This document shows, in pieces, positions 1 through 37,863 of a stretch of DNA of 37,863 nt. The position numbers were made by a program, and so were the translations under genes. This DNA is from an uncultured Helicobacter sp. (GTDB lineage Bacteria > Campylobacterota > Campylobacteria > Campylobacterales > Helicobacteraceae), in assembly GCA_947177485.1 (NCBI GenBank), contig CAMWUR010000016.1, forward strand, positions 1-37,863, in the 5' to 3' direction. The first letter of the stretch is position 1, and every line of letters begins with the position of its first letter. The notes beneath the pieces are model-generated. The model was not told the DNA's origin. It made no database searches and worked only from the letters and a program-made list of their open reading frames with translations.

Positions 1-3
1 TTT

Positions 4-70
4 GGAGATGCGATTTTAATCGCACATAAACGAGAATCGCATACTAAGTGCGACTTTAGTCGCACCTCCA
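4..70. repeat. Double-palindrome dispersed repeat (module A)
   Basis: The module starts GGAGATGCGATTTTAATCGC and ends with GTGCGACTTTAGTCGCAC followed by CTCC. Each arm is itself a small palindrome, and the two arms are roughly inverted copies of each other, so the unit can fold as one long imperfect hairpin or two short ones. Related copies lie at 240-303, 16370-16427 and 16771-16829, with a decayed one at 36365-36398. No coding capacity is visible. Confidence 0.7.
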
Positions 71-79
71 AATAGGAAT

Positions 80-493
80 ATCATTGCGAGAGGTGTTAGC
101 CTCGTGGCAATCAATAGGCAAAGAATCCTAAATGTCCTCAATTCCCCATTTGTCATTCTGAAGCCTTTAGGCTGAAGAATCTCATGTTGTCAATCATGAG
201 ATGTTTCGGCTTTGCCTCAACATGACAAATCAAATCTTTGGAGATGCGATTTCAATCGCACATCATTATGAGAATCGCATACCAGGTGCGACTAAAGTCG
301 CACTCATGATCGGATTGTGTGCGCTCGATTTCGCATCTCCATTGTCATGTTGAACGTTAGCGTTGCATCTCTTTGGATTCTTACAACATGAGATTCTTCA
401 GCCTAAAGGCTTCAGAATGACAAATGGGGAATTGAGGACATTTAGGATTCTTTGCCTATTGATTGCCACGAGGCTAACACCTCTCGCAATGAT
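80..493. repeat. Perfect 111-bp inverted repeat with 192-bp spacer
   Basis: Positions 80-190 and 383-493 are exact reverse complements over 111 bases by direct reading; the match breaks on both sides (79/494 and 191/382). Each arm contains a module built on ATTGCGAG...GGCAATC and a module with CATTCTGAAGCCTTTAGG, both of which recur near 16469-16730. The spacer holds another module (194-227) and a palindromic unit (240-303). The right arm lies 21 bases beyond the asparaginase stop codon, so a read-through transcript from that gene would carry a very long duplex. It could equally be two copies of a small mobile palindrome in opposite orientation. Confidence 0.9.
240..303. repeat. Double-palindrome dispersed repeat (module A)
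   Basis: Second copy of the unit at 4-70, in the same orientation: GGAGATGCGATTTCAATCGC at the left, GTGCGACTAAAGTCGCAC at the right, with GAGAATCGCATAC in the middle as in the first copy. It sits inside the spacer of the 111-bp inverted repeat. Confidence 0.7.
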
Positions 494-514
494 GATATAG
501 AATCTTTTGCGCCT

Positions 515-1471
515 TTAATCCCCAAACTGACAAAACGTCCGCGCGATTGCGTCATGCGTTGCGCCACTGCCAAGCAAAAGCGCAAGCAGAATCCGCGCGG
601 CAAATGGGCTAAGGTAGCCCGCGGCAATCCATTGCGGCGCTTGCAATATTGCGGGCGCGACAAACGAGCGCGCAACGCGTGAGGCGCATACAATCGTGAG
701 CTCGTCTGGTTGGTAGGCACAAAGTGCGCGTTTGAGCGCGAAGTGTACGTTCCCCGCCCCGCTCCCGGCGATGACAACGCCGCGCACGCCATCGCGCACG
801 AGTGCGTCAAGAATCACCCCAAGCCCGTTATGTGCGTATGAAAACAGAATCTCGACTCGCGCGAAGCTTTCGGGCGAACGCGCCGAAAAATGCGGCAGCA
901 CGTGCGATTGCACACGCAAAAAATGCACAGCGCCCTGCTGCACATAGCCCAAAGCGCCGTTGTGCGCGGCGAAGCAATCCGCGCCAAGCGTTGTCGCCTT
1001 GACACAATCTGTCGGCGCGAAAATGCTATCGTTCATCGTAACGAGCACACCATGCGCGCGCTCGCTGCATGCAATGCAAAGCGCATTGTAAAGGTTGCGC
1101 AATCCGTCCGCACCAAGCGCGTTGCTCGGGCGGTTCGCGCCCGTGAGCACGATGGGCTTGCGCGTTGCAACCAAAAGCTGCAACAAAAATGCGCTCTCCT
1201 CGAGCGTATCCGTGCCGTGCGTGATGACGATTCCGTCCATATCGGCAAGCGCGGCATCGACTGCGCGCACAAGCGCGAACCACAAATCCGCGTCCATGTC
1301 GCAACTATCGATGTTGGCGAGCTGTGTGGAGTAGATTTCTGCGCCCTCAAAGCGCAAGCCAGAAAGCAGCGCACCAATCGGCACGATTCCTGCGGTGTAG
1401 GATTGCATATCGGGCGCTTGCACGCCCGCAATCGTCCCGCCTGTGGCGATGAGTCCGATTTTTTTGCTCAT
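515..1471 (-). CDS. ansA: L-asparaginase
   Basis: It hydrolyses L-asparagine to aspartate and ammonia. The protein of 318 residues has the first catalytic threonine in ATGGTIAG (Thr13), the second in HGTDTLEE (Thr87 with Asp88), and the family stretches VLTGANRPSNALGADG, ILFSYAHNGLG and VIAGSGAG. It has no signal peptide, so a cytoplasmic enzyme is likely. The substrate-loop motif reads DSCDM where type II enzymes usually have GSQDM and Campylobacter enzymes DSSNM; this may alter substrate preference. I chose the ATG at 1471 because it begins MSKKIGLIATGG and overlaps the stop codon of the small upstream ORF (ATGA), which implies translational coupling; an in-frame GTG at 1504 would add 11 residues. 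It is the last gene of the minus-strand run starting near 5000. Composition is clearly more GC-rich than the genes upstream. Confidence 0.93.
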   Translation of the reverse strand: MSKKIGLIATGGTIAGVQAPDMQSYTAGIVPIGALLSGLRFEGAEIYSTQLANIDSCDMDADLWFALVRAVDAALADMDGIVITHGTDTLEESAFLLQLLVATRKPIVLTGANRPSNALGADGLRNLYNALCIACSERAHGVLVTMNDSIFAPTDCVKATTLGADCFAAHNGALGYVQQGAVHFLRVQSHVLPHFSARSPESFARVEILFSYAHNGLGVILDALVRDGVRGVVIAGSGAGNVHFALKRALCAYQPDELTIVCASRVARSFVAPAILQAPQWIAAGYLSPFAARILLALLLGSGATHDAIARTFCQFGD

Positions 1472-1575
1472 TGTCTTATGTCTGTGGCTGTTTCGAATCG
1501 ACACGAAAAATTTTCACACGTAGCAAAACGTGCCGCCAAAAAACTAACACTAAGCACCAAAAACCACTTTTTCAT
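1468..1575 (-). CDS. Small exported peptide (35 aa), coupled to ansA
   Basis: This short ORF has an excellent ribosome-binding site, AAGGAG nine bases before an ATG. The product begins MKKWFLVLSVSFLAARFA, a typical signal peptide with two lysines and a hydrophobic core, followed by about 17 residues with two cysteines (TCENFSC), ending in TDIRQ. It starts 25 bases after the C39 peptidase stop, and its TGA overlaps the asparaginase ATG. I do not recognise a family. It could be a secreted peptide belonging to the upstream exported-protein operon, or a leader peptide controlling translation of ansA. The strong Shine-Dalgarno sequence, the signal peptide and the ATGA junction together argue against chance. 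Confidence 0.62.
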   Translation of the reverse strand: MKKWFLVLSVSFLAARFATCENFSCRFETATDIRQ

Positions 1576-1600
1576 AATTTATCACTCCTTATAATGTTAC

Positions 1601-2155
1601 CTATTTTTGTATAAAAATACTTTGAGGCAATAATTGCAATATTGGTTTTTGATAATTTTTTGGTGGAGCAATAAGTAGCCCAAAACCACCTTCAAGTTTT
1701 TTATCCCATATTGCATATAATTCCATTTTTTTAGTGATATATTTACCAAAATTTGGGTCAAAAACAAGAAAAAAATCACCATAGCAAATAACAACAACGA
1801 AATGTGGAAATTTTGGGTCATCTTCAATTTTGATAAGAATTGGAATCGATACAGATTCGAGAATTTCTCGCGAGAGTTTATAGGAACGCGAAGAATAACC
1901 TAGTTTTTTTGCTGCCTCTTGAAGTTGTAGGAATGTTACCATATTTGTATTATTGTCAAAAAGTTCTAAAATTTGCTCTTCATCAAGATTTTTCTCATAC
2001 AAAAGATTAATGAGAGTAGCAAGTGAAGCAGCCCCGCATGATTCTTCATAACTTTGTCGTACCATTCCTTGATTGCGAATCTCATAAAAAGATTTATATT
2101 CAAAATCTGCCCATGCTAATAAAAATAGCATAGAAATAGCTAGAATTTTTTCCAT
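1601..2155 (-). CDS. Secreted C39-type cysteine peptidase (FapD-like)
   Basis: The 184-residue protein has a signal peptide (MEKILAISMLFLLAWA) and one peptidase C39 domain. Visible catalytic elements are Gln34 and Cys40 in QSYEESCGAAS, His118 in FPHFVVV and Asp133 in FDPN, in the order expected for the fold. C39 domains usually trim double-glycine leaders and are fused to ABC exporters; here the domain stands alone with its own signal, as in FapD of Pseudomonas functional-amyloid operons, so it would work in the periplasm. The gene overlaps the upstream beta-barrel gene by 16 bases and is the fifth in a co-directional run. The substrate is not shown; the small peptides encoded at the two ends of the block are the obvious candidates. 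The family call is firm, the FapD comparison is inference. Confidence 0.85.
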   Translation of the reverse strand: MEKILAISMLFLLAWADFEYKSFYEIRNQGMVRQSYEESCGAASLATLINLLYEKNLDEEQILELFDNNTNMVTFLQLQEAAKKLGYSSRSYKLSREILESVSIPILIKIEDDPKFPHFVVVICYGDFFLVFDPNFGKYITKKMELYAIWDKKLEGGFGLLIAPPKNYQKPILQLLPQSIFIQK

Positions 2156-2991
2156 AAACTTATCATAAAAATAGAATCGGGAGCAGATGAAGAACCGCCA
2201 ATTTGATTGCTTGCAAGTACAGCTGTATTGGCATCAAAACTATATGTTGCGCCTAAAGTAATAGAAGGCATAGCGTAGATTCCAGAAACTTGTTCACCAT
2301 TTGCTTTGGTTTGTAGCTGATAGCGTTGCTGCAAATCAACATCGAAAGAAATTTTTGGACTTAGAATCATTGATAATTCTAATCCAAAACCTAATATATC
2401 TCCATATTTCAATGTTCCAGCATTAAATTTACGTTTTGCATTATATCCTGCTTCAATATAAAAAGAATATACAACAGGGTCGCTATATGTGCGTACGGCA
2501 AAATTTGCAAGATAAGATTGAAAGACAAAATTTTTCTTTTCATTTTCAAATCGTTCTTTTTGCAATAAGGCAGCCTGAATACTTAATTGTGGTGAAAAAT
2601 CAAAGATGCTCGGCATGGTATAACTCGCCCCAAACCATACAGAATCAAGTTGATAATAACGTTTTCCCACAAAATTATCATTAGAATCGATTATCTCTTC
2701 ACGTACAGCACTCCCCGCAATAACCCCAAATATATCTATATTAGAAGAAACGCTATAAGTCAAGTTTTGTTGTGCAAAAAGCTGCTTTGTATCATTTAGA
2801 TTTTCATTCTCATTTCTCAACGTCAATGTAGGCAGAACTGCATAGCTATTCGCATTCCCAGTATTTAGAATACCTATTGTTGTGATACTGCGCAAACCTT
2901 TTTGCTGCCCAAAAAGAGTATCAATCCCTAACAACTCTGAAGCGAATAGCCATGAATAAGACAATGAAATTACTAATAATATTCTTTTCAA
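2140..2991 (-). CDS. Outer-membrane beta-barrel transporter (FapF-like)
   Basis: The 283-residue protein has a signal peptide ending near LFASE and alternating beta strands up to a terminal aromatic residue (SLWKKF), as expected for insertion by the BAM machinery. The second half follows a pattern I associate with FapF/MetA-type outer-membrane transporters: SDPVVYSFYIEAGY, then GFGLELSMILSPKISFDVDL, YAMPSITLGATY and a closing APDSIFMISL. It starts at a TTG preceded by AGGAGG with five bases of spacing; no ATG fits. The gene lies 24 bases after the second barrel gene and overlaps the C39 peptidase gene. In Fap loci a FapF pore exports the fibre subunit beside the FapD peptidase, so a pairing with the next gene is plausible. 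The specific cargo is unknown. Confidence 0.72.
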   Translation of the reverse strand: MKRILLVISLSYSWLFASELLGIDTLFGQQKGLRSITTIGILNTGNANSYAVLPTLTLRNENENLNDTKQLFAQQNLTYSVSSNIDIFGVIAGSAVREEIIDSNDNFVGKRYYQLDSVWFGASYTMPSIFDFSPQLSIQAALLQKERFENEKKNFVFQSYLANFAVRTYSDPVVYSFYIEAGYNAKRKFNAGTLKYGDILGFGLELSMILSPKISFDVDLQQRYQLQTKANGEQVSGIYAMPSITLGATYSFDANTAVLASNQIGGSSSAPDSIFMISLWKKF

Positions 2992-3015
2992 TTCTACCTC
3001 CTCGTTATATTCTCC

Positions 3016-3825
3016 CTAAAATAAAAATCCAAATTGCAAATTAACAAGCTGGGTATTGTTTTTGGGCTCATAATAATTTGCACGTTCTCCAAATTCGGAA
3101 ACTAATGGAACACGGGGAGAATCTTTAACCTGCCAATGGTCGAAACAAAGACGCAAGAAGTTTTTCACATTTTGCATGTCATAGCTAACGCCAATCATTG
3201 CACGCAATCCATAATCGCCATCTTGCTTAACATTCAAATCCCTATCCCAAGGACCACGACTTGTTCGTGTATTGTGGATTCCGCGTACAAAATATTTATA
3301 GCCCACCAAATAATTTAGTGTCCACGTATTGCTCAAGCGCGAAGCACCCTCGAGCTCAATGGGAACATAAATATATTGCTGCTGTCTTGGGACAATATAA
3401 TCTCTATCTTTTGCAAACCAATGCCCGATTCCACTCTGGACATAGAGCGCATGATTTTGAATGCCTAGCGCCTGAAATGTATTGAATCCAAGCTTTGCCT
3501 CTAATGTTGTAATCGCCGCCGATGCTTGCGTAACAACCGATTCATTTTTATACGTGTCCGAGCCCGTATCGAGCGTTGAGCCTTTATATTGCCCTGAACC
3601 AACAAGCAATTGGGCGTCCAAACTTGTTTTCCATGTTTTCGCAAAATTATACCCTATTTTACCATTCAGTCCATAAAGAAATAGGTTCATGTTCATGGCT
3701 TTAGGTTCAGCATAGCGATAGTACGATAAACCAGCGCCAAGATTTGCAAATGCACCGGGATTAAGATTTTCTTCTGCTAGAGCTGCCGAAAAAAGTAGGC
3801 ATAATATCGAGATTATTCGTTTCAT
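3016..3825 (-). CDS. Outer-membrane beta-barrel protein, paralogue B
   Basis: The 269-residue protein begins MKRIISILCLLFSAALA, a signal peptide, and continues as alternating strands rich in aromatic residues, ending LVNLQFGFLF with a terminal Phe typical of a BAM signal. It resembles the protein encoded just upstream (3836-4699): NGKIGYNF against NGIRIGYVW, GSGQYKG against GQGKYTG, and near-identical endings in which glycine and hydrophobic residues alternate. I read the two as tandem duplicates. The start was placed at the ATG behind GGAGG (six-base spacing), 10 bases after the upstream stop; an earlier in-frame start would add nine residues. I do not recognise a named family, and no ligand is evident. 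It may be a second pore or a surface-exposed partner of the exported peptide. Confidence 0.72.
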   Translation of the reverse strand: MKRIISILCLLFSAALAEENLNPGAFANLGAGLSYYRYAEPKAMNMNLFLYGLNGKIGYNFAKTWKTSLDAQLLVGSGQYKGSTLDTGSDTYKNESVVTQASAAITTLEAKLGFNTFQALGIQNHALYVQSGIGHWFAKDRDYIVPRQQQYIYVPIELEGASRLSNTWTLNYLVGYKYFVRGIHNTRTSRGPWDRDLNVKQDGDYGLRAMIGVSYDMQNVKNFLRLCFDHWQVKDSPRVPLVSEFGERANYYEPKNNTQLVNLQFGFLF

Positions 3826-3835
3826 TCCATTCCTC

Positions 3836-4699
3836 CTAAAATTCCAAACCAAGTTGCACGCCTACACGTGTTGTTTTTTGGCTAGGCAAAGTAAAGCTAA
3901 CGGGCTGATTAGAAATCATCACCTGCTCTTCTGCTTTCATCGCTGCGTAATATCCTCTATCGAATGTTAATTTCGTAAGAAATCGAACAGGAATCGGAAC
4001 ATCAAAAATCAGCTGATATTTGCCTAATTCCCATGATGAGCCCACAAAAACATGGATTCCATAATGGGCAGAATCGGAGGTCATATCTACTGATGTTTTG
4101 CTGGGGTTGAAATGATAGGAGCTATCATCGCTAACTTCGACAAAGCCACTATCTTTAACATTAGAATGCCAATATTCAACACCATAGAGTAGAGCCATAG
4201 AATTTCCTAGAAAATGCCTACCCTCTAAGCCAATAGAATACGTTAACATTGCACGCGTTGCTGGAAAAGGAATCATGACATCTTGATTTCCTTTTATCCC
4301 AAGACCAATATCAAGAAAAAGCTCATCTCTTTCATTTTTTAACATAGGGAAGAGATTATAGCCCCATTTGAGCTGCAAAGTCGAATCGCTAATAATCGAA
4401 CCTTTGCGTGGGTAGGTATAGACTGCCTCGCCACCCAATGGAACGCTTTGCCCTGTGTATTTACCCTGCCCCAAAAATCCATTTTCTCCACTAAAATAGA
4501 TGCGAGCATTTTGCCAAACATAGCCGATACGAATGCCATTATAAAATCCTATATCGCTGCTTGTTTTTGCGCCATTCTCAAAGGTTGATTGATAATAGCC
4601 CGGCTGCACAACAAAAGAAAGAAAAAACTCATTCTGATATTTGACGTTTTCTGCATATAATATTCCAAGAATAGGAAGCATAAATAGCAGTTTCTTCAT
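3836..4699 (-). CDS. Outer-membrane beta-barrel protein, paralogue A
   Basis: The 287-residue product begins MKKLLFMLPILGILYAE (signal peptide) and shows alternating beta strands such as GIRIGYVWQNARIYF and YSIGLEGRHFLG, ending RVGVQLGLEF with the terminal Phe of outer-membrane barrels. It is related to the next gene. The ATG at 4699 follows AAGGAG with six bases of spacing; the longer frame from 4717 has no such site. The gene is separated from the small basic peptide gene by a perfect hairpin and lies 10 bases before paralogue B. The role is unknown. Context (small exported peptide, three barrels, periplasmic peptidase) suggests export or surface display. Confidence 0.72.
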   Translation of the reverse strand: MKKLLFMLPILGILYAENVKYQNEFFLSFVVQPGYYQSTFENGAKTSSDIGFYNGIRIGYVWQNARIYFSGENGFLGQGKYTGQSVPLGGEAVYTYPRKGSIISDSTLQLKWGYNLFPMLKNERDELFLDIGLGIKGNQDVMIPFPATRAMLTYSIGLEGRHFLGNSMALLYGVEYWHSNVKDSGFVEVSDDSSYHFNPSKTSVDMTSDSAHYGIHVFVGSSWELGKYQLIFDVPIPVRFLTKLTFDRGYYAAMKAEEQVMISNQPVSFTLPSQKTTRVGVQLGLEF

Positions 4700-4718
4700 C
4701 ACAAACTCCTTTTGCAAT

Positions 4719-4746
4719 CCCTCTAAGCCAAATGCTGCTTAGAGGG
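4719..4746 (-). terminator. Perfect intercistronic hairpin after the small peptide gene
   Basis: CCCTCTAAGC at 4719-4728 pairs exactly with GCTTAGAGGG at 4737-4746 around an eight-base loop. On the minus strand it follows the basic-peptide stop and comes just before the ribosome-binding site of the first barrel gene. There is no run of U after it, so it is probably a partial terminator or an mRNA-stabilising structure rather than a full stop. Either would raise the peptide yield over that of the barrel genes. Confidence 0.6.
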
Positions 4747-4754
4747 ATAAAGCA

Positions 4755-4904
4755 TTATCGTCTGAACAACTTGCGAATCTTCTTCGCAACGCGATTAATG
4801 GCTTTATTGGTTTCTTTCACAACCTTGTTGCCAACATGCGTGCCAATTGCAACACCACTAAACATCATTGCGGCAAGAACCGCACTCGAAATCCGCTTTG
4901 TCAT
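4755..4904 (-). CDS. Small highly basic exported peptide (49 aa)
   Basis: The peptide opens MTKRISSAVLAAMMFSGVAI, a short positively charged start followed by a hydrophobic segment (about residues 8-21), and ends in a lysine/arginine-rich tail from about residue 26 (KETNKAINRVAKKIRKLFRR) predicted to be an amphipathic helix. There are twelve Lys/Arg against one Glu. The start is set by GGAGG six bases upstream. It is the first gene after a consensus promoter and is followed by a hairpin, three barrel genes and a C39 peptidase, the layout expected of an abundant exported product. No GG cleavage site is present; SG (16-17) and IG (20-21) are the nearest. It could be an antimicrobial or toxin-like peptide, a membrane-active peptide or a surface-polymer subunit. 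I recognise no family. Confidence 0.68.
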   Translation of the reverse strand: MTKRISSAVLAAMMFSGVAIGTHVGNKVVKETNKAINRVAKKIRKLFRR

Positions 4905-4943
4905 TTCTGACCTCCAAAAAATTAAGATAAAAGGCAAGGGCAT

Positions 4944-4986
4944 GCAGAAACTCCGCATAGAGTTTTCTGCACTAGTTGTGCACAAC
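4944..4986 (-). promoter_or_regulatory. Leader hairpin and palindrome at transcription start
   Basis: Two symmetric elements lie between the promoter and the peptide gene. GTTGTGCACAAC (4975-4986) is a perfect 12-bp palindrome placed a few bases downstream of the -10 box, where an operator could sit. Further on, GCAGAAACTC (4944-4953) pairs with GAGTTTTCTGC (4960-4970), allowing one bulged base, and would form a hairpin in the untranslated leader. Confidence 0.5.
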
Positions 4987-4994
4987 ATGTTCGT

Positions 4995-5023
4995 ATGGTA
5001 ATAAATATTTTAAGATTTGTCAA
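4995..5023 (-). promoter_or_regulatory. Sigma-70 type promoter of the exported-peptide operon
   Basis: On the minus strand a perfect TTGACA (-35, at 5018-5023) is followed after exactly 17 bases by TACCAT (-10, at 4995-5000). A consensus -35 box is uncommon in Helicobacter relatives, where -35 elements are usually weak, so this is probably a strong promoter. The predicted start near 4988 leaves a leader of about 85 bases before the 49-residue peptide gene. Confidence 0.65.
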
Positions 5024-5112
5024 GAGATATTTTGTATTATATATATCAATAAAAACACTCGTGTGTTTCATTATATAACAATAGCTGCTATAAAAAGCCT
5101 AAAATAGCGCTC

Positions 5113-6378
5113 TCATGTTTGTGAATATTTCGAATCGACACGTTTGGGCATGCCCAGATTCTTGCTCGCCTGCGGTGGCACGGGCTGTGCGGGTTCGCTC
5201 GGAAGCTCGAGCGAAGCAACAAGCGGCGCGAGCGGCGCGAGCGTGAGCCCCCAATAGAGATTATGGCGCATGGTTTGCTCCTCTTTGGGTAGCGGCGGCT
5301 GTGTTTGCGCAAATGCGGCTTGCAAGGCGGTGATGAACTGCTCTTGCGTGTCGGCAATCGCGAAATTTGTGAGGTTGCGCGCGAACTCAAATCCTCGAAT
5401 CGCAAGGCTCGTTGCGACAACGGGGCGGTTGGCGACAATCGCCTCGGCGGTTTTGAGGTTGCTGCCGCCGCCGAGCGTCAGAGGCAGGAGAATCACATTT
5501 GCCTTCACGAGTAGCGCGGTCAGAACATCACGGCTCACCTCACCCAAAATCTTGATTTTTTGCTCATTGAGGAGATGCAAAATGCTGTCTTTTTCGGGCG
5601 CGTATTGGTGCAAGATTCTGCCCACAGAACCGACAACAACAATCAGCTGTTCAGGGCGGAGATAGGAGAGATTGCTCGACAACATATCCCAAAAACCAAG
5701 CGCATTGGGAACATGCGCCGAGCCAACAAACAGCGCAAAACTGCGCGAAGCGAGGGATTTTTGCAGAATCTGCTCAACATCTGCCTTATACCGCAACGAA
5801 TCCACGCCATTAGAACAAACGATAGGATTCTTTGCGCCCATCGAGGCAAGAATCTCGCTATCATGCTGCGTGCAGGCGATTGTCGCGCTTGCATGCGCGC
5901 AAACTTCAGCTTCGAGCGATTCAATCGCGGCTATCGCGTTCATGTCGCTTTGCCCAACGCTTTGGAGAATCGCCGCTTTCATTGTGTGTTCGATATTGTG
6001 CGCCGAATAAAGCAATAGCGGCATTTGATTGGGATAGAGTTTGCGCACAAACGGAAAAAGCCACGGCTGCTCAAGCAAAATCGCATCGGGCAAAAACGTA
6101 CGCAAATGCTGGGCGAGATGTTCGAAATAGGGTTCTTTGAGAGCAAGCAACGATGTTGCATAATCAGCAAGCAAGGGCGAAAAATGCAGGGCAGATAAAT
6201 CGCGCTTGTTCAAAACCACATCATCACGTGCAGTTTGCGTGTGTGTGGGCTCACAAAGCGCAAAATGGCGCACATCATGCCCCGCATAACGCAACGCATG
6301 CGCGAGAAAAAAGGCGCGAATCTGTCCACCATGACGAGGCGCAATTGTCGGATAGGTTGTGAGTTGGGCGATTTTCAC
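5113..6378 (-). CDS. Glycosyltransferase, GT-B fold (family 4 type)
   Basis: The 421-residue protein starts MKIAQLTTYPTIAPRHGGQI, with the HGG loop common at the acceptor side of GT-B enzymes. It carries the donor-binding pattern ILLPLTLGGGSNLKTAEAI followed by NRPVVAT around residues 300-325, the place of the usual EGxGxxxxEA signature. It would transfer a sugar from a nucleotide donor during surface polysaccharide or lipopolysaccharide synthesis; the neighbouring mannose-1-phosphate guanylyltransferase makes GDP-mannose a reasonable donor guess. The last ~30 residues are a proline-rich tail. The start is GTG, sharing one base with the upstream glycosyltransferase stop codon and preceded by AAGGAG. 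No hydrophobic segment is seen, so it is cytoplasmic or peripheral to the membrane. Confidence 0.85.
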   Translation of the reverse strand: MKIAQLTTYPTIAPRHGGQIRAFFLAHALRYAGHDVRHFALCEPTHTQTARDDVVLNKRDLSALHFSPLLADYATSLLALKEPYFEHLAQHLRTFLPDAILLEQPWLFPFVRKLYPNQMPLLLYSAHNIEHTMKAAILQSVGQSDMNAIAAIESLEAEVCAHASATIACTQHDSEILASMGAKNPIVCSNGVDSLRYKADVEQILQKSLASRSFALFVGSAHVPNALGFWDMLSSNLSYLRPEQLIVVVGSVGRILHQYAPEKDSILHLLNEQKIKILGEVSRDVLTALLVKANVILLPLTLGGGSNLKTAEAIVANRPVVATSLAIRGFEFARNLTNFAIADTQEQFITALQAAFAQTQPPLPKEEQTMRHNLYWGLTLAPLAPLVASLELPSEPAQPVPPQASKNLGMPKRVDSKYSQT

Positions 6379-7922
6379 TACGACTCCTTTTTCTCAAGTG
6401 CAAACTCGATGAAATCATGCGCAAAGTCATGCCAGCTGCGGCGCGCGAATTGCTGCGCCTTTTGCGTGAGATTCTGTAATTCTGCCGAATCGTTGCTTAG
6501 GCGTAAAATCCATTCTGCCCATACCTCTGGGTCGTTTGGGTCGAGTGCGGGCATGAGATTCTGTGTGGCTTCGCACAGCCCGCGCGAAGTGCTGACAAGC
6601 ACGGGCTTGCCATGTGCCAAAGATTCTGCTGCGCCAAGCCCAAACCCCTCATCAAAGCTTGGAAAAACACAAAATTGCGCACGTTCATAGAAAGTTTGCA
6701 GCTCGGAATCGCCGACATCGTCATACCAAAAAACATGCCGCCGCAATGTCTCGTTTTTGAACCGCTCCCAAAACGCGTCTGCGCCCCAACCACGCATTCC
6801 AACAAGAACCAAATCAGGAAAACAGAGATTGGATTGCAACAAACGTTGCCACACATCAAGCAGCAAGAGATGATTTTTGCGCGGTTCAATCGTGCTGACA
6901 TAGAGCACAAAAGAGCTGCTATGTGCGCGCACGTTTTTGCGCGGCAGCTTCTGTCGCAAAGATTCCTTTGGCTTTGGCGAAAGTGCGGGTGCTGGCTCGG
7001 GCGAATCATCGCCGATGAGCTCGCCGCTGATTGGGTCGCGGTGCAGAGTGATTGTCGGAGTTACTACGACAGGCAATGGCGCAGAGGTGCGCAACGCGGG
7101 GACAGACGCAGGCTGGGCGGGTGCGGCAATATCTGTCGATTCTTTTGTCGATTCTTTGGGCTTGTCACAATTGCCCAAAGGCAAAACGCAAACGAGGGGA
7201 TTTGCAGCGATTCTATGCGCAGCAAGCAGGGCATGGAATTCGTCTTTAGAATATTCAGAAATGCTTGCGATATAATCACAGAGATAGGACAAGCGATAGA
7301 AATGCAACATAAACGAAGCCACAATTTCCTTGCTCGCCGCCCATTGTGGATTCTTGAGAATAAACGCATCACAAAAAATCCCCACGACACGAAATCGAAG
7401 CTCATATTTGAGCTGATAGAGTAGCGCATAATTGCTGTCTTCCCAATCTAAACCCATCGTGATAAAAAGAGTTTCTTTGTTGAACAAAGCACGTGTGCTT
7501 CGCGCAATGGGAGGCAAAAGCAAGGGGGAAAGCTCGCTATTAATGCCATCGGCATAGCTTTTGAGCTGGCTAGACTTCAATTGAATACGTTCAACAAAGC
7601 GCAAAATCTTGGAATGCTGCATCGCATCGGCAAACTTCTTGAGCCGCCTTGGCACAGCGCTTAGACGTTTGAGTGGATTCAGCGGCTTTTGTGTCGGAGA
7701 ATAATGTGCAAAAAAGTCAATCTTAGCTTGAAGTGTTTCTTTTGAGACTTGTAAAAGCGCCTGTTTGTCGGGAGAAAAAGCGACAAATATTGTCTTATAG
7801 GGACAAATTAAAAGATATTTTGCGACTTCAAGCTGTGCGCGCACAATGCCTGTTACGGGGCGATTCCAACGTAACAATGTACTGCAATCAAAGAGGATTG
7901 CACTAATGCCTTTGTCTATCAC
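6378..7922 (-). CDS. Glycosyltransferase family 4 with proline-rich linker
   Basis: The 514-residue protein has an N-terminal acceptor domain with the WNRPVTGIVRAQLE pattern (residues 19-32) that I associate with mannosyl- and rhamnosyltransferases of O-antigen clusters. The C-terminal GT1/GT4 domain has STIEPRKNHLLLL (about 343-355) and the donor signature DEGFGLGAAESLAHGKPV near residue 430. Between the two domains, about residues 253-325, is a stretch rich in Pro, Ala, Ser and Lys with no expected fold, longer than a normal GT-B linker. The start is GTG behind GGAG with seven-base spacing. It forms an operon with the next glycosyltransferase (one-base overlap) and follows manC by 42 bases. 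GDP-mannose or a derivative is the likely donor, by context only. Confidence 0.87.
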   Translation of the reverse strand: MIDKGISAILFDCSTLLRWNRPVTGIVRAQLEVAKYLLICPYKTIFVAFSPDKQALLQVSKETLQAKIDFFAHYSPTQKPLNPLKRLSAVPRRLKKFADAMQHSKILRFVERIQLKSSQLKSYADGINSELSPLLLPPIARSTRALFNKETLFITMGLDWEDSNYALLYQLKYELRFRVVGIFCDAFILKNPQWAASKEIVASFMLHFYRLSYLCDYIASISEYSKDEFHALLAAHRIAANPLVCVLPLGNCDKPKESTKESTDIAAPAQPASVPALRTSAPLPVVVTPTITLHRDPISGELIGDDSPEPAPALSPKPKESLRQKLPRKNVRAHSSSFVLYVSTIEPRKNHLLLLDVWQRLLQSNLCFPDLVLVGMRGWGADAFWERFKNETLRRHVFWYDDVGDSELQTFYERAQFCVFPSFDEGFGLGAAESLAHGKPVLVSTSRGLCEATQNLMPALDPNDPEVWAEWILRLSNDSAELQNLTQKAQQFARRSWHDFAHDFIEFALEKKES

Positions 7923-7964
7923 GTGTTTTCTCCATTTTCATGATTGTTTTGCATCTACAAACAG

Positions 7965-9374
7965 CTAATAGCCTTTGCGTCCATAATCATCATCGAGGCG
8001 CACAATATCATCTTCGCCTAGATAATCGCCAATTTGCACTTCGATAAGCACAAGCGGAAGCTTGCCCGGATTGCTCAAGCGATGCACATTGCCTATCGGG
8101 ATATAGGCGCTTTCATTTGCACGCAATGTGATTTCTTGCTCCATCTGCTGCACAATCGCTGTGCCGCTCACAACAATCCAATGTTCGCTACGATGAAAAT
8201 GCTTTTGGAGCGAAAGACGGCGATTGGGTAAAACCTCGATTCGTTTTATTTTATATGTATCGCCCTCTTCGAGTATGGCATAATGCCCCCATGGACGATA
8301 GACACGTACATGCATGCTATGTAGGTTCGTCTTGCGTTTGTTCAGCGCAGTTACGATGTTCTTGACTTTTTGTCCGCTACCCTTTTTGGCAATGAGCAGC
8401 GCATCGGCAGTGTCGATAATCATCAAATCCTCGACATCAATCAATGCAATCTGCCGATTGGTCGTGATGAGGAGATTATTGCGGCTATCCTGCAAGATGG
8501 GAGGGACGGCTTTGGAATCCACGGTTGCAGTTGTCGTCTGTGTGTTGCCATGCGAATCGCGCGGCAAGACATTGCTCAATGCCTCGAAGCTACCCATATC
8601 GCTCCAACCGATATTAGCCTCTATCACTTTGAGATTCTGCGCCTTTTGCATAAGCGCCTCATCAATACTTTGTGCAGCGCAAGAAGCGGGGGGAATCAAA
8701 AATTGCAATGGCGCTTGTTGTGTGCTTTTGTTCGCAAACGCAACATGTGCTGCCTCAAAAACATCGGGCGCATAGTGGCGCAACTCCGACAAAAAATGTC
8801 GCGCTTTGAAGCAAAACATGCCGCTATTCCAAAAATAATTTGGCATCGCGCAAAATTGTTGTGCAATCGCGAGCGAGGGCTTCTCGACAAATGAGAGAAT
8901 CTCCTGCCCATGTGCATGGATATAGCCAAAGCCTGTTTCAGGATAGGTGGGCTTGATTCCAAACAGCACGATAGAATCAGCCTGTGCTTGTTGCACAGCC
9001 TCGCTTACAGCTTGTTTGTAGGCATTTTCATTGGTGATGAGATGGTCGGAAGGAACAGCGAGAATGATGTCATCAGGCTGTACGCTCATCGCCGAAAGCG
9101 CGAGCGCGAGCGCGGTATTTTTTTGCTCGGATTCGAGCAAGAAAGCGATTCGCGCCTCCTCTCCAAGCTCTTCTTGGAGCTGGTTGTATGCCATGAAATA
9201 ATGGTCATTGTGTGTAACGATAAGCAAGGAATCGGCAAGCCGCGCATTACGTGCAAGCGTTTTTTGGAACAGCGATTTGCCCGCAAAAAGCGTCAAAAAC
9301 TGCTTGGGCAACAGCTCGCGACTAATCGGCCACAACCGCGAACCAATCCCTCCACACAAAATCACTGCGACCAT
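7965..9374 (-). CDS. manC: Mannose-1-phosphate guanylyltransferase / mannose-6-phosphate isomerase
   Basis: This bifunctional type II enzyme makes GDP-mannose from mannose-1-phosphate and GTP and interconverts fructose-6-phosphate and mannose-6-phosphate. The N-terminal nucleotidyltransferase shows GGIGSRLWPISRELLPKQFL (about residues 7-26), AVPSDHLI and FVEKP. The C-terminal cupin shows RPWGHYAILEEGD, LQKHFHRSEHWIVVSGTA and YIPIGNVHRLSNPG, which hold the metal-binding histidines. The length of 469 residues is normal. I set the start at the ATG that begins MVAVILCGG, preceded by AGGGGAA; an upstream ATG at 9422 would add 16 residues without homology. It supplies sugar for the two downstream glycosyltransferases. 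Confidence 0.94.
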   Translation of the reverse strand: MVAVILCGGIGSRLWPISRELLPKQFLTLFAGKSLFQKTLARNARLADSLLIVTHNDHYFMAYNQLQEELGEEARIAFLLESEQKNTALALALSAMSVQPDDIILAVPSDHLITNENAYKQAVSEAVQQAQADSIVLFGIKPTYPETGFGYIHAHGQEILSFVEKPSLAIAQQFCAMPNYFWNSGMFCFKARHFLSELRHYAPDVFEAAHVAFANKSTQQAPLQFLIPPASCAAQSIDEALMQKAQNLKVIEANIGWSDMGSFEALSNVLPRDSHGNTQTTTATVDSKAVPPILQDSRNNLLITTNRQIALIDVEDLMIIDTADALLIAKKGSGQKVKNIVTALNKRKTNLHSMHVRVYRPWGHYAILEEGDTYKIKRIEVLPNRRLSLQKHFHRSEHWIVVSGTAIVQQMEQEITLRANESAYIPIGNVHRLSNPGKLPLVLIEVQIGDYLGEDDIVRLDDDYGRKGY

Positions 9375-9418
9375 GATTCCCCTTTTTCTTTCTCTGATTC
9401 TGCCATAATCTTGCTGAT

Positions 9419-10705
9419 TCATTGCTCAAAGTCAACAATCACCATGCCACTAAATTTTTGCCCACGATAAAACTCAACACGTACGAGCGCACCATTTCTA
9501 TCAAGTGTGAATTTCGATTCGATTTGGTCTTTATGGATTGTAATGTCATGCTCGCTCACAAGGTTGCGGCGCGAGAAACCGATGATATTGACACGCACGT
9601 CATCAGCGACTTTGGGGACACTAAACGACTGGCGCGCACGCACAATGCTACCGAGCGCAACCTGCTGTGAGGAATCATCGAGAATCATCTGCACAGATTC
9701 GAGTGTCTCATCTGTCTCGAAATAGTCTGGAATGAGCCATGCCATCGTTTTATTGCCATATTTAATAGAATATGTGCCCTTTTTTTGATATAGGTGTACA
9801 AGTGGATTGCTTGAATGGTATGCGAGCGATTTTTTGGGCATAGGGAAATAAGTGATATGATTCTTGATTCGATTAATAGGTAAAGAGATTTTATTAGCAA
9901 ATGCAATTGTAATGCTCGGGTCATCAAGTGCTGCTTGCACCGTTTGCGGGTCGAGCGTGAAATTGCGATTAAACTCAATCCCAAGATAGTGCATCATCGC
10001 CTCAATCGCGAGCAGATGATAATAGACACGTTCGCGCAAGGGCAGATTCTTGCTTGCTTCATTCGCAAAGGCAGCTTTGCCTTGATTGATTGTAAAAAAT
10101 GTGAGTGAGAGTTGCTGCTCTTTGTCTTGAACAGCCGTGTTGGTATTGCGTACGCGATAGCGATGTAAGTCATTCAAGAGATTCTCGTTGATTTCAGCAA
10201 TAATGCGCTGGCTAATGCCATTCAAATCGCCATGCGGAACATTGTCGAGCTGCTCTTGGTCGATAATCGAACTCTGCCCCCAACGTTTAGGATTGCGCAA
10301 ACTACTGATGTAGCTATCATGATAGAATCCGCTGCCATCATGCAGATGCAACACAATTTCTACGCGGTCATTTTTGATGAGCTCTTTAATCTCTTCAACA
10401 ATCTTTTTTTCAGGGTCATTATCACGTAGAGTAGCAAACTTGCGATTCATGTCGCCATAGATTCCGCGATGATTTTCAAGTATGCTGTGTTGGTTGAGGT
10501 TAGCAACAACCCACACATTGCCTTTGGTGATGGTGTAATGCCGACTTGCTATCAGAGCTGCTGCATTGAATCCACCCGGCTCATCACCTTGGATTCCGCT
10601 CAATAATAAAAAGACTTTTTGTTCAGGCGAGGCTTCTTTTTTGATAATTTGCAACTCTGCTAACAAAACCCCCACACAAAGAAATAAGACAACCCATACT
10701 CTCAA
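9419..10705 (-). CDS. csd4: Peptidoglycan carboxypeptidase, Csd4/Pgp1 type (M14/M99)
   Basis: This family trims the terminal D-Ala from peptidoglycan tripeptides in the periplasm and sets helical cell shape in H. pylori (Csd4) and C. jejuni (Pgp1). The 428-residue protein has a signal peptide (VVLFLCVGVLLA). The zinc site with the unusual Gln ligand of this family is visible as SGIQGDEPGG (Gln39, Glu42), with the partner histidine in VLHLHDGSG (residues 118-126). Two beta-rich domains follow the catalytic domain. The only good start is TTG behind GAGGGG. It precedes manC by 44 bases and is probably transcribed with the polysaccharide genes. Family identity is solid; the effect on shape in this organism is inferred. 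Confidence 0.88.
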   Translation of the reverse strand: MRVWVVLFLCVGVLLAELQIIKKEASPEQKVFLLLSGIQGDEPGGFNAAALIASRHYTITKGNVWVVANLNQHSILENHRGIYGDMNRKFATLRDNDPEKKIVEEIKELIKNDRVEIVLHLHDGSGFYHDSYISSLRNPKRWGQSSIIDQEQLDNVPHGDLNGISQRIIAEINENLLNDLHRYRVRNTNTAVQDKEQQLSLTFFTINQGKAAFANEASKNLPLRERVYYHLLAIEAMMHYLGIEFNRNFTLDPQTVQAALDDPSITIAFANKISLPINRIKNHITYFPMPKKSLAYHSSNPLVHLYQKKGTYSIKYGNKTMAWLIPDYFETDETLESVQMILDDSSQQVALGSIVRARQSFSVPKVADDVRVNIIGFSRRNLVSEHDITIHKDQIESKFTLDRNGALVRVEFYRGQKFSGMVIVDFEQ

Positions 10706-10743
10706 AACAGCCCCTCAATGCATGATTAAAACGAGGATTATAA

Positions 10744-10796
10744 CGTAAAAGCGCCAACGAACTGCCCGAGAAATACTCAAGCAGCCGCAAGGCGCT
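10744..10796 (-). terminator. Rho-independent terminator of petABC
   Basis: On the minus strand AGCGCC (10791-10796) pairs with GGCGCT (10750-10755), with an inner pairing of GCTGCTTGAG against CTCGGGCAG, followed by TTTTA. It falls 26 bases after the cytochrome c1 stop codon. Confidence 0.72.
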
Positions 10797-10822
10797 AGAA
10801 GTGAAGAAAGCCAAAAGAAGAA

Positions 10823-11785
10823 TCAGTGCAACCGACTCCAAACATTGCATTTCCATAGATAAGCGAGGACAGCCATGACTGCAAAGAAAATCATAAGTCC
10901 GATACCAAGAGATTGGCGCTCACCTTTTTTGCTATCGCCCACACTTTCAAGATAGGCAATCACTTGCTTTTCGGTATTTTCTTTCAAGCCCACGCGTGGC
11001 ATCGAAGTCCCGGGTAGCTGCTTTTGTGGGTCATTGATGAATGTATGGAGATACTCCAAACTGCGCGCACGAATCATCATCGACAAATCCGGAATCGCGC
11101 GCACGCCCATATAAGCATTCACATCATCAGTGGTGCTTTGAGCAGCAAGATGGTCATATTTCACAGAATGGCAGCGCGAACAAGCCTCGACAAATACGGC
11201 TTTATCGTCCATACTGCTAGGAGCAATGCTGTTGAAATAGGCAACCATATCGGCGATTTCATTATCGCTGCTGATGTCTTTATAGGCAATCATTGGATGT
11301 ACCTTGTTGCCATCAGGTGGGAATTTGTGGCTGACTTTTGCGGCAACAGCAGGGTCTTTGATGAAGTTGAAGAGATAATACGAATCATACAAATACCCAA
11401 TGTTTGAAAGGTCTGGAGGCACAACACCATAGCTGCTCGATAAAGTCGCATTGTCCATAACTGCTGGGAAGCCCTGTGATTCCATGCTGTGGCACGCAAC
11501 ACAATTGCTTGTTACAATCTCTTGCCCTTTAGCAGCGTTGCCATTTGCAATGCGCTGGCTCAAAACAGGGAAAATCTCATCGATTTCTTTCTGCCAAGCG
11601 GCAAGCTGTTGCTGATATTCTGCTTCGTTATCGCCAAGAATGGGCGCGGGCTTCACAGAGTCTTTGAATGTATAATCTGCAGGCGCAACATGGGGATGCA
11701 TGACGCTATGTGCGAGCGGTTCAACACCCCAATAAATCACACCTGTAATGATGACAAGCAAACCAAGAATTTTGAGCTCTCTCAT
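10823..11785 (-). CDS. petC: Diheme cytochrome c1 subunit of bc1 complex
   Basis: It is the membrane-anchored c-type subunit of the quinol-cytochrome c reductase, facing the periplasm. The 320-residue protein has an N-terminal membrane segment (about residues 6-20) and two haem c motifs, CVACH (95-99) and CSRCH (202-206), each with a downstream methionine candidate. This tandem cytochrome c arrangement is typical of the Campylobacterota and differs from the mitochondrial single-haem c1. A C-terminal membrane helix (about 290-312) comes before a basic end. The ATG overlaps the petB stop by four bases. A hairpin terminator follows. Confidence 0.93.
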   Translation of the reverse strand: MRELKILGLLVIITGVIYWGVEPLAHSVMHPHVAPADYTFKDSVKPAPILGDNEAEYQQQLAAWQKEIDEIFPVLSQRIANGNAAKGQEIVTSNCVACHSMESQGFPAVMDNATLSSSYGVVPPDLSNIGYLYDSYYLFNFIKDPAVAAKVSHKFPPDGNKVHPMIAYKDISSDNEIADMVAYFNSIAPSSMDDKAVFVEACSRCHSVKYDHLAAQSTTDDVNAYMGVRAIPDLSMMIRARSLEYLHTFINDPQKQLPGTSMPRVGLKENTEKQVIAYLESVGDSKKGERQSLGIGLMIFFAVMAVLAYLWKCNVWSRLH

Positions 11786-13017
11786 GAATGACCTCCTGCC
11801 TTTTTGTTTTCAAATGCTGTGATAATAGGCAACAGCACAAACAAGCCAAGGAATGTGATGGACGCGACAAAGCCGATATAGGCATTGACACCCGTTGGAG
11901 GAAGCTTGCCATAAATTGTGAGCACAATCAAATCAGCAACGAGCAACCAAAACCACACAAAAAATGCGGGTCGTTTGTGTGCAGGCGCGACAACCTTGCT
12001 TCTGTCAAGCAATGGCATGAGCAAGAAAATCACGTTTGCAACGCCAAAAGCCATAAGCCCCAAATCCGAGCTAAAGAAGAAGCCACGCAACACTTCGTAG
12101 CTCCACAAGAAATACCATTCAGGGTAGATGTGTGGTGGTGTTTTGAGCGAATCGGCAGGGTCGAAGTTGATGGGGTCCATTGCAAAATCGTAATGGAAGC
12201 ACACCAAAAAGAAAAAGCCAATCATAAAAACACAAACAACAAAGATGTCTTTGGACAAAAAGTCTGGCCAAAACGCAACAACTTTTGCTTCTTTGCGGTT
12301 GCCTGCTTTGTATTTCTCGGCTTCTTTATCGAAATCAATCACTTCACCTGTTTCGTTATTGACGTGGGGAAAGCGCAATGTGTAGAAATGCAGCGCAATG
12401 AGCGAGAGAATCACGACAGGAAGCAACACAACATGGAGCATAAAGAATCGTGTCAAAGTCGCATCAGCTGGGATAAAATTCCCGCGAATCCAAATCACCA
12501 AATCAGGTCCAATCAAAGGGATTCCGCCAAAGAGATTTGTAATCACCGCAGCAGCCCAAAAGCTCATCTGGCCCCAAGGAAGCATATAGCCGCTAAACGC
12601 TTCGGCTGAAAAAATCATAAAAAGCAGCATTCCGCTGACCCAAATCATCTCGCGCCCACGTTTGAACGAACCATAATAGATTCCAACAAACATGTGGATA
12701 TAAATCACCAAGAAAATCACAGACGCCGCCACAGCATGGACATGCCGCCACAACCAACCATAGGCGACTTCTTGCATAATCGTCTGATTCACGCTATCAA
12801 ATGCGAGCTGCGTATCAGGCTTGTAGTACATCAGCAGCATGAGCCCCGAAAAGAAAAGAACAAGGAATAGAATGAGGAGTGTAACCCCCATTGCCCACAA
12901 GAAATTGATGTTTTTAGGAATCCAATATTCCGTCATCATAACCTTGATAAATTTTTTGACTGCCAAGCGCTGGTCGAGCCAATCGACAACGCCCGTTGCT
13001 TCTTTAAATTCTGCCAT
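11782..13017 (-). CDS. petB: Cytochrome b subunit of bc1 complex
   Basis: The 411-residue multi-spanning protein carries both haems b and the quinol sites. Visible landmarks are WRHVHAVAASVIFLVIYIHM and, about 100 residues on, FMLHVVLLPV with ALHFY (the paired haem-ligand histidines), and PEWYFLWSYEVLRG, the PEWY loop of the quinol-oxidation site. About eight to nine hydrophobic helices can be followed. The length is that of a full, unsplit cytochrome b. It follows the Rieske gene by 11 bases and overlaps petC by four, so the three genes form one unit. Confidence 0.95.
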   Translation of the reverse strand: MAEFKEATGVVDWLDQRLAVKKFIKVMMTEYWIPKNINFLWAMGVTLLILFLVLFFSGLMLLMYYKPDTQLAFDSVNQTIMQEVAYGWLWRHVHAVAASVIFLVIYIHMFVGIYYGSFKRGREMIWVSGMLLFMIFSAEAFSGYMLPWGQMSFWAAAVITNLFGGIPLIGPDLVIWIRGNFIPADATLTRFFMLHVVLLPVVILSLIALHFYTLRFPHVNNETGEVIDFDKEAEKYKAGNRKEAKVVAFWPDFLSKDIFVVCVFMIGFFFLVCFHYDFAMDPINFDPADSLKTPPHIYPEWYFLWSYEVLRGFFFSSDLGLMAFGVANVIFLLMPLLDRSKVVAPAHKRPAFFVWFWLLVADLIVLTIYGKLPPTGVNAYIGFVASITFLGLFVLLPIITAFENKKAGGHS

Positions 13018-13028
13018 CTAGTTCCTCC

Positions 13029-13535
13029 TTATGCGTTCGCTTCTTTGAGCTTCAAGAACTCTGGTCCCTCTTCGCCAAGCACCAAAGTATTGCCGTCAAT
13101 CTTAAAAGGCGGAATCTCCATAGGTGTAGGCGGAGGTCCAAAAGTATTACGTCCACAAGCATCAAACTCGCCACCATGGCATGCGCATTTGAACATTGCT
13201 TTGCCCGAATCATAAGCAGGAATACAACCCAAATGCGTACAGATTTGGATTCCAACAGAATATGCTGCACCTCCGACATTCACATCGCGTGTATCGCATG
13301 CACTCATCGCTGCAGTTTTCTTGAGAATATACACAGGTTTTCCGCGCCATTCCACAACTCGCAATTCGCCTTCTGCCATTGGGCTTAGGTCTACCGTCGT
13401 AAACCCCGCCGCAATGACGCTAGGTAGCGGGTCCCACGTCCTTTTCACAGCAGCAAGTGTTGCGCCAGCTCCAACAAGAGCCACGCCACCAAGCGCCATT
13501 CCAAGGAAGTCCCGCCTATTCACATTTTCTGACAT
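13029..13535 (-). CDS. petA: Rieske iron-sulfur subunit of bc1 complex
   Basis: The 168-residue protein has a twin-arginine signal (NRRDFLGMALGGVALVGAGA) that also anchors it. The 2Fe-2S site is complete, CTHLGC and CACHGGEF, with the closing GPPPTPMEI loop. It passes electrons from quinol to cytochrome c1. The start is the ATG giving MSENVNRRDFLG, preceded by GGGG; a GTG two codons earlier is possible. It is the first gene of petABC. A TAAAAT at 13575-13580 on this strand could be the -10 box, but no convincing -35 element was found. Confidence 0.95.
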   Translation of the reverse strand: MSENVNRRDFLGMALGGVALVGAGATLAAVKRTWDPLPSVIAAGFTTVDLSPMAEGELRVVEWRGKPVYILKKTAAMSACDTRDVNVGGAAYSVGIQICTHLGCIPAYDSGKAMFKCACHGGEFDACGRNTFGPPPTPMEIPPFKIDGNTLVLGEEGPEFLKLKEANA

Positions 13536-13628
13536 TAGCACCCCTTTCCAAGTTAGTCTTTCATGAATACTTTGATTTTATTCCGATTCACCTTAAAACT
13601 AGCACAACCGACACAAAAAATTGTGCAT

Positions 13629-14447
13629 TCACTCCGCAAAGGCGCGAAACGAAACAGGGAGAATCTGCAAAAGCCTCTGCTGTTTGCTCATTGGGCGCTG
13701 ATTCTTGCGATAAAATTCCCAATCGAGCCGCTCGAAAAGATTGCGCGCCATCAGAGTCGCCACACGATGTGCATATTGCTCGCGCACTTCAGAATAAGCA
13801 AGCAAGAATTCAATCGCCTCTGTGCCCGTATAGCCTTCGCCCTTGCTATGCGCCAACATCCGCTCCTTGCGAAACTCGGCATAGGCATAATGCGTGTTCA
13901 GATTCCACATATATGCGCGCACAGCGTCCTCAATACTCTCAAAAATGCGAATTCGTTTGCGACTCCCCGCAATCTTGTGGCTTGGAACAGACGAAAGCGT
14001 TGTGTATTCACCAAAGAAATTGTTGTATTTGCGGCTATATGGACTGCTCCCCCAGCCACTCTCAAGCGCAGCTTGAGCGAGTGCGAGCGAGATGGGGACA
14101 ATGTCGATTCGCAACAGGTATTCATCGCGGCAAAAGAGCTGACCAATCTTATAGGCACGTGCAAGCGCGACAATTTTTTGAAAATCTTCGCCCTGCAACT
14201 TGTTATGTAGATTCCACAAAAAATTATCAAAAAAATCAAGCACAATCTGCCTATCGCGAAGAATGGTGCGATTCTCCTGTTCGAGCAAAGGAAGCAGCAG
14301 CGCGACAAACTCCGCCTTGCGCGCCTCGCCAAGCGGCAGGGCATGGAAATCGTCCGAGAACTCGACCTCGCTTGCGAGCAAGCAGCTCAAAAGACATGCG
14401 CCAGAAAGACTACAAAACCGCGCTAGGAATCTGACATGTCGCCACAT
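13629..14447 (-). CDS. Bax-type peptidoglycan glucosaminidase
   Basis: The 272-residue protein has a hydrophobic N-terminus ([16 protein letters not shown]) that serves as a signal peptide, possibly a lipoprotein one. A glucosaminidase domain of the FlgJ/Bax type follows, with the catalytic Glu in [19 protein letters not shown] followed by NNFFGEYT, and a helical end with [15 protein letters not shown]. It should cleave N-acetylglucosaminyl bonds in peptidoglycan, as expected of the Bax family (PF01832). The ATG at 14447 lies inside the end of dapF (38-base overlap), so translation is probably coupled. The call is good at the domain level; no gene symbol is secure. Confidence 0.82.
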
Positions 14448-15186
14448 AGCGCACCTTGCCTGAAAACCATAAAAAATCATGTGCAAAATAAAAATGCAAT
14501 TTCTCGCCGCTTGCGGGAATCACGATTCCTTCATTGCCTGCAAGCTGTCCATTATGGTGCGCGACAACAAAGCAAGCCGCCATTCCCGTGCCGCACGCGA
14601 GCGTCTCGGCTTCGACCCCGCGCTCGAACGTGCGCACATGCACGGTGTTTTGTGCAACATACACGACATCGACATTTGCATTGTAACGCACACGCAATGC
14701 ACGCAATTCCTCACTTGTTGGACGCGCCGATTCCGCCTCATCACGCGCACATAGTACGAGATGTGGCACGCCCGTGTCGAGCAAAAATGCGGGCATTGCG
14801 CACTCATGCAAACCATTTTGCAAAATCCGTACAAACGGAAATTGCACGGCAACATGCTCATTCTCGAGCACCTGCGCACAGATTCTCCCCGCGCCCGTTT
14901 GGAACGCAAGCTCACGTCCACACAAGCCATGTTTGAACGCATAGAGCGCACACGCGCGGCTGCCGTTGCCGCACATTGTCGCAACGCTACCATCGCTGTT
15001 GTAAAACTCCCAAACAAAATCACAATCGCCATGTTCACCTTTGGGTAACAGCGCAATCAAGCCATCAGCACCGATTCCATTGTGCCTGTCGCAAAGCCTT
15101 TGCGCAAGAGCGCTGCGGTTATGCGCACAAAAGGTATGGAAAATCAAAAAATCATTGCCGCTTGCGACATATTTTTCACAAACCAT
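14410..15186 (-). CDS. dapF: Diaminopimelate epimerase
   Basis: It converts LL- to meso-diaminopimelate, the precursor of lysine and of the peptidoglycan cross-link. Both active-site cysteines are present: Cys72 in MCGNGSRA and Cys198 in ACGTGMAA. Other family stretches are [11 protein letters not shown] and [11 protein letters not shown]. The length of 258 residues fits. It overlaps coaE by 11 bases at its start and the Bax-type gene by 38 bases at its end, so it lies inside a tight four-gene operon linking coenzyme A and cell-wall functions. Confidence 0.95.
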
Positions 15187-15793
15187 ATTCGCTCCTTAGG
15201 CGCTCCAAATAACGTTCAACCTGAACCTGCAATGCCTGCACATCGCCGCTGTTGTCGATGATGGCGTCTGCTTGCTGTTTTTTGACATCAATGGGAATCT
15301 GCGCCGCAATGCGCTGTTTTGCCTCCTCTAGCGAGAGATTGTTGCGCGCTTGCAAACGCGCTAATTGCACATCTGGCGGCGCATACACAAGCACGGATTT
15401 TGAGATAAACGCAAAAAGCTCACGTTTTTCAAAAAAAATGGGAATATCAACAAAAAAGGGTATTTTGCGTTGTTCCAATACAGCGGCTTTTTCATAGATT
15501 GTCTGCGCGATGATGGGATGCACAATCGATTCGAGAACGTGCAATTTTTCGGGGTCTGCAAAAACGATTGCACCGAGTTTTTTGCGGTCGATATTGGAAT
15601 TTACATCGCAAATCTCGTGCCCAAACACCTCGATGACGCGCGCGGCATGCTGTGTTAGCACATCATGTGCAATTATGTCGGCATCGATGATTGCATAGCC
15701 CAAAAGCTTCAGCATTGAAGCAACGGTGCTCTTGCCTGTGGCGATTCCACCTGTGAGGGCGATGGAAAATCTCATATCGCCAACACGAGACAT
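15176..15793 (-). CDS. coaE: Dephospho-CoA kinase
   Basis: It performs the last step of coenzyme A synthesis, phosphorylating the ribose 3'-hydroxyl of dephospho-CoA. The P-loop GGIATGKST is at residues 15-23, followed by [12 protein letters not shown] and the substrate region HPIIAQTIY and DIPIFFEK. The 205-residue start ([10 protein letters not shown]) has GAGG seven bases upstream; a second ATG (MRFSIAL) six codons later is a fair alternative. The gene begins one base after the stop of the shortened speE-like gene. I recall the same speE-coaE order in H. pylori, which helps identify that neighbour. Confidence 0.93.
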
Positions 15794-15794
15794 C

Positions 15795-16295
15795 TCAATT
15801 CCTCACGAAGCCGCGCAGCTCACGGGCAAGCTTGGGCGGTAACACAAACGCGGCTTGGTGCATAGAAGCCGAGTACCAATCGAGCCCATCGAGCAATTCA
15901 GCGCATTGCAAGCGGAGGCTCGCAAGCGGATGCACAGAACGTGAGGCAAAGACGAACCAGCGCGGCTGTGGGAGATTCCAAAGCACGAAAGGCATGAGGA
16001 TACTGAAACGTTCACCAAACCCTTGGAGCGCGCTCCTAACGGATTCGAACGCAACAAGGGGGTCTGCAAGCGGCAGGAGCAGCACGGAATCCTCGCGTAG
16101 CTGCACGGTCGGCGCGGTTGTGGCAAGGAGCCATGTCGAATCCTCCGCCCTTGCGGGCGCGATTCCATGTTTGGCAAGTTCGTGTGGAATCCGCGCGTTG
16201 GGATAATCCACAAACGCACCCTTCGGTGATTCGAGGCAGCATGCGCCGATATGCGCGAGCATCTCCGCCTCAAGTTGCATTGTATCGTTTTGCAT
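15795..16295 (-). CDS. Shortened spermidine synthase-like protein
   Basis: The 166-residue protein matches remembered parts of Helicobacter SpeE (about 262 residues): EAEMLAHIGAC near the start, FSILMPFV in the middle, and SMHQAAFVLPPKLARELRGF at the end. It also sits directly before coaE, where I recall speE in H. pylori. It lacks the first ~55 residues, which in SpeE form the N-terminal beta domain. The central part is shortened, and the glycine/aspartate-rich substrate-binding motifs cannot be found. It is therefore unlikely to make spermidine. The reading frame is open, with AAGGAG at its ATG and a TATAAT box upstream, so it is still expressed, or only recently damaged. Repeats begin 75 bases upstream of its start, where the missing N-terminus would lie. 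Confidence 0.62.
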   Translation of the reverse strand: MQNDTMQLEAEMLAHIGACCLESPKGAFVDYPNARIPHELAKHGIAPARAEDSTWLLATTAPTVQLREDSVLLLPLADPLVAFESVRSALQGFGERFSILMPFVLWNLPQPRWFVFASRSVHPLASLRLQCAELLDGLDWYSASMHQAAFVLPPKLARELRGFVRN

Positions 16296-16312
16296 GACTC
16301 TCCTTTGCTAGT

Positions 16313-16318
16313 ATTATA
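16313..16318 (-). promoter_or_regulatory. -10 box of the speE-like/coaE/dapF/bax operon
   Basis: A perfect TATAAT on the minus strand lies 17 bases before the ATG of the speE-like gene, with AAGGAG between. The -35 region (CAAATT, at 16336-16341) is weak, as is common in Helicobacter promoters. Confidence 0.45.
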
Positions 16319-16369
16319 TGCATGGCTAGGTAAATAATTTGGAATCGCGGACAGTTTGGAATCCAATTT

Positions 16370-16427
16370 GGAGGTGCGACTTTAGTCGCACTTATGTTTT
16401 AATGTGTGCGATTGAAATCGCACCTCC
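16370..16427. repeat. Double-palindrome dispersed repeat (module A)
   Basis: GGAGGTGCGACTTTAGTCGC at the left and the near-inverse GCGATTGAAATCGCACCTCC at the right form a 22-base imperfect inverted repeat with three mismatches. Each arm also folds on itself. It is the clearest of the module A copies. Confidence 0.75.
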
Positions 16428-16429
16428 AT

Positions 16430-16508
16430 TGTCATGTTGAGGCAAAGCCGAAACATCTCATGATTCTTACAACATGAGATTCTTCAGCCTAAAGACTTCA
16501 GAATGACA
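16430..16508. repeat. Dispersed repeat modules also present at 151-227 and 383-422
   Basis: Positions 16430-16463 are the reverse complement of 194-227 (TGTCATGTTGAGGCAAAGCC at its start). Positions 16469-16508 repeat 383-422 with one change (AAAGACTTC for AAAGGCTTC). The same modules therefore occur in a different order and orientation at two places about 16 kb apart. Confidence 0.8.
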
Positions 16509-16643
16509 AATAGCAAAATGTCTAGCAAGATTCCATTCTCCCAATCACAGCGCACAACGGCTATGTTTGAGCCAAAAGGCATAACATAGACGCAGCGCTG
16601 TGGTTGGGGATTCTAGAATTGATGAGTAATGGCAAATCAAGAC

Positions 16644-16829
16644 GTTATTGCGAGCTTATGCGAAGCAATCCACGACGTTGGGCAAGCAGAATTGTTGATT
16701 GCCATGCTTGCACGGCTGCTCGCAATGACGAGATGTTTCGCTTCACTCAACATGACAATTTGGAATCTTTGGAGGTGCGGTTTCAATCGCACATATTAAA
16801 TAATGCGTGCGACTTGAAGTCGCGCGCCC
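16644..16829. repeat. Mosaic of dispersed palindromic modules
   Basis: This stretch combines a unit built on ATTGCGAGC...GAAGCAATCC and GATTGCCATGC...GCTCGCAATGAC (16649-16728), a copy of the AGATGTTTCG...CAACATGACA module (16730-16757), and a module A copy (16771-16829) starting GGAGGTGCGGTTTCAATCGC. The whole gap from 16319 to 16968 holds no plausible gene. Confidence 0.65.
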
Positions 16830-16968
16830 AAAACCACATCTCCGATTCGAAAAATCCAATGTTTGGGCACTTCCCCCACCCATGAAAATATTTAATAGAA
16901 CTATAAGCAAAATCATTTTACACTATCGCAAATGGAAATAGTTTCTATTATAAAAAATGAAAGGTGTA

Positions 16969-19065
16969 ATGGTGCAAAAATACTCTCTGATAGCGGTTCT
17001 TATTGCTGCTTTTCTCCACAACGCGTTGCTGTTTGCAAAAACCGATGATTATCAGGCGGAGGGCGAGCAAATCAAGCGCGTTCTTGCGCAAAGCTTTGCG
17101 AGCTATCAAAATGGCGATGCTGCTTTGGCAAAAAAACTCGCTGAAACAGCCTATTTTCAACATTTTGAAAATATCGAAGGCACGATTGCACGCAATATTG
17201 GCGCGCAAGCCTATCTTATTGAAAAAAAATTCAATTTGTTGCGCAATCTCTATAAAAATGGCGCAGATATGGAGCGAATCGAAGCCCTGATTGGGGGGCT
17301 TATCTTCGAGCTCGACCTTGTTTTGCCTCTGCTTGACCCTTCGATGAAGCTTGTCGCTGAAGCGAGTGATGAAAACTATGACAAAGCAGCGGCAGAGGCA
17401 GCATCGATTGCAGCAGAAAAGCAACGTGCCAAAGAAGCAGAGGAGATGTTCGCGCGTCTTTTGGGCGAAACAAGCGACAATGGCACAGAGACAGAATCCG
17501 CGACCGCAACAGCAACGAGCACCACACAAAAGGACAACCGCGATAGCGCGGCAATGCAGCAATTTGAGACAGCCGCGAGGCTCAATCCAAAGCTGTATTT
17601 TCTCTATGAGCAAATCAGCGGAAAGTTCGATATTGTCGCACTGCGTCTACAAAAGAAACAGCCACTTGAGGCAGCAAATCTGCTCGAAAAAGGAGTGCTG
17701 TTTGATGATTATCGCAACACCAAGCTTGAGATTGTGATAAACCAACACACCGCGGCAAACGAGGGGCAAAAATGGCAGGCAAAGATTCGAGAAATCGTGC
17801 GCAAGCTCAAGGATAGCGCCATTGACGAAAAAGAATTGCGCACCGAGCTCGCCGCACTTTCAGACAAGCTCTTTGAACTTTTGTTGCTCGTTCCGAGCGA
17901 GGCAATCGAGATTGTCTCTGTCGAAGGTTTTGTGCAAGAAGTCGCAAGCACAGACTATACAAATGTGGCAAACGAGATTCGCCTCGCACTCGATGCGATT
18001 TTAGACCAATACCAACAAATCCCCGCGCAAACATCGATTGAAGCTTTGCAAAGCGTTTATTTAGACCTTTTTGAGGCGAGTCAAATGGAAAATAAAATTG
18101 GTGCAATCGATAGCAATCTGAAGCTTTCTATCGAATCGCATTTCACACAAGGCGTGGCGCTGATGAAGGCAAATGCACCAAAAGATGAGCTGCGCAATCA
18201 TTTCGATGCGCTCTATACGTTGATTGCGAGCTCGATTGAGAAAATCCAAGACCTCTCGCCCACCGCTTTATGGATTGCTGCGCTTGTTATCATCTTGCGC
18301 GAAGGCTTAGAAGCCATGCTCATTGTGCTTGCTATCACAGCCTATCTCGTTCAATCAGGCAATGCAAAACAAACGGGAATCGTCTATTCCGCTCTTGGCG
18401 TGGGCATTTTCCTAAGCTTTGTAACGGCATTTGCAGTCTATTACCTCTTTGCATCCTTTGCGGGGCAATTCCGCGAGCTACTCGAGGGCATCACGATGAT
18501 TATCGCGCTATTTTTGCTGCTCTATGTCGGATTTTGGCTTCTTTCCAAATCATATAAATGGACAAGCTATATCCAATCTCAAGCGCAAGAGGCGATTCAC
18601 AAAGGCAGTGCGCGCGTGCTATGGTGGACGGTCTTTCTTGCCGTCTATCGCGAGGGTGCAGAAACAGTGCTTTTCTATCAATCCCTATTCTTTAGCGCGA
18701 ACGATTCTAGCGGCTTTTGGGCTGTCATTGGCGGGCTTTGTATGGGTTGCGCGATTTTGCTTGTGCTCTATTTTGTGCTCAAAGCGGGTGCTGTACGTTT
18801 TCCTGTGCGGCTCTTTTTCTCCCTCACCTCCTACCTCATCTTTGTCCTTTGCTTTATCTTTGCGGGCAAAGCCGTTGCGGAGCTCATCGAGGGCAAGCTC
18901 ATTTTGCCAACATTTGTGCCCTTTAGCTTTGAACCCATTACATGGCTTGGAATCTACCCTTATTATGAAACGTTGATTCCACAAATCGCCGTTTTATGTG
19001 TGATTGTTGTGGGCTTATTGCTCACACATCGCCTCATCTCACAACAAAGGAGGCAACACGCATAA
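16969..19065 (+). CDS. FTR1-family iron permease with large periplasmic N-domain
   Basis: This is the inner-membrane permease of the P19 iron-uptake system. The 698-residue protein has a signal peptide (MVQKYSLIAVLIAAFLHNAL), then about 410 residues of helical periplasmic domain with an Ala/Glu-rich segment and a Thr/Ala-rich low-complexity stretch (ESATATATSTTQ). The FTR1 membrane domain follows with both iron-binding motifs, LREGLEAML (about 443-451) and YREGAETVLFY (about 560-570), and seven or so helices. I prefer the ATG at 16969, which has AAAGG upstream; an ATG at 16957 adds four residues but lacks a binding site. It leads a seven-gene operon. Iron control by Fur is likely; GAAATAGTTTC near 16934-16944 overlaps the promoter area but is not a convincing Fur box. 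Confidence 0.92.
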   Translation: MVQKYSLIAVLIAAFLHNALLFAKTDDYQAEGEQIKRVLAQSFASYQNGDAALAKKLAETAYFQHFENIEGTIARNIGAQAYLIEKKFNLLRNLYKNGADMERIEALIGGLIFELDLVLPLLDPSMKLVAEASDENYDKAAAEAASIAAEKQRAKEAEEMFARLLGETSDNGTETESATATATSTTQKDNRDSAAMQQFETAARLNPKLYFLYEQISGKFDIVALRLQKKQPLEAANLLEKGVLFDDYRNTKLEIVINQHTAANEGQKWQAKIREIVRKLKDSAIDEKELRTELAALSDKLFELLLLVPSEAIEIVSVEGFVQEVASTDYTNVANEIRLALDAILDQYQQIPAQTSIEALQSVYLDLFEASQMENKIGAIDSNLKLSIESHFTQGVALMKANAPKDELRNHFDALYTLIASSIEKIQDLSPTALWIAALVIILREGLEAMLIVLAITAYLVQSGNAKQTGIVYSALGVGIFLSFVTAFAVYYLFASFAGQFRELLEGITMIIALFLLLYVGFWLLSKSYKWTSYIQSQAQEAIHKGSARVLWWTVFLAVYREGAETVLFYQSLFFSANDSSGFWAVIGGLCMGCAILLVLYFVLKAGAVRFPVRLFFSLTSYLIFVLCFIFAGKAVAELIEGKLILPTFVPFSFEPITWLGIYPYYETLIPQIAVLCVIVVGLLLTHRLISQQRRQHA

Positions 19066-19101
19066 TTTGTTGTGAATGAAATTTTATTTTAGGAGTTTCT
19101 T

Positions 19102-19632
19102 ATGAAAAAAGTTTTGGTTTCTCCGCTTTTGGCGGGCGCAATCCTTGGCGGCGCTGCATTTGCAGCAGAAGTGCCGATTGGCGATAGTATCGAGCGCAAT
19201 GGTATGGAGATTGCCGCTGTGTATTTGCAACCCATCGAAATGGAGCCACGTGGTGTCGATTTGGCAGCATCTTTGGCAGACATTCATCTCGAGGCAGACA
19301 TTTCAGCCACAAAAGGCAATAAGAATGGTTTCGCCGAAGGTGCGTGGATTCCCTATCTTACGGTGGGGTATAAGATTACGAATCTCGACACCAAAAAGAC
19401 AAAAAGTGGCAAATTCATGCCAATGGTCGCCGATGATGGTGCGCACTATGGCGCAAATATTGCAATGGAAAAAGACGGCTTTGGTCCTGGAAACTATGAG
19501 CTGATTTTTGCGATTGAAAACCCTGAACGACAAGGCTTTGGTCGCCATGTCGATGCAGAAACAGGTGTGGGCAAGTGGTTTGAACCTTTCACGGTGAAAT
19601 ATAACTTCAAATACACGGGCGCACCCAAATAA
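19102..19632 (+). CDS. p19: P19 periplasmic iron-binding protein
   Basis: The 176-residue protein has a signal peptide cut after AAFA and matches the P19/FetP/Tpd family, periplasmic proteins that bind copper and iron and feed the FTR1 permease. Expected metal-site residues are visible: the His and Glu in DIHLEAD, Met and His in KFMPMVADDGAHYGANI, and a further His in FGRHVD. It follows the permease by 36 bases with AGGAG before the ATG. A perfect hairpin follows the gene, which may raise its mRNA level over the later genes. Confidence 0.93.
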   Translation: MKKVLVSPLLAGAILGGAAFAAEVPIGDSIERNGMEIAAVYLQPIEMEPRGVDLAASLADIHLEADISATKGNKNGFAEGAWIPYLTVGYKITNLDTKKTKSGKFMPMVADDGAHYGANIAMEKDGFGPGNYELIFAIENPERQGFGRHVDAETGVGKWFEPFTVKYNFKYTGAPK

Positions 19633-19640
19633 TCCCGCAA

Positions 19641-19662
19641 CAGCAGAGAATCTTCTCTGCTG
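19641..19662 (+). terminator. Perfect intercistronic hairpin after p19
   Basis: CAGCAGAGAA (19641-19650) pairs exactly with TTCTCTGCTG (19653-19662). No U run follows, and the ribosome-binding site GGAGG of the next gene begins at the edge of the stem. It probably acts as a partial terminator, an mRNA stabiliser or a brake on translation of the next gene. Confidence 0.6.
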
Positions 19663-19673
19663 GAGGAGAGTCT

Positions 19674-21041
19674 ATGTCGATTTATCTTGTGCAACTTTTG
19701 CAGGCTTTTTTACCCTTTGTCTTTATCACCGCATTGCTCATGCCTTTGCTAGAATGGCGTAAAGCCGCGATTTGGGGCATTGCGGGCGTTGTTTTGGGCT
19801 GGATGGCATTTTTTGTCTTCCGCACAAATGCCGAAAATTTCTATTTTGTTATCAATTGCACCCTTGTAATGGGATTATTCCTCACACTTAGTGCACCTTT
19901 TGTGTGTCTCAAAGGCTGGCATGCGATTCTCTTTTTTATTCTCATTTTTCTCTATATGGCACGTTATTGCTACATCAGCCGTTTCTATCCACTCTTTACG
20001 ACTGATTTCCTCGAAACACTCGCCATAAGCTCTATGGGGCTCATTGCGCTTGGAATCCTCATCTGTTGCGCGGCTTTTGCACTTTTGCGCATATTCGCAA
20101 TCCAATGGATTGGAATCCTTGTTATGCTCCTCATGTTCAATGCTCTTGCGGGCGAAATCTTGCTCAAACTCATGCAAGATTCTATCATCGAAACACACAC
20201 TCTTTTACTAAGTTATGTTGCAAAAACAATCCATTATGGGTTTCTCATTCCCTATATTCTTTTGGGAATCTTAGGTATTCTTGGAATCTTACTCCTTTTC
20301 AAATTACCACCACAACCAATCAAACAACATTTTCTTGATTCAACCTATCGCCTACAAATTGCCGCGCGACATGTATTGTCGCAACGCGCAGCTAGCAGCA
20401 TTGCGCTCATGCTCGTAGGCACATCATGTTTGCTCTATTTCGACCTTGTTGCCTCACGCCCAATCGTCATTGACGCGCCCACAATCGTGGAGCCCGAGCA
20501 TGGAGTTTTTGTGTTTGACGCAAAAATGCTCGATGATAACAAGCTGCACCGCTATGCGTACATCACCAACGAAGGCAAAGTCGTGCGCTTTTTCTTGCTC
20601 AATCGCTTTGCGAATCGCCGCTCGCCGGGCGTTGTCTTTGACGCATGCGCGCTATGCGGAGATATGGGCTATGTCAAGCGAGGCGATGAGCTCATTTGCA
20701 TTGCATGCAATGTGCGAATCTTTCTGCCCAGCGTGGGCAAAATGGGTGGCTGCAACCCGATTCCGCTTGCGCACAAAATCGAGGGCGATTTGATTATCAT
20801 CAACGTTACAGATGTGCTTGAGGGCAGCAATTTCTTTAGCCAAACCCAACAAAAAGAAGTCAGTGACCCCATAAGCGGCGAAAAACTCATTAATTTCGAT
20901 GCGCCATTTCAATATAGTTTTAAGGGAATCACCTATTATTTTGCAAATGAACAGAATCAAAAACAATTCATCGAATCGCCCGAAAAATATGTCGATGATG
21001 ACGTACAAATCCCATATAAAATCCAAAGGCTAGTCCAATGA
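19674..21041 (+). CDS. DUF2318 membrane protein with YHS-like C-terminus
   Basis: The 455-residue protein has about nine hydrophobic helices in residues 1-275 and then a DUF2318 domain. That domain contains CALCG (Cys325, Cys328), CIAC (Cys342, Cys345) and GGCNPIPL (Cys360), a probable metal- or Fe-S-binding site. The last part, about 398-440, reads like a YHS domain (SDPISGEKL, then GITYYFANEQNQKQFIESPEKY), but the cysteines usual in YHS are replaced. It corresponds by position and domains to the Cj1660-type member of the C. jejuni P19 operon and to FetQ-like proteins. It is thought to handle electrons or iron for the transporter. It overlaps the next gene by four bases. Confidence 0.85.
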   Translation: MSIYLVQLLQAFLPFVFITALLMPLLEWRKAAIWGIAGVVLGWMAFFVFRTNAENFYFVINCTLVMGLFLTLSAPFVCLKGWHAILFFILIFLYMARYCYISRFYPLFTTDFLETLAISSMGLIALGILICCAAFALLRIFAIQWIGILVMLLMFNALAGEILLKLMQDSIIETHTLLLSYVAKTIHYGFLIPYILLGILGILGILLLFKLPPQPIKQHFLDSTYRLQIAARHVLSQRAASSIALMLVGTSCLLYFDLVASRPIVIDAPTIVEPEHGVFVFDAKMLDDNKLHRYAYITNEGKVVRFFLLNRFANRRSPGVVFDACALCGDMGYVKRGDELICIACNVRIFLPSVGKMGGCNPIPLAHKIEGDLIIINVTDVLEGSNFFSQTQQKEVSDPISGEKLINFDAPFQYSFKGITYYFANEQNQKQFIESPEKYVDDDVQIPYKIQRLVQ

Positions 21042-22330
21042 ATTTTCGTCTTATCATCGCTTCACTCATGAACAATCGATTCCAAAAATCGCTTATGCTC
21101 CTCACATTTGTTTTGAGCACAATGCTTTTGAGTGCAATGCTCAATATCACACTCGGAATCGGCAATGAAATTGCAAAAGAATTGCGGAGTTTTGGTAGCA
21201 ATATTGTCGTTTTGCCCAAAGGTGCGAGCCTAAGTATCGAGGTTGGCGACACACTCTATACGCCGCTCGCCTCGCAAAGCTTTCTTGACGAAAGCAAGCT
21301 CAAGACGATAAAAGAAATCTTTTGGCGCAATAGTATCATCGCATTTGCGCCGTTCTTAGAGTTTCAAGCCACAGCCACGACACAAAGTGACGTGCATTTT
21401 GATGTGCTACTTAGCGGAAGCTATTTTGACAAAAATCTCGACCTCAAAGACGAGCCCGACTTCCGCACGGGACTGAAGAATCTCTACCCAATTTGGCAGA
21501 TTGAAGGGCAATGGGCACTTGATGATAGCCTCGATTCTATTATGGTAGGCAGCGAGCTTGCGCAAGCACAGAATCTCAACATTGGCGATGTGCTGATTCT
21601 GTCTCACAACCACCAAACGCGCGAGGTGCACATTAGCGCAATCGTCTCGCATAGTGGTACGTTTGAGAACAAAATCATCACTTCACTTGCGCTCGCGCAA
21701 TGGCTCGATAACAAACCCAATCAATTCTTCAAAGCCGAAGTCTCCGCGCTGACAATCCCCGAAAACACACTCTCGCAAAAGGCGCGCAACGACATCGATT
21801 CGCTCTCGCAAGTCGAGTTTGATTCATGGTATTGCAGCGCATTTGTGAGCAGCATTGCATATCAAATCGAAGAAGATTTCAAAGGCACAAGCGCCAAACC
21901 CCAGCTTTCAGTCAGCGATGCCGAAAGCACGATTGTCAAAAAAATCCAAAGCCTTATGGCGCTTGCAAGCTTTATCGCACTCCTTGCCGCAACAGCGAGC
22001 ATTGCAAGCCTACTTGTCGCCGAAATGGAGCGGAGGCGCGCCGAGATTGCGCTGCACAAAGTTTTGGGAGCCACACTCTTACAAGTCTATCTTTTGTTTG
22101 CCCTCGAGGCGCTTTTTATCGGAATCATCGGTGCAACAATCGGATTCTTGCTTGGGCAAGGCATTGGCGAAGGCATTGCGTGGCTCATCTTTGAGCATTT
22201 CTTGCCGATGTCGTGGATTGCGCTGCCATTGTGCCTCGTTTTTGCTGCATTGATTACTATTTTTGCTTCATTATTCCTCATTTCTGGAATCTCCGACCTC
22301 CCCCCTGCAAAGGTACTCTATGGACGCTAA
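21038..22330 (+). CDS. FtsX/MacB-type ABC permease (P19 operon), first
   Basis: The 430-residue protein has one N-terminal helix, a periplasmic MacB-PCD-like domain of about 230 residues, and three C-terminal helices of the FtsX family (starting at LMALASFIALLAATASIASLL, with the coupling motif RRAEIALHKVLGA). It starts ATGAATTTTC inside the end of the DUF2318 gene. It is the counterpart of Cj1661, and should form a heterodimeric transporter with the next permease and ATPase, taking part in iron delivery rather than macrolide export. The substrate is not evident. Confidence 0.88.
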   Translation: MNFRLIIASLMNNRFQKSLMLLTFVLSTMLLSAMLNITLGIGNEIAKELRSFGSNIVVLPKGASLSIEVGDTLYTPLASQSFLDESKLKTIKEIFWRNSIIAFAPFLEFQATATTQSDVHFDVLLSGSYFDKNLDLKDEPDFRTGLKNLYPIWQIEGQWALDDSLDSIMVGSELAQAQNLNIGDVLILSHNHQTREVHISAIVSHSGTFENKIITSLALAQWLDNKPNQFFKAEVSALTIPENTLSQKARNDIDSLSQVEFDSWYCSAFVSSIAYQIEEDFKGTSAKPQLSVSDAESTIVKKIQSLMALASFIALLAATASIASLLVAEMERRRAEIALHKVLGATLLQVYLLFALEALFIGIIGATIGFLLGQGIGEGIAWLIFEHFLPMSWIALPLCLVFAALITIFASLFLISGISDLPPAKVLYGR

Positions 22331-23447
22331 CAAATCTTTTTTTTACCGCTGCATTGTGCAAGCTTTATGTTTTTCATGGAATAAGGTACTTGTGATTATT
22401 TTTGCGCTTTTCATCGGCTCGGCTGTGAGCGCCGCTTTTCTCAATCTCTCATTTGACATCACAGGCAAGCTCCACCGCGAGCTCAAAGTCTATGGCGCAA
22501 ATTTTGTCATCGTCCCCAACAATGCGCCGCTGACGACAGAACAATATCAAAGCGCGCTTGCAAAGATTCCAAAGGAATCTCTCAAGGCTGCCTCGCCTTT
22601 TTTCTTCGCGAGCCTAAGCTTGGAGAGTAATAGCGCACTTGTTGCGGGAGTTGAGTTTGATTCTCTTAAAGCAATTCAGCCTTTTTTGCAGGCAAGCGCG
22701 GGACATTTTGGGCAAAGCGTCTTTGCAGAAGATTCCATTTTTGTCGGGCAGCAGCTCGCCAAAACGCTTGAGCTCAAACCATTGCAAAAGCTCACAATCA
22801 CTGACCCCAAAAGCCTCAAGACACAAACGTTTATCGTACAAGGAATCCTTAGCAGCGGAGATGCGTTTGACAACATGGCGCTGATTGCGATTTCTGCAAT
22901 GCAACAACTGCTTGAAACGCAGAATCTGCATTACATACAAGCCGTATTGTATGGCGACTTTGAATCGATTCAGGCAATCGCGGCAAACCTAAGCGATGAA
23001 ACGATGACTGCAAAGCCGATGATGCAAGTCGCATCAAGCGAAGGGGCGATTCTTAGCAAAATGCAATCGCTGATGTTGCTCATCTGCCTTGTTGTTTTGC
23101 TGATTGCCTCATTGAGTGTGAACAACACTCTAAGCGCGATGATTTTTGCACGCAAAAAGCAGATTGCGCTACACCTAAGCCTTGGTGCAACAAAACGTGA
23201 TATTTTGTCTATGCTTGGCACAGAAGTGGCAGTGATGTGTCTCGTTGCAATTATTTTAGGCGCAATTTGTGGCTTTGGGCTAGCAAATGTCTTAGGTTGG
23301 GTACTTTTTGATTCGAGCGTCTCTTTTCGATTCTTGCCTTTTGTGTTGGCGATTGGTATTGCTCTATTCTTTAGCTTCATCAGTGCCTATTACCCACTCA
23401 AAAAAGCACTCAAAATTAATATTGTAACAAATCTAAAAGGGGAATAA
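22320..23447 (+). CDS. FtsX/MacB-type ABC permease (P19 operon), second
   Basis: The 375-residue protein begins MDANKSFFYRCIVQALCF and shares the plan of its neighbour: an N-terminal helix, a periplasmic domain, then three helices including the coupling segment ARKKQIALHLSLGATKRDIL. I set the start at the ATG overlapping the previous stop by 11 bases; a longer frame into the neighbour is unlikely. It corresponds to Cj1662. Two different permease chains with one ATPase suggest an asymmetric ABC complex. Confidence 0.88.
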   Translation: MDANKSFFYRCIVQALCFSWNKVLVIIFALFIGSAVSAAFLNLSFDITGKLHRELKVYGANFVIVPNNAPLTTEQYQSALAKIPKESLKAASPFFFASLSLESNSALVAGVEFDSLKAIQPFLQASAGHFGQSVFAEDSIFVGQQLAKTLELKPLQKLTITDPKSLKTQTFIVQGILSSGDAFDNMALIAISAMQQLLETQNLHYIQAVLYGDFESIQAIAANLSDETMTAKPMMQVASSEGAILSKMQSLMLLICLVVLLIASLSVNNTLSAMIFARKKQIALHLSLGATKRDILSMLGTEVAVMCLVAIILGAICGFGLANVLGWVLFDSSVSFRFLPFVLAIGIALFFSFISAYYPLKKALKINIVTNLKGE

Positions 23448-23448
23448 G

Positions 23449-24090
23449 ATGATTCTCAATCTATATCAGATTAGCAAACGTTTTGGCGATGTGTGTGCGC
23501 TGCACAATGTCAGCTGCACGCTTGATAAGGGCGAATGGCTGACGATTATGGGACCAAGTGGCTCGGGTAAATCGACTTTGCTCAACATCATCTCATTGCT
23601 TGATTCACCGACAAGTGGGACATACACCTTTTTTGATAAAGACATGACACATCTTAGTGAAGAGGAGAAGATTCTTATGCGCCGCGAAAAAATTGGGTTG
23701 ATTTTCCAACAATTCTATTTGATTCCCTATCTTAGCGCTGTTGAAAATGTCATGCTCGCACAATATTACCATTCAAGTATTGATAAAGAAGATGCACTGA
23801 CAATGCTCGAAAAAGTTGGACTTTCTCATCGTGTGCGCCACCTCCCAAGCGAACTAAGTGGTGGCGAGCAACAGCGGCTATGCATCGCACGTGCGATGAT
23901 AAACAATCCCGAGATTCTGCTTGCTGATGAACCCACAGGAAATCTTGATAGCGAAAATGAGGCGCGTGTACTCGAGCTCTTGCAATCCTTCAAGCAAGAG
24001 GGCAAAAGCCTTGTTCTCATCACCCACAATCCCGAGCTTGGAAGCTATGGGGATAAAAAACTACTCTTAAAACATGGAGAAATGCAATGA
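23449..24090 (+). CDS. ABC transporter ATPase, LolD/MacB type (P19 operon)
   Basis: The 213-residue ATPase has a Walker A motif GPSGSGKST (residues 35-43), a Q-loop in IFQQFYLIPYLSAVENV, the signature LSGGEQQRLCIARA, Walker B ILLADEPTGNLDS and the switch histidine in VLITHN. It is of the class that drives FtsX-type permeases. The gene starts one base after the second permease and overlaps the TlpA-type gene by four bases. It is the counterpart of Cj1663. Confidence 0.93.
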   Translation: MILNLYQISKRFGDVCALHNVSCTLDKGEWLTIMGPSGSGKSTLLNIISLLDSPTSGTYTFFDKDMTHLSEEEKILMRREKIGLIFQQFYLIPYLSAVENVMLAQYYHSSIDKEDALTMLEKVGLSHRVRHLPSELSGGEQQRLCIARAMINNPEILLADEPTGNLDSENEARVLELLQSFKQEGKSLVLITHNPELGSYGDKKLLLKHGEMQ

Positions 24091-24581
24091 AAGAAATACT
24101 TCAGATTCTAAGCGCTCTATTTGCGCTGACCTTTGTAGGCTGTGGCGAAAAAATAAGCGCCGAAGTCGGGCAAAATGCCCCAAAAATTTCTGCCAAACAA
24201 CTCGATGGGCAAGAGTTCACTCCGAATCTCATGCAAGATAAAGCTGTTGTGCTTGCATTTTTTAAAAATGGCTGCGCATCATGTATCAAAGATTTGCCAA
24301 AACTGAACACAATGGCAAAAGAACAGCAAGGCAAACTTGTTGTGCTCGCTATCAATGCACCTGACACGCCAGAAGTCATTGCTGATATGGCAAAGCGCTT
24401 TGGTTGGGATAGCATGGTTGTGCTCAAAGACGAGCTTGCCATCACATCAAAACGTTATGGTGTCGCTGTAACGCCCACATTGATTCTCCTCGATGCACAA
24501 GGAATCATTCAAGCACGTATTGTAGGTGAGCGCCCATGGGAGACAACAGAAAAAATTCTCCATAAAGTTTTATCTCTATGA
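24087..24581 (+). CDS. TlpA-type thioredoxin-fold lipoprotein (P19 operon)
   Basis: The 164-residue protein has a lipoprotein signal with the modified cysteine at residue 19 (LTFVGC) and a thioredoxin fold with the redox pair Cys63/Cys66 in NGCASCIKDLP and the cis-proline loop VAVTPTLILLD. It would work at the periplasmic face as a disulfide reductase or thiol exchanger; the Campylobacter P19 operon also ends in thioredoxin-like genes. A natural client is the cysteine-rich DUF2318 protein of the same operon. It is the last gene; I saw no clear terminator in the 80 bases after it. Confidence 0.9.
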   Translation: MKEILQILSALFALTFVGCGEKISAEVGQNAPKISAKQLDGQEFTPNLMQDKAVVLAFFKNGCASCIKDLPKLNTMAKEQQGKLVVLAINAPDTPEVIADMAKRFGWDSMVVLKDELAITSKRYGVAVTPTLILLDAQGIIQARIVGERPWETTEKILHKVLSL

Positions 24582-24661
24582 GAAATTGATATTAAGGAAT
24601 CTTTATGTTTGCTTTTTATACAATGCTCTCTTTTTTATGATTGCAAACTAAGGAATCGCTT

Positions 24662-26260
24662 GTGCATGGGAAAATCGTAACGTTTCAAGATGCCACCGGG
24701 AAAGGAGTGGTGATTAATCATTTCAAAAAACTCTTTAGCTTCAGTCGTGCAACATGGCATGACCCAAAGGCATTGCCCACCAAAGGCTTGCTTGTCGAAT
24801 ATCGAGCAGACAATGACCAAATCTTGGATATTCATGCCTCGCGCTATCAAGATTTCAGCGAAGATTCACTTGTCAGCGAAAACGATTTTTGGCACACCGA
24901 AACAGACGATGAGCTCGCTGACAAAGAAGAAAAGAAACGTTTTGCCAAAATCAACGATGTCTATAAATCGACCGATTATGCCACGCTCAACGATGTGCCC
25001 ACATCATTGCCGATTGCGCAAGCCGTCAAAAATTATTTTGTACTCGAAAACGCCGCAATTGCAATGATTGACGAGCTACCCCAAGATGTGGAACACATGC
25101 TCGATTATCTGCTACTCAAACGATTCTTGTTGCGCGCACTTGATACATTACTCTTTATGGACCGCACGCGCACGCGCGATTACTTCTTGCGCTACACCAC
25201 AACTATTACGCGGCTCGAAAATTCCTATCGAATCCTAGCACGAATCAACAATTTCAATGTCGTGCCTATTTTCGAGGAGTTTTTCTTGCGCTACCAAGTC
25301 CATTATCAAGCTCTCTGTTCGGCTATCACAAGTAGCCGCGAAGGACGCACAATGCTCGAACGTCAAAAGCAGGGTGCGGCGCGAGAAATCAAATTTTTGC
25401 AAAGACAAATCGACACAAAACAGGCAAAACCAGATGCACTCGAACGAATCAAAGAGCTCAACGACAATTTGGGCGAACAACAAAAGCAGATTGCCAAAGC
25501 CCAAACACAGATTAAAAAACTCGAAGAGCTACGTGATGATTTCTATCAACGTAACCTTGAGTCCTTTAAGCTTGTGCTCAACGCTTCTTATGAACGGCTT
25601 TTGCGCAAGCTCAAAAATGGGCTCAACATCTCTTCGACTTTGCTTGATGATGAGATATGGAAACTCTCTGTAAACTCAAGCTCAATTAAGGTTCAATTCT
25701 TTCGCAACGGCGGTGAAGAAAATATCTGTACATATAGTTTTGCCAAATTCTATTTGCGCCATCTTGATACCAAAATGTTGCAAGGCACAGACCATGAGCT
25801 CGAGAGTTACTGCAAGAAGATTCGTAAAACTTCACAAAAATATTTCTTGATTGTTTCCGATAATCTTGACTTTATTACAAATGTTAAGTTGCAGATTCTG
25901 ACGCAAGCAAAATTTAATCAATGCAAACAAGCCGAAAAAGTCATCGCGCTACATAGCCTTTTGCGCGATATTGCATTCACACAAATCATCATTGACAAAA
26001 ACACAAAATGGCTTTCGACAAACGAGATTATTGCGACTATCGCTGAATTTCCAAAAAACAAAAATACAGACATTCAAGTTACATTCATGCATGACAGGAA
26101 CTTCTTTCCGCTCAAAGTCGAATCGGACAACAACGAAATCACATTCAACCTGCCTACAACAGTGCTTGCAAAAGCCGAAGAGCTTTGGGAGCAGATTCCA
26201 GAAGGCGAGCATGAAATCTCGGATTTTTCGCAACCGACAGATGATTCAAGCAATTCTTAA
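24662..26260 (+). CDS. Tandem paralogue 1: OB-like start, coiled coil, receiver-like end
   Basis: The 532-residue cytoplasmic protein starts MHGKIVTFQDATGKGVVINH, with KLFSF and GLLVEYRAD following, a pattern that recalls cold-shock OB-fold domains (first ~50 residues). A helical middle follows with a coiled coil (about 230-310, many Gln, Lys, Glu), and then, near 390-490, a segment with YFLIVSDNLDF and IIIDK that looks like a degenerate response-regulator receiver. I chose the GTG at 24662 since it matches the start of the next gene (MHGKIV) and has AAGGA seven bases upstream; TTG at 24641 is less likely. The function is unknown. The neighbouring gene is a clear duplicate (FWHTxxDxEL, LKNGL, SLLRD). 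Confidence 0.82.
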   Translation: MHGKIVTFQDATGKGVVINHFKKLFSFSRATWHDPKALPTKGLLVEYRADNDQILDIHASRYQDFSEDSLVSENDFWHTETDDELADKEEKKRFAKINDVYKSTDYATLNDVPTSLPIAQAVKNYFVLENAAIAMIDELPQDVEHMLDYLLLKRFLLRALDTLLFMDRTRTRDYFLRYTTTITRLENSYRILARINNFNVVPIFEEFFLRYQVHYQALCSAITSSREGRTMLERQKQGAAREIKFLQRQIDTKQAKPDALERIKELNDNLGEQQKQIAKAQTQIKKLEELRDDFYQRNLESFKLVLNASYERLLRKLKNGLNISSTLLDDEIWKLSVNSSSIKVQFFRNGGEENICTYSFAKFYLRHLDTKMLQGTDHELESYCKKIRKTSQKYFLIVSDNLDFITNVKLQILTQAKFNQCKQAEKVIALHSLLRDIAFTQIIIDKNTKWLSTNEIIATIAEFPKNKNTDIQVTFMHDRNFFPLKVESDNNEITFNLPTTVLAKAEELWEQIPEGEHEISDFSQPTDDSSNS

Positions 26261-26271
26261 GATTTGTGAGA

Positions 26272-26277
26272 TATAAT
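26272..26277 (+). promoter_or_regulatory. -10 box before tandem paralogue 2
   Basis: A perfect TATAAT sits in the 62-base gap between the two paralogues, about 45 bases before the next ATG, with no strong -35 element. It suggests that the second copy has its own promoter. Confidence 0.4.
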
Positions 26278-26322
26278 GTACATTCCGAAATTTTTTATAT
26301 ATAAAATTGGAACGAGGGCAAT

Positions 26323-27789
26323 ATGCACGGCAAAATCGTAAGCTATCAAGGTTCAACGGGTAGGGGCGTCATCACAACATTAGCAAAAAAGCTCTTTGAA
26401 TTTAACAAAGCTGCATGGCATGATAAACGCGTGATTCCAGCAATTGGCATGTTTGTTGAATTTCGTGCTGAAACCAGCTTCGTGAGCGATGCGCATGCCT
26501 CAAAATTCCAAATCTTTGACGAACGCACAGTGGTCAGCGAATATGACTTTTGGCATACTGACAGCGATGAAGAGCTCGAGACACTCGAGGAGACGAAAAA
26601 ATTTGAATACGTCGAAAGTATTTATAAAAAGACGGATTATAACACTATCGAAGAAATTATCTCACTCATGACTGTTGCTGACGCTGTTAAGGGATATTTT
26701 TTCGCCGAGAGTTCGTCCGTTGCAGCGATTGATGACCTTGCGCATGACGACCACATGATTATCATCGACTATATCCAACTCAAACGGTTTATCAACAAAG
26801 CCCTAGAAACATTGCTTTTTTCCGACAAAACCATACAGCGCGATAAATTCTCGGAATTTTTTGCCATTCTCACACGACTTGAAAATTCTTACGAATCAAT
26901 GGTCAAATACCAGAATCTCAATATCGAGAACATCTTCGAGCAGTCGTTTATCCGATTTCAATTCCACTACCAGGCGTTTTGCTCGGCGATTGAAAACCAC
27001 AAAGACCGCCTTACACTTGCAAAAAAGCAAGAAAAGGGTTACGCATTTCAGGTGAACACATTGCTCAATCGCATTCAAAGCAATATGGGCAATGTCGAGG
27101 CGAATAAAGAAAAACTCGCAAAAATTCAAGTGCAATTGCAAGCAAGTATCAAAGAACGTGAGCGCGTGGGCGAGAATCTTGCGCGGCTTGAAGCGATTCG
27201 CAAGAATTTCTACGACAACCACCTCACTGCATTCCAAGTGATTTTCCAAACAGCGTTCAATCGATTCTTCAAGAAAATCAAAAATGGGCTTGACCATTGC
27301 GGTTCGCTACTCGATGACCAGATTTGGCGCTTGGCGGCAAACTCTAACTCGCTGAAGAATCACTTCAAAGGTGGTGGCGAAGAGAACTATTGTGCTGTGA
27401 ACTTCGCATTGCAATATCTCAATCGACTCAACAAGAGTATGTTGCATAATGCCGACCAAGACTTATGGCACTATTGCAACGCATTCCAAAAGCAGCAGCG
27501 CACATACGCGTTGATTGTCTCAAACAATATCGACCTCACGACTGAAGTCAAAGTGAATATCCTCGCGCGTAAGAAATACCTGATTGTCAAGCATGCACCC
27601 AAGAAAATCAACCTGCAAAGCCTATTGCGTGATTTCAACTTCACAACAATCTATATCGACAAAGACCTCGATTGGGCAAGTAACGAAGATGTACTCAAGG
27701 AGATTCAGGGCTTCAAAAACAATGCGAACGCAAAAATCGAAGAGATTGATGCCGCTGTTGTACTCAAAAATGTACGGAGAGTACCATAA
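26323..27789 (+). CDS. Tandem paralogue 2: OB-like start, coiled coil, receiver-like end
   Basis: The 488-residue protein has the same plan as the gene before it: MHGKIVSYQGSTGRGVI and GMFVEFRAE at the start (possible OB fold), the conserved EYDFWHTDSDEEL, a helical middle with a coiled coil (about 230-300), KKIKNGLDHCGSLLDDQIW, and YALIVSNNIDL with TIYIDKD in the receiver-like end. It lacks the extra C-terminal ~40 residues of paralogue 1. The ATG follows GAGGG. Its stop overlaps the Sel1 gene start by one base (TAATG), so the two are co-translated. I do not know a named family; nucleic-acid binding is a guess from the N-terminus only. Confidence 0.82.
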   Translation: MHGKIVSYQGSTGRGVITTLAKKLFEFNKAAWHDKRVIPAIGMFVEFRAETSFVSDAHASKFQIFDERTVVSEYDFWHTDSDEELETLEETKKFEYVESIYKKTDYNTIEEIISLMTVADAVKGYFFAESSSVAAIDDLAHDDHMIIIDYIQLKRFINKALETLLFSDKTIQRDKFSEFFAILTRLENSYESMVKYQNLNIENIFEQSFIRFQFHYQAFCSAIENHKDRLTLAKKQEKGYAFQVNTLLNRIQSNMGNVEANKEKLAKIQVQLQASIKERERVGENLARLEAIRKNFYDNHLTAFQVIFQTAFNRFFKKIKNGLDHCGSLLDDQIWRLAANSNSLKNHFKGGGEENYCAVNFALQYLNRLNKSMLHNADQDLWHYCNAFQKQQRTYALIVSNNIDLTTEVKVNILARKKYLIVKHAPKKINLQSLLRDFNFTTIYIDKDLDWASNEDVLKEIQGFKNNANAKIEEIDAAVVLKNVRRVP

Positions 27790-28463
27790 TGAAGCTTTTT
27801 GCTTTCTTTGCTTTCTTGACCATACTCCCGCTCATGGCTCAAGATTCTGCCCAACCAACCGAAATCCCCACAGAAGCATTGCTTAAAAAAATCGGCGATT
27901 CATACAGAAACCATAACTATGCCGAATCTATCGCGCTCGCCGAGCTTGGCTGCAATCAGGGCAACAGCATTGCATGCGGAGCATTGGGCAATCTCTACTC
28001 AAGCGAACTGGATGCAATGCGCGGTTTTAAAGACCTCCAAAAAGCTGCGCATGCCTATTTCAAAGCATGTGAAGGACGCATTGCAGCAGCATGCTTTTAT
28101 CTCGGTGTTTTCCATGCAAATGGGCAAGGCGTGCAACAGAATTATAGCTCGGCTCGCGGTTTCTTCGCACGCGCATGTGAATTAGGCGATGCCGATGCAT
28201 GCGATGCAATGGGCAATTTCTATGCGAATGCCAACAGAGACATCATGCCTCAACAAGACTACGCGCAAGCGGCAAATTTCTATCGCAAAAGCTGCGAATC
28301 TTCGCGCGCGCCTTCGTGCTTCAAGCTCGCAACACTCTACCGCATTGGGCAAGGTGTCAAAGCCGATTTTGCAATGGCAAAAAAATTTTATGGCAAATCA
28401 TGCCAATTGGGCGACCCACAAGGCTGTGAGGCATGGTGGTCTATGGAAAATGTTCCAAAATAA
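27789..28463 (+). CDS. Secreted cysteine-rich Sel1-repeat protein (Hcp type)
   Basis: The 224-residue protein has a signal peptide (MKLFAFFAFLTILPLMAQ) and four to five Sel1-like repeats of about 36 residues. Each repeat carries the paired cysteines of Helicobacter cysteine-rich proteins (GCNQGNSIAC, ACEGRIAAAC, ACELGDADAC, SCESSRAPSC, SCQLGDPQGC), so each alpha-hairpin is locked by a disulfide in the periplasm or outside the cell. Hcp proteins of H. pylori bind beta-lactams weakly and provoke immune responses; the role here is unknown. It is translated from the same message as the preceding paralogue and converges with uvrC. Confidence 0.9.
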   Translation: MKLFAFFAFLTILPLMAQDSAQPTEIPTEALLKKIGDSYRNHNYAESIALAELGCNQGNSIACGALGNLYSSELDAMRGFKDLQKAAHAYFKACEGRIAAACFYLGVFHANGQGVQQNYSSARGFFARACELGDADACDAMGNFYANANRDIMPQQDYAQAANFYRKSCESSRAPSCFKLATLYRIGQGVKADFAMAKKFYGKSCQLGDPQGCEAWWSMENVPK

Positions 28464-28487
28464 TTTGGAATCCAGAGTCGCAAGCAG

Positions 28488-30290
28488 CTAGCTCTCATTT
28501 TGTGCTTGCAATGCCTCATAGACTTGATGCGCGCTGCGCGTATCCAAAACTTCTCCGAGCTCTTCGAGGCTTGCCTGCGCAATCGCTTCGAAATTGCCAA
28601 AAAAATCGAGCAACCGCTTCAATTTTGCCTTACCGACCCCATGAATCTGCAACACATCAAGCTGTAAATCTTGTTTGCGCTTTTTGTTGCGATGATAGCT
28701 AATGGCAAATCGATGGGCTTCGTCTCGCAATTTTTGCAAGAATTGCAACCGCTTATCAGACGGAGCGAGATGAATATCCTCTTTTTGTGTATAAATCACA
28801 TCAAAACTCGCGCCTTTTGCCCTATGCGCCTTGCTATCAAGCTTTTCTTTCGCGATTCCAAGCACCTCAACATGTGCACAAAAACTCTGCAAAATTTCAA
28901 GCGCAATGCCAACCTGCGCTTTCCCGCCATCAAGCAGCCACAAATCAGGGGGCGGCTCTGTCTCAAAGCTTTGCGCACGGCGACTCAACATCTCACGCAT
29001 ATTCGCATATTCATCAAAATGGTGCAACTCATAGCGGCGATAGGATTCCTTATCAAATTCCATTCGATTGCTCACAATCATGCTCCCCACGGCAGCTTGT
29101 TTTTGAAAATGGCTCACATCGAAACATTCGATTCGAAGCGGCACATTTTCGAGCCCAAAAGTACAAAGCCCCTCGAGAACGGAATCATCATTATGTGTCG
29201 CAAGCAGACGTAAATTTTCTAGCGCGTTTGCTGCACACAGTGCAAGCAATTCTTTCTGATAGCCTGCGCGCGCGGTGGTTAAGGTAATCTTGCCGCAATG
29301 CGTGTGGATATGATTCTGCAAAATCTCCTTGTCTTGCAACTCGATAGGCACAAGAATGCTTTTGGGCGCAAGCGGCAGCGGTGCGCTGTATCGATTCAAG
29401 ATTGCACGTACAAACAGTTCTTCTAGCTCAAACTCGCCGCGCAAACTCTCCTGCGCACTCGAAACAATGCGCCCATTGCGCATAAAAAGCCACACAAGCA
29501 AGCACTGATTGCCGTCTTTGGCAACATTGAGAATGTCAATATCATGCAATTTCGCAAGGTCAATTTGCGAGTGAATCTCAAGACTTTGCAGCACGCGGAT
29601 TCTATCGCGCAACTCGCGCGCCTCTTCAAAACGTTCCTGCTCGGAGTATGCAAACATCTTCGATTGCAGATGGGGCAACAGCAACGAAGGATTTTGCAAC
29701 CATATAAGCGCTTGTTCGAGATATTTGCGATACGCATGCGATTCGATTCTGCCCTCGCATGGCGCGGAACATTTTTGCAGCTGGGCAAACAAACATGCCT
29801 TTTTGCCGCGCAAACAGCTCTTGCTTTGCGCAAGCGGCAACAGCTCATAGAGTGATTTGAGCAAATCATTTGCACCTTTTGTGTAGGGACCAAAATAGCG
29901 CACGCCCTTTGCTTTGAGAATCTTGCGCGTGATTTCAAGTCGCGGGAAAGTGTCATTGTCATTGTAGTAGATATAGGGATATGTCTTGTCATCACGTAAT
30001 AAAATATTATATTTGGGCTTGAGCTGCTTAATCAACGAATTTTCGAGCAAAAGTGCGTCATGCTCGGTGTTTGTCAGTAGATAATGCAGAGTTTTTGTCT
30101 CGCTTATCATCTTGTGGATTCGTGACGAGAGGTTGGGCGCGGGGAGCAGCGGATTTTGCCGAAAATAGCTATGCACACGTTTTTTGAGATTTTTCGCTTT
30201 GCCGACATACAGGAGTCGCTGCGATTCATCAAAAAATTCATAGACGCCACTTGTTGTCGGAATCTCGCGCAAAAGGCTTTCGAGGCTCAT
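28488..30290 (-). CDS. uvrC: Excinuclease ABC subunit C
   Basis: It makes both incisions in nucleotide excision repair. The 600-residue protein is complete: a GIY-YIG nuclease at the N-terminus (TSGVYEFFDESQRLLYVGKA), a UVR motif near 200 (RFEEARELRDRIRVLQ), an RNase H-like C-terminal nuclease (IECFDVSHFQKQAAVGSMIV and LLDGGKAQV), and helix-hairpin-helix motifs at the end (LQIHGVGKAKLKRLL). The start ATG lies three bases after the stop of the DUF721-like gene, so the two are co-transcribed. Confidence 0.96.
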   Translation of the reverse strand: MSLESLLREIPTTSGVYEFFDESQRLLYVGKAKNLKKRVHSYFRQNPLLPAPNLSSRIHKMISETKTLHYLLTNTEHDALLLENSLIKQLKPKYNILLRDDKTYPYIYYNDNDTFPRLEITRKILKAKGVRYFGPYTKGANDLLKSLYELLPLAQSKSCLRGKKACLFAQLQKCSAPCEGRIESHAYRKYLEQALIWLQNPSLLLPHLQSKMFAYSEQERFEEARELRDRIRVLQSLEIHSQIDLAKLHDIDILNVAKDGNQCLLVWLFMRNGRIVSSAQESLRGEFELEELFVRAILNRYSAPLPLAPKSILVPIELQDKEILQNHIHTHCGKITLTTARAGYQKELLALCAANALENLRLLATHNDDSVLEGLCTFGLENVPLRIECFDVSHFQKQAAVGSMIVSNRMEFDKESYRRYELHHFDEYANMREMLSRRAQSFETEPPPDLWLLDGGKAQVGIALEILQSFCAHVEVLGIAKEKLDSKAHRAKGASFDVIYTQKEDIHLAPSDKRLQFLQKLRDEAHRFAISYHRNKKRKQDLQLDVLQIHGVGKAKLKRLLDFFGNFEAIAQASLEELGEVLDTRSAHQVYEALQAQNES

Positions 30291-30293
30291 TGC

Positions 30294-30794
30294 TCACTCG
30301 TTGATTCTGCGGTAGAAATCGTCTTCGCCATCGAGCAGCTCGAGGCGGTGGTGGCGCAACACGATTGTGCGCCATTCCTCAAACAAGCGCGCAATGTCAG
30401 AATCTGTCGCGAGATTTTCAAATGCACCGTCAGCATTTTCACAATAGCGAAAATCCGAATCGCTGTGTATATTCTCGGCATGATTGCGGCTTGGAACATA
30501 ACGACTATCAAAAACAATCAGCTTTTCGATTCCGTTTGCAAACGAAAGTTCTTCGGTTTTAATTGCTTTTAAAGCCTTTTTTATTGTATTCTCATGGTAT
30601 TTAAATTCTTTGATATAGGCAGGGTGGCGCACTGCGATTTTGAGCACCGGGGGTTCGAGCTTGAAACAAAAGGCTTTGGGTGCAAGAGACGGAAAAAAAC
30701 GTTCAAACAAAAGCTTGAGTAGATGATGTTCCCGCAATTTGCGTAACGAAGGGGATTGATATAAATGCTGGATAAGATGATATGCTGTTTTCAT
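30294..30794 (-). CDS. DUF721-like protein
   Basis: The 166-residue protein begins MKTAYHLIQHLYQSPSLRKL and resembles small DUF721/DciA-type proteins often seen in bacteria, with a basic, hydrophobic core (CFKLEPPVLKIAVRHPAYIK) and a less conserved, acidic C-terminal half. Some members of the family load the replicative helicase, but this cannot be claimed here. I used the ATG at 30794; the longer frame runs further into the divergent lipoprotein gene. It overlaps that gene head-on by 30 bases and leads into uvrC. Confidence 0.6.
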   Translation of the reverse strand: MKTAYHLIQHLYQSPSLRKLREHHLLKLLFERFFPSLAPKAFCFKLEPPVLKIAVRHPAYIKEFKYHENTIKKALKAIKTEELSFANGIEKLIVFDSRYVPSRNHAENIHSDSDFRYCENADGAFENLATDSDIARLFEEWRTIVLRHHRLELLDGEDDFYRRINE

Positions 30795-31001
30795 ATTGGT
30801 ATTATAGCCTATTTGAGCCTTTTTGTGCTCGGTTGTGGTATCAAGCAAAATCCCTATTACAAAACTCCGCCCGAAGGTCCGCATGAGCTGTTCCGCTTAC
30901 CAAACAACGAAACAGGGATTCAAAGAGTGCCGGGCGTGCCGCTCCTAGATGAGGACACACTCAAACCTAAAACACGAGGAGACAATGGCATATCATTATG
31001 A
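30765..31001 (+). CDS. Small lipoprotein upstream of nadB
   Basis: The 78-residue product has a hydrophobic signal (IGIIAYLSLFVLGC) with the lipid-modified cysteine at residue 24, then a short proline-rich, polar tail (GIKQNPYYKTPPEGPHE). It is similar in size and plan to the small LptM-like lipoproteins found beside metabolic genes in many Gram-negatives, but I cannot assign it. AAGGGG lies about ten bases before the ATG; a second ATG four codons later is possible. Its 3' end overlaps nadB by 17 bases, so they form an operon. Its start lies inside the divergent DUF721-like gene. Confidence 0.68.
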   Translation: MLDKMICCFHIGIIAYLSLFVLGCGIKQNPYYKTPPEGPHELFRLPNNETGIQRVPGVPLLDEDTLKPKTRGDNGISL

Positions 31002-32430
31002 TGTAATTATTATTGGTGCTGGTGTCGCGGGATTGTATGCAGCATTGCAAATCAATCGCCACAAAAAAGTTTTGATTCTCTGCAAAGCGCAACCTTGGGA
31101 TTGCAACACATTCTATGCACAAGGCGGAATCGCTGTTGCAAAAAACAAAGATGATATTCTTTTGCATATTCGAGACACGCTCAACGCGGGCGCGGGAATG
31201 TGCGACACGGAGAATGTCGAGATTATGAGCATTCAAAGCCTTGAAGTGCTCGATGATTTGATTGCACGTGGTGTGCCATTTGACAAAGACGAAACGGGCA
31301 ATCTCCTCTTCACCAAAGAAGCCGCGCATTCGACAAACCGCATTATCCACGCCGGAGGGGATTGTACAGGCAGGGTGCTGCACAGCCACTTGATTACACA
31401 GATTCCGCACACATTGTGGAAAAACGCGACCGTAACCGAGCTGCTCATTCACGACAACCGCTGCTATGGCGTGAATGTGCTAACCAAACGTGGCAACTAT
31501 AATCTGTACGCACGTGATGTCATCATCGCGAGCGGAGGTGTCGGCGGGCTATTTGAAATGCACACCAACGCGCACACCGTTGCGGGCGAGCTGCATGGCA
31601 TGATTTTGGAAAATGGGCTTAAGCTCTGCGATATGGAGATGTTGCAGTTCCACCCAACGGTGTTTGTGCAGACCACGCGCGCGCGCAAGCCGCTCCTTAG
31701 CGAAGCGTTGCGCGGCGAAGGCGCACAGATTGTCGACAAAGACAAGCGGCGATTCTTGTTTGATTATGATTCACGCGGCGAGCTCGCCCCGCGCGATACT
31801 GTTGCACGCGCCATTTATGACTACCAACAAAAATACAATGCCGAAGTTTTTTTGGATTTGTCCATGTTTCGCGAACATTTCTTTGAGAAGCGCTTCCCCA
31901 ACATCGCACGCACATTGCATGGGTTTGGGTATAGCTGCTATGACCCGATTCCAATTTCTCCTGCATTTCACTATTGTATGGGCGGAATCGCAACGGATAC
32001 AAATGGTAAGATTTTGGGAATGGACAATCTCTATGCGATTGGCGAAGCAGCGCACACGGGCGTGCATGGCGCAAATCGCCTCGCGAGCAATTCGCTGCTC
32101 GAAGCGCTCGTCTTTGCAAGGCGCGCCACGTTCGAGATTCTTGGCAAAGAGGCTTCAACATGGAAAATGCGAGAGTTTCAGCCCCGCAACGACATCTTGG
32201 AATGCGAGTATGACGGAAATCTCAAGCAGATTCTGCGCAAGCTCATGTGGAACAAAGTCGGCATTATCCGCAAAAAAAGCGCGCTACTCGAGGCGCTCGG
32301 CGGCGTTGAGGTCATGCTCCAAAGCCACATTGGGCGGCTCTTGCGCCTGCGGCTGCTCACGGCAAAGAACATCATCGAAAGCGCGCTCTTGCGCGAAGAA
32401 TCGCTTGGTGCGCATTATTTGGTGGAGTAG
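30985..32430 (+). CDS. nadB: L-aspartate oxidase
   Basis: It oxidises L-aspartate to iminoaspartate with FAD, the first step of de novo NAD synthesis. The 481-residue flavoprotein has the FAD-binding GAGVAGLYAAL at the N-terminus, HAGGDCTGRVLHSHL, MLQFHPTVF, the active-site loop EALRGEGAQIVD with PRDTVARAI, and the closing NLYAIGEAAHTGVHGANRLA. The ATG at 30985 has GAGGAG upstream; longer in-frame starts run into the lipoprotein gene. The restriction-modification genes begin 19 bases after its stop, where the composition drops sharply in G+C. Confidence 0.95.
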   Translation: MAYHYDVIIIGAGVAGLYAALQINRHKKVLILCKAQPWDCNTFYAQGGIAVAKNKDDILLHIRDTLNAGAGMCDTENVEIMSIQSLEVLDDLIARGVPFDKDETGNLLFTKEAAHSTNRIIHAGGDCTGRVLHSHLITQIPHTLWKNATVTELLIHDNRCYGVNVLTKRGNYNLYARDVIIASGGVGGLFEMHTNAHTVAGELHGMILENGLKLCDMEMLQFHPTVFVQTTRARKPLLSEALRGEGAQIVDKDKRRFLFDYDSRGELAPRDTVARAIYDYQQKYNAEVFLDLSMFREHFFEKRFPNIARTLHGFGYSCYDPIPISPAFHYCMGGIATDTNGKILGMDNLYAIGEAAHTGVHGANRLASNSLLEALVFARRATFEILGKEASTWKMREFQPRNDILECEYDGNLKQILRKLMWNKVGIIRKKSALLEALGGVEVMLQSHIGRLLRLRLLTAKNIIESALLREESLGAHYLVE

Positions 32431-32449
32431 ACATTAGAGGAGTCATCAT

Positions 32450-33490
32450 TTGAAGCTTGCCAATCGCCGCTATACAGGAGCAAAAACAAAATTATTGGAA
32501 AGAATTGACGAAACGTTATTGTCTGTTTTTGATTATACTAAATATCAAAATCTTTGCTTTTTTGATGTTTTTGCTGGCACAGGTGTTGTGAGCGCATATT
32601 TTATGCAAAAGCCACAATTTGAGCATTTTATTCTCAATGATTTTTTGCATTCCAACTTTGCTATTTATCAAGCATTCTTTCCTCAAGAAACGTTTGATTG
32701 GCAGAAAATAGAGGCGATTCAATCTATGTTTCGAGGCATAGAGGCGCAAGATTTGGAAACGAATTATTATTCCAAACATTTTGGTGGCAAGTTTTTTAGC
32801 GAGAACGACTCTAGGCTGATGGGCTTTATCAGAGACGAGCTTGATAGGCTTTTAGAATCGCACGCGATTTGTCGACAAGAATTTGCGATTCTTTTGGCAA
32901 GCCTTCTTTATAGTGTTGACAGAATCGCCAATACTGTGGGGCATTATGACGCCTACCGCAAAAATATTGCCTTGCAGGATAAATTTGTCTTTGAGCTTAT
33001 AGAACCGATAAAAAGCAAAGCAAAGATAGAAATTTATAGAAAGGATTCTAATGTGTTAAGCCAAGAGCTCGCCGAACACAGACGGCATATTGACATAGCC
33101 TTTATCGACCCTCCATATAATTCAAGGCAATACTCAAGATTCTACCATTTGCTAGAAACACTCACAAAAAATGATAAGCCACATCTATATGGAATTGCCC
33201 TAAAGCCAAAGCCAGAAAATATCAGCAAGTATTGCAAGACACAGGCAAAGCAGAGCTTTAGAGATTTGGTTGGGAATCTTGCAAAAATGAGCAGGGTATT
33301 GGTTGTGACGTATAATAATACATATACCGCAAACGGAAGAAGCAATGCACGACTAAAGGGACATGAAATCGAACAAATTTTAGATTCCGTTGGCACAATA
33401 CATGTTAGTGAATTTGATTATAAGGCTTTCAGCAGTGGAAAATCTTTATTCAAAGACCATAAAGAGAGGGTTTTTGTATGCCAAATATAA
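32450..33490 (+). CDS. DNA adenine methyltransferase, D12 class (first)
   Basis: The 346-residue enzyme has NRRYTGAKTKLL at the start, the AdoMet-binding motif FFDVFAGTGVVS (about residues 37-48) and the catalytic motif DPPYNSRQYSRFYHL near 220. This identifies an N6-adenine methylase of the D12/alpha group, of the branch that pairs with type IIS enzymes. It starts at TTG, preceded by AGAGGAG with seven-base spacing. It overlaps the second methylase by 13 bases. Codon use is much richer in A and T than in nadB before it. It likely protects one strand of an asymmetric site. Confidence 0.87.
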   Translation: MKLANRRYTGAKTKLLERIDETLLSVFDYTKYQNLCFFDVFAGTGVVSAYFMQKPQFEHFILNDFLHSNFAIYQAFFPQETFDWQKIEAIQSMFRGIEAQDLETNYYSKHFGGKFFSENDSRLMGFIRDELDRLLESHAICRQEFAILLASLLYSVDRIANTVGHYDAYRKNIALQDKFVFELIEPIKSKAKIEIYRKDSNVLSQELAEHRRHIDIAFIDPPYNSRQYSRFYHLLETLTKNDKPHLYGIALKPKPENISKYCKTQAKQSFRDLVGNLAKMSRVLVVTYNNTYTANGRSNARLKGHEIEQILDSVGTIHVSEFDYKAFSSGKSLFKDHKERVFVCQI

Positions 33491-34407
33491 GTGAATTGAC
33501 TTTAAAAATGCAAGGAAACTTTATTTCAAGCCCCCTAAATTATACTGGGGGAAAATACAGACTCTTGCCACAAATCATGCCACTTTTCCCACGAGATATT
33601 TCTACGGCTGTGGATTTATTCTGTGGCGGGGCAAATGTAGGCATTAATATAAAAGCCAACAATATTATCCTAAATGATTCTTTAACGCAGCTCACCCAAA
33701 TCTATCAAACATTGCAAAAACAAAGCATACAAAAGATTTTTGAAGAAATCTGGGATATTATCACTACCTTTGAGCTTTCTAATAGTGCAAAAATGGGCTA
33801 TGAATTTTATCAATGCAATAGCCAAAACGGACTATCAAGCTTTAACAAAGATAAATTTTTACAATTAAGGAATCACTACAATATCCACAAAAATGCTTTG
33901 GATTTATTTGTACTCATTATTTTTGCCTTCAACAATCAAATTCGCTTCAATGCAAGAGGTCATTTTAATCTGCCATGTGGCAAAAGAGATTTTAATATAA
34001 ACATGCAAGAAAAGCTCAAACATTTTATGATAGCTTTACAGAAAAAGAATATAGAAATATTCAATAATGATTTTCGGGAGTTTGATGTCTCTATTTTGGA
34101 TTCTCAAAGTTTTATTTATATTGACCCACCCTATTTTTTAGCAACTGCGACATATAACGAAAATCAAGCTTGGGGCTTGCAAGATGAGTTAGATTTGCTT
34201 GAATTTTTAAGGATATTAGATTCTAAAAAAATTCGCTTTGCCCTCTCGAATGTTATTTGCCATAAAGGCAAAGAACATATAATCTTAAAAAAATGGCTTG
34301 AGAAAAACATAAATTTTAAAACATTTTTTTTAGAATTTAACTATAAAAATTGCAACTATCGAACAAAGAGGGCAGAATCAACAGAGGTCTTAGTCGCTAA
34401 CTATTAA
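33478..34407 (+). CDS. DNA adenine methyltransferase, D12 class (second, Dam-like)
   Basis: The 309-residue enzyme carries the Dam/DpnII pattern: SPLNYTGGKYRLLPQI at the start, the AdoMet motif DLFCGGANVG (about residues 43-52), and the catalytic IYIDPPYFLATATYNE near 218. It is distinct from the first methylase and belongs to a different D12 branch, as expected when each enzyme treats one strand of a non-palindromic site. The ATG has GAGAGGG upstream; a later ATG (MQGNF) is possible. The nuclease gene follows after nine bases. Confidence 0.88.
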   Translation: MPNISELTLKMQGNFISSPLNYTGGKYRLLPQIMPLFPRDISTAVDLFCGGANVGINIKANNIILNDSLTQLTQIYQTLQKQSIQKIFEEIWDIITTFELSNSAKMGYEFYQCNSQNGLSSFNKDKFLQLRNHYNIHKNALDLFVLIIFAFNNQIRFNARGHFNLPCGKRDFNINMQEKLKHFMIALQKKNIEIFNNDFREFDVSILDSQSFIYIDPPYFLATATYNENQAWGLQDELDLLEFLRILDSKKIRFALSNVICHKGKEHIILKKWLEKNINFKTFFLEFNYKNCNYRTKRAESTEVLVANY

Positions 34408-34416
34408 GGAGTTTGT

Positions 34417-36288
34417 ATGAGATACGATTATTTTGGAAACACGAGTTTAAGAGTTAAGAATCTACTCTATAATTTTGAAACACAATTGATTTTATTTGAG
34501 GAACTATTCAATAATGCTGATGAAAAAGACAAATGGAGTAGCAATTCTGATTTGCAGATAAAATACTTGGAACTTTTAGAGCAACATAATCTCTTAGAAT
34601 CAAAAAACAAAACCGCAGACTTAGGCACAAAAGATGCAAGAGTCAAATCTGCTCCGCTAGAAGACTATAACCTCATCAATCGCCGACAAAAATATATCAC
34701 TCAACAAGGTTATGAACTACTTAATTTAATAAAATCACAAAGCCATAAAATCGAAAACGATTTCTTGCAGATTGATTTAATATCTTTATTTTTTCTCAAA
34801 GCTACATTAAATTTTAACCATAATTCTTCTTTGTTGATTAAATACCTAGAAGTGTTTAGACATTTTAATGGACAATTGAGTATTGAAAATTTTCGATTAT
34901 TGCCACTCATAAACAACTTTAGAAACGCGCAGGATTTTATTGGGGCTATTCAAAATAATACATTAATGTCGAATATTCTCTACAATACTCCACATTATTT
35001 GGAGTTGGAATGTTTTTTAAATGACTTGCAAAATAATACAGTAAAGATAGAATATTTCAAAACAGCAAAAGGAGAAAAAACGGCTGGGAAAATCGTCAAA
35101 GTTCTAAAAGACATATTTTTGCCATTCAGAAAAACTGGGAATATAGAGCTTCTTCATATTTTATTGACTTCACATGTTTATACAGATTTCAAAAACTTAT
35201 ATTTACGATATTTAATAAAAGGAAGTAAAAAGGAAGAAAAAATAAAGGAATTGAGTGATTTTTGCAATGGAACATTAGAAGAATTTGGAAAAAGATTTTT
35301 TCGATTTATTTTTGAATCGCGAATTCAAGCAAACTTGAATGACTACTTAGATTTAAATCGTAGATATTTGAATCTCACTGGCATCTTTGAATTTCATAAA
35401 GACAAAGTAGATTTAAATATCATATTTTCAACAATCTTAAAACATTCCAAATATCAAAGAATCTTGGAACAAATTGCACAAAGCAACGTTTCCCAAAATC
35501 TTTTGGACGAATTATTTGATGATAAAGAAATGAAACAATACTTTAGAGAATTGGGCATTACTCACCTACAAGACATAAAAAGCTATAAACAATATAGAGA
35601 TAGGGAAAAACTTCAAGAACTCCTACAAACGCGTTTTACAAGAGAGCATATCATTGAAATACTAGAACTCTTTAGTGACAGAAATAATGATTCTAGAATC
35701 CATGAAAAAACAACAACGGAAGCAACAATTCCTACCATTTTTGAATATATCATTGCGATTGCTTGGTGCTATATCGATGAAAATAAAATCGAACGAATTT
35801 TAGAAGCAGGATTGAGTCTCGATTCGCAACTCTTGCCAAAATCTCATGCAGTAGGTGGGAATGCTGATTTTGTATATTCTTATTATAACCATAGCCTGAT
35901 GATTGAAGTAACGCTCACTGAAAAAACCAATCAAAGAAGAGCGGAGATGGAAAGCGTTTCACGACATTTGGGCAATCTATTATTGAGTCTAAATTCTACA
36001 ATGCGAGAGAAGACTTATGGCATATTCATTGCGCCATACTTAGACAAAAATGTCATTAATGATTTTAGAAGTCGAATCCATTGCTATTTTGAAAATGATA
36101 CAGCATATATTAAAGGAATGAAAATCTTGCCCCTTAGTACAGAAGATATCATTAGAATCCTCAAATCTCATGTGAATTATAAAGATATTTTCTCAAAATT
36201 CCAAGAAATACTTTCTAGCAAAGAACTTTGGGGAAATCAATGGTATCAAACACATGTTCAGATGATGATTGAAAACATGAAAAATTAA
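34417..36288 (+). CDS. AlwI-like type IIS restriction endonuclease
   Basis: The 623-residue protein has a long helical N-terminal part, presumably for DNA recognition, and near its end the nuclease signature of the AlwI family (PF09491 as I recall it): GGNADFVY (Asp484), LMIEVTLTEKTNQRRAEM (Glu497) and SVSRHLGNLLL, a PD-(D/E)xK site in which Thr follows Val. Members of this family cut beside short asymmetric sites such as GGATC or GAGTC; the actual site here is unknown. AAGGAG precedes the ATG. Together with the two methylases it forms a complete restriction-modification system, strongly AT-rich, likely acquired behind nadB. Confidence 0.85.
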   Translation: MRYDYFGNTSLRVKNLLYNFETQLILFEELFNNADEKDKWSSNSDLQIKYLELLEQHNLLESKNKTADLGTKDARVKSAPLEDYNLINRRQKYITQQGYELLNLIKSQSHKIENDFLQIDLISLFFLKATLNFNHNSSLLIKYLEVFRHFNGQLSIENFRLLPLINNFRNAQDFIGAIQNNTLMSNILYNTPHYLELECFLNDLQNNTVKIEYFKTAKGEKTAGKIVKVLKDIFLPFRKTGNIELLHILLTSHVYTDFKNLYLRYLIKGSKKEEKIKELSDFCNGTLEEFGKRFFRFIFESRIQANLNDYLDLNRRYLNLTGIFEFHKDKVDLNIIFSTILKHSKYQRILEQIAQSNVSQNLLDELFDDKEMKQYFRELGITHLQDIKSYKQYRDREKLQELLQTRFTREHIIEILELFSDRNNDSRIHEKTTTEATIPTIFEYIIAIAWCYIDENKIERILEAGLSLDSQLLPKSHAVGGNADFVYSYYNHSLMIEVTLTEKTNQRRAEMESVSRHLGNLLLSLNSTMREKTYGIFIAPYLDKNVINDFRSRIHCYFENDTAYIKGMKILPLSTEDIIRILKSHVNYKDIFSKFQEILSSKELWGNQWYQTHVQMMIENMKN

Positions 36289-36299
36289 TAATACTAATA

Positions 36300-36330
36300 A
36301 TATGCCCGCACAAAAAACTGATGGGCATAT
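36300..36330 (+). terminator. Hairpin after the restriction nuclease gene
   Basis: ATATGCCC (36300-36307) pairs exactly with GGGCATAT (36323-36330) around a 15-base A-rich loop, starting 11 bases after the stop codon. No U run follows, so termination is plausible rather than shown. Confidence 0.4.
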
Positions 36331-36349
36331 ACTATTGATGCCATTCATT

Positions 36350-36419
36350 GCTACAACTCAAGGCGCACCTCCAAATAACGGACACACGGCGGAGGTGCAA
36401 CTTTAGTCGTTATTGTAGC
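36350..36419. repeat. Nested palindrome with remnant of module A
   Basis: GCTACAA (36350-36356) and TTGTAGC (36413-36419) enclose GCACCTCC (36365-36372) and GGAGGTGC (36391-36398). The inner pair and the text CAACTTTAGTCG resemble the dispersed module A elsewhere in the window. It marks the right edge of the restriction-modification island and lies between two convergent genes. Confidence 0.6.
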
Positions 36420-36431
36420 AAAAGATGTTGT

Positions 36432-37781
36432 CTAGTTAAATTTATAGACAACATCTTCGACCCATGCGGCGATTCTTTCTTTTGTCTGGTTGTCTTGGTT
36501 GGCTTCGTCAATCATGAGCCCGATAAATTTGCCACAAACAACGGATTTGCTACTCTCAAATTGGTAGCCATCTGTGCTGGTTTGCCCAACCACATACGCT
36601 CTCTTTGCAAGCTTTCGATAAATATGCGCAATCCCCTCGCCAAACGTTTCGCCATAGCTGTCTTGGTCGCCAAGCCCGACAAAGGCAATGGTTTTGCCCG
36701 CAACATCGCTGGCGCTAAGTTTGGGTAGAAAATCTTCCCAATCAGACTGCAAATCGCCCTCGCCATAAGTTGGCGAAGCAAAGATGAGATTCTCATATCG
36801 GCGCAAGTCATTCCTGCTCGCCTTTGCGACATCAAAAATCTTGACATCGACATATTCCCTCAATTCTTCTGCAATTTGTTCCACAACTTTTTCTGTGTCG
36901 CCACCATCTGTGCCATAGAAAATTCCAATGGGCTTTTTGCAAACATCATTATGCGCAACTTCTGCATCTTCGTCATCATATTCTTCGTCGTCATCTATAT
37001 CATCTTCATCAGCCCAATCATTCTCATCATCTAACTCCTCATCACAATCCGAATCCGCAGCATTTATCATCTGCCGCATGCAAGCAATTTGGATTGTGGC
37101 AGGGATTGTAACACGATACGCCGGTCCTGCAATATCCAAAGCCGTCCAAAGCCCCGTTATCACCCAACCTATTGGTCCAGCAAAAACGCTAATGGCTTTT
37201 GTCAGCATTGCATTTGCACCAAAAGATAAACCATGTCCTAAGATGAGTTGAGCCAAAGCGTTGGCAACAATCACGGCGCATTTATATGCCTTGAATCCAG
37301 AAACTCGTATTGCGGCTTGCAACGCTGCTGTTACCGCTTGTGGGGTGAGCCCTTTAATATTTTCTAGCTTTAATCCAAAATCACGGCTGATTTCTTCGAG
37401 TTGCTCGGGCGTCATCTTTTCGAGCGAATCGGTAAGAACCTTATTTAGCAGCTGCATTTCGATAGTTTCTATCGAAGAATTAGGATTATAATTTACCTTG
37501 AGTTTGTCGCAAACATCGCACAGAATCTCTCGATACAAAACGCCACCACTACGTACCATATTTACAAACGTATTGCCGCCAAAACGTTGGTAGGATTCCG
37601 CAATGTCGCGCCAATATTTTACATGGTCTGGGTGATACGTTTTGTATCCATTAGACAATGTTAATGTTTCTGTGAAACGTTCCTCTCCCTTGTCCTTCGT
37701 CAAAATCTCCACGAGCACGCCCAAGAGCTCGTTGTCGCATTGATTCAAAAACTCCAAATCGGTATCGTTTTGATACGCCAT
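36432..37781 (-). CDS. YaaW/DUF3944-type domain fused to a flavodoxin
   Basis: The 449-residue protein joins two proteins normally separate. Residues 1-240 look like the DUF3944 plus UPF0174/YaaW family: an N-terminal DLEFLNQCDNELLGVLVEIL, then SGGVLYREILCDVCDKLKV, and a hydrophobic Gly/Ala-rich stretch (about 165-225) that could sit in or on a membrane. Residues 246-274 are an acidic linker with almost only Asp and Glu. From about 284 to 449 is a full long-chain flavodoxin, with the FMN phosphate loop GIFYGTDGGDTE, the ring-binding SPTYGEGDLQSDWEDFLP, GLGDQDSYGETF and STDGYQF, close to H. pylori FldA. Flavodoxin in Helicobacter accepts electrons from pyruvate oxidoreductase. The fusion might bring it to a membrane or complex. 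The ribosome-binding site is AAGGAG within a hairpin. Confidence 0.85.
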   Translation of the reverse strand: MAYQNDTDLEFLNQCDNELLGVLVEILTKDKGEERFTETLTLSNGYKTYHPDHVKYWRDIAESYQRFGGNTFVNMVRSGGVLYREILCDVCDKLKVNYNPNSSIETIEMQLLNKVLTDSLEKMTPEQLEEISRDFGLKLENIKGLTPQAVTAALQAAIRVSGFKAYKCAVIVANALAQLILGHGLSFGANAMLTKAISVFAGPIGWVITGLWTALDIAGPAYRVTIPATIQIACMRQMINAADSDCDEELDDENDWADEDDIDDDEEYDDEDAEVAHNDVCKKPIGIFYGTDGGDTEKVVEQIAEELREYVDVKIFDVAKASRNDLRRYENLIFASPTYGEGDLQSDWEDFLPKLSASDVAGKTIAFVGLGDQDSYGETFGEGIAHIYRKLAKRAYVVGQTSTDGYQFESSKSVVCGKFIGLMIDEANQDNQTKERIAAWVEDVVYKFN

Positions 37782-37788
37782 GTTGTCT

Positions 37789-37807
37789 CCTTATTTTGAA
37801 AATAAGG
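37789..37807 (-). promoter_or_regulatory. Hairpin covering the Shine-Dalgarno of the flavodoxin fusion
   Basis: The 19 bases CCTTATTTTCAAAATAAGG on the minus strand are a perfect palindrome apart from the central base, and they end in the AAGG of the AAGGAG ribosome-binding site, seven bases before the ATG. In RNA the binding site would be half buried in an A-U-rich stem, which could act as a translational switch, possibly temperature-sensitive. It may instead be a protein-binding operator. Confidence 0.55.
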
Positions 37808-37810
37808 AAT

Positions 37811-37863
<53 letters not shown>

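What the first reader, a model, noticed from the sequence alone, without database searches (positions are those of the whole stretch)
80..493. Perfect 111-bp inverted repeat
Two exact arms 192 bp apart, with no mismatch, imply recent duplication or gene conversion. Placed just after ansA, the transcript could form a duplex long enough for RNase III. The arms are built from modules dispersed elsewhere in the window, so it may be a non-autonomous mobile element.
Basis: seen in the sequence. Interest (0 to 1): 0.6.

Follow-up and report, generated by a model that had tools for sequence, protein, structure and literature searches.

The report
Two facing hairpin-repeat clusters beside ansA
The perfect inverted repeat is real in the assembled sequence, but it is two copies of an ordinary, highly repeated family of small bacterial hairpin repeats (REP/BIME type) lying head to head after the ansA gene of an unnamed Helicobacter, at a contig edge where the draft assembly cannot fully prove the arrangement.

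Summary
The window is one whole contig of a draft Helicobacter genome, and the repeat lies at its start. The arms are not ends of one element; no second copy of the 414-bp structure exists in the genome. It is built from four kinds of small hairpin repeat with about 490 pattern matches genome-wide: three with a (C/T)GTC tag (A, C, D/Q), like the CGTC-tagged REPs of the literature, and one with a GGAG tag (E). E also flanks the genome's only RAYT-like transposase gene, so E looks like that enzyme's REP. Two composites, A-B-C-D-E and A-B-C-Q-E, face each other around a shared E hairpin. Contig-end overlaps show the assembler used k=55, shorter than the arms, so linkage and spacer orientation rest on read pairs. 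Most likely: a BIME-like cluster made by recombination or template switching between inverted REP composites, acting (if transcribed) as a 3' hairpin on ansA mRNA. Ordinary kind; the two-family composite with an unusual RAYT is mildly interesting.

The parts
1..69 (.). E dimer: two GGAG-tagged hairpins facing each other (4-25 +, 48-69 -); bases 1-55 are shared exactly with the start of contig C20 (assembly branch point)
80..113 (+). A unit, distal copy: YGTC-type REP hairpin TCATTGCGAG-AGGTGTTAGCCT-CGTGGCAATC; outer part of left arm. The same variant occurs at C27:81-112 and C78:50-81, there too next to an E dimer
114..148 (+). B linker, the rarest module; best copies elsewhere 93% over 28 nt (C41) and 90% over 20 nt (C26)
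149..190 (+). C unit: TGTC-tagged REP hairpin GTCATTCTGAAGCC-TTTA-GGCTGAAGAATCTC; inner part of left arm; 81 C-type pattern matches in the genome, many with the identical 32-mer
192..229 (-). D unit: TGTC-tagged REP hairpin (GTCATGTTGAGGCAAAGCCGAAACATCTC on the - strand); 111 D/Q-type matches in the genome
237..303 (.). E units in the spacer (240-261 GGAG-tagged; 282-303 central hairpin without intact tag) that both half-composites share
316..341 (-). Degenerate E half belonging to the right-hand composite (TGGAGATGCGAAATCGAGCGCACA on the - strand)
342..371 (+). Q unit: D-type REP with a different stem (GTCATGTTGAACG-TTAG-CGTTGCATCTC); breaks the perfect symmetry with D
383..424 (-). C unit, right arm
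425..459 (-). B linker, right arm
460..493 (-). A unit, right arm, 22 bp downstream of the ansA stop; relatives also carry an A-type unit as the first module after ansA, with other stems
515..1504 (-). ansA, asparaginase (PF00710, PF17763); the inverted repeat lies in its 3' flank
16362..16800 (.). Second REP array in the window: E E D C, then A D E, which holds the same kinds of module as the inverted repeat

Best explanation
The structure is a BIME-like cluster of small repetitive hairpins in the 3' flank of ansA. Two composite clusters, A-B-C-D-E on the left and A-B-C-Q-E on the right, lie in opposite orientation and meet at a shared central E hairpin. The GGAG-tagged E hairpins are probably the REP substrate of the single RAYT-type (HUH, tyrosine) transposase of this genome; the (C/T)GTC-tagged A, C, D and Q hairpins are orphan REPs of the CGTC kind that are fused to E in repeated composites. 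Once two such composites faced each other, their shared C hairpins would let a stalled nascent strand switch to the other arm (or let inverted homologous recombination act) and copy A-B from one arm to the other. That would leave perfect outer arms around an imperfect centre. In RNA the whole region would fold into one very long hairpin directly after ansA, which would be expected to end or stabilise the ansA transcript or be cut by RNase III. Shown: modules, copy numbers, composites, E units around the RAYT gene, symmetry, fold. Inferred: mobility of E, the copying step, any effect on ansA.
For: Module make-up and copy number: A 100, C 81, D/Q 111, E 196 (up to 2 mismatches, a few possibly counted on both strands) matches in 2.04 Mb, reversed control patterns 0. 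Stems vary with compensation: E occurs as GTGCGACT/AGTCGCAC, GTGCGATT/AATCGCAC, GTGCGGTT/AACCGCAC, GTGCGGCT/AGCCGCAC. Four E units lie around the RAYT-like gene at C13:28848-29372, two of them within about 20 bp of its ends; that protein matches NCBIfam REP_Tyr_transpos at 63 bits. Composites: 31 places in the sequence read have a D-type unit joined to E by one of two fixed linkers (32-34-nt class and 23-24-nt class), and the two halves of the inverted repeat carry one linker class each; C-D-E recurs, e.g. 98% over 155 nt at C44. Left and right halves align as A-B-C identical, then D versus Q and E versus E diverged. Template switching turns quasipalindromes into perfect ones in E. coli (PMC7202029).
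Against: No event was observed; arm identity could also be old and due to slow change, or partly an assembly effect, since arms are longer than k=55. The RAYT scores below NCBIfam's cut-off of 80, and the E tag is GGAG, not the canonical GT[AG]G. Why exchange stopped exactly at the C/D border is explained only by the loss of homology there. No expression data for ansA.
Confidence: 0.65

Rival explanations
1. Assembly artefact: the distal arm (or its linkage, or the orientation of the spacer) is wrong, because the de Bruijn graph at k=55 cannot resolve a 111-bp inverted repeat next to a C-D repeat present at many loci.
For: Maximum exact contig-end overlap is 55 at 27 ends, the window start included. 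55-mers starting at 80-136 are shared by both arms and those starting at 148-189 occur in up to about seven other contexts. 43 of 122 contig ends carry REP units against 2 of 92 interior tiles of the same size, so REP arrays are where this assembly breaks. In two related MAGs the contigs also end just after ansA. The arm length equals 2k+1, a coincidence I could not explain.
Against: 55-mers across the left flank/A, ansA flank/A, B-C-D and B-C-Q junctions are each unique, so reads must contain both entries to and both exits from the A-B-C block; a single block cannot give that unless the population is mixed. Picking by error the one C-D flank that carries the same A-B-C would be a coincidence.
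Confidence: 0.2
2. The 414-bp structure is one non-autonomous mobile element with 111-bp terminal inverted repeats (MITE-like).
For: Long inverted ends around a short non-coding core, in an intergenic place.
Against: No second copy in the genome and no match in plasmids. The core is made of the same REP modules as the arms. The arms exist in pieces elsewhere. No clear target repeat flanks it: 60-79 and 494-513 share only a short ATATC-like match by eye.
Confidence: 0.03
3. Invertible switch: recombination between the arms flips the 192-bp spacer and changes ansA or neighbour expression.
For: 111-bp identical arms are long enough for homologous recombination, and assembly k-mers cannot tell the two orientations apart.
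Against: The spacer holds only REP hairpins; the scan finds one weak promoter-like match in 1-700, as expected by chance, and it lies outside the spacer. Flipping would leave two similar hairpins in the transcript.
Confidence: 0.05
4. The two A-B-C blocks arrived independently as copies of an identical source block, with no exchange between arms.
For: C is identical at many loci, and the A variant occurs at two further loci.
Against: No other locus holds A-B-C together at better than 87% over 82 nt, so an identical source is not seen.
Confidence: 0.07

Closest known systems
REP/BIME elements of Enterobacteria and Pseudomonas (GTAG-tagged REPs with RAYT/TnpA-REP)
   Same: Small intergenic hairpins with a 5' tag, in inverted pairs and clusters, about 200 E copies, an HUH tyrosine transposase gene flanked by them (REPtron).
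   Different: Tag is GGAG rather than GT[AG]G; the RAYT is distant (63 bits, below NCBIfam cut-off) and no close relative of it was found in the 121 family genomes searched.
CGTC-tagged REPs (Di Nocera et al. 2013, PMC3733652), including dRS3 of Neisseria and RPE-4/RPE-6 of Rickettsia
   Same: Tag CGTC/TGTC, stem starting with A-T and T-A, loop of about 4, many copies, inverted pairs, no transposase gene of their own.
   Different: Stem interrupted by facing GA/GA positions; tail CTC in C and D; joined in fixed composites to a RAYT-linked REP family. The paper does not mention Helicobacter.
Mosaic intergenic arrays of Neisseria (dRS3 clusters interleaved with other repeats; cited in PMC3733652)
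   Same: Several repeat families mixed in one intergenic array.
   Different: Here one member family is linked to a RAYT gene and a perfect long inverted arrangement has formed.
Quasipalindrome correction by template switching (E. coli lacZ and thyA; PMC7202029)
   Same: Imperfect inverted repeats become perfect over part of their length.
   Different: Tract of up to 111 bp, far longer than the 18-bp reporter quasipalindromes; only inferred here.

Membership tests
REP (GTAG superfamily) with RAYT, for module E | High-copy small palindrome, mostly intergenic | tested here: met
   196 matches with up to 2 mismatches, control 0; in the window all E units lie between genes; intergenic position not counted genome-wide
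REP (GTAG superfamily) with RAYT, for module E | 5' tetranucleotide GT[AG]G at the foot of the hairpin | tested here: not met
   Tag is GGAG; one base off GTAG, so E is filed as REP-like, not as a GTAG REP
REP (GTAG superfamily) with RAYT, for module E | RAYT gene flanked by the repeat | tested here: met
   E at L074 1110-1135, 1281-1307 and 1862-1886 around ORF 1318-1845, plus 1050-1071
REP (GTAG superfamily) with RAYT, for module E | Transposase has HUH motif and a Y followed four residues on by N | tested here: met
   HLH in MPNHLHILF and YIAHN in the 175-aa ORF, read by eye; Pfam Y1_Tnp 43.7 bits; motif spacing from PMC6006769, its placement here from own knowledge
REP (GTAG superfamily) with RAYT, for module E | Enzyme cuts the repeat | not testable with these tools
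   needs biochemistry
CGTC-tagged REPs, for modules A, C, D, Q | Tag CGTC, TGTC or CCTC | tested here: met
   GTCATTCTGA and GTCATGTTGA patterns: 81 and 111 matches; A copies read elsewhere begin GTCATTGCGAG, but both arms here have ATCATT
CGTC-tagged REPs, for modules A, C, D, Q | Stem of 8-9 bp with A-T and T-A as first two pairs, loop 4-5 | tested here: inconclusive
   C: ATTCT..AGAAT and AGCC..GGCT around TTTA; stems vary with compensation. Met only if the GA/GA interruption in the stem is allowed
CGTC-tagged REPs, for modules A, C, D, Q | Tail close to CCA | tested here: inconclusive
   CTC in C and D; CCA after some A copies, e.g. GCAATCCA at C44
CGTC-tagged REPs, for modules A, C, D, Q | No dedicated transposase gene | tested here: inconclusive
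   The only Y1_Tnp gene is flanked by E, none of A/C/D near it; other transposase families not scanned
MITE / element with 111-bp terminal inverted repeats | Several dispersed copies of the whole unit | tested here: not met
   Only the self-match covers 80-493
Rfam RNA family | Match above gathering score | tested here: not met
   0 matches in the window

The most novel reading that the evidence does not exclude
A RAYT with an unusual GGAG-tagged REP moves orphan CGTC-type REPs as passengers: A-B-C-D sits between two E dimers here, and D is fused to E by fixed linkers at 31 places, so this genome would help answer the open question of what mobilises CGTC REPs.
Probability: 0.13. Interest if true: 0.55.

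Novelty: new member of a known kind. Interest (0 to 1): 0.27.

Why it matters
It turns a striking single feature into a clear case of known biology (REP/BIME clusters) and shows that this Helicobacter lineage carries a massive REP expansion: E has 196, 99 and 74 matches in three genomes (two of them only 58-61% complete) and 0-1 in the two complete sister genomes. The fused two-family composites in a genome with a lone RAYT gene make a testable case for how transposase-less CGTC REPs spread. It also warns that perfect repeats at contig edges must be read against the assembler's k.

Tried and rejected
Rfam: nothing. Plasmids: nothing. A REP paper on Helicobacter: none useful found. Element with 111-bp ends: rejected (no second copy). 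Terminator scan: no intrinsic terminator inside the inverted repeat on the ansA strand; the two hits lie inside ansA and in the E dimer at 35-55. RAYT relatives in 121 family genomes: only one weak, broken hit elsewhere, so I could not test whether GGAG repeats follow the enzyme in other species. Direction of copying between arms: A is in its usual context (after an E dimer) in the left arm (C27, C78), while relatives have an A unit at the place of the right arm but with other stems; I lean to left-to-right copying, weakly. Bulge collapse by the assembler as the cause of perfect identity: with 111-bp arms and k=55 it could hide only a difference at the very middle, so it was set aside.

Full report
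What was checked. The inverted repeat is exactly as described: 80-190 and 383-493, 111 nt, no mismatch, 192 nt apart. ansA is the ORF at 515-1504 on the minus strand, an asparaginase by Pfam, so the repeat starts 22 bp beyond its stop. The window is the complete contig C16 of a 97-contig, 2.04-Mb draft, and the nearest named relatives by ansA are uncultured Helicobacter MAGs. The repeat is therefore at a contig edge.

What it is made of. Hits of the first 515 bases to the rest of the genome fall into blocks that correspond to four hairpin types. A is TCATTGCGAG..GCAATC, C is GTCATTCTGA..GAATCTC, D (and its stem variant Q) is GTCATGTTGA..ATCTC, and E is GGAG-(G/A)TGCG(A/G)(C/T)TNNA..CGCAC. Pattern counts in the genome are 100, 81, 111 and 196 (E with up to two mismatches), with zero for the reversed control patterns. 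Stems change with compensation, for instance GCGACT/AGTCGC, GCGATT/AATCGC, GCGGTT/AACCGC and GCGGCT/AGCCGC in E, and AGCC/GGCT against ACTCGC/GCGAGT in C. B, between A and C, is the rarest part.

Layout. Reading the plus strand: E E (1-69), A+ B+ C+ (left arm), D-, E+, central E, E-, Q+, then C- B- A- (right arm), then ansA. The two halves align as identical A-B-C followed by diverged D/Q and E; the whole of 80-493 matches its own reverse complement at 79%. Thirty-one places in the sequence that I read join a D-type unit to E by one of two fixed linkers, and the left half carries the long linker, the right half the short one. So this is two related composites facing each other, not a single element with long ends; the full unit occurs once.

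Link to a transposase. The genome has one Y1_Tnp gene, a 175-codon ORF with HLH and YIAHN motifs, best described by NCBIfam REP_Tyr_transpos, though at 63 bits it is under that model's cut-off of 80. Four E units lie around it, two of them within about 20 bp of its start and stop; no A, C or D unit is near. E is abundant in three genomes of the genus and absent (0-1) in two complete ones. This supports E as the REP of that RAYT. A, C and D match the CGTC-tagged superfamily (tag CGTC or TGTC, A-T and T-A as first pairs), which has no known transposase (PMC3733652).

Is it real? I compared 122 ends of 61 contigs, the window included. Exact overlap of an end with another contig end piles up at 55 and never exceeds it: the assembler's k was very probably 55. 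Within the window, 55-mers starting at 80-136 occur in both arms, those at 148-189 recur in up to about seven other contexts, and all those across the outer and inner arm junctions are unique. Hence the A-B-C block has two entries and two exits in the reads, which argues for two copies, but the linkage and the spacer orientation were chosen from read pairs. Contig ends carry REP units far more often (43 of 122) than interior tiles of the window (2 of 92). In the two related MAGs the contig also stops soon after ansA, inside REPs. I put the chance of a material assembly error here at about one in five.

How it probably arose and works. C is identical in many places, so C in both arms is not informative. 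A-B is: the best copy of the block elsewhere is 87% over 82 nt. Local copying between facing arms, by nascent-strand template switching or inverted recombination, is the simplest account; such correction of quasipalindromes is known in E. coli (PMC7202029). That step is inferred. As RNA the region folds into one hairpin (z = -30) behind ansA; a role in transcript ending, stability or RNase III cutting follows from general knowledge of 3' REPs and is untested.

Comparison and verdict. It works like a BIME cluster and is of the REP kind in structure, copy number, pairing and RAYT association (for E), with a tag (GGAG) that fails the canonical GT[AG]G test. The point of some interest is the fusion of an orphan CGTC-type family to a RAYT-linked family.

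Noticed in passing
L111 5113-5377 and 6242-6506 (own genome C5:25112-25376 and 26241-26505): A perfect 265-bp inverted repeat, 864 bp apart, in a contig interior: the identical 5' ends of two divergent ORFs around a REP array; suggests gene conversion or recombination between paralogues.
   Followed up: partly
L074 1318-1845 (own genome C13:28848-29372): A lone RAYT-like gene; only one weak, broken relative in 121 genomes of the family.
   Followed up: partly
own genome C71:4566-5284 and C6:24097-24537: REP units repeat in tandem with periods of 318 and 306 bp, i.e. tandem BIME-like arrays.
   Followed up: no
window 1474-1505 and 5111-5142: A 32-nt direct repeat, 84% identical, at or near the start of ansA and the end of the ORF at 5.1 kb; could be a shared site or related ends left by a rearrangement.
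   Followed up: no
own genome C91:31-86 and 3049-3104: A 56-bp perfect inverted repeat at both ends of a 3.16-kb contig, C-D composites facing each other.
   Followed up: no
window 16362-16800: Second REP array (E E D C .. A D E) between genes of the window.
   Followed up: partly
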